A DNA stretch of 64,000 nucleotides from Candidatus Omnitrophota bacterium (GCA_029570205.1 JAKQSI010000032.1:47288-111287), one strand, 5' to 3'. Numbered from the stretch's first letter, positions 1 through 64,000 are shown. The notes: generated by a model not told the origin, from the sequence alone. Program-made: numbers and translations.

Positions 1-1094
1 TCATAAGGGGAGGCAGCTGTCAGAGCATTGTGGTAGAATTCGCAGTGATCGACGGTGACGATTGTCTCAATTCCGCTGTCGTGAAGCCACAATCCTTCTT
101 CTTGGTTGCCGGCTACAATACATCCCGTCAGACTGACTTGCCCATTTTCAATCTCCATGCCTTGTTCCTTGCCGCCGACAAAGGATGAGTTCTCGATAAT
201 CCCGATAACGGGGCGTGTACCGAGCGTTCCATCCACAGACACGTGGAGACCGTCAGCCGTGGATGCCAGCACTGTGCAATTCCGAACGACATTGTAACCG
301 CCACCCAGTTGAATACCGCCGTCACAGTTGATGATCGTATTGTTCTCGATCAGGTTGCCGGGTCCCTGGGCGGCCATCGGACCGATACTCTCCGGGTAGG
401 CTCCGTTAACGACTTGAATGCCGGTCTCCTCGCAATTCCGAACAGTGCAACCGCGAATGGTAACCGAGGGATCCGTGGGAGCATTTGGTTGGGCTTTGGA
501 AATGAGGGGACCAAAATTTGTTTCTTCAATCAGGCAGTCCTCAATAAGAACATTCACGGGCGCAGTCTGCATCCCGATCACTAAGATGCTTTGGTTTTGT
601 GCCGGATAGTCGATCCCCATGCCGCCGGCCCCACGGACTGTGCAGTTACGGACAGTGATGTTGCTGCAATCGATCAAGGCGACAATGGAACTGGCTCCCG
701 CCATGTTTACGGAAGTTGTTTGGTTCTCGAAAGTGATTCCTTCAATGAGGACCCCCTGACAGCCGAAAAACACGGCTCCCAGATAGTCCGTCCCCGGAAG
801 TCCCAACGGGTCAAGTCTCGCCATACCGTTTGCCGCACGAATCGTTGGGGTCTGTCCTTCGGCGGCCCGCAACGTGAACGAGGCGGCAAGGCCCGCCACT
901 GCGCCCGCAGTGAGATCTTCCTCGTACGTGGCGCTGTCGCCGATGACAATTGTGTCGCCGTTGCGGATGGCTCCCAGCGCCATGGCCACACTGGGCACAT
1001 CGCCCGTACCGTCCCTTTTCACCGTAATTGTGGCTGCCGTCGCCGTTGAAACAAACATGGACATGGCAAGAAGAACAACGACACAAGTTCTCAT
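1..1094 (-). CDS. Secreted right-handed beta-helix protein (3' end outside window)
   Basis: I translated this reading frame by hand: it is open from an ATG at 1094 to the window edge (364 codons, no stop reached). The first ~22 residues are a clear signal peptide (MRTCVVVLLAMSMFVSTATA). The rest consists of short degenerate repeats of the type 'ITVRNCTVRG', 'VTIRGCTVRNC' and 'YNVVRNCTV', which is the signature of a right-handed parallel beta-helix (pectate-lyase-like or NosD-like fold). Such proteins are secreted and bind or cleave polysaccharides; no catalytic residues can be assigned. A ribosome site (GGAAAGGAA) lies about 12 nt upstream. The C-terminus is missing, so any anchor or sorting signal is unknown. 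Confidence 0.8.
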   Translation of the reverse strand, partial: MRTCVVVLLAMSMFVSTATAATITVKRDGTGDVPSVAMALGAIRNGDTIVIGDSATYEEDLTAGAVAGLAASFTLRAAEGQTPTIRAANGMARLDPLGLPGTDYLGAVFFGCQGVLIEGITFENQTTSVNMAGASSIVALIDCSNITVRNCTVRGAGGMGIDYPAQNQSILVIGMQTAPVNVLIEDCLIEETNFGPLISKAQPNAPTDPSVTIRGCTVRNCEETGIQVVNGAYPESIGPMAAQGPGNLIENNTIINCDGGIQLGGGYNVVRNCTVLASTADGLHVSVDGTLGTRPVIGIIENSSFVGGKEQGMEIENGQVSLTGCIVAGNQEEGLWLHDSGIETIVTVDHCEFYHNALTAASPY

Positions 1095-1470
1095 GATTTC
1101 TCATTATTCCTTTCCGGTTGTTTTACGGGTCCGGTCATATTCCAGGACCGACCGACAAACCCGATTTTAGAGCGGGATCAACGGTCTGACAAGATAGCAA
1201 TGGGAAAGATAAAAGGACACGTGTCGCTTTCCCCGGCGGGACAGGGAGCGTATGCCGTCATTCCGGCGAAAGCCGGAATCCAGGCCCATAGTCCAGCGTT
1301 GCGTCATTCCGGCGAAAGCCGGAATCCAGCGATCGAATGTAACATTGCGCAAGCGGAGTTCCGCAGCAGGTTCTTCTCGGAAAAAAACGATACGATCCCA
1401 ATGCACCACCCTGTAAGGCAATGTGAACTCCCTTTTTCTGTGTTCCGGCTTTTGCCGGAATGACGACATC
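1095..1470. repeat. Intergenic stretch with palindromic GTCATTCCGGC repeats
   Basis: There is no gene here. Two direct copies of GTCATTCCGGCGAAAGCCGG plus AATCCAG lie at about 1258-1284 and 1305-1330, and an inverted half-copy (TTCCGGCTTTTGCCGGAATGACG) lies at about 1442-1464, just after the adenosine deaminase stop. Each has a CCGGC/GCCGG stem, like REP/BIME-type elements found between convergent or tandem genes in many bacteria. The copy next to the stop codon could act as a transcription or mRNA-stability hairpin (inference). Confidence 0.75.
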
Positions 1471-2490
1471 TTAAGTTAAAATGCGTATGGGAGGGGCTTG
1501 ACCAGTCCCTGCCCCGATGTTCGGGTCTTTTTCAGCCAAAAACGCCGCTCCAAGAGCGTTCCTTTGAATCTGCCGCAGGTCCTCCATACTCAAATCAAAC
1601 GTCTGCGCAAAAAGAAAGCACTCCTGTGAAAGTGTCGTTTTGAAAAACGATGGATCATCGGTTCCCAGTGTGACCGGAATCCCTGCCCGGCTGTATTTCC
1701 ACGCCGGATGCTCCGCCAGTGAGGAGACTACTCCCAGGGCGAGATTGCTTGTCAGGCACATGTTCAGTGGAATCCGGTGTTCGGCAAGGTATTCGACCAG
1801 TTTGGGGTCCTCTCCGGCGCGAGTCCCGTGATCGATCCGCTCGGCGTCCAGTCGTTCGAGTGCGCCCCAGATTGAGGGCGGCCCGGCTCCTTCGCCCGCA
1901 TGAACTGTCCGATGCAATCCCATCTCCTTCGCCCTTCGGTATGGAACCACAAAGAGTTCGGGCGGGTATCCCTCGCCTCCCCCCAGGCCGACCCCCACCA
2001 CCCAGGGTGATGGATACTGTTCCATCAGGTCCAGAAGTTCCATCCCGCGATCCGGGCCGAGATTCCTCACCATGTCCATGATATAGCGCGCTTCCGTTCC
2101 CCCACGTTGCTTGGACCGCTCCGCCGCGCGCTCCAATTCGCATAGCAGGGCAGGGTAGGGAATCCCCGCTCGAATAAACTTCCGTGGAGCCAGTGTGATT
2201 TCCGCATACAGCACATTTTCTTCCGTGAGACGCCGGAGAAGGTCGTCCGCCACAGCGCCTATATCCGCCGCGGTCCGTATAAAGCCGGATACGAACATGA
2301 ATTGCTGAAAAAACTCTTTCGGGGTGGAAAATTGCATCAGGGAGCGTGCCGCGGAAACAGATGGGACCTCTCGTTCCAGGCCGTTCCGTTTGGCAATCTC
2401 ATAAAGACATTCCGCCGAGATCGCTCCTTCCAGGTGAAGGTGCAGATCGACTTTCGGCATCCGTTGGCATTGATCGAGAGAAACCGTCAT
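1471..2490 (-). CDS. add: Adenosine deaminase
   Basis: This 339-residue protein has the usual length of the adenosine/AMP deaminase family and hydrolyses adenosine to inosine and ammonia in purine salvage. The metal and catalytic motifs are intact: HLHLEG with zinc ligands H17 and H19, HAGEG with zinc ligand H197 and catalytic E200, the TSNLALG segment near 248-253, and the LGTDDP pair D278/D279. It is a cytoplasmic TIM-barrel protein with no signal peptide. Related enzymes that act on adenine or aminodeoxyfutalosine share these motifs, so substrate preference is not proven. The upstream ribosome site is weak, and it stands alone on this strand. Confidence 0.88.
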   Translation of the reverse strand: MTVSLDQCQRMPKVDLHLHLEGAISAECLYEIAKRNGLEREVPSVSAARSLMQFSTPKEFFQQFMFVSGFIRTAADIGAVADDLLRRLTEENVLYAEITLAPRKFIRAGIPYPALLCELERAAERSKQRGGTEARYIMDMVRNLGPDRGMELLDLMEQYPSPWVVGVGLGGGEGYPPELFVVPYRRAKEMGLHRTVHAGEGAGPPSIWGALERLDAERIDHGTRAGEDPKLVEYLAEHRIPLNMCLTSNLALGVVSSLAEHPAWKYSRAGIPVTLGTDDPSFFKTTLSQECFLFAQTFDLSMEDLRQIQRNALGAAFLAEKDPNIGAGTGQAPPIRILT

Positions 2491-2615
2491 GGCTCTTGTT
2501 CCGGCTCATCGGCCTGGGTGAGCGTATCATTGACTCTGGGGTTTATTTTTACCTATAATTATTGCGGACGTACAGATACTTGGTCGTTTCCGGCCTCAAT
2601 ACGGAGATCCGCGCA

Positions 2616-2978
2616 ATGGGAAAAAAGGGTTTGATTGTTGACGATGCGGCGTTCATGCGCATGATGCTCAGGGAGATTCTCACCAAAGGAGGCTATGAGG
2701 TTGCCGGAGAAGCCGTGAACGGCAAAGAGGCCATTGAGATTTATCGGAACGTGTCTCCCGACTTTGTCACCATGGATATCACTATGCCGGATATGGATGG
2801 CATCGAGGCCCTCAGAGAAATCAAAAAAATAGATGCCAATGCGGTTGTCATCATGTGCAGCGCCATCGGGCAGCAGGCTAATGTCCTTGAGGCCATTAAA
2901 ACCGGGGCCAGGGACTTTATCGTCAAACCGTTCCAGCCCGAACGGGTCCTCGAATCCATCAAAAAAACTGTCGGATAA
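2616..2978 (+). CDS. CheY-like single-domain response regulator
   Basis: This is a 120-residue stand-alone receiver domain. The acidic pocket D9/D10, phospho-acceptor D54 (in FVTMDITMPD), switch residue S82 and conserved K104 (in FIVKPF) are all present, so phosphorylation should be functional. I chose the ATG at 2616 because a GGAG lies 10 nt upstream and the protein then begins exactly at the receiver domain; an earlier in-frame start at 2562 would add 18 unrelated residues. No output domain follows and no kinase or chemotaxis gene is adjacent, so its partner is unknown. CheY and sporulation-type Spo0F roles are both possible. Confidence 0.85.
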   Translation: MGKKGLIVDDAAFMRMMLREILTKGGYEVAGEAVNGKEAIEIYRNVSPDFVTMDITMPDMDGIEALREIKKIDANAVVIMCSAIGQQANVLEAIKTGARDFIVKPFQPERVLESIKKTVG

Positions 2979-3095
2979 CCTCCCAACCTTCCCTATTCTT
3001 TCCTCTTTCTTTTTCTTAATTTTCAGTTTCCATCTTGACTTCCCCCACAATCTTGCCTAAAACACCCGGGTCATTTTTTTCAGGATGGATTCAAC

Positions 3096-4112
3096 ATGCG
3101 CGTTTGTCTCGTTCGAAATGAAAAGAATCTCACAGTGTGGGAGTCCCGCATCCGCTCCCATCTGTCGCAGGGCCGGGTCGGTAAATGGGGGTATTTGGCA
3201 AATCCCCGCCTGGATGACTTCCACTGGAGTCGTCTGCTGGGTCTCTGCAAAGCGGAGGGTCAGAAAACCTGGCGCTGCATGGAGAACTCCGAGCCGATTC
3301 TTTTCTTCGGATTGGCGCCCCATTCCTCCCACTCGAACCTTTTTGGTTTCCCCGTGGGGAGAGTTGCTCCGCTTGTTCTCCTGTCTTCCAGTTTTGAATA
3401 CACCTGTACCGCTCTGAAACACATTCCATCAAAAGCAAAATCCTGCGGATTCCGACTCCTCTCCCTTCGAATCTCCACCGATGAGCATGTGCTCAATTTT
3501 GCTCTCTCCACATACGGCTGGAACCATGTCGGGACCTCTATGAAGCTCGCCATCGAGTGTGATTCCTGGCTGGACCGCTGCCGGCAGTCCGGAAATCCCA
3601 TGGTGTATGAGTCCTACCTGTCCCAGACCTTCGATTCTGTTCATATTCGAACCGCTGTGAAATCTGATATTCCCGACCTGTCGCGGATCATTGTCTCTGC
3701 GCATCGCCACAGTCATTTTTTCAATGATCCCCTCCTGCCGGATGCCGCAAGAACCGCCTTGTTCCCGGATTGGGTCGCCAAGTCGGTAAATGGCAGCATG
3801 GACCTGGTCCTGGTGGCTTGCCGGGAAAATCGTCCCATTGGTTTTGCCTCGTGTCTTGTCAGCAAAGGACTTCGTTCCTACCTCAATCACGAGGTCGGTG
3901 TCCTGGATTTTGTGGTCGTGGATCCTGACATCCAGGGGAAAGGGATCGGCAAAAGGCTCCTGAATGCCGCTTTTGCCTGGCTTTTTGAACGCTGTCCCAT
4001 CGTGGAATTGCGCACCATGGCCGACAATATCCCGGCTCTTCGCACCTACTGCCGGCTGGGTCTGATCCCGGCCGCCACGGACCATCATTACCACTACTGG
4101 CTGGGGTCCTGA
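3096..4112 (+). CDS. GNAT-family acetyltransferase, WecD/RffC-like
   Basis: This 338-residue cytoplasmic protein has a C-terminal GNAT N-acetyltransferase domain (about residues 180-335). The acetyl-CoA loop VVDPDIQGKGIGKRLL is clear, and the ending HYHYWL resembles WecD/RffC, the dTDP-fucosamine acetyltransferases of surface-polysaccharide synthesis. The FNDPLLP segment also fits that group. The N-terminal ~170 residues resemble a second, degenerate acyltransferase-like domain. Known relatives acetylate amino-sugar nucleotides, but no sugar genes adjoin it, so the substrate is unknown. It lies in a run of plus-strand genes from the response regulator to the tRNA. Confidence 0.7.
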   Translation: MRVCLVRNEKNLTVWESRIRSHLSQGRVGKWGYLANPRLDDFHWSRLLGLCKAEGQKTWRCMENSEPILFFGLAPHSSHSNLFGFPVGRVAPLVLLSSSFEYTCTALKHIPSKAKSCGFRLLSLRISTDEHVLNFALSTYGWNHVGTSMKLAIECDSWLDRCRQSGNPMVYESYLSQTFDSVHIRTAVKSDIPDLSRIIVSAHRHSHFFNDPLLPDAARTALFPDWVAKSVNGSMDLVLVACRENRPIGFASCLVSKGLRSYLNHEVGVLDFVVVDPDIQGKGIGKRLLNAAFAWLFERCPIVELRTMADNIPALRTYCRLGLIPAATDHHYHYWLGS

Positions 4113-4208
4113 CAACCTTCCAACACATTACCCATGGATTTGTCTGGACTTTCCGTCCGACATGCGCCATGATTCTTGACGATTTCCTTTTAAGCAGGAG
4201 ACCGTGCA

Positions 4209-4757
4209 GTGATCGATTCATGTCGTGTATTGGTTCTCAATTCAACTTACGAGGCAATTAACGTTTGCACGGCTCGTCGTGCCCTCAAGCTGCTTTTCTG
4301 CGGTATTGCCCATGCCGTTGAGGATTCCCCGCGTGTTGTTTTTTCTCCCAGTTCTCAGTTCAGACTGCCGGAGGTGATTCGACTTCGGCGGTATGTCCGG
4401 ATCCCGTATCGGCCCGTCCCGTTCTGCCGCAAGAACATCCTTCTGCGCGATTCGTTTCGTTGCCAGTATTGCGGTGTGCAGAAAAGCCCCGATCATCTGA
4501 CCATCGATCACCTGGTCCCGCTTTCGCGTGGCGGCACTCATGACTGGACAAATGTCGTCACCGCGTGTAAAAGCTGTAATCATCGCAAGGCCAGTTACCT
4601 GCCGGAGGAAGTTGGCATGAGGCTTTTGGCACGGCCTCGGACTCCGAATCTGCCGACTTTTTTGCAGCTGGTCCGCATTCAGGGCGAGGGACGTGCGAGT
4701 TGGCGGAAATATCTCTTCTTTGATTATACCGAATCGACGGAAGATGTTGCAGTTTGA
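4209..4757 (+). CDS. HNH endonuclease domain protein
   Basis: This 182-residue protein has an HNH/McrA-type zinc-finger nuclease motif at about residues 80-125. It includes the CQYCG knuckle, the IDHLVPLSRGG core with the catalytic histidine, and the CKSCNHRKA knuckle. The N-terminus (VLVLNSTYEAINVCTARRALKL) is typical of the widespread chromosomal HNH family found as single genes, whose cellular role is not settled; it is not an intron-homing arrangement here. It ends 11 nt before tRNA-Arg. It could belong to a restriction or repair function, but the sequence does not show that. Confidence 0.82.
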   Translation: MIDSCRVLVLNSTYEAINVCTARRALKLLFCGIAHAVEDSPRVVFSPSSQFRLPEVIRLRRYVRIPYRPVPFCRKNILLRDSFRCQYCGVQKSPDHLTIDHLVPLSRGGTHDWTNVVTACKSCNHRKASYLPEEVGMRLLARPRTPNLPTFLQLVRIQGEGRASWRKYLFFDYTESTEDVAV

Positions 4758-4768
4758 CACCCATTTAT

Positions 4769-4842
4769 GCGCCTGTGGCTCAGGTGGATAGAGCGTCGGT
4801 CTCCGGAACCGAAGGTCGCGCGTTCGAATCGCGCCAGGCGCG
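4769..4842 (+). tRNA. tRNA-Arg (anticodon CCG)
   Basis: The complete 74-nt cloverleaf can be folded by eye. The acceptor stem is GCGCCTG/CAGGCGC, the D arm is GCTC..GAGC, the anticodon stem TCGGT/ACCGA has loop CTCCGGA (anticodon CCG), the T stem is GCGCG/CGCGC with loop TTCGAAT, and the discriminator is G. CCA is not encoded. It lies between the HNH gene and the accessory block that begins at 5286, a position where integrating elements often insert, but I found no second copy of the tRNA 3' end in the window. Confidence 0.95.
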
Positions 4843-5285
4843 TGTTGATTTCCCTGGACTTACGACATTTTCCCCAGTGGGAGCGCCATCCGCTCCTTCC
4901 CGTTTGTCCCATTCAAGGCCCCCCTCGGAGGCGAGGTCTGTCTGTTGCTCTCTCCCGGAAGCCCCATCCGGCCCTTTTGGGGTGCGGGTTTCCGAGAGCG
5001 AGGGAGCGCTTCCCGCATTGCCATACGCGTTGTCCGGATTCGGATTGCATATCCCTGCCGCGCACTATCTGGACTGTCTTTATGGAGGTTCTTGTCCGTT
5101 GTATTACCAAGACACAGGCATCTTGCCGGTGAATATTACCCATTTCTCGCCACTTCGCTGTCTTCTGCCACTGTGCATTCTGACCGCGGCCAAGGCATTC
5201 GATCCGGCTTTCTTTCTGTAAATTCTTGAGAATATCGTTCGATAATATCCTTGGAGAGCGACACATCCCACATTGAGCCGCTTCA
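4843..5285. other. Gene-free stretch after tRNA-Arg
   Basis: No convincing gene was seen in these 443 bases. The short open frames on both strands lack ribosome sites and show no recognisable protein. A small palindrome, CACAGGCATCTTGCCGGTG, lies near 5115-5133 and resembles the dispersed short hairpins elsewhere in the window. I found no integrase fragment, although the location between a tRNA and restriction-modification genes would fit a decayed island edge. Confidence 0.5.
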
Positions 5286-5894
5286 TCATATAGCGGTTTC
5301 CTCCCGTTGCATTTCAAACAGGCCCGGACATTCTTCCTTACCGACGTGCTTCCCGTGGAGGCGCCTCAAGTCCACCACAGCTCCATATCGGAGAAACACC
5401 TTTTCAAAGAGATCATATCGATACCCCCAGTAGACCATGGCACAGGACATCGGCGCACCTTTGCCGCTATCTTGTCCATGAACAAGAAATCGAAGGCGCG
5501 TATCGTAGAGGAATGCAACAGCGGTTGCCGCACCCCATACGTGGAGTTTCCAGTGCCGGGTGTTTGTGGCTACGGGCACAAGCGCCAAGACTTCGGCGCC
5601 GTACTTTAGATGCGCCTGTTCGCATTTTCGAAGCCAATCACGAATGGTCGTCTCTCGCTGTCTATCTGCCCCATAGGGTGGATTAACGAATATCGTGCGG
5701 TAGTTCCAATCCGCCCTCAGCCCATCGATTTCGGGCAGGACGAATTCCACTCTTGCGTGCACGATTGAATGTTCATTGGAGCATGGATCCAGTTCGATGG
5801 TTCCGCCAAAGAAGTTGCGAATTGCGTTGACATACTTCGGCGGGGTGCACCAGTCGCGGCTAAGACACGATACATTGTTCCGTCCAGCAGTCAT
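5286..5894 (-). CDS. Phage-type N6-adenine DNA methyltransferase (Dam family)
   Basis: This is a 202-residue SAM-dependent adenine methyltransferase of the phage Dam type. Near the N-terminus the DWCTPP segment (residues 14-19) and ELDPCSN (34-40) are characteristic of the family, followed by the catalytic motif IV NPPYG at 71-75. The ATG at 5894 is preferred over the upstream TTG at 5915 because GGGAGG precedes it, although the spacing is short. It lies 122 nt downstream of a restriction-endonuclease-like gene on the same strand, so it probably was the protecting methyltransferase of that enzyme. As that gene is frameshifted, this may now be an orphan methyltransferase. Confidence 0.82.
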   Translation of the reverse strand: MTAGRNNVSCLSRDWCTPPKYVNAIRNFFGGTIELDPCSNEHSIVHARVEFVLPEIDGLRADWNYRTIFVNPPYGADRQRETTIRDWLRKCEQAHLKYGAEVLALVPVATNTRHWKLHVWGAATAVAFLYDTRLRFLVHGQDSGKGAPMSCAMVYWGYRYDLFEKVFLRYGAVVDLRRLHGKHVGKEECPGLFEMQREETAI

Positions 5895-6016
5895 GCGCCT
5901 CCCACCTTCCTCCAATCTTTGCCCGCCAAACGATGAAGATCGGACACGAGTTCCCTCAATCTACAGCCAGGCGGAGCAATCACATTGAACCAGGTTTCGA
6001 CCTGGGATTCGTGTGT

Positions 6017-7023
6017 TTAGAAATATTTTCGCAACGACTCGTCCGCAGCCATACCGATTCGAACCTTCGTGAATCTGTTCCGGCCCCCTTTTCCGGTATA
6101 GCTTGCGAGGAATGCCTCTCGCGCCGGATTCAACTCTCGAGTTGGATTCAGTAGAAGCCTGTCGATAAACCATGATAGGCCTTCATCCGTGAGGAAGATC
6201 AACCAGTCATAGGATTGGGCAAGAACCCGCAATTCTTTGTTGGGATTATCCGAGGTGAACCAATTCCCATGATTGCTGACAACACCGACAGTGAGGATGA
6301 ATTCACGGAGAAACTCCGGTCGTGAGCCTTCAATCACCTCCTTGAGGACCCGCGCATAGAGGCCGGTGTGGAAATTCCCGTCGGGCAGTTCGAGAACACC
6401 TTGGAATTGACCATTGCGCAAACGTACCTTTTGAAGGGCTGACACCATTCGAGCCACATAGGCCTTTGCTTGGCTTTCTCAATAGTCTGTGGCCCCTTTC
6501 GCATCCCTTGCTCCACCCCCACGCGCTTACATTCGAATATCGCGAATGGGTGATGAAAAAGATCACATACGGTCACACCACATTTGGAGGATCTTATCTT
6601 GTCGAGATGAGCCACGAGGATACCCGTACGGTCCTCTGCGAGTACGCAAGCGTTGCGCTTCACATGATCCGTCGATAGGAGTTGCACGGACTTGAACTCT
6701 TTTGCTTTCGGGAACGAAAAGTCTTTCTTGAGTTTCGCAGGTGTCAGCGGAAGACCGGCGACATTGAGCGTAACCGTCTGGCGTGTATGGATTGGATGAA
6801 GCGAAAATTCCACATTGTGCAGTATATCAGGATTGGCAAATTCGGGAATCGAACGCTCGATGACGATATGATCTCGGAGATCCCACGCAAGCAGAGTGTA
6901 AAAAGTCATCAGTTCAACAAGCGTGCCGAGCGCTCGTCCTGCCGCTTTCTTCCGGTCTGAGGCGTAGCCGAAAACGGATTCGGCCAGAGTCTTCTGAAGA
7001 ACATCTACCGATCTGAATGCCAT
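6017..7023 (-). pseudogene. Frameshifted PD-(D/E)xK restriction-endonuclease-like gene
   Basis: Two overlapping minus-strand frames together make one protein. The first part starts at ATG 7023 (GGGAG 8 nt upstream) and carries a probable nuclease centre: D154 followed by FAIFECKR with E164-x-K166. Near 6465-6472 the frame must slip by one (-1) to continue into a ~146-residue second part ending at 6017. Without the slip the first frame runs on into unrelated residues to 6334. The pairing with the downstream adenine methyltransferase and the position after ftsH suggest a Type II restriction enzyme. I do not recognise the family. A sequencing error or programmed frameshift cannot be excluded. 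Confidence 0.6.
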
Positions 7024-7058
7024 GTTGCCCACTCCCGGTCTTTGTTCGTTCTACCCTG

Positions 7059-9044
7059 TCAACGTTGATCGACTTCCCCGGAAGTCGAATCGGGCGACGG
7101 TTCGGACTCTGAAGGTTGGGTGAAATCTTCCGGCGATCCTTTCTCGGAAACGATTGCAGACTTTTCCGCAACAGGTCTCGATTCAACCGGCTGATTCTCC
7201 TCATCAGCGCTTTCCGCATGTGCCCCCGGACCGAGAATCGCCTTGACTTCCTCTACCTGCAGAACCTCTCGTTCCAAGAGGGCAGTGGCCAGTGCATCCA
7301 GCCTGTCGCGATGTGTTTCCAGAATACTCCGCGCAACCGCGTGACATTCATCAACCAGGTGGCGAACCTCTTTGTCGATTTCGAACGCGATTTCCTCGCT
7401 GTAGTCTTTATCTTTATAGAAGTCCCGTCCGAGGAAAATCTGGTTTTCGTTCACCCCGAAAGTAAGCGGACCCAGTTTTTCGGACATCCCGAATTGACAG
7501 ACCATTTTGTGCGCAATGTTGGTAACCCGTTCCAGATCATTCTGAGCGCCTGTGTTGACATCACCGAAAACCAGTTCTTCCGCGACCCGACCTCCGAGAA
7601 GTCCGGCCATCCGGGAAAGCAACTCGGTTTTGGTTGTGAGATAGCGATCCTCGGTAGGCAGGTGCATGGTATACCCCAACGCCCGTCCGCGCGGAAGAAT
7701 CGAGACCTTGTGGACAGGATCACAGTCCTTGAGAAAGTGCATCACAACAGCATGACCCGCCTCATGGTAGGCGACAATCCGTTTTTCGCGATCGTTGATG
7801 GCTCGGCTCCGTCGCTCCGGCCCGGCGGTTACCCGTTCGATCGCTTCTTCGAAGTCGGACATGTCGACGGCGTTTTTATTGAGTCTGGCTGCCAGCAGGG
7901 CCGCCTCGTTCACGGCATTTTTGATATCTGCGCCGGAGAACCCCGGCGTTCGTCGGGCCAGCAGGGCCAGATCGACATTCCGTGCCAAAACCACATTCCG
8001 GGTATGAACCTTGAAAATCGCCTCCCGGCCTTTGAGATCCGGACTGTCCACGACAATCTGACGGTCGAATCGTCCCGGACGAAGAAGCGCCGGGTCCAAA
8101 ACATCCGGACGATTGGTGGCCGCGATGAGAATCACTTCATCGTTGGAGTTGAAACCGTCCATTTCGACGAGCAGCTGGTTGAGAGTCTGTTCGCGCTCAT
8201 CGTGGCCGCCCCCCACGCCGGCGAAACGCTGCCGACCGACGGCGTCGATTTCATCCATGAAAATCAGGCACGGCGCGTGTTTTTTACCCTGTTCGAACAA
8301 ATCGCGTACACGCGATGCCCCTACACCGACAAACATTTCCACGAAGTCGGAGCCGCTGATGCTGAAAAACGGCACGTTCGCTTCCCCCGCGACAGCGCGC
8401 GCCAGAAGCGTCTTGCCGGTTCCCGGTGGACCGTGCAACAGCACCCCGCGCGGGATCTTGCCGCCCAGTCGCTGAAACTTCTGCGGATCTTTGAGAAATT
8501 CAACTACTTCTTGCAGTTCCTCTTTCGCCTCGTCGCAGCCCGCCACGTCATCAAAGGTAACTTTCGGTCCCCCTTCCTGCTGGAGCCGCGCTCGGCTTTT
8601 TCCGAATGACATGGCCTTGGTTCCACCGATCTGCATTTGACGCAGGATGAAAAACCACACCCCGATCAGCAACAACACCGGGAAAACATTCAAGAATGCG
8701 CTGAACAGCCAGCTGCTTTGAGTAGAAGCCTCATACTGAAGGGACGGATTAATTTCTTTCTTGTAAGTGGCGAGACGGTCCCGGATGCTCTCGGAGTATT
8801 CCGGCAGGATATGGACCTGGAATTCCCGCTCCGGCTCGGTTCCGTCCGGTCCATCCGGATCGTATTTCCCCTGGATACTGTCGAGGGAAACAACGACATA
8901 AGTCAGCACACCACCTTTGCCGTCCAGGAGTTCATCGAACTGGTCCAGTTTCATTCGGACCAGCGGGGTCTCCTGCACAAGGTGGACGACCACAATGATG
9001 ACGATAAGCAGCAGCCCGTAAAACAGAACGGTTCGATTGAACAA
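7059..9044 (-). CDS. ftsH: ATP-dependent zinc metalloprotease FtsH
   Basis: FtsH is a membrane-anchored AAA+ protease that degrades unassembled membrane proteins and regulatory proteins. The 661-residue protein has two transmembrane segments (about 7-24 and 113-134) around a periplasmic domain. It has Walker A GPPGTGKT (205-212), Walker B IFMDEID (261-267), the second region of homology [17 protein letters not shown], and the zinc site HEAGH (427-431). The start is TTG at 9044, supported by GAGG with 8-nt spacing. The acidic, proline/serine-rich tail after residue ~610 is variable in the family. The restriction-like gene begins 35 nt downstream on the same strand. Confidence 0.97.
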
Positions 9045-9219
9045 GTAAGTACCTCAAGGTTTCGGTTGCCTCACAGGCCCCACGATTCGCACCGGGGAAA
9101 AACGAAACAGCCCCGCATTTCCCCCGGATTATATTTCATTCTTATGGTAAACTTTTCACAAAGCAATATCAAGCAGAATGGCCAATCCGCCCCGGGGACA
9201 CGCCACACGGGAGGACAGT

Positions 9220-9672
9220 ATGAACTTTCCGCTCAAGAAAGTGATTGTGTATCTAGCGATTCTCATTGCGGTCTGGTACGGATACCGGCGTTTGATGGAC
9301 CTGCCGGTAACCTGTGTAGCCTTTGTCGAACCCACTCTCAAAAAAGGACGTCCAAATGTCCTTGAGATTCTCCTGTCTAAAGTTGTGGACAGCCGCCGGG
9401 AACTGACGGGTAACGATCCGTACAAGGTGTATGCCTTTGCCGGGGATAAGGACCGACTCGAATCGGTCTCGTTCACCCATAACGGTCAACCTGTTCCTTT
9501 CAAAGTTGATCCGGAAACGGAGACCAGTTCGGTTGAAGTCGACGGGGACACGGAACCGGGGTTACACACTTATGTTCTGAAGGCGCGTGACACCAGGGGA
9601 CACGAATCTGTTGCCAGGCTGATTATCAACATCAGACTGGTGCCGATTGTCCCGGTGGGCGGGGTGATGTAG
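9220..9672 (+). CDS. Membrane-anchored hypothetical protein with Ig-like fold
   Basis: This is a 150-residue protein that I do not recognise. The ATG at 9220 is chosen because GGGAGGACAG precedes it. Residues 7-22 form one N-terminal membrane helix (VIVYLAILIAVWYGYR), followed by an extracytoplasmic domain rich in short beta-strand-like segments. It ends with an Ig/fibronectin-like run (TYVLKARDTRGHESVARLIINI), so it is probably a small Ig-like domain tethered outside the membrane. It is divergent from ftsH with 175 nt between the two starts. No function can be assigned. Confidence 0.6.
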   Translation: MNFPLKKVIVYLAILIAVWYGYRRLMDLPVTCVAFVEPTLKKGRPNVLEILLSKVVDSRRELTGNDPYKVYAFAGDKDRLESVSFTHNGQPVPFKVDPETETSSVEVDGDTEPGLHTYVLKARDTRGHESVARLIINIRLVPIVPVGGVM

Positions 9673-9697
9673 GGCATCCTGGGGGACTCGACATTTT

Positions 9698-9737
9698 CCT
9701 CACCCCGGCCCTCTCCCGGAGGGAGAGGGGGATTGGG
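9698..9737. repeat. Dispersed palindrome CCCTCTCCC/GGGAGAGGG
   Basis: The stem CCCTCTCCC GGA GGGAGAGGG is preceded by CTCACCCCGGC. It is one of a family of similar imperfect palindromes between genes of this window (others near 13740, 19785, 21740, 24510 and 32530). This copy lies between the stop of the small membrane protein and the end of the convergent terminase gene and could act as a bidirectional terminator. Confidence 0.75.
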
Positions 9738-9801
9738 ATTGCTCTTGCAGAATGGGAAGGGACCGACAGGGCTTATAGGACCCATACGATCCATAAAATA
9801 C

Positions 9802-11715
9802 TCAGAAAAACGCGATCTCCGGTGGGGGCGAGACAGGAGTTCCCGCAAGGTTGAGATGCGCATAAAGCGCCCACGCAAGAGCATAGACCGTATCGTCATG
9901 CACTGTCCGGGAACCTTCCGGGTGCCCGAACGAGAACCGTCCGGTCGCCTCACGTCGATACTGAAAGGCCTTCAGTTCGGAGATCAGAGTCTCTGAGACA
10001 TCGAGCGGAATCTCGATCTCTTTCCGACGGAACAGGTTATACAGCGTATTGAAAATAATTTGCTGGGTGGCAGCGGTCGGCGCGATCAGTTCCGTTTGCA
10101 CCCCCAAAGCGGTCAGGTAGTCCGCAAGGCTTTTGCCCTGGTATTGCTCGACAGCCGCGTGAGCAATGCCGTACCTCTCCACCAGACGCGCGGCCTCACG
10201 GTGGATTTCATTGGTATCGGCGCGGGTCAGACGGACAACATCGATGACCCGATATCGTAATTGCGTTTCTTCCTCGGATTGCACATAAGGCCACGGAAGA
10301 TTCTCCTCGGCTTCCATAGAGACTCCATACCTCGCCAGGACCGCCAACGCCGATGCATCATGGGAATCGTCGTAAGACAGGGCCAGGTCCGCGCCGAGGG
10401 TGGCCATTTCTCCCTCGCCGAGTTGTTGTGCCGCGTGGGGCACAATCATCGGGTCAATCAACCCGGCAAACAGGCTATGGCTACCCTCTACCCACTCCGC
10501 CATCACCTCGGCGCGGAACTCCAGTTCTGTGCGTGACCGTCTCAGCCGTTCGATTTCTTCTTCCCGAATTTCCGGATTGACTGTACTGGGCCATTGAAAA
10601 GAAATGATGTCATCCCTCTTCTCCTGGCCGTCCCGGAATAACGGGTACACCCAGGAATGGACCGAGGACGGAGAAGAGACAATCGCCATCCGCCCCTGGT
10701 CTTTCTCTGTAGTAATCATGGCGTACTCGACAGCGGCGCGGATTTCCTCGCCCTGTTCCATATAACAGGCCTCATCCAGGATTACGGAAAGGCTGCCGGT
10801 CGTCTCATCGGATTTGCACGGATGATACCCGCGAATAGTCGCTGCTTTTGCAGGCAGGAAAATGATTCGAGACTTGTTCCGGAGAGTGATCCGTTCGGCG
10901 CCGGATTCGGTAACAAATTTTTTCAAGTCCGATGAGTCCAGCAGATCGAGCATCCTCTTGCCGAATTCCGAGCACATCCGCACCCCCGAGGACACAACCA
11001 GCACAGTGTGATTGGATTTACGGCAGGCGGTATAGAGCGCGAATACCCTTGCCGCCATCGATTTGCCCGCGCCGCGACCGGCCATCATGATCACGACCCG
11101 GTGAGGCGCATTGCAGAACTCCACCTGGTGAGGGTACAGAGTCACCCCAAGGGCCTCACGCGCGAAGGTCGCGGGATCGGCCAACCGACCCAAAGGGATG
11201 CTATCGGCTTGTTCGTTGATTTTCGACGTCGTATGCTGCTCGATTTCCTTGAGGAGCCGCATCAGGATGGTGGTCTGCTGCGCGCGGGTTTTTCGAAGCG
11301 CATCACGTTCTTTCGGTTCGAGGCCGCCCCAACAGAGTTCCCGGTCGATATCGGCGAGGGTCTGTTCGGTGGCGGCGAACTGTTCAATCAGCGGCAGTAA
11401 GAGCGCGTTGCATCCGGTCATCTGTTCGAGTTCGCGAATGCGGGTTTGCAAGGGTACCTCATGGTCCATTCCACCTTGCTGCGCCGGCGGTTGCAAGCGA
11501 AGCCGGATGAGTCGCTGCCCGCGTTGCAGCCTGTATTCCACAATCCGTTCGCTTGCTTTCAGAATCACGAGTGTGCGGCCGATGGTGCGTCGATCTCGTT
11601 GGATCTCTCTGGCCAGTTCGCGGATATGAAACTGGACCATGCCTATCTCGTCGCAATGGCTGTTCAGCCATCGGCTGACAAGGGTTTCCGTTGTGGGGGC
11701 TTGTTTTGTTCTCAC
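9802..11715 (-). CDS. Terminase large-subunit-like ATPase/nuclease with N-terminal HTH
   Basis: Counting from GTG 11715 (AGGAG 11 nt upstream), this 637-residue protein has three parts. A winged-helix-like segment at ~25-75 (HIRELAREIQRDRRTIGRTL) is followed by a helical linker. The terminase motor ATPase has Walker A AGRGAGKS (212-219) and Walker B SVILDEACY (~311-319). A C-terminal RNase-H-like nuclease begins with GADLALSYDD (~442) and ends with HDDTVYALAW. Terminases package phage DNA, using a separate small subunit for DNA recognition; here the HTH may be a fused small subunit. An ATG at 11868 would add 51 residues of poor support. No portal, capsid or integrase gene is nearby. Confidence 0.78.
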   Translation of the reverse strand: MRTKQAPTTETLVSRWLNSHCDEIGMVQFHIRELAREIQRDRRTIGRTLVILKASERIVEYRLQRGQRLIRLRLQPPAQQGGMDHEVPLQTRIRELEQMTGCNALLLPLIEQFAATEQTLADIDRELCWGGLEPKERDALRKTRAQQTTILMRLLKEIEQHTTSKINEQADSIPLGRLADPATFAREALGVTLYPHQVEFCNAPHRVVIMMAGRGAGKSMAARVFALYTACRKSNHTVLVVSSGVRMCSEFGKRMLDLLDSSDLKKFVTESGAERITLRNKSRIIFLPAKAATIRGYHPCKSDETTGSLSVILDEACYMEQGEEIRAAVEYAMITTEKDQGRMAIVSSPSSVHSWVYPLFRDGQEKRDDIISFQWPSTVNPEIREEEIERLRRSRTELEFRAEVMAEWVEGSHSLFAGLIDPMIVPHAAQQLGEGEMATLGADLALSYDDSHDASALAVLARYGVSMEAEENLPWPYVQSEEETQLRYRVIDVVRLTRADTNEIHREAARLVERYGIAHAAVEQYQGKSLADYLTALGVQTELIAPTAATQQIIFNTLYNLFRRKEIEIPLDVSETLISELKAFQYRREATGRFSFGHPEGSRTVHDDTVYALAWALYAHLNLAGTPVSPPPEIAFF

Positions 11716-11987
11716 GGAAATCGTTTCTCCTATTATTAGAGGGAATCGGCGCAGAAAGGGGGATTTTGATGCGCGGGTGGCCGGTGTGATGAATCGAGAC
11801 GTAGCGGAAGGATGGATACGGGGCGGGGTATTGAAATACAAACCGTCAATGACATTGAATGCCTTCATTTATGGGGTGAAGCAAGCACAACCGAGCATTT
11901 GAAGAACGGTGGATGGACGCTTCCGGGAAACCATGCAAGAATGAATTGTGTGAAGGGAGTAACCGACAATGAAATGTGAGTATCACA
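11716..11987. promoter_or_regulatory. Divergent control region between terminase-like and methyltransferase genes
   Basis: This is about 270 nt between divergently oriented starts. It contains AGGAG for the terminase-like gene (11727-11731 on the minus strand) and GGGAG at 11955-11959 ahead of the methyltransferase. An AT-rich patch near 11731-11740 could hold a promoter element. The minus frame stays open upstream to 11868, so part of this stretch could be coding if the earlier ATG is used. Confidence 0.4.
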
Positions 11988-13013
11988 ATGCAAAGAAAGC
12001 TTTTTGACGATCCGGTCTGCTCCATTCCGCCGAGAAATGGCGAGACCCGCGAACCTTATGGTCGGATTGATGCTGATCCGGAGACCCATGCCAAATTACT
12101 GGCCTATTGTCGGTTACGGCCAGGGGAAGTCTGGTTGGATTCGGAGAAAGGGCATCGGGTGGGTGTGCTGGATGCAACGAATGTCGAACATGTCGCAGGA
12201 GTTGTGGGGGAAGATAGACCCGCGCTTTTCGTAAACGATCCGCCTTACAACGTGGCTGTCGGGAATTCGAATACGTGCAATCTTCCAAAGACGGAACTAT
12301 CCGCCTACATGGTTTTTTCGAGAAAATGGGTGGAGAACTGCGCCAGAGTTATGGGCGATAACGCCCACTTTTACGTTTGGCTAGGGGCTGATGTTCGCGA
12401 CAATTTCCAGCCTCTGCCGGATTTCATGATTATGATGCGTGATATTCCTCAACTGAAGCCGCGCAACTTTATCACACTGCGCAACCAGAGAGGCTATGGA
12501 ACCCAGAAAAACTGGATGTGGGTGAGACAGGAACTACTTCATTACATCCATGGCGATCCCGATTTCACCGTGCAGTACACCAATATCCCAAAGATCCTCC
12601 GAGGTTACTACAAGAACGTGAACGGCAAGATAACGGAGAACATAGAGCGCAGTAAATCGGGTAATATCCGTCCCGGCAACGTGTGGGTAGATGTGCAACA
12701 GGTGTTCTATCGTATGGAGGAGAACGTTCCGGGATGTTACGCGCAGAAGCCCCTCAAGGCGATCGAGAGAATTCTGCTGTCAAGCAGCAAGGCCGGCGAT
12801 TGTGTCTTGGATTGTTTCTCCCACTCAGGAACCACACTGATCGCAGGAGAGAAACTTGGCCGACGGGTTGTGACCTGCGATATCGATCCTGTATTTGCCG
12901 AACTGACGATCAGGCGGCTTGAGCACTACCGAAAAACCGGAAGAACGGGATGGCAATGGCATAATCCGTTTCCTGAGATGGAGCAAGTCTATGACGCAGC
13001 GGCAACTGCGTGA
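11988..13013 (+). CDS. Beta-class site-specific DNA methyltransferase
   Basis: This 341-residue amino-methyltransferase has the motif order of the beta class: catalytic DPPY first (residues 84-87, in VNDPPYNV), then the SAM-binding motif near the C-terminus (CFSHSGTTLIAGEKLGRRV, ~276-294), with CDIDP following. Products are N6-methyladenine or N4-methylcytosine; DPPY favours adenine. An in-frame GTG at 11976 is an alternative start; neither start has ideal ribosome-site spacing. Its 3' end overlaps the start of the next gene, which looks like its cognate endonuclease, so the two are probably translationally coupled as a Type II restriction-modification pair. Confidence 0.82.
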   Translation: MQRKLFDDPVCSIPPRNGETREPYGRIDADPETHAKLLAYCRLRPGEVWLDSEKGHRVGVLDATNVEHVAGVVGEDRPALFVNDPPYNVAVGNSNTCNLPKTELSAYMVFSRKWVENCARVMGDNAHFYVWLGADVRDNFQPLPDFMIMMRDIPQLKPRNFITLRNQRGYGTQKNWMWVRQELLHYIHGDPDFTVQYTNIPKILRGYYKNVNGKITENIERSKSGNIRPGNVWVDVQQVFYRMEENVPGCYAQKPLKAIERILLSSSKAGDCVLDCFSHSGTTLIAGEKLGRRVVTCDIDPVFAELTIRRLEHYRKTGRTGWQWHNPFPEMEQVYDAAATA

Positions 13014-13710
13014 ATACCTGGACGCATTCATCAGAACACTCGGACAGCAGGACAGAGATTTCCTTGATGCTCGTCTGCAATCCCTCGCTTCCGTATTCCC
13101 GTTCAACGAGTACGAGTATATCCTTATGTTTCTTCGGGATCGGTCGGTGATCTCCTTCCAAGAGTATGAAGATTTGAGGAACAGGTATGTCTCGGCCAAC
13201 CGATACTTGAACCTTTTTGGCCTTGCTCCTCGGATATTCGGCCAGATCTGGGGCGAACAGCATCTCAGGGATCTGGATTCGAGGTTCAGGAAAGCGGATA
13301 AAACTGTCGATACGGATCATGAAGGACAGTATGATCTGTGGATCGAAGGTGTCCGCGTTGAAGTAAAGGCGGCGCGGGCAATCGACACGAAAAAACGTGG
13401 AGACTTGGTTTCTAAGGCCCTGAGAACGGATTCGGAACGCCCATTCTGGATGAATTTCCAGCAGTTGAAATTGGATATCTGTGATGTGTTTGTGTTCCTG
13501 GGTGTGTGGGTGGACGCCATCTGCTATTGGGTGTTGTCCCACAATGATGTGAAGAACAGTCCTTACCTCAGTCACCAGCACAGGGGAGGCATCGAGTATC
13601 AGATCGGGATCAACCACAAGAACATTTCCGCGTTTGAGAAGTATCTTGTTGACCCCCCTCATGTCGCGGAAAAAGTGATCGCACTTGGCCAGCGGAATGG
13701 AAGGCGATGA
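12991..13710 (+). CDS. PD-(D/E)xK restriction-endonuclease-like protein
   Basis: This 239-residue protein starts at ATG 12991, with GGAG 8 nt upstream, 23 nt inside the methyltransferase gene; a start at 12919 would add 24 residues and increase the overlap. A nuclease core is visible: D115 in YDLWIEG followed by E124-x-K126 in VRVEVKAARA. That is the D-ExK pattern of Type II restriction enzymes. I do not recognise the specific family or target. The overlap with a site-specific methyltransferase is the main argument for function. It is intact, unlike the similar pair at 5.3-7.0 kb. Confidence 0.68.
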   Translation: MTQRQLREYLDAFIRTLGQQDRDFLDARLQSLASVFPFNEYEYILMFLRDRSVISFQEYEDLRNRYVSANRYLNLFGLAPRIFGQIWGEQHLRDLDSRFRKADKTVDTDHEGQYDLWIEGVRVEVKAARAIDTKKRGDLVSKALRTDSERPFWMNFQQLKLDICDVFVFLGVWVDAICYWVLSHNDVKNSPYLSHQHRGGIEYQIGINHKNISAFEKYLVDPPHVAEKVIALGQRNGRR

Positions 13711-13731
13711 ACCCTGCGCAACCACAGGGGG

Positions 13732-13880
13732 ATTGCCGCCCCCTCTCCCGGCGGGAGAGGGTTGGGGTGAGGGTCTTCTTGCGTTGAATCGGCACTCTAT
13801 CGTTGTATGATTCCTGCGGCACCCACAGGCGGATTGCCCCCGCGCAAGAGGGGGATTAATCCGGCATGATTGCCGGACCA
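13732..13880. repeat. Dispersed palindrome and hairpin after the endonuclease gene
   Basis: CCCCTCTCCCGGCGGGAGAG followed by GGTTGGGGTGAGGG (about 13740-13775) matches the dispersed palindrome family in opposite orientation to the copy at 9.7 kb. A second hairpin, TCCGGCATGATTGCCGGA, lies at about 13860-13877. The two family copies bracket the terminase/methyltransferase/endonuclease block. Confidence 0.65.
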
Positions 13881-13963
13881 TAAATCACGGTTAAAATGAC
13901 CGCACCTTGGGCGAGGGAATACGGTGTTGGGAAGGAATTTCTGTTCTGGCTACTCAATCATCG

Positions 13964-14365
13964 ATGAACCAAAGCACAAGGAATGCGATCTTCGCTATTG
14001 TGATAGTCGTCACAATCGTGGCTGTCCCTTACGGGTGGCTCTTTTTTGGCCCCATACTCAAAGACTATCTACAGCGCACGGAATTCAATTCAGAGATCTG
14101 GAAAGACACAAAAATAGCACATAAGCCGCCGTACCCTCGTATCAGAATAGTGGATGACCTCCTTCGCCGGAATATGCGGATGGGCATGAACCGGGAGGAG
14201 GTTGTGGTGTTGCCTGGTGAATGCGACCAGAAACGTTATGGGGAGGATTATTTTGTATACTTCCTGGGGCCGGAACGATCTTTAATTCCTCTTGATTCGG
14301 AGCGGCTGATAATGAAATTAGATGCGAACGAGAATGTTTGCGAGGTTTTAATCCGTACTGATTAA
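13964..14365 (+). CDS. Small membrane-anchored hypothetical protein, BamE-like C-terminal pattern
   Basis: This 133-residue protein has one N-terminal membrane helix (FAIVIVVTIVAVPYGWLFF). Its C-terminal domain contains 'DDLLRRNMRMGMNREEVVVLPGECD' split over a helix and turn, then FLGPER and a closing strand. The 'GM.R.EV...LGECD' pattern resembles SmpA/OmlA/BamE-like lipoprotein domains, but there is no lipobox cysteine. I chose ATG 13964 because it places the helix at the N-terminus; upstream in-frame TTG starts exist and the ribosome site is weak. The function is unknown. Confidence 0.55.
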   Translation: MNQSTRNAIFAIVIVVTIVAVPYGWLFFGPILKDYLQRTEFNSEIWKDTKIAHKPPYPRIRIVDDLLRRNMRMGMNREEVVVLPGECDQKRYGEDYFVYFLGPERSLIPLDSERLIMKLDANENVCEVLIRTD

Positions 14366-14404
14366 GCGTCCAGGTTGGGAAAGATGGGCCTGCCGGGCGC
14401 TGAA

Positions 14405-14644
14405 TCACCTCCTCTCGACCAAATGCAGATTTGCCGCGACCGGAATTTCAAACAAGTCCCGGCGCATGAGACGAGAGGAAAAGAACAGGACTTCCAGGTT
14501 CTCGACCTCACCGGTAGTCGGATTCAAACGTGCAATCACATCGTCGTTCAGCTCTTCGGATTCCTGCTCTGGGTATGGGGGAATCTTGTCGATATGAAGA
14601 ATGTCGCCTTCTCGGTCATATTTGAATGTCAGTTTCGTGTCCAT
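14405..14644 (-). CDS. DUF2283 protein, probable antitoxin partner
   Basis: This 79-residue protein matches the DUF2283 family, with the characteristic KLTFKYDREGDILHIDK start and 'DDVIARLNPTTGEVENLEVL' core (~residues 30-50). Its ATG at 14644 lies 16 nt inside the 3' end of the upstream nuclease-like gene, so the two are translationally coupled. DUF2283 genes are often paired with small nuclease-fold genes, which suggests an antitoxin or immunity role, but that is inference. It is followed by convergent genes. Confidence 0.75.
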   Translation of the reverse strand: MDTKLTFKYDREGDILHIDKIPPYPEQESEELNDDVIARLNPTTGEVENLEVLFFSSRLMRRDLFEIPVAANLHLVERR

Positions 14645-14955
14645 TCGGTTTCTCCTGCCGTCAAATTCTGCGTGCGATATGCGGTGACAATCCAATGCCG
14701 AGTTCGTTCCGCCTTCTCCGTGATGACAACGACAACAACGTACTTCCCACCGGGAAGGCTGTCGAACCACCGCGCGAACAGACATGCGTCAGAGCAGCGT
14801 AGACTGCGTCGAACACGGTCGGGATCTTCCAACGTCCCCGCGATGAGTTCATAGCACCTGGGAAGCATATCCGGATGTCTTTCAACAATGTGTTTCATCC
14901 GTTCATCAGTCAATGCAACTTGACTGCCCAGATATGGACATGACAGAAAAGGCAT
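14629..14955 (-). CDS. PBECR-type nuclease-fold protein, probable toxin
   Basis: This 108-residue protein has the pattern of the phage barnase-EndoU-ColicinE5/D-RelE-like (PBECR) nuclease fold. The segment VALTDERMKHIVERHPDM (about 13-30) holds a conserved histidine pair, the central strand is GGKYVVVVVI, and WIVTAYRT lies near the C-terminus. Members are predicted RNases. It overlaps the following DUF2283 gene by 16 nt, a layout typical of toxin-antitoxin or addiction units. An AT-rich region with TATACT/TATATT upstream (about 14970-14985, minus strand) may be its promoter. Toxicity has not been shown. Confidence 0.65.
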   Translation of the reverse strand: MPFLSCPYLGSQVALTDERMKHIVERHPDMLPRCYELIAGTLEDPDRVRRSLRCSDACLFARWFDSLPGGKYVVVVVITEKAERTRHWIVTAYRTQNLTAGETEWTRN

Positions 14956-15062
14956 TCTGAACCTTCATTTTATCAATATAGTATATCAGCAAATAGACCA
15001 GGAGATCGGAAGCGTTTTCTGGAGTACGGTCCGGGGAGGGATACCGTGGTGTTCCGTGCCCC

Positions 15063-16037
15063 CTACTTCTTCAGCTCCTGCATCCTTTCATACATCTGTC
15101 GAAGCGAACCGGCAGCGCGAACATCGCTTCCGGAAATGAGGATTCGATACCCGTCTTTCAACCGTTGCTCGACCGATTTCTCATCCGCCCCGACAATCAA
15201 CGGCACATGGTGCTTCTTGCAGGCTTCGCTGACGGCCTGAAATCCTTCCATCACCTCCGGATGTTTCATATCCCCATCCACGCCGCAGCTGAAACTGTAA
15301 TCGTAAAGCCCGAAAAAGATCGCACCGACACCGGGGACAGACAGAATCTCGTCGATGTTCTTCCTGCCCTCTTTGTCTTCAATCATCAGGATTGCCAGCA
15401 GATCGCCGTTCGGGTCCAGCGGCCAGACATCGGCGCGGGACACGTATTCCTCCGAGGTCAATCCCCACAGATAGGCGCACATGTCCGGTGAGGCCCCCCG
15501 TTTGCCTTTCGGCAGAGGCTGCGGATCGCCTTTCGGCTGGGGATACCGGCACGCCGAAATAACCCGCTGTGCGTCCTTCGCATTGGTGCAGTGCGGCACA
15601 ATCACCCCAAACGCCCCGGCATCCAAAACCTGCTTGATATACGGTTCAATCGGACCGGCGGCATCGCACGGAATCCGCACCCACGGCGCAATGCTCGGCT
15701 GCAAACTCCCCGTCTCCAGGACCTCCCGTTTTGAATGAAACGCCATCAGGATCGTCTGCAAGCGCTCGATATCGAACGGCAGATGCTCCATGTCGATCAA
15801 CACATAGTCGATCATCGGGGTCTTGAGGCCGGTATCGCGGTCTACATGCGCATTGGACTCCACCAGCCCGACGGCCGTATAAATCGACATCGACTTAAAC
15901 CAGCTTCCCAGTGCGACTTGGTTCCGCTCCAGCTTCACGATTACCTTGTTCAAATGCTCGTCTGCCTGTCCCAGTACCGGGACCGATATTGCGGTCAGGA
16001 CTGCCGAAATCACGATATGCATTCTCTGAATCAACAT
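15063..16037 (-). CDS. Secreted HpcH/HpaI aldolase/citrate lyase-family protein
   Basis: This 324-residue protein has a TIM-barrel of the HpcH/HpaI family (2-keto-3-deoxy acid aldolases). It includes VLIDMEHLP, APWVRIP, GAFGVIVPH, the metal-site segment ILMIEDKEG and GAIFFGLYDYS. The family is normally cytoplasmic, yet this protein begins with a signal peptide (HIVISAVLTAISVPVLGQA), predicting export. A second ATG at 16022 would leave the signal intact. The predicted Glu/Asp metal ligands are present, so an active enzyme is plausible, but the substrate is unknown. It is divergent from the DUF3604 gene, with 184 nt between the starts. Confidence 0.78.
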   Translation of the reverse strand: MLIQRMHIVISAVLTAISVPVLGQADEHLNKVIVKLERNQVALGSWFKSMSIYTAVGLVESNAHVDRDTGLKTPMIDYVLIDMEHLPFDIERLQTILMAFHSKREVLETGSLQPSIAPWVRIPCDAAGPIEPYIKQVLDAGAFGVIVPHCTNAKDAQRVISACRYPQPKGDPQPLPKGKRGASPDMCAYLWGLTSEEYVSRADVWPLDPNGDLLAILMIEDKEGRKNIDEILSVPGVGAIFFGLYDYSFSCGVDGDMKHPEVMEGFQAVSEACKKHHVPLIVGADEKSVEQRLKDGYRILISGSDVRAAGSLRQMYERMQELKK

Positions 16038-16221
16038 GGGTTCGTATCTGCCTCGTCTTCCTGAGAATCACCCAGTACGATACTTGCATCCACCTTGATG
16101 CGCACGGTTCATACCGTGCCTACTGCCGTCCGTTCGGTCCATGTCCGTCCTCACTCTGGGTTACAAAACCCGACGATTTGTGAAAAAGTATCGGTAGTTG
16201 GACCGCAGGAGGTTCCTCACA

Positions 16222-18231
16222 ATGCCAGGCAAAGTTTTCTCTCTTCTCATCCTCTTATCCGTCCTGTCCATTCCCATCCGGCCCTTTGCGCAAGATGAGT
16301 TCCCTGTGCCCATTATGATGGCGGAAAAAACCGGCGAGGTCCGCGCCGTTGTTGTTCCCGATGAGGGAATTGCGGGGCAGTACGGAACTTGGACCGTCAC
16401 CTGCACCGTCGGCAAGAGCGGCATTCAAACCGGCGGCGGGATTCGGGTGCAACTGCCGGACTCGTTCCACGCCGGGCCGCGCAATTCCGCCAATCCGCTC
16501 CAGGCAACCGATCCTGCAGGGGAACACTATGTCCGTGCTGTATGCTCCTGCCCGGATGTTATCCTGAAAACCACCGTCGAAGCGCAGACGGATGGCTTGC
16601 TTGTGAAGCATTCAAAGGTGTCACTGGATGGGCGTTATGCACGGAATGTTTTTGTGGTTCGCACGATTCTTGAGAAAGGTACGCTTCAGGAAGGCGACAC
16701 CATTTCGGTGATCTATGGCGACCGCTCCAGCGGCGGCGCCGGACTCCCTGCCGGCACTATCTCCTTCCGTCCGAAAACGATTCTGATCGCAGTCGATTCA
16801 ACAGGGAAAAGCCGCTTCCATGAACTGGAAAATCTTCCCACAATTTCCTGCCGACCCGGAGCGGCTGAGCATATCCTGTTTCATTTTCCATCCCAAGCCG
16901 TTGTCGGGCAACCGATACGCGGTCTTATCTCACTGATGGATGGCCGGTTCAACCCGGTGGAACACGTGTCGTTGATCGATTTGTCACAGGGAACCGGCGA
17001 GGCTGATTTTCCAAAACAGGTCTCCGTTCCGCCCAAGACCGGCTACGTCGAATTTGAGATCGTTCCCAAAGCGCCAGGGGTTCTGCGGATCAATGCCCGC
17101 ACCGCACGCGAGGAGTTGCTGACGACCTCCAACCCGGTTCGCGTTACCGTTGAGCCGCCGAAACAGAATGTCTATTGGGGAGATATCCACTCCCACACTC
17201 ATTACAGCTGGGATGGTGTCGGCGATGACCAATTTAATTTTGCCCGATATATCACCGGCCTCGATTTCTATGCCATGACCGACCACTCGATGACTCCCAC
17301 AGAGCAGGGCTATACACGTGGCCTGAGCGACTACTGTTGGCCGGAATACACCGCGCTCAATGAAAAATTCAATGTCCCCGGCCGGTTCGTGACCATCCAG
17401 GCTTACGAATGTTCGTTCGGCACCCCGTATGGGCATCATAATGTCTATTTCCGGAACAAGCCGGGAGCGTTACTGGACCCGAAGAATTGCACGCTGGAAT
17501 CTTTGTGGCAGGCGCTGGAGGCCGGAAATGCGCTGACCATCCCTCACCACACCGGCAAAATGCCGAAAGACATCACCTTCGCAGATAACAACGCCGAATT
17601 GCGCCGCAATATCGAGATCTATTCGGCGCACGGTCTCAGCGAGGTATACAACCCAAAACACCCGCTGGCTTTCGAGAACAGCCTGTTCACAAGCGATTCG
17701 CAGAGTGCGCAAGCCGGCTCCTATGTGCAGGATGCCTGGATGAGGGGCCTGATGCTTTCCACGATTGCCTCCTCCGATGACCACCGGGCGCATCCGGGCC
17801 TGCCGCATCACGGACTGGCAGCCGTCCGTGCGACGCAGCTCACGCGCAATGATATTTTTCAGGGTTTGTATGACCGCCACACTTACGGTACAACGGGCGC
17901 GAAGATCATTCTCGATTTCACTCTGAACGGCGTGGAAATGGGTGAAACCGCTGTATTGCAGGGGCCGGCCGTGCTGCGGGTCAACATAACCGGCACGGAC
18001 TTGATCGACAACGTGGAGATTCTTCGGTATGACCCGATACAAGGCGCCCCGTTCTTCAATGTCATTCATACCTGGAGACCGGATACCACGGAGTTTGAGA
18101 GCGAATATACCGATCCCAACGGGAAACCGGGCGCGATTTACTATGTCCGGGTGACCCAGAAGCACAAAATCCTGGACCGCTGCGTTATGGCCTGGTCCTC
18201 TCCGATCTGGAGCAAAGCGCGGGAGAAATGA
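16222..18231 (+). CDS. Secreted DUF3604 (PHP-like) metallohydrolase
   Basis: This 669-residue protein has an N-terminal signal peptide (VFSLLILLSVLSIPIRPFAQ) and beta-rich domains to ~residue 310. The C-terminal DUF3604 domain starts at VYWGDIHSHTHYSWDG, with histidines typical of the PHP metal site, followed by FYAMTDHSM, QAYECSF, IPHHTG and SSDDHR. These motifs suggest a secreted metal-dependent phosphoesterase or hydrolase, although characterised members are few. The start is ATG 16222, set by AGGAGG 8 nt upstream. It is divergent from the secreted aldolase and could share a promoter region; a pathway link is speculative. Confidence 0.85.
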   Translation: MPGKVFSLLILLSVLSIPIRPFAQDEFPVPIMMAEKTGEVRAVVVPDEGIAGQYGTWTVTCTVGKSGIQTGGGIRVQLPDSFHAGPRNSANPLQATDPAGEHYVRAVCSCPDVILKTTVEAQTDGLLVKHSKVSLDGRYARNVFVVRTILEKGTLQEGDTISVIYGDRSSGGAGLPAGTISFRPKTILIAVDSTGKSRFHELENLPTISCRPGAAEHILFHFPSQAVVGQPIRGLISLMDGRFNPVEHVSLIDLSQGTGEADFPKQVSVPPKTGYVEFEIVPKAPGVLRINARTAREELLTTSNPVRVTVEPPKQNVYWGDIHSHTHYSWDGVGDDQFNFARYITGLDFYAMTDHSMTPTEQGYTRGLSDYCWPEYTALNEKFNVPGRFVTIQAYECSFGTPYGHHNVYFRNKPGALLDPKNCTLESLWQALEAGNALTIPHHTGKMPKDITFADNNAELRRNIEIYSAHGLSEVYNPKHPLAFENSLFTSDSQSAQAGSYVQDAWMRGLMLSTIASSDDHRAHPGLPHHGLAAVRATQLTRNDIFQGLYDRHTYGTTGAKIILDFTLNGVEMGETAVLQGPAVLRVNITGTDLIDNVEILRYDPIQGAPFFNVIHTWRPDTTEFESEYTDPNGKPGAIYYVRVTQKHKILDRCVMAWSSPIWSKAREK

Positions 18232-18342
18232 GAGGAGAGGATGAAGGATGAAGGATGAAGGATTTGATAGGACTCGTGAGAGCTATGGGACTTATTTCCT
18301 TCCCCCGAATTCTCGCACCCAACAATCCGTAATCCGCTCTTA

Positions 18343-18371
18343 TCGACAATCCTGTTTTAAATTACTATACT
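18343..18371 (+). promoter_or_regulatory. Sigma70-like promoter of the porin gene
   Basis: TCGACA (18343-18348), a 17-nt spacer and TATACT (18366-18371) fit a housekeeping promoter. The predicted transcript start would fall at or next to the ATG at 18379, implying a leaderless mRNA, or a very short leader if the Met at 18388 is used. No Shine-Dalgarno site is visible. Confidence 0.5.
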
Positions 18372-18378
18372 TTTCAAT

Positions 18379-19713
18379 ATGCAAAACATGCGAATCAAGA
18401 GGATAACGGTGGTCCTTTGTTTGCTTTGGCTTCCAGGGGGGGGACCGGCCGAGGTTGATCCATCCACTCAGCAACGTATTGAACATTTGGAGAACGAAAA
18501 CCGCGAACTGCGGACACTGGTGGAGGAACTTCAGCGTCGCCTGGAGGCGGTCGAGAAACGCTTTCCATCTCCCAAAATCTCCGAGGAATATCCTACATCC
18601 GCCACACGACCGCTTCAGGACCTGGACCGCCGGGTGCAGGTCCTCGAAGATTTGGAGGAGAAATTCGAGAAAGGCTGGCTTCGTTCGCTTCGACGGAAAT
18701 GGTTGGAACTCGGCGGGGAAATCGAACTGGAATACCGGGACACCCAACGCGAGCGGCACAGCCGGGCCGATGTTACCGAGGATCCCTACGGCCAATTCCA
18801 GATCGACCATGTCCGGCTCAGCCCACGGGTTCGGTTTACCGACGACCTGATACTGGAGGCTGATTTCGATGCCGGGCAGCAGGCCACGTCGGATCTCCAG
18901 GAGGTTTATCTGCTTTGGCGAAACCTGCCCCTCCATTCCGAATTGACCATCGGCCAGCAGAAAAAGTTCTTTCGGCCGGATCGTAAAACCGAATCCTATC
19001 CGCTCGCCGGAACGGCATTCTGGCATGACCGCGATCTGGGTGTCAGCGGGAAATCCGAATGGGGACCCTTTTACTCTCACTTGGCCGTAATGAACGGCCT
19101 TCGCATGGATGATGATGAAATCGGGGAGGATGAATCGTTCCCCATCCTGGCCGATGACCTCGAATATGGCGATTCCAATGCGAACAAGGAGATCAGCGCC
19201 GGCCTTGGTTGGAAGGAGAAATCCGGCGAATGGGGCAAAATCGACCTGATGTTGTTCGGTGTCTGGGGAGAACTGTCCGATGACGATGAGATTTTTCTTC
19301 TGGGGCTTCCGAAATATCGGTTGATCCAGGATGGGAATGACCGTAACCGATACGGGGCAAACCTGGATTACCAGTGGAATGAGGCGAACCTGTTTTTTCA
19401 GTACATCACTTCGGATGATGGCGGATTGGAGCGGGATGCCTGGTATCTGCAATCTTCCTATCGATTCAAACCGGAGTTGAAATATCTTCTATCCGTTGAA
19501 CCACTTGTGCGGTACGGTGAATTGAACCTGAACCTGGATCCGGTTTCCACCAATTCCAGAACGTGGGACCGCCGACAGTGGACCGTTGCGTTGATTATGG
19601 AACTCGTGAAAGATGTTTTCCTGCGCACCGAATACACGATCAACGATGAAGAAACCGGCGCGGATGATATTCGGAACGATGAAGCATTGATCCAGTTGGA
19701 ATTGCGCTTCTGA
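18379..19713 (+). CDS. Outer-membrane porin, OprO/OprP family, with coiled-coil N-terminus
   Basis: This 444-residue protein has a short signal sequence (IKRITVVLCLLWLPGGGPAE) and then a coiled coil at ~30-60 (QRIEHLENENRELRTLVEEL) of the kind that lies in the periplasm in OprO/P-like and SLH-like porins. The rest is alternating beta-strands ending in a C-terminal aromatic residue (LIQLELRF), as needed for outer-membrane insertion. OprO/OprP proteins pass phosphate or polyphosphate, but the substrate cannot be read here. The presence of a porin implies a diderm envelope. Confidence 0.83.
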   Translation: MQNMRIKRITVVLCLLWLPGGGPAEVDPSTQQRIEHLENENRELRTLVEELQRRLEAVEKRFPSPKISEEYPTSATRPLQDLDRRVQVLEDLEEKFEKGWLRSLRRKWLELGGEIELEYRDTQRERHSRADVTEDPYGQFQIDHVRLSPRVRFTDDLILEADFDAGQQATSDLQEVYLLWRNLPLHSELTIGQQKKFFRPDRKTESYPLAGTAFWHDRDLGVSGKSEWGPFYSHLAVMNGLRMDDDEIGEDESFPILADDLEYGDSNANKEISAGLGWKEKSGEWGKIDLMLFGVWGELSDDDEIFLLGLPKYRLIQDGNDRNRYGANLDYQWNEANLFFQYITSDDGGLERDAWYLQSSYRFKPELKYLLSVEPLVRYGELNLNLDPVSTNSRTWDRRQWTVALIMELVKDVFLRTEYTINDEETGADDIRNDEALIQLELRF

Positions 19714-19776
19714 TTCATCACAGGCTGGAAGCCCGTGCCACCCGATTTTTTCTCTCTTTCCGGGAAGATACTCTTC

Positions 19777-19815
19777 TCCCTCTTCTCCCGGGAGGGGGTT
19801 GGGGTGAGGGAAAGA
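19777..19815. repeat. Dispersed palindrome before the MsbA-like exporter gene
   Basis: The imperfect hairpin CTCTTCTCCCGGGAGGGGG followed by TTGGGGTGAGGG matches the same family as the copies at 9.7, 13.7, 24.5 and 32.5 kb. It lies about 95 nt upstream of the ABC exporter start. Confidence 0.7.
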
Positions 19816-19907
19816 ACGATAGTTGGCGCGAGGGTAATTCGGGGTGGCGCCGGCCTCTTGCTGGTGATCTTTGCGGACAGGGCCATTGACAATCTTGGGT
19901 ATACAAC

Positions 19908-21671
19908 ATGATTGAACACTCGCAAGCGCGTCCGTTTTTCCTGGAACACAACTTCTGGCGCCTCTATGCCCGTCTCTGGCGGCATGTGCGGCCGTATTGG
20001 AAACTCTGTGTTGTCTCCATGATCTGCATGATCCTGATGATGAGCTTTCTTGCGGGTCGTATCTGGGTCATCAAGCCTCTTCTCGACGCCATCGAGAAGG
20101 GCACACTCGCCGAAAACCTTACCTGGATTCTTCTTTTTGCCCTCTGCGTAACTCTGCTGCGCGGCATAGTGGACTATACCCACTCTTTCCTTACGCGGTA
20201 TGTCGGACATCGAGCCATCCGCGACCTGCGCAATACCGTGTACAACCATATTCTCTCCCTCAACATGAGTTTTTTCGACCGTCAACGGTCCGGCGATCTT
20301 CTGGCCCGGTTGACAGGGGATATCAATGAAGTCCGCCAGTCGGTCAAACTTTTGTTCAGCAGTATTTTTGTCAAACCGCTGGAGTTATTCGTGTATATCG
20401 GCCTGATGGCGTCGCACAGCTGGCAACTCACTCTGATGCTTCTTCCGTGTGTGCCGGTAATTTCCTGGGTGATTCGACAAATCAGCCGCACCGTCAAACG
20501 ATTAAGCCGCGCCAGACGGATCGAGAATGCCGTACTCTACGGTATGATCTCCGAGAGCCTGGCCGGAATGCGCATCATCAAGGCGTTCAATCTGGATAAG
20601 TATCACCAGAACCGATTCGAGCAACAGACCGAACGACTATTTCAACTCACCATTCGTTCGCACATTTTCCAGGCGATGAGCTCCCCGCTCATGGAGGTAA
20701 TCATTTACAGCAGCGTTGCGGTAGTTGCCTGGATAGTGCTCGGATTCATGACCAGCATGACCCTCGGCGACAAAGGAGTGTTTTTCGTTGCCGCCTTTAT
20801 GAGTTTCAAACCGATCAATAACCTGACCGACATTCAGTACAGCATTATTGAAGCGCTTGCGGGGGCCGAGCGGGTTTTTCAATTGCTGGATGAGCAACCC
20901 ACCATCCGGGACCTCCCCAACGCCGTGGTAATGCCTGCGCCGCGTCACGCCGTAGAGTTCCAGAATGTCTCGTTTGCTTATGACCGGGACTATGTTCTCC
21001 AAGACATCGATTTCCGCGCGAAGATCGGTGATACGATTGCCTTTGTCGGACCCAGCGGGGCAGGAAAGACTACATTGATTAACCTGCTGATCCGTTTCTA
21101 TGATCCGACACAGGGACGGATTTTAATCGACGGCCGCGATATCCGGGAAGTACAGATTCGTTCATTGCGCTCCCATACGGCCCTGGTGACCCAGGAACCG
21201 ATCCTTTTTAACGACACGGTCCGGAACAACATTACCTGCGGCTTGGAGCATTTCGACGAGGAGCAGGTGTATGATGCGGCGGTGGCCGCGTTTGCGCACG
21301 ATTTTATTTTGCAGCTGCCGGATGGCTATCAGACTATTGTAGGGGAACGCGGCGCGATGATCTCCGGCGGGCAGCGACAGCGGATCGCCATTGCGCGCGC
21401 GCTTCTGCGCAATCCCTCCATTCTTCTTCTCGACGAGGCCACCTCTTCTCTTGATTCCGAATCGGAGAGGATCGTACAGAGCGCGTTGGAGCGGCTCATG
21501 CAGGGACGAACAACTTTTGTAGTTGCGCATCGACTTTCGACGGTCGCGAACGCGAAATGCATCTATGTTCTGGACAAGGGACGAATCATCGAGCAGGGAA
21601 CCCACCAGGAATTAGCCGCCATGGGAGGACTATATGCCTGGCTGTATGAAGCTCAGATGCAGCCGGTGTAG
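19908..21671 (+). CDS. MsbA-like ABC exporter (fused permease and ATPase)
   Basis: This 587-residue half-transporter has six predicted membrane helices in residues ~20-310 and a C-terminal ATPase. The ATPase has Walker A GPSGAGKTT, Q-loop VTQEPILF, signature SGGQRQRIA, Walker B ILLLDEATSSLDS and the H-loop AHRLST. It should work as a homodimer in the inner membrane, exporting lipids or hydrophobic compounds; lipid A flipping as in MsbA fits a diderm but is not proven. The ribosome site is weak. It is convergent with the sugar ABC ATPase gene, 11 nt apart. Confidence 0.9.
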   Translation: MIEHSQARPFFLEHNFWRLYARLWRHVRPYWKLCVVSMICMILMMSFLAGRIWVIKPLLDAIEKGTLAENLTWILLFALCVTLLRGIVDYTHSFLTRYVGHRAIRDLRNTVYNHILSLNMSFFDRQRSGDLLARLTGDINEVRQSVKLLFSSIFVKPLELFVYIGLMASHSWQLTLMLLPCVPVISWVIRQISRTVKRLSRARRIENAVLYGMISESLAGMRIIKAFNLDKYHQNRFEQQTERLFQLTIRSHIFQAMSSPLMEVIIYSSVAVVAWIVLGFMTSMTLGDKGVFFVAAFMSFKPINNLTDIQYSIIEALAGAERVFQLLDEQPTIRDLPNAVVMPAPRHAVEFQNVSFAYDRDYVLQDIDFRAKIGDTIAFVGPSGAGKTTLINLLIRFYDPTQGRILIDGRDIREVQIRSLRSHTALVTQEPILFNDTVRNNITCGLEHFDEEQVYDAAVAAFAHDFILQLPDGYQTIVGERGAMISGGQRQRIAIARALLRNPSILLLDEATSSLDSESERIVQSALERLMQGRTTFVVAHRLSTVANAKCIYVLDKGRIIEQGTHQELAAMGGLYAWLYEAQMQPV

Positions 21672-21682
21672 ACGAATACGAA

Positions 21683-23269
21683 TTAAAACTTATTAAAGGA
21701 TGGTCCATTAGAAACGATACGGGCGCAGGGCTGTGAGCCTTCTTCTCCTTGCGGGAGAGGCCGGCCATGGGGAGATTGATCTTGTTCCACCCCCGTAGCC
21801 AGCGCCATCACCCGCTCCTGATCCAATTCCTCTACGCGAAACTTGCGGCTGATTGTCCCCCGGCACATCACATACACAGAATCGGCCATACCGAGTACCT
21901 CCGGCAGATAACTCGATACAAAAAGGATGCCCCGGCCTTCCTCGGCCAGACGATTCATCAAGCGGTAAATCTCATTTTTGGCTCCCACATCAATACCCCG
22001 TGTCGGCTCATCCAGAAGCAACACCTTCGCATCGGCGCAGATCAGCCGGGCCAGCGCCACTTTCTGCTGATTGCCTCCTGAAAGTTCCCGGACGGCCTGG
22101 GAAGGCGATTTCGCTTTGATCCGAAACCGCTCAATCAACGCCTCGGATACACGTTCCCGCCGTGTGTGCGACAGAACCCCCCACCGGCTGATTTGCTCCG
22201 GCGCGGAAAGGGTCATATTCACAGCAACAGAGAGGTTCTGCGCAAGACCCTCACCGCCACGGTCCTCGCTGAGAAATCCGACCCCATGATGGAGCATACG
22301 GTGAGGAGATGGAACCCTGATGCGCACATCCCCCAGCGTGAATTCCTCAACATCCGCCGAGTCCAACCCGAACAGCGCCCGAAGCATCTCGGTTCGGCCT
22401 CCGCCCACCAACCCGGCAATTCCGACAATCTCGCCCGCACGGACCTCCAGAGAGGCATTTTTTGTCCCGTTCGGGCTGTTCAGGTTTTTCAGGCGCAGGA
22501 GAACCGGGCCAAATTGCGGCTGCCGTTTGGGATACAGGTCCTCAATAGTGCGCCCCACCATGTGACGGATGATCTCATTGGGAGATGTCTCGGCTGCCGG
22601 ACCTTGCCAGACCCGATGCCCATCCCGAAGGACGGTCACCATGTCGCCGATCCGCTCGAATTCCTCCAAGTGATGAGAAATGTAAATGATTCCCACTCCT
22701 CGCTGCCGAAGCGAATCCACAACCCGGAACAGGTTCTCCGATTCCTGCTCCGATAGAGCGGCGGTCGGTTCATCCATGACAATCAACTCCGCATCCGCCC
22801 CGATGGCGCGGGCAATCTCAACCAGCTGACGTTGCGCAATACCCAGCTGACGAGTCGGAAGAGTGGGGTCGATATCGGCTCCCAGCATCCTGAAAAGTTC
22901 ACGTGTTCGTTGTTTTTGCTCCGATTCCCGCACAACCCCCGCAGACCGGATTTCCCGTCCCAGGAAAACATTTGCGTGAACCGGAAGGTGCAGGGCCAGG
23001 TTGAGTTCCTGGTAAATCATGGCAATTCCGCTCCGAAGAGAATCAATCGGACTGTGCGGGCGGTGCATCCGACCTTTCCAGCGGATCTCCCCCCGGTCGG
23101 CTTTCTCAACCCCCATCAGGATCTTGACAAGAGTACTCTTCCCAGCCCCGTTCTCCCCCGCCAAAACATGGACTTGTCCCGGAAAAACGTCCAGATTCAC
23201 ACCGGCCAAAGCCACAGTCTGGCCGAATGTTTTGTGTATGCCGCGAAAGGTCAGGAATTCCTCTGCCAC
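21683..23269 (-). CDS. Sugar ABC transporter ATP-binding protein, RbsA/MglA type
   Basis: This 528-residue protein has two ATPase halves, as in ribose, galactose or xylose importers. The first has GENGAGKST, AQRQLVEIARA and MDEPTAALS; the second has GLVGGGRTEML, SGGNQQKVALA and LLDEPTRGIDVG. Domain two has the usual degenerate Walker A. The protein would energise import with a permease and binding protein, but neither gene is adjacent. The last ~30 residues are unusual: a piece reading HGRPLPQGEEG is encoded by a dispersed palindromic repeat and probably extends the original C-terminus. Confidence 0.87.
   Translation of the reverse strand: MAEEFLTFRGIHKTFGQTVALAGVNLDVFPGQVHVLAGENGAGKSTLVKILMGVEKADRGEIRWKGRMHRPHSPIDSLRSGIAMIYQELNLALHLPVHANVFLGREIRSAGVVRESEQKQRTRELFRMLGADIDPTLPTRQLGIAQRQLVEIARAIGADAELIVMDEPTAALSEQESENLFRVVDSLRQRGVGIIYISHHLEEFERIGDMVTVLRDGHRVWQGPAAETSPNEIIRHMVGRTIEDLYPKRQPQFGPVLLRLKNLNSPNGTKNASLEVRAGEIVGIAGLVGGGRTEMLRALFGLDSADVEEFTLGDVRIRVPSPHRMLHHGVGFLSEDRGGEGLAQNLSVAVNMTLSAPEQISRWGVLSHTRRERVSEALIERFRIKAKSPSQAVRELSGGNQQKVALARLICADAKVLLLDEPTRGIDVGAKNEIYRLMNRLAEEGRGILFVSSYLPEVLGMADSVYVMCRGTISRKFRVEELDQERVMALATGVEQDQSPHGRPLPQGEEGSQPCARIVSNGPSFNKF
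21739..21768. repeat. Palindromic repeat inside the 3' end of the ABC ATPase gene
   Basis: The sequence CTTCTTCTCCTTGCGGGAGAGG resembles the dispersed CTCTCCC palindrome family. It is read in frame as the basic tail of the ATPase, so the repeat has been recruited into coding sequence. Confidence 0.5.
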
Positions 23270-23462
23270 CGGTATCTTAAATCCACAGATGTTTTCTGCA
23301 TCGCAAAGATGATAAGATGGAAAAAGCGCATTATTCTAATAGTATGGAGATATAGAGAATACCTTGAGGCCCGTTAGCGGTAACCGGAATTGTGCCGGGA
23401 AGCGATGGGTAAAATCCAACAAGTTCGCTTCCTCCGGGGAACCGGAAGCCCGCGAAACAGCA

Positions 23463-24500
23463 TCAGGCCAGGGCGCTGTTCTCCAAACTCTCCAGTCCAA
23501 CTCCGTCGATCGGCGTTCCACAGTGGCCGCATCGTCCGTCTTTCAGGAAATACCCTGTCACCGTAAATCCAAAACGCTCGATCACTATTCGCCTGCATGA
23601 ATAACACCGCGTACTTTCCGTGGGATCACCGGGCAGATTTCCGGCGTAGATATATCTCAACCCCGCTTCCCTGCCGATTTGTACGGCATTCCCGATCAAC
23701 GAAACCGGCGTTCGCCCCCGATCCGTCATGCGATAATCGGGATGAAACACGCTGATGTGCCAGGGAATCTCCTGGCCCACGGAGGCAATAAACTGCGCAA
23801 TCTCCCGAATCTCCTGCTCGCTGTCGTTCATGCCGGGCACAAGAAGCGTTGTGACCTCCACCCAGAATCCCAGTTCTTTGGACGTTCGAATACTCTCCAG
23901 CACCGGCTCCAGCCGCCCCCGCATCACCCTCCGATAGGTTTCATCCCGAAAGCATTTCAGATCAATGTTCAGCGCACCCAGGTACGGCTGGGCGGTCTCC
24001 AGCGTTTCGCGGGTCATAAATCCGTTGGTCACAAAGACATTCTCTATCCCGCGTTCCTTTGCGAGACGCATGATGTGATAAGCATATTCAAAATAGATGG
24101 TCGGCTCGGAATACGTGTAGGCAATAGTCCGGCAGCGGGAGCGTTCCGCCGCCAGGACAATCTCTTCGGGCAAGGTCTCCTGCCCCTCGAATCGGCCTTC
24201 CCGTCGAACCGATTGCGACAGGCGCCAGTTCTGGCAAAAATCGCATTGAAAATTGCAGCCCGCCGTGGCAATGGAAAAGGAGGCGGTTCCGGGATAATAA
24301 TGAAACAGCGGCTTTTTCTCGATGGGGTCGATATGCCGGGCTTGCAGCTGCCCATACACCAGGCTGTACAGTGTGCCGCCTTCGTTTTTGCGCACCATGC
24401 AAATGCCGGTTTTTCCATCCTCCATTTTGCAACGATGGGAACACAGGTTGCAGCGAACCGCGTTCCCCTCAAGACGTTCGTACAACATGGCCTCTTTCAT
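23463..24500 (-). CDS. amrS: AmmeMemoRadiSam-system radical SAM enzyme
   Basis: This 345-residue protein starts at ATG 24500 with GAGGAA 5 nt upstream. It has the radical SAM cluster motif CNFQCDFC (C82, C86, C89). A cysteine-rich N-terminus (CNLCSHRC, ~17-24) and a C-terminal CxxC pair (CYSC and CGHC, ~305-330) are typical of the AmmeMemoRadiSam group, also annotated as pyruvate formate-lyase activase-like. The pathway is uncharacterised and usually includes AmmeMemo partners, which I do not see nearby. The segment GNLPGDP near the C-terminus is also typical of the family. Confidence 0.85.
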   Translation of the reverse strand: MKEAMLYERLEGNAVRCNLCSHRCKMEDGKTGICMVRKNEGGTLYSLVYGQLQARHIDPIEKKPLFHYYPGTASFSIATAGCNFQCDFCQNWRLSQSVRREGRFEGQETLPEEIVLAAERSRCRTIAYTYSEPTIYFEYAYHIMRLAKERGIENVFVTNGFMTRETLETAQPYLGALNIDLKCFRDETYRRVMRGRLEPVLESIRTSKELGFWVEVTTLLVPGMNDSEQEIREIAQFIASVGQEIPWHISVFHPDYRMTDRGRTPVSLIGNAVQIGREAGLRYIYAGNLPGDPTESTRCYSCRRIVIERFGFTVTGYFLKDGRCGHCGTPIDGVGLESLENSALA

Positions 24501-24504
24501 GGTA

Positions 24505-24555
24505 TTCCTCTTCTCTTTCTCCCTCCGGGAGAGGATTACGGTGAGGGTACTTACC
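24505..24555. repeat. Dispersed palindrome in the leader of the radical SAM gene
   Basis: CTTTCTCCCTCCGGGAGAGG followed by ATTACGGTGAGGG is another copy of the dispersed palindrome family. It lies just upstream of the amrS ribosome site and would be transcribed in the mRNA leader. Confidence 0.6.
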
Positions 24556-24668
24556 TGTCCGACAATCTCCCAATCCGTCCATATTATCATGGAATTCCTC
24601 TTCTCCCTCGCCGTGCGCCCGCCATTACGTTACACTGATTGCGCATACGAACCGGGAGGATCTCCATC

Positions 24669-25424
24669 ATGTCCACGCAATTCTATGAAGACCTCGCAGA
24701 CCGTTACGATGTGTTCATCAACTGGCGCAATCGGGTCAAACGAGAGAAACCGTTTTTTGATCACCTTCTCCGCGAGCGATTCGCGACCTCCATCCTGGAC
24801 TGCGGCTGCGGCACAGGCGAACAGGCGATTTTCTGGGCGGATGAGGCATACCGGGTGAAAGGCATTGATCCGTCTCCGCGCATGATCGACATCGCCCGGG
24901 GAAAAGCAGCAGAACGAGAGATTGAAGTCGATTTCGAGGTACTCGGCATCGAGGAGCTGAACGGGAACATCCACGGCACATTCGACCTGGTGGCCTGCCT
25001 GGGAAACACACTCGTGCATTTGCTGGATGAACCGAGCTTGCAGAGAGCCGCCACAGCATTCCGGTCCGTGACAAAACCCGGCGGATTGCTCGTAATTCAG
25101 TTGCTCAATTACACCCGCATTCTTACGTTCAACGATCGTTTTTTCCCTTCCAAGAACGGCCCGCTGGGAAACGATGAGTATATCTTCGTCCGATTCTATG
25201 ATTTCGGTCCCACTCGGTTGACATTCAACATGCTGACCCTGCACAGGGAGGGCAAAGAATGGAAGATGGACATTGCCCGCACGCCGCATTATCCCTGGCA
25301 GGAGGCGGAGGTCACGCAGGCCCTGCTGCGCGCAGGGTTTGAGGAAGTAATCTGCTATGGAGGATTCGACTTCGCCCCCTTCGATCCGGACCGGAGCAGC
25401 GATCTGATCCTGGTCGCCGAATAA
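24669..25424 (+). CDS. Class I SAM-dependent methyltransferase
   Basis: This 251-residue methyltransferase starts at ATG 24669 with GGGAGGA just upstream. The SAM-binding glycine-rich motif ILDCGCGTGEQAI lies at ~residues 39-51. It is followed by the acidic loop KGIDPSPRMI and the motif IV segment FDLVACLGNTLVHL, as in the UbiE/TehB-like superfamily. The substrate is unknown: small molecule, rather than DNA or rRNA, is suggested by the short C-terminal lid domain. The lipoyl synthase gene starts 15 nt downstream, so the two form a short operon. Confidence 0.8.
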   Translation: MSTQFYEDLADRYDVFINWRNRVKREKPFFDHLLRERFATSILDCGCGTGEQAIFWADEAYRVKGIDPSPRMIDIARGKAAEREIEVDFEVLGIEELNGNIHGTFDLVACLGNTLVHLLDEPSLQRAATAFRSVTKPGGLLVIQLLNYTRILTFNDRFFPSKNGPLGNDEYIFVRFYDFGPTRLTFNMLTLHREGKEWKMDIARTPHYPWQEAEVTQALLRAGFEEVICYGGFDFAPFDPDRSSDLILVAE

Positions 25425-25439
25425 GAGGTTGAATCCGTA

Positions 25440-26339
25440 ATGGAATCTTCCCTTGACTCGGCGGGAAACCTGGCAACTCTTCGTAAACCTCCCTGGATTA
25501 AAGCGCCATTGTCCACGGGAACAGGATATGCCACGGTTCGCTCTCTTGTGGACCGGAACCGCCTCCACACGGTCTGTCAAAGCGCGAGATGCCCCAATAT
25601 CGCCTTGTGCTGGAGCAACGGCACGGGAACATTCTTAATACTGGGATCGGTGTGTACCCGATCCTGTCGGTTCTGCGCGGTCAAGAAGGGACACCCCAAC
25701 AAACCGGACCCCGATGAATCCTCTCGCACAGCCGATGCGGTAAACACCCTGGGATTGAATTACGCGGTGATTACGTCGGTAACGCGGGATGACCTGCCTG
25801 ATGGCGGCGCATCGGTTTTCGCTGAAACCATGCGGGCGATCCGCACCGTTCGACCCGATTGCCGTATCGAACTGCTCATCCCCGATTTTGCCGGGTCGAT
25901 GGAGGCATTAGATATTGTGCTGAACGCGGGGCCGGACGTACTCAATCACAACGTAGAAACTGTTCCACGCCTGTACCCGCTTATACGACCCTCCGCCGAT
26001 TGGAATCGGTCTCTGGAGATTCTCCGTCACGCCGCAAGAAAAGGATTTCTTACCAAGAGCGGCCTCATGGTGGGATTGGGCGAATCCAGGAGGGAACTCA
26101 CAGCGGCCCTGACACAGATCGCGGCGGCAGGCGTTCACATTCTCACCATCGGCCAGTATCTCGCGCCCACATCGGGACATCACCCCGTAGAACGTTATGT
26201 CGCACCGGAAGAATTCGAAGACATTCGGGCGGAAGCGCAGTCACTCGGATTTCGCTTCGTGGTCGCGGGTCCCCTGGTGCGCAGCTCGTATCGGGCCGAA
26301 GAGGCTTGGCAGGCGTGTCTCACGGCAGATCCTTCATAA
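25440..26339 (+). CDS. lipA: Lipoyl synthase
   Basis: LipA inserts two sulfur atoms into octanoyl groups bound to lipoyl domains of 2-oxoacid dehydrogenases or the glycine-cleavage H protein. The 299-residue protein has both clusters intact: the auxiliary CX4CX5C set (C46, C51, C57) and the radical SAM CX3CX2C set (C72, C76, C79). The family segments VTSVTRDDLPDGG, NHNVETVPRLYP and TIGQYLAPT are all present. It follows the methyltransferase by 15 nt. No lipB is visible nearby, so octanoyl transfer must be encoded elsewhere. Its 3' end overlaps the convergent hypothetical gene by 20 nt. Confidence 0.95.
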   Translation: MESSLDSAGNLATLRKPPWIKAPLSTGTGYATVRSLVDRNRLHTVCQSARCPNIALCWSNGTGTFLILGSVCTRSCRFCAVKKGHPNKPDPDESSRTADAVNTLGLNYAVITSVTRDDLPDGGASVFAETMRAIRTVRPDCRIELLIPDFAGSMEALDIVLNAGPDVLNHNVETVPRLYPLIRPSADWNRSLEILRHAARKGFLTKSGLMVGLGESRRELTAALTQIAAAGVHILTIGQYLAPTSGHHPVERYVAPEEFEDIRAEAQSLGFRFVVAGPLVRSSYRAEEAWQACLTADPS

Positions 26340-26682
26340 CAAAATCCGGGATGTTCGTCACCCCGTATTCCGTGCCCGGAAACATCGATTTTATATGTGC
26401 AGCCAGGAATCCCACCGCCCGCTTCACCCCGTTCGATTTCACCGGATCGGTCACTGGGTCCACACGCACAGTCAATCCCTCGTCTCTGGCCGAAACAATC
26501 AGGTAGAACTTCTGGCTTCTCCCGTGTTCGGTCACCGAGGTCTGGAACAGGAGCGTTTTTCGGTTGTAAAGCATATAGGGAGGGTCAATGATAATCGGGT
26601 CCGGTTTCAGTTGTTTCAACGGCCCGATACTTTCCCACATTCGCTCCATGGAAATCTCGCCTCGAATCTGAATATGCGGCAT
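26320..26682 (-). CDS. Hypothetical protein
   Basis: This 120-residue protein is unrecognised. It appears soluble, with no signal peptide or membrane segment, and ends in FVMKDLP after a 'NIPDFV' stretch. The 'DPPYMLY' near residue 38 superficially resembles a methyltransferase motif IV, but the protein is too short and lacks a SAM-binding motif. It is upstream-adjacent to an 88-residue hypothetical on the same strand (18 nt apart) and a flavoprotein, so the three may form an operon. Its 3' end overlaps lipA convergently by 20 nt. Confidence 0.55.
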   Translation of the reverse strand: MPHIQIRGEISMERMWESIGPLKQLKPDPIIIDPPYMLYNRKTLLFQTSVTEHGRSQKFYLIVSARDEGLTVRVDPVTDPVKSNGVKRAVGFLAAHIKSMFPGTEYGVTNIPDFVMKDLP

Positions 26683-26700
26683 GGAACCCCTCCGGCAAGG

Positions 26701-26967
26701 TTATCCGAGATTGTTCACCAGATCGTCAACCTCACGGGGGATGCAAAACTGCTCGATCAGGCGGTTGACACGCGCGCCGTAAATCCGATCGATCAGGTCC
26801 AGCTGATCGGGTACACAACACGCCAACTCCCGGCGCACCTCAATCCACCGTTCCCGTGCCTCCCACGAAACCAACCGCCCGGACGCAATTTCCCTGCACA
26901 GCGGATCAACCCGCTCCTGCAAGTCCCGACGGACTTGGGCATCCCATGGTTCATCCTGTTTCATCAT
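26701..26967 (-). CDS. Small hypothetical protein
   Basis: This 88-residue protein is charged and mostly helical (QVRRDLQERVDPLCREIASG). It has no signal peptide or recognisable domain. It lies 12 nt downstream of the flavoprotein gene and 18 nt upstream of the 120-residue hypothetical, all on the minus strand, which supports a real gene in an operon. The role is unknown. Confidence 0.5.
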   Translation of the reverse strand: MMKQDEPWDAQVRRDLQERVDPLCREIASGRLVSWEARERWIEVRRELACCVPDQLDLIDRIYGARVNRLIEQFCIPREVDDLVNNLG

Positions 26968-26979
26968 TTCCGTTTCCGC

Positions 26980-27552
26980 TCAGACCAGACATTTCCCGAA
27001 TTGGTAGGCCCTGTTCAGCAACGCTTTATCTTTCCGGACATCATCGGGTGCGGACAGATTGGCCGCTACAAAGTGTCCCCGGTAATCGGAATCCACGTAG
27101 CGCGCAAGACGCCGAATGGTCTCCACCGCCAAATCCGCTCCATCGAATTCATCCCCTCCGGCGGTCAACACAGCGGCGATGGCCTTGTCCTTGATGAGGA
27201 TTCGCGGCGACTCCGATTCCTCAAACTTGAAGAAACAGAACATGCGGTCCAGAAGAATCTTCATCTGGGCGCTGACACTCCAGCAGAACACCGGTGAGGC
27301 AAGAACAATCACATCCGATTCAAAAAGCCTCGCGTAAATCCCGACCATATCGTCTTTAACTGCGCAGCCCGGCTCATCGGGCACAGACTGACAAACCAGG
27401 CATTCCCGGCAGGGGCGCAGGTCCATCCCATGGAGAAACACGCTTTCGACCTCCGCACCGGCATCCCGTGCCCCGGCCAGGACCCGTTCCAGTACAATGG
27501 CGGTATTACCTTGTTTCCGTGGGCTGCCGAGAAAGGCGATGATCTTTTTCAT
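26980..27552 (-). CDS. NAD(P)H-dependent flavodoxin-family FMN reductase
   Basis: This 190-residue flavodoxin-like protein begins with the phosphate-binding loop GSPRKQGNTAIV (residues 9-20) and contains PCRECLVCQ (~48-56), the CxxC region seen in iron-sulfur flavoproteins and related NADPH-dependent FMN reductases. SPVFCWSVSAQMKILLDR also fits the fold. It probably transfers electrons through FMN, but the partner is unknown. It heads a minus-strand operon with two small hypotheticals. Confidence 0.8.
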   Translation of the reverse strand: MKKIIAFLGSPRKQGNTAIVLERVLAGARDAGAEVESVFLHGMDLRPCRECLVCQSVPDEPGCAVKDDMVGIYARLFESDVIVLASPVFCWSVSAQMKILLDRMFCFFKFEESESPRILIKDKAIAAVLTAGGDEFDGADLAVETIRRLARYVDSDYRGHFVAANLSAPDDVRKDKALLNRAYQFGKCLV

Positions 27553-27576
27553 TGTAATGCTCCGGTCTTTAAGGGA

Positions 27577-28509
27577 TTATTCCCCGGCAAATTCCTGCCA
27601 AATCTTCTCGACATCCCATGATTCACCCTCCGCCGGTTTGCCGGCGGCGACCGCACCATAGCGAAGATGCCATTGTTCCCCGGCTTTCAGGACTTTCGCT
27701 TTTTCCATGTTCGGAGAAGAAGAAATAAACTGCATATCTTTTTCCAGCACGTAAAACCTGGTCGGATGGCTGTCATTGGAAGGATGATCCAGGATGGCGG
27801 CGAGAGCCGGTCGGCCTGCCTGAATGCCGGAGATGGCACACCATTTGGCGGTCTTTCCTCGGCATTCATCCGCGCCTTCTTGTCCGTTGGAATTGAAGAC
27901 ACGAATTTGCTCAAACGGACCATTGCGCAGTGTGAATCCATGATACTCGCGAGGCTTATCCTTGTCGGAACCGAACACCACTTCCGGGGCAAGCGCGGTA
28001 AGAGTCAGGTCTACATCCACCAGCTGAAGGTTGCCTTGCGGGAGCAGGAAAGTCCACATACATTGCTCGCGAACCAGTGGTTCGCCGTTCTGACGCACCC
28101 AGAGGCTTTCTTCGCGAATTTGAGCGCTTCCATCCGGCAGCGTCCGGGTCTCAATTCCCGCCGGGATCATTTTCCCGCGCTGCCCCTGGGGGGAGTTCAA
28201 CTCGGCCCAGAAATCCTCGCCGGAAACATCCGGCCAGCCCACGCACAACCCGCGATGATGAAGGTGATCGGCTGGGGAATCGTAAGTAATTACCCGGCCG
28301 TCAGGGCTTCGCAGCGGATGGATGTAACTTTTGTCCAGCGCAAGACCGCTGTGAAAGATCGCCACTTCCTTGCCGTTCAGCGACACGGTGATTTCCTCTC
28401 GCTGAGCGCGGTCGATTGTAAATCCTGTTTGTCCCTGTGAATTGGCCGTATTACAGAACATCAAAGCCGGCATCACAAACAGGCAGATTGTCGGAATGCT
28501 CCTTCGCAT
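27577..28509 (-). CDS. Secreted DUF6807 (PmoA-like) protein
   Basis: This 310-residue protein has a signal peptide (SIPTICLFVMPALMFCNTANS) followed by the DUF6807 fold, formerly called PmoA. Hallmarks are HHRGLCVGWPDVSGEDFW (~85-102) and RNGPFEQ with FVLE-like strands near the C-terminus. Families of this type are widespread in Planctomycetes-like bacteria and sit near sugar oxidoreductases; their biochemical role is not established. The following upstream gene (a Gfo/Idh/MocA oxidoreductase, 37 nt away) is on the same strand and may be co-transcribed. Confidence 0.8.
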   Translation of the reverse strand: MRRSIPTICLFVMPALMFCNTANSQGQTGFTIDRAQREEITVSLNGKEVAIFHSGLALDKSYIHPLRSPDGRVITYDSPADHLHHRGLCVGWPDVSGEDFWAELNSPQGQRGKMIPAGIETRTLPDGSAQIREESLWVRQNGEPLVREQCMWTFLLPQGNLQLVDVDLTLTALAPEVVFGSDKDKPREYHGFTLRNGPFEQIRVFNSNGQEGADECRGKTAKWCAISGIQAGRPALAAILDHPSNDSHPTRFYVLEKDMQFISSSPNMEKAKVLKAGEQWHLRYGAVAAGKPAEGESWDVEKIWQEFAGE

Positions 28510-28546
28510 GGTTTCCTGCTCCTTTCATGGCCGCCTGCCTCTGAGA

Positions 28547-29638
28547 TTATCGCAACGGCAGTCGGACGGGTTGTCTGGTTTCGTAACACTGCTGCGCCGC
28601 AAATACCACTTCATGGGTATTGATGCTGTCTTCCAGGTTGCAGTGAGACTCCCGGTCGTTGAGAATGCAATCCACAAAATGGTTCATCTGCCCCTGGAAC
28701 GGATGATGAGTGACATCCGCGCTCACCGGCAAAATAGTGGGGATCTCCACCCAGTCTTTCTGGCCGGGGAACTTGTGTGACCAGACCCGGTTGTCTCTCA
28801 CAGAACCCTTATCCCCGAAAATCTGGATGGGGAATGTATATGGCATGACACAATCGAAATTAACCGAGACTTTTCCGATCGCGCCCGTGTCGAATTTCAC
28901 GAGGACCACTTCCAGCCCGTCATATTCCATCGGGGGAACATTCTCTACCCATGTCCCGGTGAGGTAATCAAATTCGCGAGTCAGTCCCTTCCGATACCCG
29001 CCGCAGTACGCAAAAACCTCGGTAATCTTCGCCGGTTGGTATCGCCCGCGCCCGGCAAACCACCGCGCGGCATCGATGGCATGGCAACCGCCCACGTTCA
29101 GTGCGCTGATCCCGGTCGACTTCTTGCGGACATCCTCGAATCCCGACCACCATCCGGCAATATCGTGTTCGTAGTCGGTTTCGACATAATAGACCTGCCC
29201 GAAAGCGTCATCGGCTATCATCGCCTTGAGAGTCTCAAACAGGGGATTCCAGCGCAGGACAAAACTCACAACCGTCTTGACGCCTGCCTTGCGGACCGCA
29301 TCCAGCATCGCGTGCATTTCATCGACGCTGTTCGCAATGGGTTTTTCAATGACAACATGTTTTCCCGCACGCGCCGCCCTGATCGTGTTGTCGGCATGAA
29401 GGCGCTGGGGAGTACACACCGACACGATGTCCACACCCGGATGGCGCAATGCCTCATCCAGGTCTGTGTACATGCCGATGTCTTTCAGGCCCGCTTCCGC
29501 TGCACGCTTTTTGACACTTTCCATTGTGCGGCTGCAGATCGCCGCTACATGCGTGTGTGGATTGTGTTGGAATGCTTTGATATGCTCGCCGGAGACCCAT
29601 CCGGCCCCGTGGATCAGAACACCCAGCTGTTTCTGCAT
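28547..29638 (-). CDS. Gfo/Idh/MocA-family oxidoreductase
   Basis: This 363-residue NAD(P)-dependent sugar or cyclitol oxidoreductase has a Rossmann fold: GAGWVSGEHIKAFQ at the N-terminus, the CTPQRLHAD loop near 76 and the EKPIANSVDE catalytic-lysine segment (~98-107). A C-terminal alpha/beta domain includes GGCHAIDAARWF, where the histidine is typical of the active site. The enzyme probably oxidises or reduces a sugar or inositol derivative, but the substrate is unknown. It lies upstream of the DUF6807 gene as a likely two-gene operon. Confidence 0.88.
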   Translation of the reverse strand: MQKQLGVLIHGAGWVSGEHIKAFQHNPHTHVAAICSRTMESVKKRAAEAGLKDIGMYTDLDEALRHPGVDIVSVCTPQRLHADNTIRAARAGKHVVIEKPIANSVDEMHAMLDAVRKAGVKTVVSFVLRWNPLFETLKAMIADDAFGQVYYVETDYEHDIAGWWSGFEDVRKKSTGISALNVGGCHAIDAARWFAGRGRYQPAKITEVFAYCGGYRKGLTREFDYLTGTWVENVPPMEYDGLEVVLVKFDTGAIGKVSVNFDCVMPYTFPIQIFGDKGSVRDNRVWSHKFPGQKDWVEIPTILPVSADVTHHPFQGQMNHFVDCILNDRESHCNLEDSINTHEVVFAAQQCYETRQPVRLPLR

Positions 29639-29912
29639 GATAATCTCCCTTACTGGAATGGCTTTTGCGGCGGCCGCCTGGCCGCTCCATGCGCAATCCT
29701 ATCACAGCAGAGTCTCGGGTCCAGAAGACCATGCACCGGACAGAGAGCATACCTCTATCGTTCTCTTCAGAGACGACGCTCGGAGACGATGTGGTCCAGA
29801 TAGTCCCTTATTCCCAATCCCCTCGATCTCTGTCCGGCTCGCTGGGGTAATCCTCGTCGCGGTCGTCGGAATCCGAGGGATGGCGTGAATCGGAGTAGGC
29901 GGTTTCGCGTAC
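29639..29912. other. Gene-free stretch between oxidoreductase and DksA-like genes
   Basis: No gene, strong promoter or terminator hairpin was recognised in these 274 bases. The short open frames here lack ribosome sites. Confidence 0.5.
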
Positions 29913-30263
29913 CTATTCATACCCCAATCGCTCTTGTTTCCCCTGGCATTTCACGCAAAAGCGGGCGGTAGGCATGGCGATCAACCTCGCTTGGGGTATG
30001 GGTTTGTTGCACTCATTACAGATACCGTATGTGCCGGACTCGATTTGCCGGAGCGCATCTTCGAGCGCCAGAAGCCGCTCGCGGTCGTGCTCTGCAAGCC
30101 CCAGCAGCATCTCCCGCTGGCTGTAATCCGCGCTCCGGTCGGCCAGATCCCCATGGGTGTTGAGCTCCGGGACCCGGTGGTCCCGGCCAATATCCTGCAA
30201 AAGCAGATTTCGTTCATACATCAGTTTCTCTTTGAGTTCTTCCAAACGTTTATCCATTGTCAT
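29913..30263 (-). CDS. DksA/TraR-family zinc-finger regulator
   Basis: This 116-residue protein has a helical coiled-coil N-terminal half (RLEELKEKLMYERNLLLQD) and a C-terminal C4 zinc finger with C82, C85, C103 and C106 (ICNECNK and RFCVKCQ). DksA binds RNA polymerase through the secondary channel and works with ppGpp. Here the coiled-coil tip has the acidic pattern DLADRSADYSQRE, plausible for DksA/TraR function. It is divergent from the prfA gene (148 nt between starts). A TraR-type or general stress role cannot be distinguished. Confidence 0.82.
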   Translation of the reverse strand: MTMDKRLEELKEKLMYERNLLLQDIGRDHRVPELNTHGDLADRSADYSQREMLLGLAEHDRERLLALEDALRQIESGTYGICNECNKPIPQARLIAMPTARFCVKCQGKQERLGYE

Positions 30264-30410
30264 ATACCCCCGACTGACTTTCTGAGATGAGACGCTACTT
30301 CCACGTCATCCAAACCGGACCGACCTTGTCCGGTAATTGGAGTGACGTACCATACCCAAGTCGATTTTTGCTGTCAAGTACGAATTTTTCTACAGGCGTG
30401 AGGTGCGGTC

Positions 30411-31493
30411 ATGATAGACCCCGTCATGCTCTCCCGGCTGGAACGGTTGGAACAGGATTTCGCCGAACTGGAAAAAACGATGGTCCAGCCGGAGACTCTT
30501 CGCGATCCGAAAAAAATGCAGGAATGCAACCGTCGGCATTCCGAAATGGCTCCCGTTGTCGCCGATTTCCAGGAATATCAGCGCAATCAAAAGGAAATTT
30601 TGGAGTTGCGCGAGGCCCTGGAGGAAGGGGACCCGGATTTGACCTCCCTGGTGCGTGACGAGCTGCCCAGGGCACAGAAACAACAACGACTCCTGCTGGA
30701 ACGCTTGAAGAACCATCTCTTGCCGGTGGATGAAAAGGACGCCCGCAACGCCATTATGGAAATTCGCGCCGGCACCGGAGGCGAAGAGGCCGGGCTGTTT
30801 GTCTCCGATTTGTTCCGAATGTATTTTCGCCTTGCAGAACGAAAGGGCTGGAAATGTGAAATCCTGTCCTCCAGCCCCACCGACCTCCGTGGTTTCAAAG
30901 AGATTATCTTCTCCGTGGAGGGCAAGGGGGCTTACGGTGCGCTGAAATACGAAGGCGGCATTCATCGCGTTCAGCGTATCCCGGAAACAGAGGCCGCCGG
31001 CAGGATTCACACCTCCGCCGCAACCGTGGCCGTTTTCCCCGAGGCAGAAGAGGTCGAGGTAGAGATCAAACCGGAGGAAATCCGGCTGGACGTGTTTCGA
31101 TCCTCCGGCCCCGGCGGACAGAGCGTCAATACGACCGATTCCGCGGTACGATTGACTCATATTCCGACAGGCATTGTGGTGATCTGCCAGGATGAAAAAT
31201 CCCAGCACAAAAACCGGGCAAAGGCCATGCGCGTTCTGCGCAGCCGGGTCCTGGAACGCGAAGCCCGGCAGCGGGAAGCTGTCGAGCGCGATCAACGACG
31301 GTCCATGGTGAAAAGCGGAGATCGAAGCGAAAAAATCCGCACGTACAATTTCCCCCAGAACCGTGTCACCGATCACCGGATCGGCCTCTCCATTCACCGG
31401 CTGGAAAGCATCATGGACGGGGACCTCGATCCGATCCTGGAAGCGCTTGCGACCCGCGATCGACTCGACAAACTCTCCGCAAAGGACAGATAA
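30411..31493 (+). CDS. prfA: Peptide chain release factor 1
   Basis: RF1 recognises UAA and UAG and triggers peptide release on the ribosome. The 360-residue protein has the GGQ catalytic motif (residues 235-237) and PxT (PET, 191-193), which distinguishes RF1 from RF2 (SPF). The start ATG 30411 has GAGGTGCGG 5 nt upstream. The length matches the family. The downstream prmC gene starts 112 nt later, the classical arrangement: PrmC methylates the glutamine of the GGQ. Confidence 0.97.
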   Translation: MIDPVMLSRLERLEQDFAELEKTMVQPETLRDPKKMQECNRRHSEMAPVVADFQEYQRNQKEILELREALEEGDPDLTSLVRDELPRAQKQQRLLLERLKNHLLPVDEKDARNAIMEIRAGTGGEEAGLFVSDLFRMYFRLAERKGWKCEILSSSPTDLRGFKEIIFSVEGKGAYGALKYEGGIHRVQRIPETEAAGRIHTSAATVAVFPEAEEVEVEIKPEEIRLDVFRSSGPGGQSVNTTDSAVRLTHIPTGIVVICQDEKSQHKNRAKAMRVLRSRVLEREARQREAVERDQRRSMVKSGDRSEKIRTYNFPQNRVTDHRIGLSIHRLESIMDGDLDPILEALATRDRLDKLSAKDR

Positions 31494-31604
31494 ACCCATT
31501 TCCAACGGAGGTTGAAAAGAAAACCACTTCGTGGGATAAAATGGGAGCGTCTCCGGAGGGCATCATTTGATCGGGAGTCTGACAGCAAAAGGAGCTGCAT
31601 CACG

Positions 31605-32465
31605 ATGAACGTTCAAGAAGCATTGGAATCGGCGATCAATCTTTTCCAACAGAAAAAAGTTGAATCGCCGGAACTCTCGGCGGAATTGCTTGCCGCCCAT
31701 GTCACCGGTCTCTCGCGCACACGGATCCTCGGGGACCCCTCCCGCCCCCTGTCCAAAGAGGAAACCCGCGATTTCAACGCTCTCGTGGCGCGACGAGCCA
31801 AGTGCGAACCGATCGCCTATCTCACAGGACAAGTCGAGTTCTATTCGCATACGTTCAAAATCATCAAAGGCGTTTTCATTCCCCGACCGGAAACGGAGAT
31901 TCTCGTCGAAAAAGCCCTCGAAGATGCCACCCGATTCCAATGCCCCAAAATCCTCGATGTGGGAACGGGAACCGGTTGCATCCTGATCGCCATGGCCCAC
32001 AACCTCGATGATGGGGAGTTTCACGGAACGGATATTTCCAACACGGCCATTCAATGCGCACAGGCAAATGTGCGAGATCACAATTTAATGAATTACGTCA
32101 CGCTGCATGAGGGGAATATGTTTCAGGCATTGAGGGGATCTCTCATCAACAATTTCGATGTGATTGTCTCCAACCCCCCCTATATCAAAAGCTCGGACAT
32201 CCCCAGCCTTCCACCGGATGTGAGAAATTACGAGCCCACTGCCTGCCTGGACGGCGGACGGGAAGGACTGAACTTCTACCGCACTTTTCTGGACAATGTC
32301 GCGCCGCTCCTGTCGCCGGAAGGGGCAATCTGCCTGGAGATCGATCCCAGTTTGAAAGACCCTCTGTTCGATCTCATCAGGCGAAAACGGGTTTTCTCTC
32401 AACCGGAGGTGACCAAAGACCTTGCCGGTCGTGACCGTGTTCTCCGTTTCGGGTTCAATCGATAA
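31605..32465 (+). CDS. prmC: Release factor glutamine methyltransferase
   Basis: This is a 286-residue N5-glutamine methyltransferase that modifies the GGQ motif of release factors. The SAM site DVGTGTGCILIAMA is at ~118-131 and the catalytic motif NPPY is at 190-193 (in IVSNPPYIK). FIPRPETE before the SAM motif is diagnostic. The start is ATG 31605 with AAAGGAG upstream; an in-frame start at 31512 would add 31 unrelated residues. It lies directly behind prfA, the usual operon. Confidence 0.95.
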   Translation: MNVQEALESAINLFQQKKVESPELSAELLAAHVTGLSRTRILGDPSRPLSKEETRDFNALVARRAKCEPIAYLTGQVEFYSHTFKIIKGVFIPRPETEILVEKALEDATRFQCPKILDVGTGTGCILIAMAHNLDDGEFHGTDISNTAIQCAQANVRDHNLMNYVTLHEGNMFQALRGSLINNFDVIVSNPPYIKSSDIPSLPPDVRNYEPTACLDGGREGLNFYRTFLDNVAPLLSPEGAICLEIDPSLKDPLFDLIRRKRVFSQPEVTKDLAGRDRVLRFGFNR

Positions 32466-32524
32466 ACCCTGTCACCCAAGATAGGAAAACACAAATAGTC
32501 GGTTGATTCCACTGGGCAGAATTC

Positions 32525-32595
32525 CCTCACGCCACCCCTTTCCCGGGGGGAGAAAGAGAAGAGGCTCTCCCGGAGAAAGAGGATATTGATGAGGC
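32525..32595. repeat. Dispersed palindromes after prmC
   Basis: CCCTTTCCCGGGGGGAGAAAG and GGCTCTCCCGGAGAAAGAGG are two imperfect members of the dispersed palindrome family between the convergent prmC and VKOR-DsbA genes. A bidirectional terminator function is plausible. Confidence 0.6.
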
Positions 32596-32639
32596 GGCTT
32601 TGTCCATAAAACGTTACATGGAACCGGTCGGCGACATTT

Positions 32640-33968
32640 TTACGGAACGCTGAAATCCACCGTCGCAGGTGTCACGGCGTCTGTCGCCGGGAGAACACGG
32701 CTTGTTGCCGGAAGAGAAATGATCGCCGCGTGAGTTTCCATTTCTCGCAGAGCCTCCGGAGGCATCTCATCAAGGGAACGAATCAGGGACCAGAACATCG
32801 GTTGCAGTTCATTCCCCACTAACGGACGTCCATCCAGTAAAGTCCCCGGCGTTCCCGGAATGCCCAGTCTTTGGCCCAGCTCAATGTCCGCCGCAACCCG
32901 TTTGCGCACTTCATCCGATAGAAGGTCCTTTTCAAATCGTTCCAGGTCCAGATCCAATTCCTGTGCGAATTGCATAAAACTGCCTGGATGCAGGTCCCGC
33001 TGATTCGTGAACACCAGGTCGGCGTACTCCCAGAATTTCCCCTGCCGGTGAGCCGCTTCCGAGGCATACGCGGCCGTACACGAGAGAGGATGATAGCTCG
33101 CAACCGGGCCGGGATTGCAGTCGTTCCCCACCGGAAAATGCTTGAAAGCAACTCTGAACGTATCGGTGGCAAACACGGTGAACGCCTCGGAGACAGCCTG
33201 ATGAAACCGGGCGCAGGGACCGCACTGGAAATCCTCGAACACAATCAGCGTGTGACGGGCATTCGCCGACCCACGCACCGGGGTCTGTTCATCAACAGGA
33301 ACTTGGACAATCGGCTGACTCGCGAACAGGCAAAGATTGAACGTCCGATTCAACAGCGTCCTCTGATGCGCCCGTTGGAGTATCACCAGCTTACCGTTTG
33401 TCCGATACTGCTCAATCGAAAGAAACTCCAGCGCAGCCAGGATCAAACAGAGCAGGATCAACATGCCCGCCAGTGCGCCTTCCCGCAGGCCGGGCGATGT
33501 TTGGCGAGCGGAGGGCAGAAGCGCGATGTAACAAAGCAGAGCCAGCACACTGCACGCCTGCAATCCCACACAAAACACGCAAGTGGATGGCATCGGGGTG
33601 AAAAAGAGAATGTAAGCGAAATAAGCGCTGATTCCCAACGCCGCCAGGTCTACCAGCAACCCCAATCGCACATACCATCGCCACAGATTCCCCCGCTGAT
33701 ACCACGTAATCACTCCGCAAAATAACATGCACGAATACACCACCAGGGAATACGTGCTGTTGGGAATACCGAAGGTTGTTGAATATCGTGTCAGCAGAAC
33801 CGGATCGCAGTCATATTCCGCTGAAAAGGAACACAGACTCTTCCCCGGCGCATCTTCCTGGTTCGTGAGCTGCGCATAGCGGATCGAAAGATAGAGAGAA
33901 AGCAGCACCGCCGCCGTCAGCACGACGATCAAAACGGCAAACGCGTTTTCTCCGACTCGTTTCGCCAT
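32640..33968 (-). CDS. Vitamin K epoxide reductase (VKOR) fused to a DsbA-like thioredoxin domain
   Basis: This 442-residue inner-membrane protein has a four-helix VKOR domain (about 9-180). The loop cysteines C46 and C54 and the redox motif CVFC (C130/C133) are present. A periplasmic thioredoxin-like domain starts with FEDFQCGPC (C249/C252) and GIPGTPG gives the cis-Pro loop. Such fusions re-oxidise DsbA-type proteins and drive disulfide formation through quinones. The start ATG at 33968 lies 2 nt downstream of the DUF1080 gene's stop, so the two are co-transcribed. Confidence 0.88.
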   Translation of the reverse strand: MAKRVGENAFAVLIVVLTAAVLLSLYLSIRYAQLTNQEDAPGKSLCSFSAEYDCDPVLLTRYSTTFGIPNSTYSLVVYSCMLFCGVITWYQRGNLWRWYVRLGLLVDLAALGISAYFAYILFFTPMPSTCVFCVGLQACSVLALLCYIALLPSARQTSPGLREGALAGMLILLCLILAALEFLSIEQYRTNGKLVILQRAHQRTLLNRTFNLCLFASQPIVQVPVDEQTPVRGSANARHTLIVFEDFQCGPCARFHQAVSEAFTVFATDTFRVAFKHFPVGNDCNPGPVASYHPLSCTAAYASEAAHRQGKFWEYADLVFTNQRDLHPGSFMQFAQELDLDLERFEKDLLSDEVRKRVAADIELGQRLGIPGTPGTLLDGRPLVGNELQPMFWSLIRSLDEMPPEALREMETHAAIISLPATSRVLPATDAVTPATVDFSVP

Positions 33969-33970
33969 AA

Positions 33971-35197
33971 TCAGTCCAGCGCGGGTGTGATAACAACCTT
34001 ACGGAACCAGACCCGTCCATGATCGCCCTGAAACATGATCGGTCCCGGCATCCATTCAAAGCTGTCAAGCGCCCCGCCCGTAATTCCGTCCAGGCGCTGA
34101 TTGTCGATAATTGTTTCCCCATTCAGAACCACGGTCACCCACCGCCCGATCAATGTAATGTCGAAAGTCTGCCATTCGCCTGCCGGTTTACTGGCGTTTT
34201 TCGCCGGGGCGATTCGGCTGTATACCGCGCCGTTGCCGTGCGATTCGCTGCCCTTGCCGTAATCTTCCAGCAGTTGCACCTCATAGCGGCCCCGAAGATA
34301 GATTCCGCTGTTGCTTCCCGGATCCATCTTGAATTCAACATGAAGCTTGAAATCGTTGAATTCTTCCTTCGTGCGCAAGTCGATATCCGGCGGCGAATTC
34401 ACCATCAGGCCGTCCTGGACCTCCCATTTGGGCCTCACGGCGAGATCGCGAGGAACCCAGTTGCTCAGGTCTTTTCCGTTGAACAGATCCACCGGCGCGC
34501 CCCAGATCCGCTGTCGTTGCGCTGTCGCCGTCAATTCCGGCGCATCGCCGATCTGCGCTTTGCCTTCCGCGCGATCGCCCCGAACCTCCAGATTCAGCTT
34601 CAATTCCTGCCCATGCCCCTCCACGCGCAGCGGATCGAAAGTGAGAATGAGACGATTCCCCTCGAGATTCGCTGTCTTAACCTGCGCCACAACACCATGC
34701 ACGCTCATCAGGCCGAGAATCATCTCGCCTTTCTGTATGAGTGTGAGTTCGTGGATCCTCTTTGAATCGCCCTGCTGAATGGAAACATCCCAGGTCCCCG
34801 ATACATCCGTGGCCGCCTCCAGAGCCGGACGTCCCCAGAAACAGGCAGGTTCCTGACGCGGTCGCTCAACCGTTCCGATCAATCGCCCATACCGTAACGA
34901 CGCCTTGTAAACCACATCACAGGTTTTGTTATTGCTGCTTTCCGTCATCGTGACCTGAATCTCATCTCCGGAGATTGTCACCGACTTCGCCGGGTTAACG
35001 CTTCCCCACCGCCAGAGGAGGTTGGCAGACAGTTGACCGCCATCCCGATTCACCTCCAGCCAGCACGCCCGGAATGTGGTACTCGGATCATCCAGCGTGA
35101 TTGCCCATCGTCCGAGAAAATCTTCTTCGGCGCCGAATGTACCCTGTGCCAGGAATCCGATGATTGACAGTACGATAATCGACTTGAGTCTCAGCAT
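33971..35197 (-). CDS. Secreted DUF1080 (3-keto-disaccharide hydrolase-like) protein
   Basis: This 408-residue protein has a signal peptide (SIIVLSIIGFLAQGTFGA) and an N-terminal beta-rich region to about residue 240. The DUF1080 concanavalin-like domain starts at DLFNGKDLSNWV and continues through NSGIYLRGRYEVQLLEDYGKG and VVLNGETIIDN. DUF1080 proteins are abundant in Planctomycetes/Verrucomicrobia and some hydrolyse 3-keto-glycosides, so a sugar role is likely here. It precedes the VKOR-DsbA gene by 2 nt on the same strand. Confidence 0.87.
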   Translation of the reverse strand: MLRLKSIIVLSIIGFLAQGTFGAEEDFLGRWAITLDDPSTTFRACWLEVNRDGGQLSANLLWRWGSVNPAKSVTISGDEIQVTMTESSNNKTCDVVYKASLRYGRLIGTVERPRQEPACFWGRPALEAATDVSGTWDVSIQQGDSKRIHELTLIQKGEMILGLMSVHGVVAQVKTANLEGNRLILTFDPLRVEGHGQELKLNLEVRGDRAEGKAQIGDAPELTATAQRQRIWGAPVDLFNGKDLSNWVPRDLAVRPKWEVQDGLMVNSPPDIDLRTKEEFNDFKLHVEFKMDPGSNSGIYLRGRYEVQLLEDYGKGSESHGNGAVYSRIAPAKNASKPAGEWQTFDITLIGRWVTVVLNGETIIDNQRLDGITGGALDSFEWMPGPIMFQGDHGRVWFRKVVITPALD

Positions 35198-35295
35198 GGT
35201 TTTCGCCCTCGTCTTGTGGAATTCGCCTCCGGCAACCGACGCCGGACCGCACTGAAAGTTACCAGACTCTTAAACGACTCTCCAGCGGTGTTCCA

Positions 35296-35931
35296 TCAGG
35301 AATAATGTTCATGTCGTCGGGAAGAGGTGATCGATTGGAGAAATTGTCCTGCTATCTCCAGCGAGGTTTCGGAGATACTCAGCTGTTTGACTTTGATCAG
35401 ATCGGCATATTGCTCATAGTACGCCAGGAGCGCCTTGTCTCCCCCCTGATCGTTGAAATCATAAATATGCTCAAAATAGACCTCTACAATCCCCGCGCTG
35501 ATCAGGGTTTTGAAGCAGTGGACACAAGGCGAAAGCGTACAGTAAAGCGTGGAACCGTTGATGCTGATACCGTATCGGGCGGCGTGGGCGACCGCATTCA
35601 TTTCGGCGTGAATAGCGCGGGAAAGGTCGCGCGGCTCGATTCCGGGGATCTGGTTTTGCGGTTGACGCCAGAAACATTCCTGCCGATCCGTACAGTGCCA
35701 GGCTCCCGGCGGAGCGCCGTTGTATCCGGTGGCGAGGATTCGTTTGTCCCGGGCGATAACCGCTCCGACCGGACGCGAATAGCACGTTGAGCGGGTCGCA
35801 CACAGCTTCGCCATAAGCATAAAATATTCATTCCAGCTCGGCCGTGTCCGCGACAGCGCCTCGGACAGGTCCGAATGACAATTAAAATCATCCTCCGACT
35901 GTGAACCAGATTTACTCCTATTCGGACACAT
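35296..35931 (-). CDS. dCMP deaminase (ComE operon protein 2-like)
   Basis: This 211-residue cytidine/deoxycytidylate deaminase has the zinc site HAEMNAV and SPCVHC with the catalytic glutamate, and the SRPVGAVI and GYNGAPPG segments of dCMP deaminases. It converts dCMP to dUMP for thymidylate synthesis. The typical family start is PSWNEYFM, so the ~40-residue N-terminal extension from ATG 35931 is unusual. An upstream start at 35988 would overlap the entericidin-like gene by more than 70 nt. The true start is uncertain. Confidence 0.82.
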   Translation of the reverse strand: MCPNRSKSGSQSEDDFNCHSDLSEALSRTRPSWNEYFMLMAKLCATRSTCYSRPVGAVIARDKRILATGYNGAPPGAWHCTDRQECFWRQPQNQIPGIEPRDLSRAIHAEMNAVAHAARYGISINGSTLYCTLSPCVHCFKTLISAGIVEVYFEHIYDFNDQGGDKALLAYYEQYADLIKVKQLSISETSLEIAGQFLQSITSSRRHEHYS

Positions 35932-36055
35932 TCTCAATGCCCCGTCCCAGTGACTGAACATCCTGCCCCAATCCACGCGCCGTCGCACATCCTGTCACCG
36001 CCAGAAGCGCCCCGGCGATCACAAGAATCACTGCAAACACGCCGATCCGTCTCAT
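35918..36055 (-). CDS. Entericidin-like small lipoprotein
   Basis: This 45-residue protein is too short for standard gene calls. Translated by hand it has a hydrophobic signal (VFAVILVIAGALLAV) ending in a lipobox TGC, then ATARGLGQDVQSLGRGI, the pattern of entericidin A/B. GGAGG lies 5 nt before the ATG at 36055. Entericidins are small membrane lipoproteins that promote lysis in stationary phase in Enterobacteria (B) or counter it (A). Only one gene is seen here. It overlaps the start region of the dCMP deaminase by 14 nt. Confidence 0.8.
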   Translation of the reverse strand: MRRIGVFAVILVIAGALLAVTGCATARGLGQDVQSLGRGIENVSE

Positions 36056-36097
36056 TCTCTGCCTCCGTGGTCCTGTATTAAGAATCGCCCTGATATC

Positions 36098-37678
36098 TTA
36101 GTCACCTTTCGACCCATTTTCGAGGGACGAAACACGTTCGAACACCATGGTGTAGGTCAGGTTCGGGGTCACGGCATCCCAGCGCCAGGTCCAAAACTCC
36201 GGCAGCGGCCGATACTGTTTCAGGAATTCGGGATGGTCATACAAGGCTGTCTCGCCTTCCCAGTAATCCCGCCCGTATCTCCCATCGGACGGACGGCGAG
36301 AGGTATTGAGAATCACAAAGCGCGGGGCGCACGAAAGAACATAATCAGGATCATATTTTTTATGCAATCCGCCGGGTAACCGCGAAATAGGCCGGTTGCA
36401 CAATCCGGTCATATCCAGCGCCGGGCGATCCGCATAGAACGGCAAGGCTCCCGCGTGGTTGACCGCGATCAAGTCCCCCGGTTCGGAACGCGCGCGAAGC
36501 CACAGCCCCAGGGATTCCATGGCCCGTGTCAACTCTCCTTCAAGACACCCCGACATCGGCAGCCGCCTCCCCGTGAGAATATGCCCAAGATCTTTCCCCG
36601 ATACCCCAACCGCCTGGTGAACCGCCAAAAAACCGATCAGCAGCGCCAGCCCACGGATGCGACTATCCCCACTGCGAGCGACACCCAAAATCCCCGATAT
36701 CGCCGGAACCATCAATATGCACAGAAAAACCGTCGCCGGGATCATCCGTCGGAAATGCCACATCCAGTCCCCGTCCATGTACAGAGCCGCTCCGGCCCCG
36801 ACAATCATCAGCCAGAACAGGTAAAAACATTTCCCCGGATCCCCCGGCGGAAACAACAACAGCAGGGAAAGAACCGCCAGACACGGCAAGTACTTGATGA
36901 AATAATTCGATAGATATTGCACCCCGGCGCGAAATCGTTCATCGCCGCCGATTTTCGCATAATACGGACACGGAAAAACATCCCCGAAATAGACCATCCT
37001 CCAGGTGTGATATACCGCAAAAAGAATGAAAAACACGAGATACGAACGCCGGGAATATCTTCGAAGGTAACCGATGTCATACACAATAGTTGCGAGATAA
37101 AAAACAATCCCCTCCGGGCGCGTAATCGCAACGAGGAAAAACAGAACGGCAGAGATCGGCTTACGGTCATTTGTGCGAATTTCGGCGAAATATCGCCGGA
37201 CAGAGGCAAGAATCAGCAATGCGTAAAACGCCGTTTCCATGCCGGACCCCATCCAGAAAAGAAAGTCCCGATTGAAAGCCAACAGGAGCGGGGCAATCCA
37301 GAGATACGGCGAGACTTTCGGTTTGTCCAACTCATGCGCCAGATAATAGGAAAGGATCAGAATCCCGACCCCCGACAGGATTCCAAGGACCTTTGCTGTG
37401 AAAACGATATTCAAACCAAGGCTGTACGCCAGGGAGAGAATTATCACCCAGAGAAAATTGGAGTAACTCTCCAGTCTCTCGCCCGGATTCCAGACCAGGC
37501 CGTGGCCTTCGGCAAGATTCCGGGCATATCGAAATGAAATGAACGAATCATCCGTTGCGTAATCGAAATAGGCATGACCTGCCAAAAGCAGAAGAACCAC
37601 GGAGGCAACGAGGCCGATGAGGTTGCCGTATCCGCGACGGAACTTCGGAGAATTAGAACGGCTCGGTTCTTCGCTCAA
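36098..37678 (-). CDS. Multi-spanning membrane glycosyltransferase (AftB/ArnT-like)
   Basis: This 526-residue membrane protein has about ten hydrophobic helices. The first extracytoplasmic loop has the DDSFISFRYARNLAEGHG and YSNFLWV motifs, typical of polyprenyl-phosphate-dependent GT-C glycosyltransferases related to AftB/ArnT/PMT. The donor sugar and acceptor are unknown; it probably decorates a cell-surface glycan or protein. ATG 37678 overlaps the stop of the upstream formylglycine-generating-enzyme-like gene by 4 nt (ATGA), so translation is coupled. Confidence 0.75.
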   Translation of the reverse strand: MSEEPSRSNSPKFRRGYGNLIGLVASVVLLLLAGHAYFDYATDDSFISFRYARNLAEGHGLVWNPGERLESYSNFLWVIILSLAYSLGLNIVFTAKVLGILSGVGILILSYYLAHELDKPKVSPYLWIAPLLLAFNRDFLFWMGSGMETAFYALLILASVRRYFAEIRTNDRKPISAVLFFLVAITRPEGIVFYLATIVYDIGYLRRYSRRSYLVFFILFAVYHTWRMVYFGDVFPCPYYAKIGGDERFRAGVQYLSNYFIKYLPCLAVLSLLLLFPPGDPGKCFYLFWLMIVGAGAALYMDGDWMWHFRRMIPATVFLCILMVPAISGILGVARSGDSRIRGLALLIGFLAVHQAVGVSGKDLGHILTGRRLPMSGCLEGELTRAMESLGLWLRARSEPGDLIAVNHAGALPFYADRPALDMTGLCNRPISRLPGGLHKKYDPDYVLSCAPRFVILNTSRRPSDGRYGRDYWEGETALYDHPEFLKQYRPLPEFWTWRWDAVTPNLTYTMVFERVSSLENGSKGD

Positions 37679-38664
37679 TCCTTCGCTCTCTCATTCAATG
37701 GGGATAGTGCATTCTGCCCGTCTGACCGGGTATTCGAGAAGGTTTGACTGCCCTGGCGGATTCGCACAGCTCGAAATCCGGTGGTTCCCCAGAAAATGTA
37801 CCGAACCCAGGGAAATGCCCCCCCCCGAAACACGGTTGTGAGATTGCGGGGAGATACGGTAAGCCAGCTTCCCCCGCGAAGAACCCGACAGGCGGACCAC
37901 GTCCCCTCCTCCTGGTAGCGATTCCGGCACCATTCCTCCGCGTTACCGGCCATATCCATACAGCCGAACGGAGAGGCCCCCTGAGGGTAGAAACCAACCG
38001 GCGCAGGATAGATCTGTTCATCAAGGCCACCGTCCGGGAAACGATCTCCATCAAGATCGTCTCCGAAATTGCACCGTGTTTCTTCCCAGGTGTTGCCCCA
38101 GGGCCACAGGAAATCTTTTGTTCCACGGGCCGCATATTCCCATTGTTCCTCGGTCGGCAGTTCGTACCGATCTCCGGTCTGCTCCGATAACCATCGACAA
38201 TAGGCACACGCTTCAAACCAGCTGACACCGGTCACTGGAAGCGGATCGTTATCCTCGCTCAAATCCCGGTAAGCGCGGTAACGTTTATCGCGCCAGGTTT
38301 CCGGGCGCTCCCAGCCATAACGTTCCCTCGCCGCCCAGCCTTCCTCCGACCAATAGGCCCGGTTCTGATACCCCCCCGCTCGCATGAACGCGCTGTACTC
38401 CGTGTTGGTGATTTCATATCGCCCGATCTCAAATGCCTCGATCCGCACCGTCCTGCGTGTGCTATATCGAAGCGGCAGGAGGGGTTGCGGGGTGTCTTCC
38501 GGCGGCCCCATGCTAAACTCCCCGGCGGGAATCTCGACCATCTCCGGAACAGGAATGGTCGGTTCGGATGCGATGGAGATGGAAACAGCGCCTGCAACCA
38601 GCCAAAACGCAAGTCCCTGCAAGATCGACCTTGCCGGGAATCTGTTTATCGGCGGGTTTGTCAT
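37675..38664 (-). CDS. Exported formylglycine-generating enzyme (sulfatase-modifying factor) family protein
   Basis: This 329-residue protein has an N-terminal signal anchor (LQGLAFWLVAGAVSISIA) and an FGE-sulfatase domain: VEIPAGEFSMG, YEITNTEYSAFM, VSWFEACAYCRWL, LPTEEQWEYAARG, GNAEEWC, RVLRGGSW and GFRAVR. In true FGE the C-terminal region has a catalytic Cys pair; here I do not see that pair near the C-terminus, so it may be a non-catalytic or different-substrate member. The start is ATG 38664 with AGGAG 7 nt upstream. It couples to the GT-C gene by ATGA. Confidence 0.82.
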   Translation of the reverse strand: MTNPPINRFPARSILQGLAFWLVAGAVSISIASEPTIPVPEMVEIPAGEFSMGPPEDTPQPLLPLRYSTRRTVRIEAFEIGRYEITNTEYSAFMRAGGYQNRAYWSEEGWAARERYGWERPETWRDKRYRAYRDLSEDNDPLPVTGVSWFEACAYCRWLSEQTGDRYELPTEEQWEYAARGTKDFLWPWGNTWEETRCNFGDDLDGDRFPDGGLDEQIYPAPVGFYPQGASPFGCMDMAGNAEEWCRNRYQEEGTWSACRVLRGGSWLTVSPRNLTTVFRGGAFPWVRYIFWGTTGFRAVRIRQGSQTFSNTRSDGQNALSPLNERAKD

Positions 38665-39700
38665 TGTCGGTCTCCTGCGGCTCTGGTATTGCTTCCAGGT
38701 ACCTTGGCATACAACAGACCTTTTGCGCAACCTCGGATATGGCCGGGAGTTCTGGAATCTTGGTTTTTCGATCTACGATTACACGCCACAGGATTTCGCG
38801 CCCCATCCCTGCCAGTTCCTCTGGGGAGGCTACTATTACACCTACCCGGCCTATACGGCGCTCTTTTTCGCGCTGATTGCGCCCCTCTCGCCGGGCCTCA
38901 TCGTCGGGAAATTATGGCTCACCTTACTGGATGGAATCAATACCGTCTGCATCGGCAAAATGACAAAGGACCGCGCCCTGGCCCTTTTATATTGGGCCAA
39001 TCCCATCGGGGTCTGGCATATCTCGCATGAGGGGCAGTTTGAATCCTTTGTCGGATTCTGGATGATCCTGGCAATCCGGCTATTGTGGCGCGGGAGTCCC
39101 TGGGCATTCTTCCTGCTCGGCGCGGCGATTCAAACCAAGTTCTTTCCCGTATTTCTCGCTCCGGTTTTTCTGTTCGATTCCGTTCGGGTCCCATGGAAAA
39201 TCTGGGCCAAACGGATCGGCTTGTTTGCTCTCTCGTTTCTGCCGACTGTCCTGGCGCTCATTCAAAGTAATTACCTGCAGCGTTTTTTTCAGCCCGGTTA
39301 TATTCCCGGTATCAATTACATCGCCTGGGAAGTTACGGACTACGGCCATTTCCCCTATCAACCCGGATGGCTGATCCTGACTAACGCCGTTGCCTCAATC
39401 GGTCTGCTGCTTCTAATCATCCGGCTGGCATATCGCAACGGCACAGTAGTGGATTATTCGCCCTGTTTTCTGTTCCTGTTCGCGCTGAAAACCATCCCGC
39501 TGGCGCAGTTCTGGTACATGCAGATTTTCCCCGCGTTTGCGCTGACCGTTCGAAATGAGATTCACCGACGGTGGCTGTTTGTTGCGTGCATGGCGATGGG
39601 GGCGCGTTCAATCCTCAGCATCCTGGGATTGCATTTCGCTTACATGAATCCACCGGAGGTCATGACCCTTCTGGAGGCCTGTCTGTGGCGCATTCCGTAG
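38573..39700 (+). CDS. Membrane glycosyltransferase, GT87/mannosyltransferase-like
   Basis: This 375-residue protein has 8-9 hydrophobic helices, for example LFIGGFVIVGLLRLWYCF and LLYWANPIGVWHISHEGQFE, the latter resembling GT87-type polyprenol-phosphate mannosyltransferases. Its start is uncertain: ATG 38573 has no clear ribosome site, and the frame is open upstream to 38384. Any such start overlaps the 5' end of the divergent FGE-like gene antisense by about 90 nt, which is unusual. It may act with the neighbouring GT-C protein on surface glycans. Confidence 0.68.
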   Translation: MEMETAPATSQNASPCKIDLAGNLFIGGFVIVGLLRLWYCFQVPWHTTDLLRNLGYGREFWNLGFSIYDYTPQDFAPHPCQFLWGGYYYTYPAYTALFFALIAPLSPGLIVGKLWLTLLDGINTVCIGKMTKDRALALLYWANPIGVWHISHEGQFESFVGFWMILAIRLLWRGSPWAFFLLGAAIQTKFFPVFLAPVFLFDSVRVPWKIWAKRIGLFALSFLPTVLALIQSNYLQRFFQPGYIPGINYIAWEVTDYGHFPYQPGWLILTNAVASIGLLLLIIRLAYRNGTVVDYSPCFLFLFALKTIPLAQFWYMQIFPAFALTVRNEIHRRWLFVACMAMGARSILSILGLHFAYMNPPEVMTLLEACLWRIP

Positions 39701-39707
39701 GTATCGG

Positions 39708-40832
39708 CTATTCCATCATCCGCCAATACAAATCCTCATACTGCTGCACAATCTTTTCCTGATCGAATCGTTCCAGGATTCGTTTACGACCCGCCTGACC
39801 CATCGCCTGGGCCTTCTGCGGATCACGTAAAATCTCAATTGCCGCTTCCGCCATGGACTGCACACATCCCAGCGGAACCAACCTGCCCGAGATGCCGTCC
39901 TCCAGCACTTCCGGTACTCCCCCCACGTTTGTGGCGACTACCGGAACCTCACAGGCCATCGCCTCCGCGATGGTCAATCCGAACGATTCTCGTTCCGAGG
40001 TAGATAAGAGCAGGTCCGCTCGTCTCAGGATATCATCCGGCTGAACCACCGCTCCAAGGAACTCCACACAGTCCGACAATCCCAGCCGTTCCACCAGCAT
40101 CTCCGCAGTGGACTGGTCCGGCCCTTTGCCCACAAATAACAACCGTGCGGGAACGGCATGGCAGATGAGGTCAAACGCCTTAATCGCATCTTGAATCCGC
40201 TTCACCGGTCGAAAATTGGAGATGTGTACAATGCGCCGGACTTGGCTGCCCGCTGCCGGGCGATTCTCCGGAGGACGATACACCTGCGTGTCGATCGGAT
40301 TGTAAATCACCTCTACGGGCCGCTTCACATTCAATTCCTCGACAGTTACTCGGCGCAGGTACTCACTCACTGCGGTAACCGCATCGCTTTTGTTCACACC
40401 GAATTCCGTCGCAGCCCGCAGAGAGGGCATCTGGCCCAGCAGATCGGCATCGGTTCCATGAAGCGTGGTAATGATTTTGACATCGTGCTTGTGATTCTCA
40501 TGCAGCATCTGGCGGGCCAGGTACGCCGCCGCGCTGTGAGGAATGGCATAGTGTACATGAATGATGTCTATACAGTTCTCAGCGGCCAATTCATACAGGG
40601 TCGTGGCCAGCGCCAGGATATACGGCTCAAATCGAAACAACGGATACAGCGGCACATCCACATGATGGAACTTGAATCGCCCCCCCAGCGACTCCAGCCG
40701 CCGGGGAACATCATAGGACACGAAATGGATATCATGCCCCCGACGGGCCAGAGCCATTCCCAACTCCGTCGCGACAACTCCGCTCCCGCCCACACTCGGA
40801 TAACACACGATCGCTACTCGGAACTCTGTCAT
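39708..40832 (-). CDS. bshA: N-acetyl-alpha-D-glucosaminyl L-malate synthase BshA
   Basis: This 374-residue GT4 glycosyltransferase starts the bacillithiol pathway by joining GlcNAc to L-malate. BshA-specific segments are IVCYPSVGGSGVVATELG, DIIHVHYAIPHSAAAYLA, TTLHGTDADLLG, and SDAVTAVSEYL, together with the donor-binding ESFGLTIAEAMACEVPVVAT. The start is ATG 40832 with GAGGTGA just upstream. bshB and bshC are not visible in this window, so bacillithiol synthesis is inferred but incomplete here. Confidence 0.9.
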   Translation of the reverse strand: MTEFRVAIVCYPSVGGSGVVATELGMALARRGHDIHFVSYDVPRRLESLGGRFKFHHVDVPLYPLFRFEPYILALATTLYELAAENCIDIIHVHYAIPHSAAAYLARQMLHENHKHDVKIITTLHGTDADLLGQMPSLRAATEFGVNKSDAVTAVSEYLRRVTVEELNVKRPVEVIYNPIDTQVYRPPENRPAAGSQVRRIVHISNFRPVKRIQDAIKAFDLICHAVPARLLFVGKGPDQSTAEMLVERLGLSDCVEFLGAVVQPDDILRRADLLLSTSERESFGLTIAEAMACEVPVVATNVGGVPEVLEDGISGRLVPLGCVQSMAEAAIEILRDPQKAQAMGQAGRKRILERFDQEKIVQQYEDLYWRMME

Positions 40833-40882
40833 CGTCACCTCATCTATTCACAATGTTCACTCTATCCACCACCAGGATATAG

Positions 40883-40908
40883 GAGGCCAGGCGTCCCTGC
40901 CTGACAGT
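40883..40908. repeat. Single copy of the GCCAGGC/GCCTGAC hairpin family
   Basis: GGCCAGGCGTCCCTGCCTGACAG is the reverse complement of the unit that is tandemly repeated at 63.45-64 kb. It lies upstream of bshA and is a single dispersed copy. Confidence 0.7.
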
Positions 40909-41007
40909 TGACCTTCCCCCCTTACCAAATTTCTTCTTGACCTCAGCCGTCTTCTACGATAGCATTCGGTTTAATCCACATCTTACAGAAACAAGGAGGA
41001 TAGGACA

Positions 41008-41607
41008 ATGAGGAGAGGATTCACGCTGATCGAACTGTTGATTGTTGTTGCGATCATCGGGATTCTGGCTGCAATAGCCGTGCCGAATTTTATGAATGCG
41101 CAGGTTCGGGCGAAGATCTCTCGCGTTGAAGCCGACCATAACGCTTATGCACTCGCGATGGAATCCTACGGGCTGGACCACAACAACAAGTACCCGCCCG
41201 CCGACCTGATCTATTGGCTTACTACTCCCATATCCTATATCGCCGGACTGAATCCCGATCCGTTCGCCCCCGCCAAGGCGGACCGGGGCGATGGGAAATT
41301 CGGGTATATTCATGCATACGATCCTTTTTATGTGGTCGTCACCCATGAATACGGAACATCGAGTTACGAAAACCTGCTGGCAGACTTCAATGCCGCATTC
41401 GGCTATCCCAACCAATGGTTCGCCCCGCCGAATGACCAATCCTTTGCAGGAATTGTCCGGTACCAGATTCGCAGCATCGGTCCCAATCGCGTCAATGAAT
41501 ATGCCTCGCGATACGACCCGACAAATGGATTGACCAGCAACGGGGACATTGCCCGGTTCGGTCCGGGCAATATCACACGCCCGTATGGCCCGGTCCCGGC
41601 TCCGTGA
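41008..41607 (+). CDS. Type II secretion/type IV pilin-like prepilin protein
   Basis: This 199-residue protein starts with the prepilin peptidase site and N-methylation helix: RRGFTLIELLIVVAIIGILAAIAVP, cleaved after G4 with F and E5 following. The rest is a GspG-like or DUF1559-like globular domain with YGLDHNNKYPPADL. AAGGAGG precedes ATG 41008. It would be an inner-membrane pseudopilin or pilin subunit. No secretion-operon genes are adjacent, so its system is unknown. Confidence 0.85.
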   Translation: MRRGFTLIELLIVVAIIGILAAIAVPNFMNAQVRAKISRVEADHNAYALAMESYGLDHNNKYPPADLIYWLTTPISYIAGLNPDPFAPAKADRGDGKFGYIHAYDPFYVVVTHEYGTSSYENLLADFNAAFGYPNQWFAPPNDQSFAGIVRYQIRSIGPNRVNEYASRYDPTNGLTSNGDIARFGPGNITRPYGPVPAP

Positions 41608-42029
41608 ATGTTTCTCGGCAGATTCTGTGGCGGGAAATAAACAAAAAAAAAGGATTGAACTACCAAACCTGTCTGCGCGATAAGGCCTCGGAAACCCTTT
41701 GACAGGAAGTCAGGAAGTTCAACCCTACGTAGAGCGTGTGGAAGAAACTCTCTTTGTCTATGTATTGCTGATGCTATAGGTATCGGCGGTCCCACGTGAA
41801 TCTTAAGTTGATAAACATGAAAAAAATCGATGCGGCAATGCGGAAAAAACCCCTCAAGATTTCCGTCAACCCGCCGATAATAGATGACGATCACGGAGGG
41901 TTTTACCCCCGGATCGGGATGGAACGGCAAAACCTGTCTGCGCAATAAGGCCTCGGAACCCCCCTGACAGAGATGCACATCCCATCCATATTGAAGCCAC
42001 TTTCGTGTGGCTTTTCTTTTGCGCCATCA
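41608..42029. repeat. Gene-free stretch with a 41-nt direct repeat
   Basis: Two near-identical copies of AACCTGTCTGCGC(G/A)ATAAGG followed by CCTCGGAA(A/C)CC lie at 41665-41706 and 41930-41971. Each is bounded by CCTGTC/GACAGG or CTGTC/GACAG inverted ends, so each can fold into a hairpin. No open frame or RNA gene was recognised. The repeats may be ends of a decayed mobile element. Confidence 0.6.
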
Positions 42030-43277
42030 TTAAAAAACACCGGTTTCGGACTGACGCGCGTTGCGCAGCGCGGGTGTATCGGCGAATTCCAGGATTCTTC
42101 CGTGCTTGAACCAGACCGCATCCAGCGCCCGGCACAACCCCGCCAGTTTTTCCTCTCCCCTGGAAAAAAGCAGGATTTGCGGATCATCGGGTTCCAGGTC
42201 CGCCAGTGTAATCTCGAGAGCGTGAACCCGTACGCGCCGGGTCAACACTCGTTGAAGCAGCCGTTCCACAATCCGGTGGAGTTCCGGGTAGAATCCGGTC
42301 GCCTGTTTCAGCCGCTCGGAGGCCCGGCTTTTTCGCCGATCCCGGTGGGTCACACATACCCGCACCCGTCCCACTTTCTTGAATTGCTGCCGTATATCGA
42401 ACAGGCTGCGGTCCACCAGGCGATAGGCGGCATCCGCAATCGTCCCATAGTCCGACGTGTCGGTCGGGAATGTGATGGAGGCGTGGTGTTCCATGCCCTC
42501 CGAACGGCCCGGCTGGACCGGTCGATCATCCTCCCCGCGCGCCCACCCCAAAAATTGCCGCGCACGCGGTCCGACCAGTCTGACCGCCATCTCCTCCGGT
42601 AATCCGCCAAACTCTCCCACCGTCTCCACACCGTAATCGCTCAACAGCCGGACAATTCCATCCTCCATTCCCGGCAGGCATCGCAGCGGAAGGCTTTCCA
42701 GAAACACCGACTCACGCTCCATATCCAACTCGAAAACCTGGCCCGGCAGTGCATGACACGCCGCCAGATACGCCAGGACCTTATTCCGCGCAAGACCGGC
42801 CCGGAGTCCGACATTCATTTCCCGAGACACACTCTCCACAATTCTCCGCACCCGTTCTCTTGCCGGTTCCCGGTAAAGAGATTCCAATCCCGAAAGATCC
42901 AGATACGCCGCGCCCGTTCCTTGTTCCTCCACCAGAGGTATGATCGCGCGGTATCTCGCTAAAAGCGCCTGTGAAAGCCCCCACAGCGATCCTCGCGAAA
43001 TATTCAACTCAGAGTGTCTTAAAGATCCGCAGCATTGCCCTTCCCAAGATTGGGGAGGGTGTAGGGTGGGGTTGATAAATCCAGCAGAATCAATCCTCTC
43101 TAAATATCTCCCTTTGTCAGGCTCCGCACGACGCCCAGACTTGGGTAAGGTAGTTCCCGCACCGACTTGCATGTTTCCAGATAGGATCACCGGATCTGAA
43201 AGAAGATTCGTCTGCGACCCCTGTCCCACCATCTCCGCGATGCGAATATAGGCAATATGACGATGGATAGTGATCAT
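42030..43277 (-). CDS. ImuB-like Y-family DNA polymerase homolog
   Basis: This 415-residue protein resembles ImuB-type Y-family polymerase-like proteins: IAYIRIAEM at the N-terminus, AAYLDLSGLESLY at ~130, GLARNKVLAYLAA, the FLESLPLRCLPGM hinge and the WARGEDDRPVQP little-finger boundary. The catalytic metal-binding Asp of active Y polymerases is not seen at the N-terminus, as in ImuB. About 45 residues (about 50-95) are encoded by a palindromic repeat-rich stretch, so the N-terminal core is disrupted. ImuA and DnaE2 partners are not adjacent. A promoter (43287-43314) supports the start. Confidence 0.72.
   Translation of the reverse strand: MITIHRHIAYIRIAEMVGQGSQTNLLSDPVILSGNMQVGAGTTLPKSGRRAEPDKGRYLERIDSAGFINPTLHPPQSWEGQCCGSLRHSELNISRGSLWGLSQALLARYRAIIPLVEEQGTGAAYLDLSGLESLYREPARERVRRIVESVSREMNVGLRAGLARNKVLAYLAACHALPGQVFELDMERESVFLESLPLRCLPGMEDGIVRLLSDYGVETVGEFGGLPEEMAVRLVGPRARQFLGWARGEDDRPVQPGRSEGMEHHASITFPTDTSDYGTIADAAYRLVDRSLFDIRQQFKKVGRVRVCVTHRDRRKSRASERLKQATGFYPELHRIVERLLQRVLTRRVRVHALEITLADLEPDDPQILLFSRGEEKLAGLCRALDAVWFKHGRILEFADTPALRNARQSETGVF
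43038..43059. repeat. Palindrome CCCTTCCCAA/TTGGGGAGGG inside the ImuB-like gene
   Basis: A ten-base-pair stem with a 2-nt loop (one T:G pair) is followed by TGTAGGGTGGGG. It resembles dispersed intergenic hairpins but is translated in frame in the ImuB-like gene. Confidence 0.6.
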
Positions 43278-43286
43278 TTGTTCAGT

Positions 43287-43314
43287 ATTATACCTCCAAA
43301 TCTTCCGCCGTCAA
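43287..43314 (-). promoter_or_regulatory. Sigma70-like promoter of the ImuB-like gene
   Basis: On the minus strand TTGACG, a 16-nt spacer and a perfect TATAAT are present. The expected transcript start is about 3 nt before the ATG at 43277, suggesting a leaderless or nearly leaderless mRNA. No SOS-type LexA box was recognised. Confidence 0.6.
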
Positions 43315-43368
43315 TCCCTTGACGAAGACCTTCCGGAAAGGATTAGATGTTCCAGAGAGGCAATGCTT

Positions 43369-44814
43369 ATGTCCAATTCAAACGCTCTTCCGCTTAACGA
43401 TTCCGCCGAGAAAGCCGTGCTCGGTGCGATGATCCGCGACAAGGCGGCCATTTATGCTGCCCAGGAGATCATCACGGCGGATGATTTTCATTCGCCCGCA
43501 CACCGGAAAATTTTCCACGCGCTCATCGACCTGACCGCAGCAGGTCACCCGGTGGATTTGACCGGCCTTGCGGAATTGTTGAATCGCTCCGGAGACTTGA
43601 GAGAATGCGGCGGCCCGGCATATCTGGCGGAATTGGTTGATTCTGTGGGGATTTCCGCAAATGTCCGGCATCATGCGGAGATTGTGCGGGAGCATTCGGT
43701 TCGTCGGAAATTAATCCTTGCGTGCGCAGAGATATCGGAGAAAGCCCAAAAAGGCCCGGAACAGGTCGGCTCGCTTCTGGCGTGGGCGGAGGAGAGTTTG
43801 TTCAATCTCTCGCGCACACGCTCGCGGCGTTCGTTTGTTCAGTTGCAGGATCTGTTGGCGGAGACAGTCCGCAAGGTGGACCTTGCTTTTGAGCGGAAAG
43901 GCGGACTGACCGGCCTGGCGACAGGATTTCGGGACCTGGATGCATTCACAGGTGGACTCCAGAAATCCGATTTGATTGTCCTGGCAGCACGTCCCTCGGT
44001 CGGGAAAACCTCGCTGGCGCTGAATATTGCCGAGAATGTAGCCCGGTCCGGGTTTCCGGTAGGAGTGTTTTCTCTCGAAATGAGTTGCGAGCAGTTGGCC
44101 GAGCGTGTCTTATGCTCCCAGGCACGAATCGACTTGCAGAAACTTCGCGCAGGACGGATCGGTCGAAGCGAGGCTGCAAAACTGCTGGCAACAGCCGACG
44201 AACTGCACAACCTTCCCATGTTCATCGATGATACACCGAACCTGACACCGACCGATGTTTTCTCTCGCGCGCGCCGCCTGCAAGCCGAGTATCCCGATCT
44301 GGCACTGATCATCGTGGATTACATCCAGTTGATGGTGAGTCACCGGATCAAAGAAAGCCGACAGCAAGAGGTAGCGGACATTTCGCGGTCCCTGAAAGCA
44401 TTGGGGCGTGAACTGGGGATCCCGGTCATCGCCTGCTCGCAATTATCCAGAGCTGTTGAGCAGCGAAACGACAAACCGCGACTTTCGGATCTGCGGGAAT
44501 CCGGCGCAATCGAACAGGATGCGGACCTGGTGATGTTTCTGCACAGGGAAGCGCTGAAAGGCCAGGGCAACGGCGATATGCAGGATGAAAATGCGCAACA
44601 TATTCAATATAAGCACAGCGTCATTATCGGCAAACACCGCAACGGCCCCATCGGTGAATTCGGCATTTATTTCATTCGGGAGTATACGCGTTTCGAGAAT
44701 CTCGCTCGTGAGGGTGACGAGAGAGCGCCCCTCGCTCCTGCCGAGAGGGAAAACTTTGATGAAAGTTCCGTGATCCTCGATTTTCCAGGACGGATGGACG
44801 ATATTCCGTTTTGA
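43369..44814 (+). CDS. dnaB: Replicative DNA helicase
   Basis: DnaB is the hexameric 5'-3' helicase of the replisome. The 481-residue protein has the N-terminal helical DnaB domain (SAEKAVLGAMI, DFHSPAHRKIF) and the RecA-like domain. The latter has Walker A RPSVGKTS, FSLEMS, the Walker B segment LIIVDYIQLM, SQLSRAVEQR, and SGAIEQDADLVMFLHR. ATG 43369 is chosen because GAGAGG lies 8 nt upstream; ATG 43363 is too close. The upstream gene is the divergent ImuB-like gene with about 90 nt between. Confidence 0.96.
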   Translation: MSNSNALPLNDSAEKAVLGAMIRDKAAIYAAQEIITADDFHSPAHRKIFHALIDLTAAGHPVDLTGLAELLNRSGDLRECGGPAYLAELVDSVGISANVRHHAEIVREHSVRRKLILACAEISEKAQKGPEQVGSLLAWAEESLFNLSRTRSRRSFVQLQDLLAETVRKVDLAFERKGGLTGLATGFRDLDAFTGGLQKSDLIVLAARPSVGKTSLALNIAENVARSGFPVGVFSLEMSCEQLAERVLCSQARIDLQKLRAGRIGRSEAAKLLATADELHNLPMFIDDTPNLTPTDVFSRARRLQAEYPDLALIIVDYIQLMVSHRIKESRQQEVADISRSLKALGRELGIPVIACSQLSRAVEQRNDKPRLSDLRESGAIEQDADLVMFLHREALKGQGNGDMQDENAQHIQYKHSVIIGKHRNGPIGEFGIYFIREYTRFENLAREGDERAPLAPAERENFDESSVILDFPGRMDDIPF

Positions 44815-44868
44815 ATCGTGAATACCGGCAGGATGCACGGAGGAAATTCCACCCCGCCACTTTGCCTT

Positions 44869-45678
44869 TCAGTGACACGCCAGCATCGAACATTCCACCG
44901 CCGAGAGCAGATGCCGGGTAACACTGCCGAAAAGACGCTGATGCAGCGGTGTTTTGCTGTATACACCCATCGCCAAGAGATCGATTTCCTTTTCTTCGAC
45001 GACACGAACAATTGCCTCTTCCGGCGTTCCGGTATCGCGGATCATGCCGATTTTTACGCTCCGCGCGTCGGCCAGTTTTTGCGCCTGTTCGGCGATAGCC
45101 TGCGTTTCCGTGTCGCTTCCCACGCACAACACTCTCGGTATCAACGGGTCCCCCCGCCAGAACACCGCGAGATTTAGAATAACAGACATGGCTTTCAGCG
45201 ATCCGTGCTGCCCGTCAAATGCAACCAGGATGTTCCGAACACGCCGCGTTTGTTTCCCAGCCATCACAACAGGAACGGGGACCTGCCGCAGAAAGGATTC
45301 CGCGATGGCATCGCTCATCCCATAGGCCAAGGTAGCCCCCGGACCTTTTCGTCCGATGATAATCATATCGGCCTCATCCGCTTCCGCCATGATTGCCGCG
45401 CAGACATCCCCGCTGCTCACCAGCGGCCGGCAGGCCACTTTTACTCTCAATGCCGCCCGCATGGCTTCGGCCAGCTGCCGGTCTATCTTTCCCGCCGCAA
45501 TCGCGGCCACTTCGGCTTTATGATCGTACGGAACCTGAGCATCCAATTCTTTCAATACCGGGTCGGTCACGCGCAAAATCGAGAGAGAGGCCCGCAGACC
45601 CCGTGCCAAGTTAAGCGACAGGGCCAGCGAGGGTCCCGCGATTTCCGACCTGTCCATGACAAACAGTAGACGTTTCAT
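44869..45678 (-). CDS. Tandem universal stress protein
   Basis: This 269-residue protein contains two UspA domains. The first begins RLLFVMDRSEIAGPSLALSLNLA and ends with DMIIIGRKGPGATLAYGMSDAIAESFLRQ-type residues, the second begins with ILVAFDGQHGSLKAM and ends LLAMGVYSKTPLHQRLFGSVTRHLL. The G-x2-G-x9-G(S/T) ATP loop is recognisable in both. UspA proteins respond to stress, but the specific role is unknown. It lies 3 nt downstream of the large glycosyltransferase gene on the same strand, so co-transcription is likely. Confidence 0.85.
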   Translation of the reverse strand: MKRLLFVMDRSEIAGPSLALSLNLARGLRASLSILRVTDPVLKELDAQVPYDHKAEVAAIAAGKIDRQLAEAMRAALRVKVACRPLVSSGDVCAAIMAEADEADMIIIGRKGPGATLAYGMSDAIAESFLRQVPVPVVMAGKQTRRVRNILVAFDGQHGSLKAMSVILNLAVFWRGDPLIPRVLCVGSDTETQAIAEQAQKLADARSVKIGMIRDTGTPEEAIVRVVEEKEIDLLAMGVYSKTPLHQRLFGSVTRHLLSAVECSMLACH

Positions 45679-45681
45679 GCG

Positions 45682-47667
45682 CTACCCTTCAGGCAAAGAT
45701 ATTGCAGTGCAGTATAGTTCTTTCCGCCGAAAAACCCACGTCTCAGACGAGGTTGCAGAAGGCACAAGCACTGATGTAAACAAGTGGATTCCGTCGGGAT
45801 TTCGATGTTCCGTAACCTGGGCATTCGGATATCGTGCCTGGAGCATCGCCACCGCCTCCAGCCGGTGCAGACCGACAATAAACAAGAGCGGTCGCTCGGG
45901 ATTCAAAGGCAGACTCGAAATGATGGCGGACGGTTCCTCTACATCCATCCCCGGATGGTCATCCGCAATCAGGCGGATGGTCCCCATATTGAAGTAAAAC
46001 TGCGGCGGAACCATGAAATAGGTGAATGTTTCCGGACTCTGCTCGGCGATTCGGCGAGCCATAAGGGTCACCGCGTAATGCATGGACCGGTCGGGACGAT
46101 ACTCCCAGAAATAAGTCCGGACGTTGTGAAAAGCGATCACACCAAGAACAACAAGGACCGCTCCGATCTGAACCCCCCGAACGAATCGGCTTCGAACTCC
46201 CCCGGGAAACCGCGTGAGCCGGTCCAGCGTCCGGCCTGCAAGCAAAGCAAGCATGGGAACAACCCCCGCAATCCTGGGATAAAACGGGGCATCCACGGTC
46301 AACGCGGCGCCGACTGCGAGAAGCGGCACAATCCAAAGAAGCGGAAACATTTCCCGCGCATGACGGATCGAACAGCACGCAATCACCACCCCCAGCATCA
46401 GCAAACCTGCCGCAACCGGATCAAGCATCGGCCTCGGTCCTCCGTATTGAAGACTCTTGTCGGGATACACGACAGGAGCCAGCAATGCGCGTTTGAACTG
46501 CTCTTGCAAGATGATTCTTCGGTTGCCGTTCGTGTGATACACAGACTCCAAATGCCGCATGGCTCCGTCGGAGAAGATAGCTACCTGCTGCGAACGATCC
46601 CGAAACGGGAGAGCGGCAATTCCGTGCAGAAGCAGAAGCGGAGAGATCATCAGAAGCATCGCCGCGTATGCCCCCACGATCCCCTTGAGAAACAACCGCC
46701 AGTCGATCCGGCGGACAGCCCACACAAACAGAAACAACAGTCCCCACAGCGGCGGCAGAATATGATTCGCCTGGTATGACAACAGGCTCAGCCCCATGAA
46801 TACACCGCCCAGATGAATCCAGGGGTACACCCTGGAACGCCTGCGGTTATCGTAAGCCCTTACAAAACAGTAGAATACAACCGATCCGAAAAAAGTTGCC
46901 TGGGTGTATCCCACCCCACAGCGCATCAGATGGATGAAGTAACAATTTACAGCCAGAATAATCGAAGCAATCCACGCTGCCCGACATCCCCAAAGCCGCT
47001 CCGCCGCCAACCAGGTGAAGAACAACGTCCCCAACCCCAGACAAAAGACGTGCATCCGCAATCCGAACAGATTATCCCCAAACAGGTACATCCCCAGCGC
47101 GGCCAGCCCGAAAAAGAAATTCGGGATGGCATACCATCGCCCGGGAGCAAATAAATCCACGCCTTCCCCGCGCAGAATCTCCCGTGCCCAACAGCCCATT
47201 TCGCCTTCATCCCCATGGACCGTCACGGGAATCCGATCAATCGCGTATCCCCCCAGAACAGCGGCCAACAACAGCACAAGAATCATTGGCCGACGCCGCG
47301 CCCAACGCTCCTTAACACCCGGACGAAGCACAATCCGAAGGGCCGGAACCAGGCTGAGAAGCACAAACAGCGCGGCATCCAGGTGAATCCAAAACGGCTG
47401 AACCCTGCAGATCCGAAGGAGAGGCAGCAACAGACCGGTTGCCGCAATCAGCCCCCAGACCGCCCAATAGGCCCGCACCGGCCATGCTAATTCCGGCGAT
47501 TCCTCTTCTTCGGCACAATGCGAGAAAATCTCGCGGGTGAGGAAATGCCCGGCAATGCCGCATACCAGGAACAACCCAAATCCCCAGACAAAATGTTGAG
47601 CGAGGAGCCGCTGCGCTCCGACATAGCCGAGCGGAATCAAACACAGAGACAATAAAAACCTTTTCAT
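45682..47667 (-). CDS. Multi-spanning membrane glycosyltransferase (GT39/PMT-like)
   Basis: This 661-residue protein has about a dozen hydrophobic helices. The first long loop contains VTVHGDEGEMGCWAREILRGEG, the acidic motif of GT-C polyprenyl-phosphate glycosyltransferases (PMT/ArnT-type), and a C-terminal soluble domain follows. The donor and acceptor are unknown. ATG 47667 is preferred since the protein then begins with a signal-anchor helix; the in-frame ATG at 47730 is 21 residues earlier. The ribosome site is weak for both. It is followed 3 nt later by the universal stress protein gene. Confidence 0.75.
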   Translation of the reverse strand: MKRFLLSLCLIPLGYVGAQRLLAQHFVWGFGLFLVCGIAGHFLTREIFSHCAEEEESPELAWPVRAYWAVWGLIAATGLLLPLLRICRVQPFWIHLDAALFVLLSLVPALRIVLRPGVKERWARRRPMILVLLLAAVLGGYAIDRIPVTVHGDEGEMGCWAREILRGEGVDLFAPGRWYAIPNFFFGLAALGMYLFGDNLFGLRMHVFCLGLGTLFFTWLAAERLWGCRAAWIASIILAVNCYFIHLMRCGVGYTQATFFGSVVFYCFVRAYDNRRRSRVYPWIHLGGVFMGLSLLSYQANHILPPLWGLLFLFVWAVRRIDWRLFLKGIVGAYAAMLLMISPLLLLHGIAALPFRDRSQQVAIFSDGAMRHLESVYHTNGNRRIILQEQFKRALLAPVVYPDKSLQYGGPRPMLDPVAAGLLMLGVVIACCSIRHAREMFPLLWIVPLLAVGAALTVDAPFYPRIAGVVPMLALLAGRTLDRLTRFPGGVRSRFVRGVQIGAVLVVLGVIAFHNVRTYFWEYRPDRSMHYAVTLMARRIAEQSPETFTYFMVPPQFYFNMGTIRLIADDHPGMDVEEPSAIISSLPLNPERPLLFIVGLHRLEAVAMLQARYPNAQVTEHRNPDGIHLFTSVLVPSATSSETWVFRRKELYCTAISLPEG

Positions 47668-47975
47668 AATCAACAGCCCGACAAAAGAAAATGGAACGCA
47701 AAGGTAACCCGGATTATAGACAGGAATCAACCGGAACAGGCGAGATCTGTTTCATCCGGTCCAATCATTTCTGCGGCTTCGTGTTATCACTTTCTCTCCC
47801 GGGAAGCCTCCAAAATCTCTATTCTTTCCAAAATTTTTTTCATTCCGGTTGTTTTTGTGCAAAAAAACGGCCAAACTCCGGTTCCGTTCTCTCTAAATCC
47901 ATCTGGTCCATTTTGGAAAGTTGGTCTATCCTCAGCACCGAGCTAATTCGAAGACAGACCGGGAGGCGATGGACC
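47668..47975. other. Gene-free divergent region
   Basis: No gene is seen in these 308 bases between the glycosyltransferase and the GH51 gene. There are T-rich and A-rich runs at about 47826-47840 and 47857-47868, and GGGAGG at 47961-47966, which is the GH51 ribosome site. No certain promoter or operator was recognised. Confidence 0.4.
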
Positions 47976-49940
47976 ATGCGATTCCTGCTCACTATCATCC
48001 TTGGAGGATTTCTCGTGTTGGCGGGCGTTCGAACATACGGTTATCAGGCGGAGGTTTTTGTCGATACGGGCCAGGACCTGGGAGCAATCAACCCCGACAT
48101 TTACGGGCATTTTATTGAGCATCTTGGACGATGTATCAACCAGGGGATTTGGGCGGAGATTTTACGGAATCGCAAGTTCTGGGGCGATGACAATTCCGAT
48201 TATGGTGTGCCGAGTCCCTGGCGGGCCGAGGGGAAAACGGAGGGCGTGAGTTACCTTCACGACAATACGGTTTTCTATTCGGGCGGGCAGTCACAGCGCG
48301 TTCGGATTGAGCCTGAGGGCGTGCGGGCCGGTGTCCGACAGGATGGGATCGACCTTCGTGGCGGCATGAAATATCACGTGCGCCTGGTTGTTTTGCAGCG
48401 GGGAACGGAACTGCCGGTCTGTATTGAAATCACAAAGGCGGATGAGACCCTGGCGAAAGTGGAAATCCCGCTCACCTCTCACGAGTGGAAAACGTATGAA
48501 GCTACCTTGGATATCAAAGAGCCGGTTACCGGAGCCTCATTCAAAATAACAGCCATGAAGCCGTGCGAGTTTTGGATCGGGGCGGTGTCGCTGATGCCGG
48601 ATGATGCCGTGGAGGGGATGCGACGCGATGTAATCGAGGCGATCCGTCGCGTTCATCCGGCGAATGTCCGCTGGCCCGGCGGGAACTTTGTATCGGGATA
48701 TCACTGGAAAGACGGAATCGGCGACCGGGACAAAAGACCCACCCGTATGGACCGGGCGTGGAATGCCATCGAACCGAATGACTTCGGCATCGATGAGTTC
48801 ATGACATTCTGCCGACTGGTCGGTACGAAACCCTATGTCGTTGTGAACACCGGCGATGGAACCGCGCAAGAGGCCGCGGAACTTGTGCAATACTGCAACG
48901 GTTCTTCCTCTACGACTTATGGCGCACGGCGCACACAGAACGGGCATCCTGAACCGTACAACGTGAAATTGTGGGGAATCGGCAACGAGATGTACGGCAA
49001 CTGGCAAATCGGCCATGTGGATGCGGAGACTTACGCGCGACGGCATATTGAGTTCGCCAAGGCAATGCCGGCCGAAGATCCGAAACTTACCCTGGTGGCG
49101 GTCGGGGAGGGAAATCCACGTTGGGATGAACCCATGTTTCGTATCGCCGGTGAACATTTCGATTTGTACTCCTATCACCATTACACGGGGGATATCGAGA
49201 ATCCGAAACAGTATTCCGAAACCGAGGCCGAACAGCGTCGTTACTGGCATATTGTCGGAATGCCGGTGTGGTTGGAGAGCCAGTTTACGGAGCTGGGTAA
49301 GTTTGTTGAGCAGAACAAACCTGAGAATAAAAAAATCGGGCTGGCGTTCGATGAGTGGAATGTCTGGCTTCCGGAAACGGCTCCGGGGATCGAGCAGGAC
49401 TACAAACTCCGCGAGGCCATCTATGCGGCGGGTGTGTTTCATGCGCTTCATCGCCACAACGACACATTCGCACTGGCGAACCTGGCGCAGCTGGTGAATG
49501 TGCTTGGGGCGATCAAGACTACACAGACCGAGGTTGCCTCAACACCGCTTGCCCTGGCGTTTGAACTGTACAGCACATCTTTCGGGACAAAGCGGGTGCA
49601 ATGCCGGACAAGCGGCCCGTCTCACACCGGACCGGAACGGGAGGTTCCCCTGCTGGATGCTTCCGCAGCCTTGACCGAGGACGGCAGGTTGCTGACCATC
49701 GCGCTCGTGAACCGTCATCCCGAAGAATCGTCGCAGATCACGCTGAACCTGAAGGGATGGAAGATGCAATCCAGGGTCGAAAAGGTCGCGATTGTCGGGG
49801 AGAGTTACCTTGCCGCAAATGTGCCGGGCCGGCCGGAACAGGTAAGGATTCAGAAAGAAGAGATCGAACTGGATCGATCGAATCCGGTTATGGAAGTCCC
49901 GGCGCACGGAGTTGTGATTTTTCGGATCAAGGGACGATAG
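47976..49940 (+). CDS. GH51 alpha-L-arabinofuranosidase, secreted
   Basis: This 654-residue secreted glycosidase starts at ATG 47976 with GGGAGG 9 nt upstream and a signal peptide (RFLLTIILGGFLVLAGVRTYG). The catalytic residues of GH51 are present: acid/base E338 in WGIGNEMYG and nucleophile E460 in AFDEWNVW, along with GHFIEHLGR near residue 45-52. It releases terminal L-arabinose from arabinan or arabinoxylan. A C-terminal beta-sandwich follows. It is followed by a Tat-signal oxidoreductase gene (140 nt), suggesting plant-polysaccharide use. Confidence 0.92.
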   Translation: MRFLLTIILGGFLVLAGVRTYGYQAEVFVDTGQDLGAINPDIYGHFIEHLGRCINQGIWAEILRNRKFWGDDNSDYGVPSPWRAEGKTEGVSYLHDNTVFYSGGQSQRVRIEPEGVRAGVRQDGIDLRGGMKYHVRLVVLQRGTELPVCIEITKADETLAKVEIPLTSHEWKTYEATLDIKEPVTGASFKITAMKPCEFWIGAVSLMPDDAVEGMRRDVIEAIRRVHPANVRWPGGNFVSGYHWKDGIGDRDKRPTRMDRAWNAIEPNDFGIDEFMTFCRLVGTKPYVVVNTGDGTAQEAAELVQYCNGSSSTTYGARRTQNGHPEPYNVKLWGIGNEMYGNWQIGHVDAETYARRHIEFAKAMPAEDPKLTLVAVGEGNPRWDEPMFRIAGEHFDLYSYHHYTGDIENPKQYSETEAEQRRYWHIVGMPVWLESQFTELGKFVEQNKPENKKIGLAFDEWNVWLPETAPGIEQDYKLREAIYAAGVFHALHRHNDTFALANLAQLVNVLGAIKTTQTEVASTPLALAFELYSTSFGTKRVQCRTSGPSHTGPEREVPLLDASAALTEDGRLLTIALVNRHPEESSQITLNLKGWKMQSRVEKVAIVGESYLAANVPGRPEQVRIQKEEIELDRSNPVMEVPAHGVVIFRIKGR

Positions 49941-50080
49941 GATTGCGGGGAATATCCGTGATTGCCGTCAGTCCGGCGCATGTCGGAGTCCGAAATTGCG
50001 TGGGGTCTCGTTTACAAAGTCACGAAAACCGAACAGGATTTCAGAAAACAATGTGCATGGAGTTTTGAAAGGAGAACACA

Positions 50081-51244
50081 ATGGTGAACGATGGGGTTTC
50101 GCGAAGAGATTTTCTTCAGACATCTGTGGTGGGCGCATCCGCGCTGACTCTGGGCATGACGGGAGCATCGAAAGCGCTGGGCGCCAATGACGAGGTGGCG
50201 CTCGGCTTTATCGGTGTGGGCGGTCGTGGGGGCCGACTGCTGAAAGGTCTTCTCGACATGAAAGGAGTCCGCGTGAGCGCCATCTGCGATTTGAAGCAGG
50301 AGCGGGTGGACGAGAATAAAGAGGTTGCCGCGCAGTGGAAGCCGAAAGGGTATCTCGATTTTCGTCAAATGCTCGACAAGGAAAAACTCGATGGGGTTAT
50401 TGTGGCGACCGAGGTCGGCAATCACGCGAAATGCGTTGTGCCGGCGCTCGAAGCCGGGCTGAACTGTTTCAGCGAGAAACCGATGGATTGCACGGTGGAG
50501 AAAGTCGATTCCATTGTGAAAGCCGCGCGCGCCTCCAAGGGAAAGTACCAGGTGGGATTTCAGCGTCGATACAACCCGATTTTCCGCGACGCGATCACGA
50601 AGATTCACAACGGGGAGTTCGGTGAAGTTTATTTTCTTCAGGGGCACTGGCATTGGGAATGGGAAGTCGGCGGATCAAGCTGGGTCGCGAATGTGGATAT
50701 GTCCGGCGGGGAAATTGTGGAGCAGGCCTGCCACCACATGGATGTCATGAACTGGGTGATGAAGAATCAGCATCCGCTGTGCTGTGTCGCGATGGGGGCC
50801 ACCATGTCCCCGAAAGCCAAAGAGAGTCCGCACGAACACATTACCGAGGACCACTCCGCCGCCATTTTTGAATTTCCGGGCGGGGTCAAGTTCTCTTACA
50901 CCCATCTGTTCTACTGCCCAAAGCAGTTCACCGGCGAGCAACTTCGTGTCTACGGAAACAAGAACGGCGTTGACCTGCGGATGGGGAATTTCTATGACAG
51001 CAAGAATCCCGATGAGCCGCTCGATGAAAGCCAGCCGAACTGGGACGCGGGAACCGTCGAAGAACTTGAATCTTTCGTGAACGATGTGTGCCGTAACGGC
51101 AAGAAGGCCATGAGCAACGAGGACACCGGGCGCGTGTCTACCTTCATGTCTTTGATGGCGCGAAAGGCCATGTACAACCGGGAAACCAAGAAGTTCGTTC
51201 CAACCGTGGTTGCCTGGGAGGACATGGGATCGGATCTGGGGTAA
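50081..51244 (+). CDS. Tat-exported Gfo/Idh/MocA-family oxidoreductase
   Basis: This 387-residue NAD(P)-binding oxidoreductase begins with a twin-arginine signal (SRRDFLQTSVVGASALTLG), so it is probably exported folded with cofactor. The Rossmann loop GFIGVGGRGGRLLKG (~42-56) and EKPMDCTVEKVDSI (~131-144) fit the family, with a C-terminal domain of the Glc-Fru oxidoreductase type. The substrate is unknown. GAAAGGAGA lies 6 nt before ATG 50081. A transcription terminator hairpin follows at 51273-51313. It lies behind the arabinofuranosidase. Confidence 0.88.
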   Translation: MVNDGVSRRDFLQTSVVGASALTLGMTGASKALGANDEVALGFIGVGGRGGRLLKGLLDMKGVRVSAICDLKQERVDENKEVAAQWKPKGYLDFRQMLDKEKLDGVIVATEVGNHAKCVVPALEAGLNCFSEKPMDCTVEKVDSIVKAARASKGKYQVGFQRRYNPIFRDAITKIHNGEFGEVYFLQGHWHWEWEVGGSSWVANVDMSGGEIVEQACHHMDVMNWVMKNQHPLCCVAMGATMSPKAKESPHEHITEDHSAAIFEFPGGVKFSYTHLFYCPKQFTGEQLRVYGNKNGVDLRMGNFYDSKNPDEPLDESQPNWDAGTVEELESFVNDVCRNGKKAMSNEDTGRVSTFMSLMARKAMYNRETKKFVPTVVAWEDMGSDLG

Positions 51245-51272
51245 GACAAAGTAAAGTAAGGTTGAAAGAGAG

Positions 51273-51313
51273 CGGGCCATGGCCTAGTGAACAGGCATGG
51301 CCCGTGTTGTTTT
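51273..51313 (+). terminator. Rho-independent terminator after the Tat oxidoreductase
   Basis: A 9-bp GC-rich stem, CGGGCCATG and CATGGCCCG, encloses a 14-nt loop and is followed by TGTTGTTTT. It sits 28 nt after the stop codon at 51244. The palindrome reads on both strands but the T tract favours the plus strand. Confidence 0.75.
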
Positions 51314-51360
51314 GAATTCGTCGGAAGTTCCGCTTAAGGATATTGGATTCAGAGGGGGAT

Positions 51361-51412
51361 GCCGGGCACAGAGGTCTGGCCTGCCAGCAGGCCGGGCGTC
51401 CCTGGCGGGCAT
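51361..51412. repeat. GC-rich dispersed repeat next to the PduS-like stop
   Basis: GGCCTGCCAGCAGGCC with GCGTCCCTGGCGGGC resembles the dispersed GCCAGGC/GCCTGGC hairpin family but is more degenerate. It lies just past the stop of the PduS-like gene. Confidence 0.45.
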
Positions 51413-52726
51413 TCAGCGCTCAATCCGAACGCAAGGGTCCACGGATTGAACAATCCCTTCCATGCTTGCGTGGACCGGACAGCCCAACTGACCGGCAGGG
51501 ATCTCGCCGATCACATCGCCGACATGGACCCGGTCTCCAGGTTTCACTGTCGGCCGGGCTGGAGCGCCGATGTGCTGAGACAGGGGGACCTCCACGCGGC
51601 ACGGCTGGGGAATATCCTCAACCAGGGGACCGGTGTTATTGAACATTATCAGGCCCAGTTTCCGCATCAGATTGGACACGGGGATTTTCCGGTCGCGAAT
51701 GAGCGGATGGGGATCGGGGGGCTGTGCGGGCGGAGTCCAGCGAACGTCACTTTTTCTGACAATGTTCTTGCCGCGCACACAGGCGTTTTTCGGGTCCAGG
51801 TCCTCCGGGCAGGAATACATGGTGCACAGGTTGCATTCGCAGCAGAACTCCGTGCCCAGCAACTGGCCCAGGTGATCGTCCACGAATCCCAGGGTTCGCA
51901 TGGCTTTGTGCGGTTCAATGGGGTGACCGAGAAGATACCTGGGGCAGAGTTCCGTGCAGAATGAACACTGATCGCACGCCGAACGCCCGATCCGGTTGAT
52001 AGTGTTTTGGTCCCGAAGATAGCGGATCGCAACCGGGTGATCCCTGGGCAATACAATCAGGCCGCCGGTGGTTTTCGTAATGGGCGTACTGAGATCCTCT
52101 TGCAGTCGTCCCATCATGACACCGCCGGAGAGGACAATCGCATCGTGGACCGTTATCCCGCCCGCGAGGTCAATTGTCTCACGAAAGCTCATTCCGATGG
52201 GAACCTGCACCGTCACAGGATTCGCAACCGCTCCGGCGATGGTGAGGTATTTTGTGGTCACCGGCTTCGCTCTTGCAAGGTTCAGGATGGTCTCCACATT
52301 CTGGACCAGCACATTGACATCCGGCGGGAGTTGCCGGGGACGAATGGCAGCGCCTGTCACCTCATAAACCAGAGTGAACTCATCTCCCGCCGGGTAGAAA
52401 TCGCCCAGCTTGTGGATACGGATCGACGAGGGCAGACAAGCCGAAAGGCGCTGAATCACATCCGTGTACTTATATTTGACGGCAATAATTCCCTCTCGTG
52501 CCCCCACTGCTTTCATCACCGAGACAATTCCGTTGATGATTTCCTGTGGGAATGCTTTCAGCAGTTCCTTGTCTTTGTGCAGAAGCGGCTCGCATTCGGC
52601 AGCGTTGAGAATGAACGTGTCCACCGGGCGTTCCAGTTTCTTATACATGGGAAACCCGGCTCCCCCGGCCCCCACAATCCCGCATCGGTGAGCGGTTTCG
52701 ATCAAAGGCGACTTATCCACGGTCAT
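51413..52726 (-). CDS. PduS/RnfC-like flavin iron-sulfur reductase
   Basis: This 437-residue protein resembles PduS, the microcompartment-associated cobalamin reductase, and RnfC. It has the nucleotide-binding GIVGAGGAGFPMYKK (~16-30), AAECEP, a soluble ligand-binding region, and two ferredoxin-type motifs: CDQCSFCTELCPR and CCECNLCTMYSCPED. Near the C-terminus is KPGDRVHVGDVIGEI. PduS passes electrons from NADH to cobalamin inside the propanediol microcompartment. The shell-protein partner homologous to PduT is at 61.9-62.4 kb, not adjacent. No other BMC enzymes are seen in the window. Confidence 0.83.
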   Translation of the reverse strand: MTVDKSPLIETAHRCGIVGAGGAGFPMYKKLERPVDTFILNAAECEPLLHKDKELLKAFPQEIINGIVSVMKAVGAREGIIAVKYKYTDVIQRLSACLPSSIRIHKLGDFYPAGDEFTLVYEVTGAAIRPRQLPPDVNVLVQNVETILNLARAKPVTTKYLTIAGAVANPVTVQVPIGMSFRETIDLAGGITVHDAIVLSGGVMMGRLQEDLSTPITKTTGGLIVLPRDHPVAIRYLRDQNTINRIGRSACDQCSFCTELCPRYLLGHPIEPHKAMRTLGFVDDHLGQLLGTEFCCECNLCTMYSCPEDLDPKNACVRGKNIVRKSDVRWTPPAQPPDPHPLIRDRKIPVSNLMRKLGLIMFNNTGPLVEDIPQPCRVEVPLSQHIGAPARPTVKPGDRVHVGDVIGEIPAGQLGCPVHASMEGIVQSVDPCVRIER

Positions 52727-52878
52727 TTTGTCGGCATCCGATTCTGCGAATCAGGTAGTTTTGCGCCACCGTCCGCTGTCGTCAACGGCAGAAGGATACT
52801 GCCTATACTGGACAGTCCTACCGCTTTGCCTGACACTGAGAGCCATGCCGGTTCCGCAGAACCACGGGAAAGGATTAG

Positions 52879-55800
52879 ATGCCCATGAATATCGAGGGCC
52901 TGATTGAAGAGCATGCCAAGTCTATGGCGGAAGGAATGCTCAATGCCGCCGGGTGGGCACAGTCGGAGGAGGATATTCGTCACGCCTGCAACTCCCTGAT
53001 TGACAAGTTTGTGAAAAAGGCGGGACTTGAGGTGAGGGGATGGCATGAATACGGCTTGGCGGGTGGGCGACTTGATTCCAAGTATGGCGGCGTGGTGATC
53101 GAGTATAAGTTCCCCGGGGGCAGCGGCAAACTGACCGAAGATCCGAATTCACCGGCCGTCAAAGCGGTTGTGGAGCAGATCAAGAGACGGTTTGAGGATC
53201 TGAATACCGAGGAACATGTCGCATTGGAGCGTATTTTCGGTGTCGGCTGCGATGGGGAGACGATTATTTTCGTGCGACACAGCGGAAAACAATTCGAGAT
53301 TGGTTCTCCTCAGCGGGTTACCGCTTACACCATTCAACGGCTTCTGCGCGCCCTGATCTCCGTGGGAGCGCGCGGCGTTTCGTTCACACCGGAGAATCTT
53401 GCCCTCTATTTCGGTTCGGAGAACAAGATCGCCCAGGATGGGATTCAGTGTTTTTATGATGTTGTTCACAAAACGGACAATCCGAAGGCGTTGACTTTCT
53501 TCCGGCAGTGGCAGATTCTGTACGGTGAAGTCTGTGGGTACGATCTCCACGGGCAAAACGCGCGAATCCGCACACTGGGGCGGCATTACGGAATCGACAA
53601 TCCGAATACCGCCGAACTCCTGTTTGCGGTCCATACCTATTATGCCGTTTTCATCAAGCTTCTGGCAGCGGGCACTATCGCATCATCCTCGCGGATGGGA
53701 CTTTCCATTCTGAAACAGCTGGTTGAGTCGCCCACTTCCGAGGATTTGCGCGGTCAACTTCGTCTTCTTGAACAGGGCGGAACGTGGTCGCAGATCGGTG
53801 TTCGCAACTTTCTGGAGGGCGACCTCTTTTCCTGGTATCTCGATGCCTGGGAAGACCTCTGCGACAAGGCCATCCGGGGCATCATCCGTAACCTTGATCA
53901 ATTCGATCCGACTACGCTCAGCGTCGAACCATCTCAGTCGCGTGACCTTCTCAAACAGCTCTATCAACAGTTGTTCCCCCGCACGGTGCGGCATGACCTG
54001 GGAGAGTACTACACTCCCGATTGGCTGGCCGAACTCGTGTTGGATGAACTGGGCTATGACGGCAATCCCGATAAACGGTTGCTCGATCCGGCCTGCGGCT
54101 CCGGCACATTCCTGGTCATCGCAATCAATCGGGTGAGAAGGTGGTTTGAGGAACACCGATTCGATTGCGGATTTCGGGAGGATATTCTGCTGAAAAAGAT
54201 TCTCAGCAACATCATCGGTTTCGATCTCAATCCGCTGGCAGTTATGGCCGCAAGAACCAATTACCTGATGGCAATTCGCGACTTCTGGCCGCACGTCGCC
54301 GGTATCGACCTTCCTGTTTACTTATGCGATTCAATCATGACACCATCGGAATACGGGGATCTGTTTACCGGCGGTGATAACAAGACCCGCATCCTGAAGA
54401 CCTGCGCCGGAGATTTTGTTATCCCCAATGAAATCGCCAAGAACCGCGAGATAATCGGGCGTTACGCCGACATCCTCGAATCCTGTATCCGGGATCGCTA
54501 CTCCCCGGATGAATTCCTGAAGACCTGCCGAACGAAGGGGGTTCCGACAATCGAAACGGACATCCACAAGCAGCTCTATGGGCAGATGCAGGCGCTGGAT
54601 CGGGACAACAAAAACGGAGTCTGGGCGCGGATCATCAAGAACGCTTTTGCGCCGCTGTTTGTCGGCAAAGTGGATTATGTCGCCGGGAATCCGCCCTGGG
54701 TGAATTGGGAGAGTTTGCCGGATGGGTATCGGCAATCAACGGCTCCGTTATGGCAGGAGTATGACCTTTTCCGTCATAAGGGATATCGCGCGAAATTGGG
54801 TGCAGGCAAAGATGATTTGTCGATTCTAATGACGTATGTCGCTCACGACGTATACCTGGCTGATGGGGGGCGATTGGGATTTGTGATCACCCAATCTCTG
54901 TTCAAGACCGTCGGAGGTGGGGAGGGATTTCGCACATTGCAGTACAAGAAAAATGGAAAAACTTTTTATCTTGCACCCGTTGTGGTACACGATCTCAGCG
55001 ATTTCCAGCCATTTGAAAAGGCAACAAACCGGACAGCCGTCATTGTTGTCAAGAAGACAAGGAGAAGGTTCAAATATCCGGTCCGATACATAACATGGTG
55101 GAAATCCAAATCAGGCAGAATCTCTCCCGATATGCCTCTTGAGGAAGTCCTCAAGAACACGGTGCGAAAGGAATTTGGGGCACAGCCGATCAATGCCGAT
55201 CGACTCACATCTCCCTGGCTGACCGCCCCCAAACGCGCTCTTCCGGGGATTCGAAAAGTGATCGGCACAAGCGACTACAAGGCTTACGCCGGTTGTTGTA
55301 CCTGGTTGAACGGTTGTTTTTGGGTGCGCATCCTTTATGTCAAACCGAACGGCGAACTGCTGATCGAGAATCTGAATCGAGTCGGCAAAATCAAGGTAGA
55401 GCAACATCAGGTCGCGGTTGAGCCGGACCTGGTTTACCCACTGCTTCGGGGCCGGGATGTGCGACGCTGGTGCGCGGAACCATCCGCCCACATCATTCTT
55501 ACCAATCTCACAGACCGCCTCGCCGGTATCCCCGAATCCGTAATGAAAATCAAGTACCCAAAAACCTATTCTTACCTGAGACGGTTCGAGGGAGATCCGA
55601 AAAACCCGGAATGGGGGACCCTGCGCGGGCGCTCCGGCTACCGCAAGTATTTCAAGCCGACCGATCCGTTCTACTCCATATACAATGTCGGGCCGTACAC
55701 CATGGCCAGATGGAAAGTTGTCTGGCGGGAGCAGTCTGCGCTGTTTCAGGCCGCCGCGATAGACGGAGAAGACAAGCGACCCATCATTCCCGATCACAAA

Positions 55801-56193
55801 CTCATGCTGGTTCCCTGCAAGAGCGGTCGTGAAGCCTGTTTTCTGGCGGCCGTGTTGAATTCCTCGCCCAGTTTGCTTGTGATCCGTTCCTACTCAGTCT
55901 CCACCTCGACCTCAACGCACGTATTGGAAAATATCACTGTACCGCAATACGATCCCTCTTGTGAGAATCACCAGCGCATTGCATTGCTGTCGAGGCGCTG
56001 CCATGATGCTGCCGCCCAGGGTGACTCGGACACTATTGCCGCACTGGAGTCCGAGATCGACCGCGCCGCGGCACGAATCTGGGGTATCACCGATAATGAA
56101 CTCCGTGCCATTCAGGATGCTTTCCTGGAATTGCCCCAGCCGGAAAGCGACAATCCGGGGAATGATGAAATGGAAGATGAGGATGAAGAATGA
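52879..56193 (+). CDS. Type IIG/Eco57I-like single-chain restriction-modification protein
   Basis: This 1104-residue protein combines nuclease, methyltransferase and target recognition. The N-terminus has a D-ExK-like site (D66 in GGRLDSKYGG and E75-x-K77 in VVIEYK). The SAM motif is DPACGSGTFL (403-412), the catalytic motif is NPPW (604-607), and a specificity domain follows to ~1060 with an acidic tail. In known Type IIG enzymes one chain both cuts and methylates. A BREX PglX-type methyltransferase is an alternative but no BREX genes are nearby. The stop overlaps the next gene's ATG by 4 nt. Confidence 0.83.
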   Translation: MPMNIEGLIEEHAKSMAEGMLNAAGWAQSEEDIRHACNSLIDKFVKKAGLEVRGWHEYGLAGGRLDSKYGGVVIEYKFPGGSGKLTEDPNSPAVKAVVEQIKRRFEDLNTEEHVALERIFGVGCDGETIIFVRHSGKQFEIGSPQRVTAYTIQRLLRALISVGARGVSFTPENLALYFGSENKIAQDGIQCFYDVVHKTDNPKALTFFRQWQILYGEVCGYDLHGQNARIRTLGRHYGIDNPNTAELLFAVHTYYAVFIKLLAAGTIASSSRMGLSILKQLVESPTSEDLRGQLRLLEQGGTWSQIGVRNFLEGDLFSWYLDAWEDLCDKAIRGIIRNLDQFDPTTLSVEPSQSRDLLKQLYQQLFPRTVRHDLGEYYTPDWLAELVLDELGYDGNPDKRLLDPACGSGTFLVIAINRVRRWFEEHRFDCGFREDILLKKILSNIIGFDLNPLAVMAARTNYLMAIRDFWPHVAGIDLPVYLCDSIMTPSEYGDLFTGGDNKTRILKTCAGDFVIPNEIAKNREIIGRYADILESCIRDRYSPDEFLKTCRTKGVPTIETDIHKQLYGQMQALDRDNKNGVWARIIKNAFAPLFVGKVDYVAGNPPWVNWESLPDGYRQSTAPLWQEYDLFRHKGYRAKLGAGKDDLSILMTYVAHDVYLADGGRLGFVITQSLFKTVGGGEGFRTLQYKKNGKTFYLAPVVVHDLSDFQPFEKATNRTAVIVVKKTRRRFKYPVRYITWWKSKSGRISPDMPLEEVLKNTVRKEFGAQPINADRLTSPWLTAPKRALPGIRKVIGTSDYKAYAGCCTWLNGCFWVRILYVKPNGELLIENLNRVGKIKVEQHQVAVEPDLVYPLLRGRDVRRWCAEPSAHIILTNLTDRLAGIPESVMKIKYPKTYSYLRRFEGDPKNPEWGTLRGRSGYRKYFKPTDPFYSIYNVGPYTMARWKVVWREQSALFQAAAIDGEDKRPIIPDHKLMLVPCKSGREACFLAAVLNSSPSLLVIRSYSVSTSTSTHVLENITVPQYDPSCENHQRIALLSRRCHDAAAQGDSDTIAALESEIDRAAARIWGITDNELRAIQDAFLELPQPESDNPGNDEMEDEDEE

Positions 56194-57275
56194 ATCGACC
56201 GTTAATCGTCTGGTATATTTCGGGGCATGGATTCGGACATGCAACCCGCGCCTGTGGCGCCATTCAGGAAGTCCCTCCTGAGATCGACATTGAGATCGTA
56301 ACCAGCGTTCCCCGTTGGCTTTTTGATTGCTCTCTGCATCGCCCGTTCACCTATCGGGAGATGCTGCACGATCCTGGATTGATTCAACTCGACAGCATTG
56401 AGTTTGATCCCGATGCCACTGCGCAGGTCTGGCGGCAACTGCTCCACGCCTATCCCGATATGGCCGGCCGGGAAGTCGCGCGGTATCAATCCCGCTCCGC
56501 GCTGATTGTGGGAGACATTTCTCCATTCGCAGTCCTTGTCGCCGAACAGTTGGGGACACAAAGTGTCTGCGTGGCGAATTTTTCATGGGACTGGATTCTG
56601 GAACCCACGGCCCGGGATCATGAGGCATTGCAGGAAATCCGGTTGGAGATCCACGAAATCTACCGTCGGTGTGGACTCTTGCTGCGGACACCGTTCCACG
56701 GCGGTCTGACGGCTTTTCAAAATGTGCGCGATGTCGGCATGGTGGTTCGACGTCCGACTCTCAGCCGGGAAGAAATGCGGAAGCATTTTGGTTTCCCATC
56801 TGACTGTCCGATTGTCCTCATCAGTTTCGGCGGTCATGACCAGGATGGTGTGACACCGGAAATCCTTGCGGGATATCCCGATTTCCTGTTTATCCGTGTC
56901 GGGAAAGAATGCAATGTCTCCAATTACCGCGCGTTTACGCCGGAGACTTACCACCCTGACCTGGTTGCTGCAAGCGACATCGTATTTGGAAAACTGGGGT
57001 ACGGCATTGTAGCCGAGTCGCTTGCAGCAGGTACCGATCTTCTGCACCTGGAACGACATGGATTCCCCGAACATGGTGTTTTCCTGGAGGAATTGCCCGA
57101 TTTCATCCATCTGCAAGAGATTTCGCGGGATGATTTTCGCGCGGGGAACTGGGATGTTTTGCGGGACCTTGCGGCCCGGAGAAAGACACGCCCGCCTGAA
57201 AGTCCGTATACCAACCTGAACGGTGGGGCGGAAGTTGCGGGAATTCTGTGTGAATTGTTGGAGTGGGGAGATTGA
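56190..57275 (+). CDS. Glycosyltransferase-like protein (L-arabinokinase N-domain type)
   Basis: This 361-residue cytoplasmic protein resembles GT-B glycosyltransferases and the N-terminal domain of plant-type L-arabinokinases. It starts WYISGHGFGHATRA, has CVANFSWDWILEP and VLISFGGHDQDG in the middle, and a C-terminal KLGYGIVAESLAAGTDLL donor-binding region. The function is unknown. Its ATG overlaps the Type IIG stop (ATGA), so it appears translationally coupled to an unrelated defence gene, which is unexpected. The PHP-domain gene follows 116 nt later. Confidence 0.68.
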   Translation: MNRPLIVWYISGHGFGHATRACGAIQEVPPEIDIEIVTSVPRWLFDCSLHRPFTYREMLHDPGLIQLDSIEFDPDATAQVWRQLLHAYPDMAGREVARYQSRSALIVGDISPFAVLVAEQLGTQSVCVANFSWDWILEPTARDHEALQEIRLEIHEIYRRCGLLLRTPFHGGLTAFQNVRDVGMVVRRPTLSREEMRKHFGFPSDCPIVLISFGGHDQDGVTPEILAGYPDFLFIRVGKECNVSNYRAFTPETYHPDLVAASDIVFGKLGYGIVAESLAAGTDLLHLERHGFPEHGVFLEELPDFIHLQEISRDDFRAGNWDVLRDLAARRKTRPPESPYTNLNGGAEVAGILCELLEWGD

Positions 57276-57288
57276 GTGAAGTTTCTTC

Positions 57289-57353
57289 GGCAGGCACGGA
57301 GGCCTGCCCTACTATGAAATGGGGTCGCAGGGGCAACCCTCTGCGGTTGCCCC
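57289..57353. repeat. Two adjacent hairpins between glycosyltransferase and PHP genes
   Basis: GGCAGGC-ACGGAG-GCCTGCC (57289-57308) belongs to the same family as the terminal tandem array. It is followed by a perfect 9-bp hairpin GGGGCAACC-CTCTGC-GGTTGCCCC (57330-57353). Both are in the mRNA leader of the PHP gene. Confidence 0.75.
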
Positions 57354-57391
57354 TTGATTGCCGGTGTAAATCCGATATAAGCAGAGTCCTT

Positions 57392-58978
57392 ATGCAGAGC
57401 CGCGTATTGCTACATTGTTCCGATACACTGACCCTGGCAGAAGACAAGTCCATTCGGATTTTCCATTTCGAAGTTCCCCCTGAAACACAGGCCCTTGCGC
57501 TCGATCTTCAATACTCTCCTATTCACGCGGATGACCCGGAAAGTGTCCGCTGGGTAATTCAACATTCTCTCGATGTTTATTTCTGTGGCAATGTCCCGGA
57601 TGAGGTATACATAAGGAAATCTCCCGAAGAGAAAAAGGAGATATTTGACTGGGTTTTCAAGAACACGCGCAATTACCTGTTTTTCGCGGTGTTTGATCCG
57701 GGGGGGAATTTTCGGGGCTATTGGGATCGTAACCATAAAGAGGACCCGAAACGTGTAGTTCTTTTCGCCGGATCTCGCGAGCGAGGATTCATCGGCGGGG
57801 AAATCTCCGCCGGGCAGTGGCGTTTGGAATTGGAAATTCATAAGATCGTTACCGAGTCATGCGAATTTTCCCTGAATGTTGAATCCGTCCCCGTCCCCGA
57901 AACCGCTCCAACGCCGAAAAGGGATTATATCCCGAAGGAGAAAACCGGTGGTTCCGGTTGGTTTCGGGGCGAGTTGCACTTGCACACGAATCACAGCGAT
58001 GGCCTTCGGTCCCTTGCGGAGATGGCCGAATCGGCCCGCAGGACGGGATTGGATTTTATTGCTCTGACCGACCACAATGGAACCGCCGGGTTGGTGGAGA
58101 TTTCGGATGATCTTCCGCTCACGGTGATTCCCGGTCTTGAGTTCACGACCTTCCAGGGCCATGCCACTGCGCTGGGGGTTTGGGATTACATTCCCTGGAC
58201 CGAGGAAGGGATTCCGCGTGATCCGTCGGAGTTGGCCGAGGATGTGAAGCGGCAGGGTGGCCTGTTTTGTGTTGCCCATGCAAACATCCTGGGCGATCCG
58301 ATCTGCCCCGGTTGCCGGTGGGTTGACGACCGCCTTCAGGCCGCGTCGGTGGATCTGCTCGAAGTATGGCATGGTGAATATGAGCGAGAGGCAATCGGGA
58401 ATATCAAGAATCTGCTGCTTTGGCAGGCACTTTTGCGAGAGGGTTACCGTGTGGTTGCGGTGGCGGGCGGTGATTTGCATGACCTGTTCGAGAATCAGTT
58501 CAAACCGGATACGGCCTTCACCGTGGTTTATGCGGAGAGTGACGCGCGGGAGCATCTGCTTGAGGGCCTTCGGCGCGGCCATGTCTATATCAGCAGCGGG
58601 CCGACGGTCGATCTCTATATCCAGGGCAACGAACCGCCCGCACATATCGGAGACGAAGTTGAACTCCTGGAGGGATCCACGTATACGCTGCGGCTTACCG
58701 CTCAGAATGTCGGAGCGGGAGGCTATGTCCGCCTATTTCGGGGAGACAATGTTCTGATCGAAATGCCGCTTTCCTCGACCAGGGACAGCCGACTTGCTTT
58801 CCGATTTCTTGCCGAAAAAGAGGAAACGTACTTTCGGGCCGAGATCTATCGGTATGCCAGACCGCGCGATCAGCTGCTGGCTCTCACCAACCCGGTGTAT
58901 GTGGGAACCCGCCCCCACGTGGTTTTTCGTATTGTCGATGGATCAGAGAATCCAGTGGAACAGGATATTGAGGAGTAG
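57392..58978 (+). CDS. CehA/McbA-family PHP-domain metallohydrolase
   Basis: This 528-residue protein has an N-terminal beta-rich domain (~1-190). A PHP domain follows: GELHLHTNHSDGL (~201-213), FIALTDHNG, TVIPGLEFTTFQGHATAL, and AHANILGDP, with DLHDLF near the end of the site. CehA/McbA members hydrolyse carbaryl-like carbamates or phosphoesters; most are of unknown substrate. The start at ATG 57392 has a poor ribosome site, and the frame is open back to 57263. A C-terminal Ig-like domain follows. It is cytoplasmic or loosely attached: no signal peptide is seen. Confidence 0.8.
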   Translation: MQSRVLLHCSDTLTLAEDKSIRIFHFEVPPETQALALDLQYSPIHADDPESVRWVIQHSLDVYFCGNVPDEVYIRKSPEEKKEIFDWVFKNTRNYLFFAVFDPGGNFRGYWDRNHKEDPKRVVLFAGSRERGFIGGEISAGQWRLELEIHKIVTESCEFSLNVESVPVPETAPTPKRDYIPKEKTGGSGWFRGELHLHTNHSDGLRSLAEMAESARRTGLDFIALTDHNGTAGLVEISDDLPLTVIPGLEFTTFQGHATALGVWDYIPWTEEGIPRDPSELAEDVKRQGGLFCVAHANILGDPICPGCRWVDDRLQAASVDLLEVWHGEYEREAIGNIKNLLLWQALLREGYRVVAVAGGDLHDLFENQFKPDTAFTVVYAESDAREHLLEGLRRGHVYISSGPTVDLYIQGNEPPAHIGDEVELLEGSTYTLRLTAQNVGAGGYVRLFRGDNVLIEMPLSSTRDSRLAFRFLAEKEETYFRAEIYRYARPRDQLLALTNPVYVGTRPHVVFRIVDGSENPVEQDIEE

Positions 58979-59431
58979 GCATCCGTATACACCCGCCAGG
59001 ATATCATCAATCACAATCCCCCAACCGCCGTGCAGACTCTGGAGAGCGCGCGCAGGGGGTGGTTTGACAACATCCAGGATGCGGAAGACAAAAAAGGCAG
59101 CGATGGCGGGAATCCACCCGGCAGGCATGCAGTACACAGTCACCAGATAGCCCGCAAATTCATCAATGGTGACTCGTCCATCATCTTTTACACCGTAATG
59201 TTTTTCGGCGATCTCCGCTGTGAATACGGCAACGGCGATCACGATCAATAGAAGGATTGAGCCGGAGAGCCAATTCTGCGTTGTGAGAGCGTTTGGAAAG
59301 AGGAAACGGTGAAGGAGAAGAATCACGGTGGAGCCGCAAGTTCCCGAAATCGGCAGATACCCGCTTCCGAGTCCGGTAGCGACGGTCAACACGGCAATTT
59401 TCCCGGAGGTCGCCATGACGGATTTTGTCAC
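58943..59431 (-). CDS. pgpA: Phosphatidylglycerophosphatase A
   Basis: PgpA removes a phosphate from phosphatidylglycerophosphate to make phosphatidylglycerol. The 162-residue membrane protein has ATGLGSGYLPISGTCGS (N-terminus), DDGRVTIDEFAGYL (~81-94), and RILDVVKPPPAR (~117-128), all diagnostic. The start is GTG 59431, overlapping the rimO stop by 4 nt (GTGA) with GAGG 7 nt before. An ATG at 59416 lacks a ribosome site. Its 3' end overlaps the convergent PHP gene by 36 nt. Confidence 0.88.
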   Translation of the reverse strand: MTKSVMATSGKIAVLTVATGLGSGYLPISGTCGSTVILLLHRFLFPNALTTQNWLSGSILLLIVIAVAVFTAEIAEKHYGVKDDGRVTIDEFAGYLVTVYCMPAGWIPAIAAFFVFRILDVVKPPPARALQSLHGGWGIVIDDILAGVYGCLLLNILFHWIL

Positions 59432-60810
59432 TCGGTTTCCTCACTCTTGCTCTTGCCGCGGACGGATTCGATCCGTGTTCCATACAGGTTGTCTTCGTCC
59501 GCATCGGTAATGCGGACCCGAACAAATCGCCCGGGCCGCAATCGCCTGCCCTGCACCCGGACGCGACCATCCACATCGGGAGCCTGTCCTTCCCATCGTC
59601 CCCAGAAATACCGGGGGTCTTCCGTATCTTCATGGTCCACCAGAACGCGAAGAACACTGCCGACCTGTCTTTTGTGTCGTTTGAGGGCCTGTTCGGCGGC
59701 CCAGTCGAGCAGGTATTCGTATCGTTCCCGGATCACCTCTTCCGGAACCTCATTCGGCAGATCAACGGATGGGGTTCCTTCTTCCCTGGAGTAGGGAAAC
59801 ACGCCGACACGGTCGAACCTGGTCCGTTCCAGGAATTTCATCAGGTTCTCAAAATGCGCTTCGGTCTCTCCCGGAAAGCCGACAATCACGGATGTACGGA
59901 TGGAAATCCCACGGCGGGCCTCACGAAGTCGGTCGATGGTTCGTGTCAAATGGTCCAGACTGCTGCCCCGCCGCATGGCGGAAAGGATCTCCGAATCACC
60001 GTGCTGCACCGGCAGATCGATATACGCGCAAAGTTTCCGGCTTTCACCGAAATGATGGATGAGGCGGCTGTCTACGAGGGTGGGGTAGGTATACATCAAA
60101 CGGATCCATTCGAGACCCTTGATGTCTTCCATGGCTTTCAGCAGATCGACCAGGCGGAACTCGCCATAGAGATCGAAGCCATAGGACGTTGTGTCCTGGG
60201 CGATGACCACGAGTTCTCTTGCGCCACCCCTCACCAATGCGCGCGTTTCCGCAAGGATTTCCTCCATGGGACGGCTGCGCAGTTTCCCACGGATTCTCGG
60301 GATGGTGCAGAAGGAACACTGATGGAAACAGCCGTCGGAAATTTGCAAATACGCCACGTGTGATGGGGTTGCCAGCAAACGGGGCGGAAATGAATCGACA
60401 CACCGATATTCTCCGTTCTTTGGTAAATCCAGGAGACTGCGAACGACCTCAGAAATCGATTCCTGCTCGGACAGGTCCAACGCGGCATCCACTCGCGGGA
60501 CACGGGCAAGCAATTCCTCTCGGTTGTCCTGCACCATGCAGCCGGTTACGATCACTCGTTGTCGCGGATAACGGAGCTTCTGGGCCAGCTGTTCCAGAAT
60601 CACCGAATAGGATTCTTCGCGGGCAGCCTTGATAAATCCGCACGTGTTCACAATCAGCACATCTGCCAATTCGGGGTCATCCACCAGGACCAGCCCGGAC
60701 AGCGCGAGGGAAGCCATCATTTTCTCGCTGTCGACCAGATTTTTCGGACAACCCAGGGAAATCAGATGGAACGACACAAGACGATTCCGGGTATGAAGAT
60801 GCGTACTCAT
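59428..60810 (-). CDS. rimO: Ribosomal protein S12 methylthiotransferase
   Basis: RimO adds a methylthio group to an aspartate of ribosomal protein S12. The 460-residue protein has the N-terminal cluster cysteines C21, C57 and C91, the radical SAM motif CFHQCSFC (C161, C165, C168), and a C-terminal TRAM domain. The segments LISLGCPKNLVDSE and HVAYLQISDGC are diagnostic of RimO over MiaB. pgpA follows with a 4-nt overlap, a common pair. The start is ATG 60810. Confidence 0.93.
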   Translation of the reverse strand: MSTHLHTRNRLVSFHLISLGCPKNLVDSEKMMASLALSGLVLVDDPELADVLIVNTCGFIKAAREESYSVILEQLAQKLRYPRQRVIVTGCMVQDNREELLARVPRVDAALDLSEQESISEVVRSLLDLPKNGEYRCVDSFPPRLLATPSHVAYLQISDGCFHQCSFCTIPRIRGKLRSRPMEEILAETRALVRGGARELVVIAQDTTSYGFDLYGEFRLVDLLKAMEDIKGLEWIRLMYTYPTLVDSRLIHHFGESRKLCAYIDLPVQHGDSEILSAMRRGSSLDHLTRTIDRLREARRGISIRTSVIVGFPGETEAHFENLMKFLERTRFDRVGVFPYSREEGTPSVDLPNEVPEEVIRERYEYLLDWAAEQALKRHKRQVGSVLRVLVDHEDTEDPRYFWGRWEGQAPDVDGRVRVQGRRLRPGRFVRVRITDADEDNLYGTRIESVRGKSKSEETE

Positions 60811-61004
60811 GATGTTGATAATCCCAATGTATTACTGGTCCCAGTATATCATCCGGTATCCGGCAATCCACGGGTCGTCCGGCAGCGATCATTTATCGTT
60901 CCGATTTCGTTTGCCGGACTTTGTGAGGACACTCTCTCTGGCTAGGATAAGAATAGAACCTGTTGTTCGGCAGCGTTCCGGAAGGAATTCTGCTCAAAAA
61001 TCCG

Positions 61005-61808
61005 ATGGATGATTCCAGACAAGCTATGTCAGGAATGGACATTTCACGTGTTTTGGAAGAATGGCCCTACGAGCCTGATCGAATCACGGTGCGCAAGATC
61101 ACCGGGGAAGACGGTCGGAAGAAGGTCCAGATGCGTCTGGATTTGGGTCTGCTTCAAATGGAGGATACGGGGCGCCCGGACGGCCAACGTCCGTACGGAT
61201 TTGACTCGCTTTTGGAATACCATGAAAATCGGCGCAAACTGCACATCCTGGAGCGCGGCTCCGATGCCACATTCCGATTGGGGGCGGAAGAGTGCAACCA
61301 ATTGCGCAATGAGGCCCTTCAGTATTACTACCGATATCTCAGCCTGTTCCATTTGGAGGATTACGAGGGAGTCGAGCGAGATACCGACAGAAGCCTGCGG
61401 TTGTTCAACCTGATCGGCAAGTATGCGGAAACGGAGGAGGATCGACTTTCCATGGAGCGGTATCGTCCTTATGTTCTTATGATGGGCGCGCGGGCGAAGG
61501 CAAACCTGGCCTTACGTCGGAACCGTCCCATCGAATCGCTGCATTTTATCGAAGATGCGATTGAAAACATTCGCCAATTCCTTCGCAAGAACAATCGGGA
61601 AGAGTACTTTGAGCAATCCGGCGAGGTCCTGTATCTGCAGGAATTGGCGGCGGAGATCAAGCAGGTGATTCCCCACGATCCGCGCGAGGATCTTCGTCGA
61701 AAAATGAAGCAGGCGGTGGATCAGGAAGATTACGAACTGGCTGCGCGACTTCGCGACGAGATTCGCGAGCTCGAAGGAAGCAACGTCGGAGAAAAGCGGG
61801 AACGATAA
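61005..61808 (+). CDS. UvrB/UvrC-motif protein
   Basis: This 267-residue protein carries a C-terminal UVR motif (DLRRKMKQAVDQEDYELAARLRDE, split across ~228-255). UVR motifs mediate UvrB-UvrC contact and also occur in McsA/ClpC-type regulators. The N-terminal ~220 residues are mostly helical (GARAKANLALRRNR), with no zinc fingers. Similar UVR-tailed proteins occur in several uncultured phyla and lack known function. ATG 61005 is chosen; a GGAAGGAA lies ~17 nt before, which is long. A second in-frame ATG at 61026 is possible. Confidence 0.65.
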   Translation: MDDSRQAMSGMDISRVLEEWPYEPDRITVRKITGEDGRKKVQMRLDLGLLQMEDTGRPDGQRPYGFDSLLEYHENRRKLHILERGSDATFRLGAEECNQLRNEALQYYYRYLSLFHLEDYEGVERDTDRSLRLFNLIGKYAETEEDRLSMERYRPYVLMMGARAKANLALRRNRPIESLHFIEDAIENIRQFLRKNNREEYFEQSGEVLYLQELAAEIKQVIPHDPREDLRRKMKQAVDQEDYELAARLRDEIRELEGSNVGEKRER

Positions 61809-61872
61809 GCCCGTCTGTGGACTGCATCCACGGCTACCCTCATTCACCGCAGGTCTGCGTTGGCCCAAAAGC

Positions 61873-62427
61873 CTAAATGAACTCCCGAAACAGTTCTGCC
61901 CTTGGAGCGGGGATGACCACTTGGCTGACCAGTAGACCCTTGCCCGAGGCGATTTCAACGCCCGCATGGACCGCCGCGCGAACGGCATCCACATCCCCGG
62001 TTACCTGAAAAAATCCTTTGCCGCCGACGGCCATGGCCAGATGGATGCGGAATAAATCGACATCGCCTGCTTTGACCGCCGCATCCGCCGACTCAATGGC
62101 GGAGGAGGCCGAGAAGGTCTCTACGATACCCAGGGCGCGGGGGCGGTCGGGACGCAACTCCACCGTGGTGGAGATGGCCGGGAATACCTGCGGATGCACG
62201 TTCGGAATAATCAGCGAGTCGATCACCGAGGCCGGACAAACCGCCAGTCCCGCTTCCACACTCGCCTCCACTGCGGCCACATCGCCCCGCACAATCACGA
62301 CATACTTCCCAGAACAGATTGTCCGAGCCAGCACCAACACCACCCCGGCCTCTTTCAGCATCGCGTCTTCCGCCTGAAATCCCATTCCGATGCTGGAGAG
62401 TTCCACCATCCCGATCGCTTCCGGCAT
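61873..62427 (-). CDS. PduT-like tandem BMC-domain shell protein
   Basis: This 184-residue protein has two BMC domains in tandem: residues ~4-90 (AIGMVELSSIGMGFQAEDAML) and ~95-180 (ALGIVETFSASSAIESADAA). Tandem BMC proteins form trimers in the microcompartment shell. Cys38 in ARTICSGKY coincides with the residue that binds a 4Fe-4S cluster in PduT of Salmonella and Citrobacter, and the length equals PduT. It therefore probably carries electrons across a shell and may pair with the PduS-like protein at 51.4-52.7 kb. GAGGTGAAAC precedes ATG 62427. No other shell genes are in the window. Confidence 0.86.
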   Translation of the reverse strand: MPEAIGMVELSSIGMGFQAEDAMLKEAGVVLVLARTICSGKYVVIVRGDVAAVEASVEAGLAVCPASVIDSLIIPNVHPQVFPAISTTVELRPDRPRALGIVETFSASSAIESADAAVKAGDVDLFRIHLAMAVGGKGFFQVTGDVDAVRAAVHAGVEIASGKGLLVSQVVIPAPRAELFREFI

Positions 62428-62513
62428 GTTTCACCTCATCTTGTTGACAGATTTCTAGGCACAGTATGCCCGACCCATTCAATCCGGCGGAAGTGCGGGC
62501 AGGAGATCCCGGA

Positions 62514-63392
62514 TTATTGCGGGCCGAGAATGGCCTCCACTTGCCGAATCACGTCCGAGCGGCCTTCGTAAAGTTTGTAAACGGCAGTCAACGAGAGTTC
62601 ATAAGTCCGGCCCGCTTCGGGATTCCGAATGAACTGGATGAAATCCCAGGCGGGACAGGTATCCATTTTATCCGGTGTCGGTCCGCCTCCCGATGGGGAA
62701 TGGCAAAGCCGCAACAGCCCATCCGCTTTTTCAAAAATGTAAATCAGAACCATCTTGCCCCGTAACCCGAAATAGAACGGACGCGCATAACGCACCGGCG
62801 AACAAGCCGCATACAGGGTCATTTCTTTCTCATCCTCCCGCGTCGGCTGGAAATCGTCTTTTTCGCTCAAGACGGAACTGTCCCGATTATGGGCCAATGT
62901 ACAGTGCTGATACCAGCGCCAGCCCCGTTCGTTGTTTTCCGGTGTCGGGAAATAGATGCTCTTGTTCTCCGGGGCGAGAATATAGCTGGCCCAGAAAAAT
63001 CCGAGATAGTTGAATCGAAAATCCGTATGGGTCGGGCGGGCGCGGAATTGGAATCGTATCCGGTTCGGTTCTTCCACGCGAAACGAGGTCCACGATTCCA
63101 CTTTCATGTAAGGTGTGGGTGTCTGGTGAAGCGTGGCTGTGCCGTTTTCCATGTTCAATTCCATGGGATGATGCCGGGGTTCGAAAAATCGTTTGTTGTC
63201 TCCCCGTGTCGCTGAGCCATCAAAAATGTGTTCCAGATTCAGTCCGGCGTACGAAGGGACAAATAAGTTTATCGGCTCGTGAATGGACCGCAGATCCCAG
63301 ATTCCATTATACAGGGTGTTATGCTCCCCATCCGCGGTATTGTCGCCGATCTTGCAGGTGATTTCGGAAGTTTTCAGTTCGATGGAGTTCAT
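62514..63392 (-). CDS. Hypothetical protein, beta-rich
   Basis: I do not recognise this 292-residue protein. It lacks a signal peptide and membrane segments and looks beta-rich (GIWDLRSIHEPINLFVPSYAG, FRFNYLGFFWASYI), with a pattern of aromatic residues resembling galactose-mutarotase-like or glycoside-binding folds. It may be a sugar-binding or processing protein, but that is speculation. The ATG at 63392 has a weak ribosome site. It is divergent from the terminal repeat array. Confidence 0.55.
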   Translation of the reverse strand: MNSIELKTSEITCKIGDNTADGEHNTLYNGIWDLRSIHEPINLFVPSYAGLNLEHIFDGSATRGDNKRFFEPRHHPMELNMENGTATLHQTPTPYMKVESWTSFRVEEPNRIRFQFRARPTHTDFRFNYLGFFWASYILAPENKSIYFPTPENNERGWRWYQHCTLAHNRDSSVLSEKDDFQPTREDEKEMTLYAACSPVRYARPFYFGLRGKMVLIYIFEKADGLLRLCHSPSGGGPTPDKMDTCPAWDFIQFIRNPEAGRTYELSLTAVYKLYEGRSDVIRQVEAILGPQ

Positions 63393-63449
63393 TGGGATTT
63401 CTCATAAGGGAGATTTGATCCTGCACAATATATCGGAAATTGGCGATTG

Positions 63450-64000
63450 CCGGGCAGAGACGCCTGGGCAGCTGGGGAGTTGCCAGGCAGAGACGCCTGG
63501 CCTACTGGGGTGACAGGCAGAGACGCCTGGCCTACTGGGGTGACAGGCAGAGACGCCTGTCCTACTGGGGAGTTGCCAGGCAGAGACGCCTGGCCTACTG
63601 GAAGGACAGGCAGAGACGCCTGTCCTACTGGGGAGTTGCCAGGCAGAGACGCCTGGCCTACTGGGGTGACAGGCAGAGACGCCTGTCCTACTGGGGAGTT
63701 GCCAGGCAGAGACGCCTGGCCTACTGGGGTGACAGGCAGAGACGCCTGTCCTACTGGGGTGACAGGCAGAGACGCCTGTCCTACTGGGGTGACAGGCAGA
63801 GACGCCTGTCCTACTGGGGTGACAGGCAGGGACGCCTGTCCTACTGGAAGGACAGGCAGAGACGCCTGTCCTACTGGGGTGACAGGCAGGGACGCCTGTC
63901 CTACTGGAAGGACAGGCAGGGACGCCTGTCCTACTGGGGTGACAGGCAGGGACGCCTGTCCTACTGGGGTGACAGGCAGGGACGCCTGTCCTACTGGGGT
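63450..64000. repeat. 18-unit palindromic tandem repeat array (continues outside window)
   Basis: I count 18 units of about 30-33 nt running to the window end. Typical unit: GACAGGC-AGAGAC-GCCTGTC (7-bp stem, 6-nt loop) with linker CTACTGGGGT. Four units use GCCAGGC...GCCTGGC arms, all preceded by the longer linker ...GGGGAGTT or the array edge; both arms change together. The loop is AGAGAC or AGGGAC. The first unit is degenerate and unit three has one unpaired arm position. There are no unique spacers, so this is not a CRISPR array. Confidence 0.9.

Follow-up and report, generated by a model that had tools for sequence, protein, structure and literature searches.

A stand-alone large terminase as the probable packaging motor of a dispersed, GTA-like particle in Candidatus Omnitrophota

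A large terminase (TerL) encoded in the window, the 64-kb stretch of Candidatus Omnitrophota DNA analyzed here, is probably the motor of a vertically inherited, phage-derived, GTA-like particle, with the genes for portal, capsid, and motor dispersed over separate chromosomal loci. We favor the motor role because the motifs and fold of the protein are conserved, the gene is under purifying selection, the gene trees are congruent with the hosts, and a linked state occurs in a genome of another phylum (G307). The earlier note on this DNA had listed DNA transfer among several options for a terminase standing without a capsid; that option is the one we favor, but capsid parts are in fact encoded elsewhere in the same genome.

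The terminase gene stands alone at 9802–11715 on the minus strand. Its longest open reading frame extends to 11868 (9802–11868, minus strand, 688 aa), but translation likely starts at the GTG at 11715, which is preceded by AGGAG and agrees with the TerL start in the congener G001, giving a protein of 637 aa. The frame matches Terminase_6N in Pfam (1.2e-11) and the TerL family phrog_2 in PHROG (2.4e-35, residues 74–671). An AlphaFold2 model built from seven homologs (mean pLDDT 61) resembles the solved terminases T4 gp17 (E 8.6e-14), Sf6, D6E, and HK97, and contains both the ATPase and the nuclease domain. The ATPase motor domain (10459–11181, minus strand; Z 15.4 against the T4 gp17 ATPase) carries Walker A (GRGAGKS, 11059–11079), Walker B (LDEA, 10765–10779), and motif III (SSPSS); across the seven aligned homologs, the core residues of Walker A (AGRGAGK) and Walker B (LDEAC) are invariant and motif III is nearly so. 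The RNase-H-fold nuclease domain (9829–10416, minus strand) matches the G20c TerL nuclease (Z 18.9, 2.7 Å over 176 residues), and its acidic residues in the GADLALS, VEQYQG, and HDD motifs are likewise invariant. Judged from its sequence, TerL is complete, with the catalytic residues of motor and nuclease intact, and the earlier description of a terminase motor-nuclease is borne out.

Structure prediction, which the earlier note had proposed for the two catalytic domains and for an N-terminal HTH, recovered the former and gave a low-confidence outline of the latter. Residues 52–123 of TerL (11500–11715, minus strand) follow the H-E-H-H-E-E order of a winged helix at a pLDDT of about 35–44; Pfam matches of this segment are below threshold (MarR, 0.044, in G001), and a Foldseek search with the low-confidence model returned nothing at E ≤ 0.001. 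In the alignment, this winged-helix-like segment is found only in the window's genus and is absent from sister-family homologs. Between it and the ATPase lies a helical-hairpin, coiled-coil-like segment (11230–11451, minus strand), modeled with a pLDDT of up to about 89, which has an alignable but weakly conserved counterpart in the sister-family homologs. We treat the earlier label of a “TerS-TerL fusion”, which would join a TerS-type DNA-binding HTH and an oligomerization coil to TerL, as hypothetical.

TerL is a conserved chromosomal gene. As the earlier note had stated, no portal, capsid, or integrase gene lies beside it: tblastn with the particle genes found no portal or capsid in the window, and PHROG scans of the ten ORFs flanking TerL gave no structural or integrase match. 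TerL is thus not embedded in the unbroken set of head, packaging, tail, and integration genes that marks an integrated prophage. Prophages of the same phylum (L060, L061, and L063) have TerL and portal adjacent, and other TerLs of the phylum (G005:C39, G009:C548, and G012:C22) adjoin a portal-like ORF, the portal being assigned by inspection. The earlier note had also asked whether homologs always lie inside full prophages; no close homolog was seen inside one, and we rejected prophage residence for this TerL family. A close viral origin was likewise rejected by sequence, as the best identities were 28% in IMG/VR and about 29% among phage records.

By profile search, this TerL occurs in 8 of the 14 genomes sampled from the phylum, all eight in the window's order, where it shows no visible truncation in seven of nine genomes. 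It is split over two contig ends in G002, reduced to a C-terminal remnant in G006, and was not detected by the profile in G004. In its own genome, it is the sole PF03237 TerL, one contaminant contig aside: a second terL copy in the bin lies on a contig (C74) that is 99.8–99.9% identical to the congener G002, and it was discarded as bin contamination. TerL adjoins ftsH in the window's genus, and its neighborhoods are not conserved between families: sister-family copies lie in unrelated contexts, near VIT1 and AIR-synthase genes, a Gfo/Idh/MocA gene, or a JAB-domain gene, and another lies near ribosomal-protein and single-strand-binding-protein-like genes (assigned by inspection). Within the genus, its dN/dS of 0.17–0.30 indicates purifying selection, with faster evolution than portal (0.054) and capsid (0.053), both of which have ratios as low as that of ftsH (0.07–0.08).

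The other particle genes lie elsewhere in the genome. PF04860 detected no portal in the window's genome, but a weak PF04860 signal in sister-family genomes directed the search to a 440-aa portal family (phrog_3753), whose profile recovers one portal gene here (C86:3492-4679; phrog_3753, 8.8e-48). This family is single-copy in 12 of the 14 genomes of the phylum, the window's own included. In families f4 and f5, the genes around the portal form a head-tail cluster, one product of which is a 354-aa major capsid protein (phrog_3922, 6e-83 for the G012 homolog), and a profile search with this protein identified a single capsid gene in the window's genome (C51:47051-48112; Phage_capsid_4, 1.6e-11). 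The capsid is single-copy in 13 of the 14 genomes and its profile had no match among PDB sequences. Its cluster on C51 (about 46.5–54.9 kb), flanked by ftsK on one side and a class II ribonucleotide reductase gene on the other, comprises capsid, decoration, connector-like, tail, and endolysin-like genes; after the capsid come the connector-like gene, a Dit-like gene (phrog_33, 8.7e-14), a phrog_16951 member, a LamG/S74 spike-like gene, and the endolysin-like gene.

All genomes are fragmented assemblies, and distances between loci are lower bounds computed from contig ends; on this basis, at least 65 kb separate TerL (contig C16) from the capsid cluster, and at least 56 kb separate it from the portal. 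Portal and capsid share one cluster in f4 and f5 and are separate in f1 and f2, and in G006 they lie about 13 kb apart on one contig. Families f4 and f5 have capsid and portal without a TerL of the window's family (A1), and G009 lacks all three. Two capsid-positive genomes, G005 and G012, also carry ordinary prophage terminases.

Gene trees were compared with host families as given in the genome catalog. Families f1, f2, and f4 are recovered by both the capsid and the portal tree, the former also recovering the order, and the TerL tree recovers f1 and f2; the fork joining f1 and f5 in the portal tree is weak (82/77). Capsid and portal trees alike pair G003 with G004 as sisters. A run of genes around the portal, five in addition to the portal itself, recurs in G003, G005, and G006, and in the f1/f2 comparison, the divergently oriented neighbor of the portal in the window's genome (G000) has a 40% identical homolog at the corresponding position in G005.

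Three of the six features in the published definition of GTAs (PMC9662315) are thus seen here. Proteins of caudoviricete derivation are indicated, from the genes alone, by the PHROG and Pfam matches of TerL, portal, capsid, and the Dit-like protein; the genes are endogenized at multiple loci (TerL on C16, portal on C86, capsid on C51) with neighbors of chromosomal type; and inheritance appears mostly vertical, co-diversifying with the host, as catalog families are recovered and portal synteny is shared. The definition further names packaging of mostly random host DNA, a particle too small for its own genes, and delivery of DNA to other cells. We infer a joint function of the three loci. In the mechanism we propose, the capsid cluster and portal would form a prohead; TerL, with its N-terminal extension possibly in a TerS-like part, would cut host DNA without a phage-specific site, dock on the portal, fill the head by ATP hydrolysis, and cut again once it is full; and cell lysis would release a particle that delivers its DNA fragment. 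The host DNA packaged would be random. Analogy with GTAs studied so far (PMC9662315, PMC6854486, and PMC12946183) makes headful packaging, in which small heads are filled with host DNA, the most likely role of TerL.

Weighing most against the GTA-like reading, TerL is missing in G004, a remnant in G006, and absent in f4 and f5, so its association with the other genes is not strict. Its unconserved neighborhoods, its faster evolution than portal and capsid, and the ordinary prophage terminases of G005 and G012 also count against this reading. Where TerL is lost or truncated while capsid and portal persist, either another motor acts there or the link is looser. Capsid and portal could belong to a real GTA-like system with another, unrecognized motor, TerL having been captured separately for repair, recombination, or nuclease defense; in three genomes (G004, G010, and G011), capsid and portal do occur while TerL searches gave nothing convincing, with no match or marginal ones near 1e-4 to 1e-3, and TerL loci lack conserved neighbors. 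We consider this unlikely, since the protein retains every motor and nuclease residue of packaging TerLs, PF03237 finds no other TerL in the genome apart from the contaminant, and in other phyla a TerL lies within this capsid-portal cluster or next to the portal. Less probable still is that the pieces are left over from one or more old prophages, each decaying on its own and no longer functional. Such decay would fit the truncated TerL of G006, its absence from G004, and the lack of an integrase or replication gene near the pieces examined, but purifying selection acts on all pieces (dN/dS about 0.05 for capsid and portal), reading frames are intact, copies are single, synteny extends across genera, and the real prophages of the phylum keep TerL and portal together.

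The earlier note had instead grouped TerL with the two genes divergent from it. Both are as it described: an intact beta-class N6/N4 DNA methyltransferase (11976–13013, plus strand; N6_N4_Mtase, 2e-24), with DPPY before FxGxG, adjoins a type II restriction endonuclease of the D-x-ExK type (12991–13710, plus strand; PADLOC REase_II, 3.7e-45; start inferred at MTQRQ, 12991), the arrangement of a type II R-M system; a comparison of the endonuclease with PDB sequences gave nothing useful. The palindromes said to bracket the three genes are also present, as an inverted REP-like pair with a 34-nt arm at 9698–9731 and an 88% copy at 13739–13772. The only perfect matches to CCCTCTCCCNNNGGGAGAGGG in the 64 kb are these two, and up to three mismatches yield five occurrences, with 0.08 expected. 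The adjacency, divergent layout, and bracketing palindromes would suit a single defense or mobile unit, but we regard such a unit as highly improbable. The note had made it depend on the layout recurring in other genomes, and the layout was not conserved beyond the window's genome: no homolog of the endonuclease and no close homolog of the methyltransferase was found at any other fetched terminase locus, and in the congener G002, 3.4 kb with gamma-glutamyltranspeptidase and another gene replace the segment matching 11768–14402. The G+C content of the R-M genes (0.50–0.515) is also below that of TerL (0.566), and TerL itself has no PADLOC match. The R-M pair looks like a chance neighbor, which we judge to lie outside the particle system.

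Recognized GTAs come from a few lineages and mostly have linked gene clusters. Among the closest parallels to the GTA-like reading favored here is the Brachyspira GTA (BhGTA/VSH-1, Brachygtaviriformidae), which also has a single-copy TerL outside the structural cluster, co-diversifies with its host, and likely has a dispersed genome (PMC9662315); compared by description, terL is reported outside the BhGTA cluster, whereas in the window's genome the portal also stands apart. Type I GTAs of Alphaproteobacteria (Rhodogtaviriformidae) spread phage-derived head and tail genes over several host loci, five for RcGTA (PMC9662315), and their GTA-type TerS lacks an HTH (PMC6854486), but RcGTA, again by description, keeps TerL (g2) in the core cluster, unlike the window's genome. 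The Faecalibacterium FpGTA I/II resemble the present system in having two loci, short-tail-like genes, and no complete prophage, but as described, they keep TerL, portal, and capsid in one operon (PMC12946183). We found no description of this dispersed TerL/portal/capsid system in open-licence papers.

Relatives of the system extend beyond the phylum. The capsid occurs in 15 of 372 sampled genomes from other phyla, all 15 of which have the portal, often unlinked. Capsid, connector, TerL, and portal are linked in G307; in G168, TerL accompanies the capsid and the portal follows after about 18 kb; portal and TerL are together, apart from the capsid, in G309; and the three genes are on separate contigs in G020, whose lone TerL is 38% identical to the linked TerL of G307. 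These arrangements, from linked (G307) through partly split (G168 and G309) to fully split (G020 and the window's order), may represent stepwise dispersal. It is conceivable, at somewhat less than even chances, that they belong to an undescribed, ancient GTA family spanning this phylum and several others, in which motor, portal, and capsid genes repeatedly drifted apart. If true, host-controlled gene transfer would have a wider known range, through an uncultured phylum and its relatives in others, and lone terminases and portals in genomes without prophages would be explained. Prophage finders, which look for linked genes, would miss such dispersed systems, or their fragments would be filed as short viruses.

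Among phages and prophage-like clusters, five IMG/VR records (L178, L182, L205, L219, and L248) and the fecal phage MT835508 have the same head module, with related capsids (about 39–44% identical). The capsid tree places them apart, in a clade of their own, and their genes, mostly in the order TerL-portal-t237-capsid, are contiguous with tail genes, unlike the dispersed host genes. Two further IMG/VR records, L176 and L177, group with the phylum's own capsids; no TerL or portal was seen in L177, which may be a piece of a chromosome that was recorded as viral. Among the cellular relatives, the lone TerL of G020 adjoins phosphate-transport-like genes (assigned by inspection).

The region upstream of the lone large-terminase gene terL (9802-11715, - strand) is an exchange hotspot (11768-16137) whose gene content contrasts sharply with that of the congener G002: the window carries the methyltransferase-endonuclease (R-M) pair (11976-13710, +) and an HpcH aldolase, whereas G002 has a gamma-glutamyltranspeptidase and another gene. 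A 34-nt REP-like palindrome is located within this region. At 14405-14955 (-), overlapping genes for a DUF2283 protein and PBECR2 (a Barnase/EndoU/ColicinE5-like nuclease) have a layout like that of a toxin-antitoxin pair, and are also found in G002 (locus L026, about 5500-6160).

Within 5286-7032 (-), another DNA methyltransferase (phrog_111, 5e-26), besides that of the R-M pair, is adjoined by two mutually overlapping ORFs (6017-6457 and 6334-7032), one with an ECK motif; this is perhaps a second restriction system, possibly frame-broken. An HNH endonuclease (4209-4843, +; phrog_16726, 7e-34), weakly similar to IscB/Cas9d, is directly followed by tRNA-Arg(ccg).

A candidate second terL copy in the window's own genome was rejected as bin contamination, as its contig (C74, locus L009) is 99.8-99.9% identical to G002.

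The own-genome capsid cluster is flanked by ftsK and class II ribonucleotide reductase (L105, 4948-20000), an order repeated in the congener G001 (L106). A conserved phrog_16951 protein (L087, 13585-14298, and homologues) accompanies capsid or portal in nearly all examined loci, chromosomal and viral. The capsid genes of two IMG/VR "viral" contigs, L177 (IMGVR_UViG_3300005915_000248) and L176, cluster with the chromosomal copies of the phylum; both contigs may be GTA-like pieces of chromosomes that the database lists as viral.
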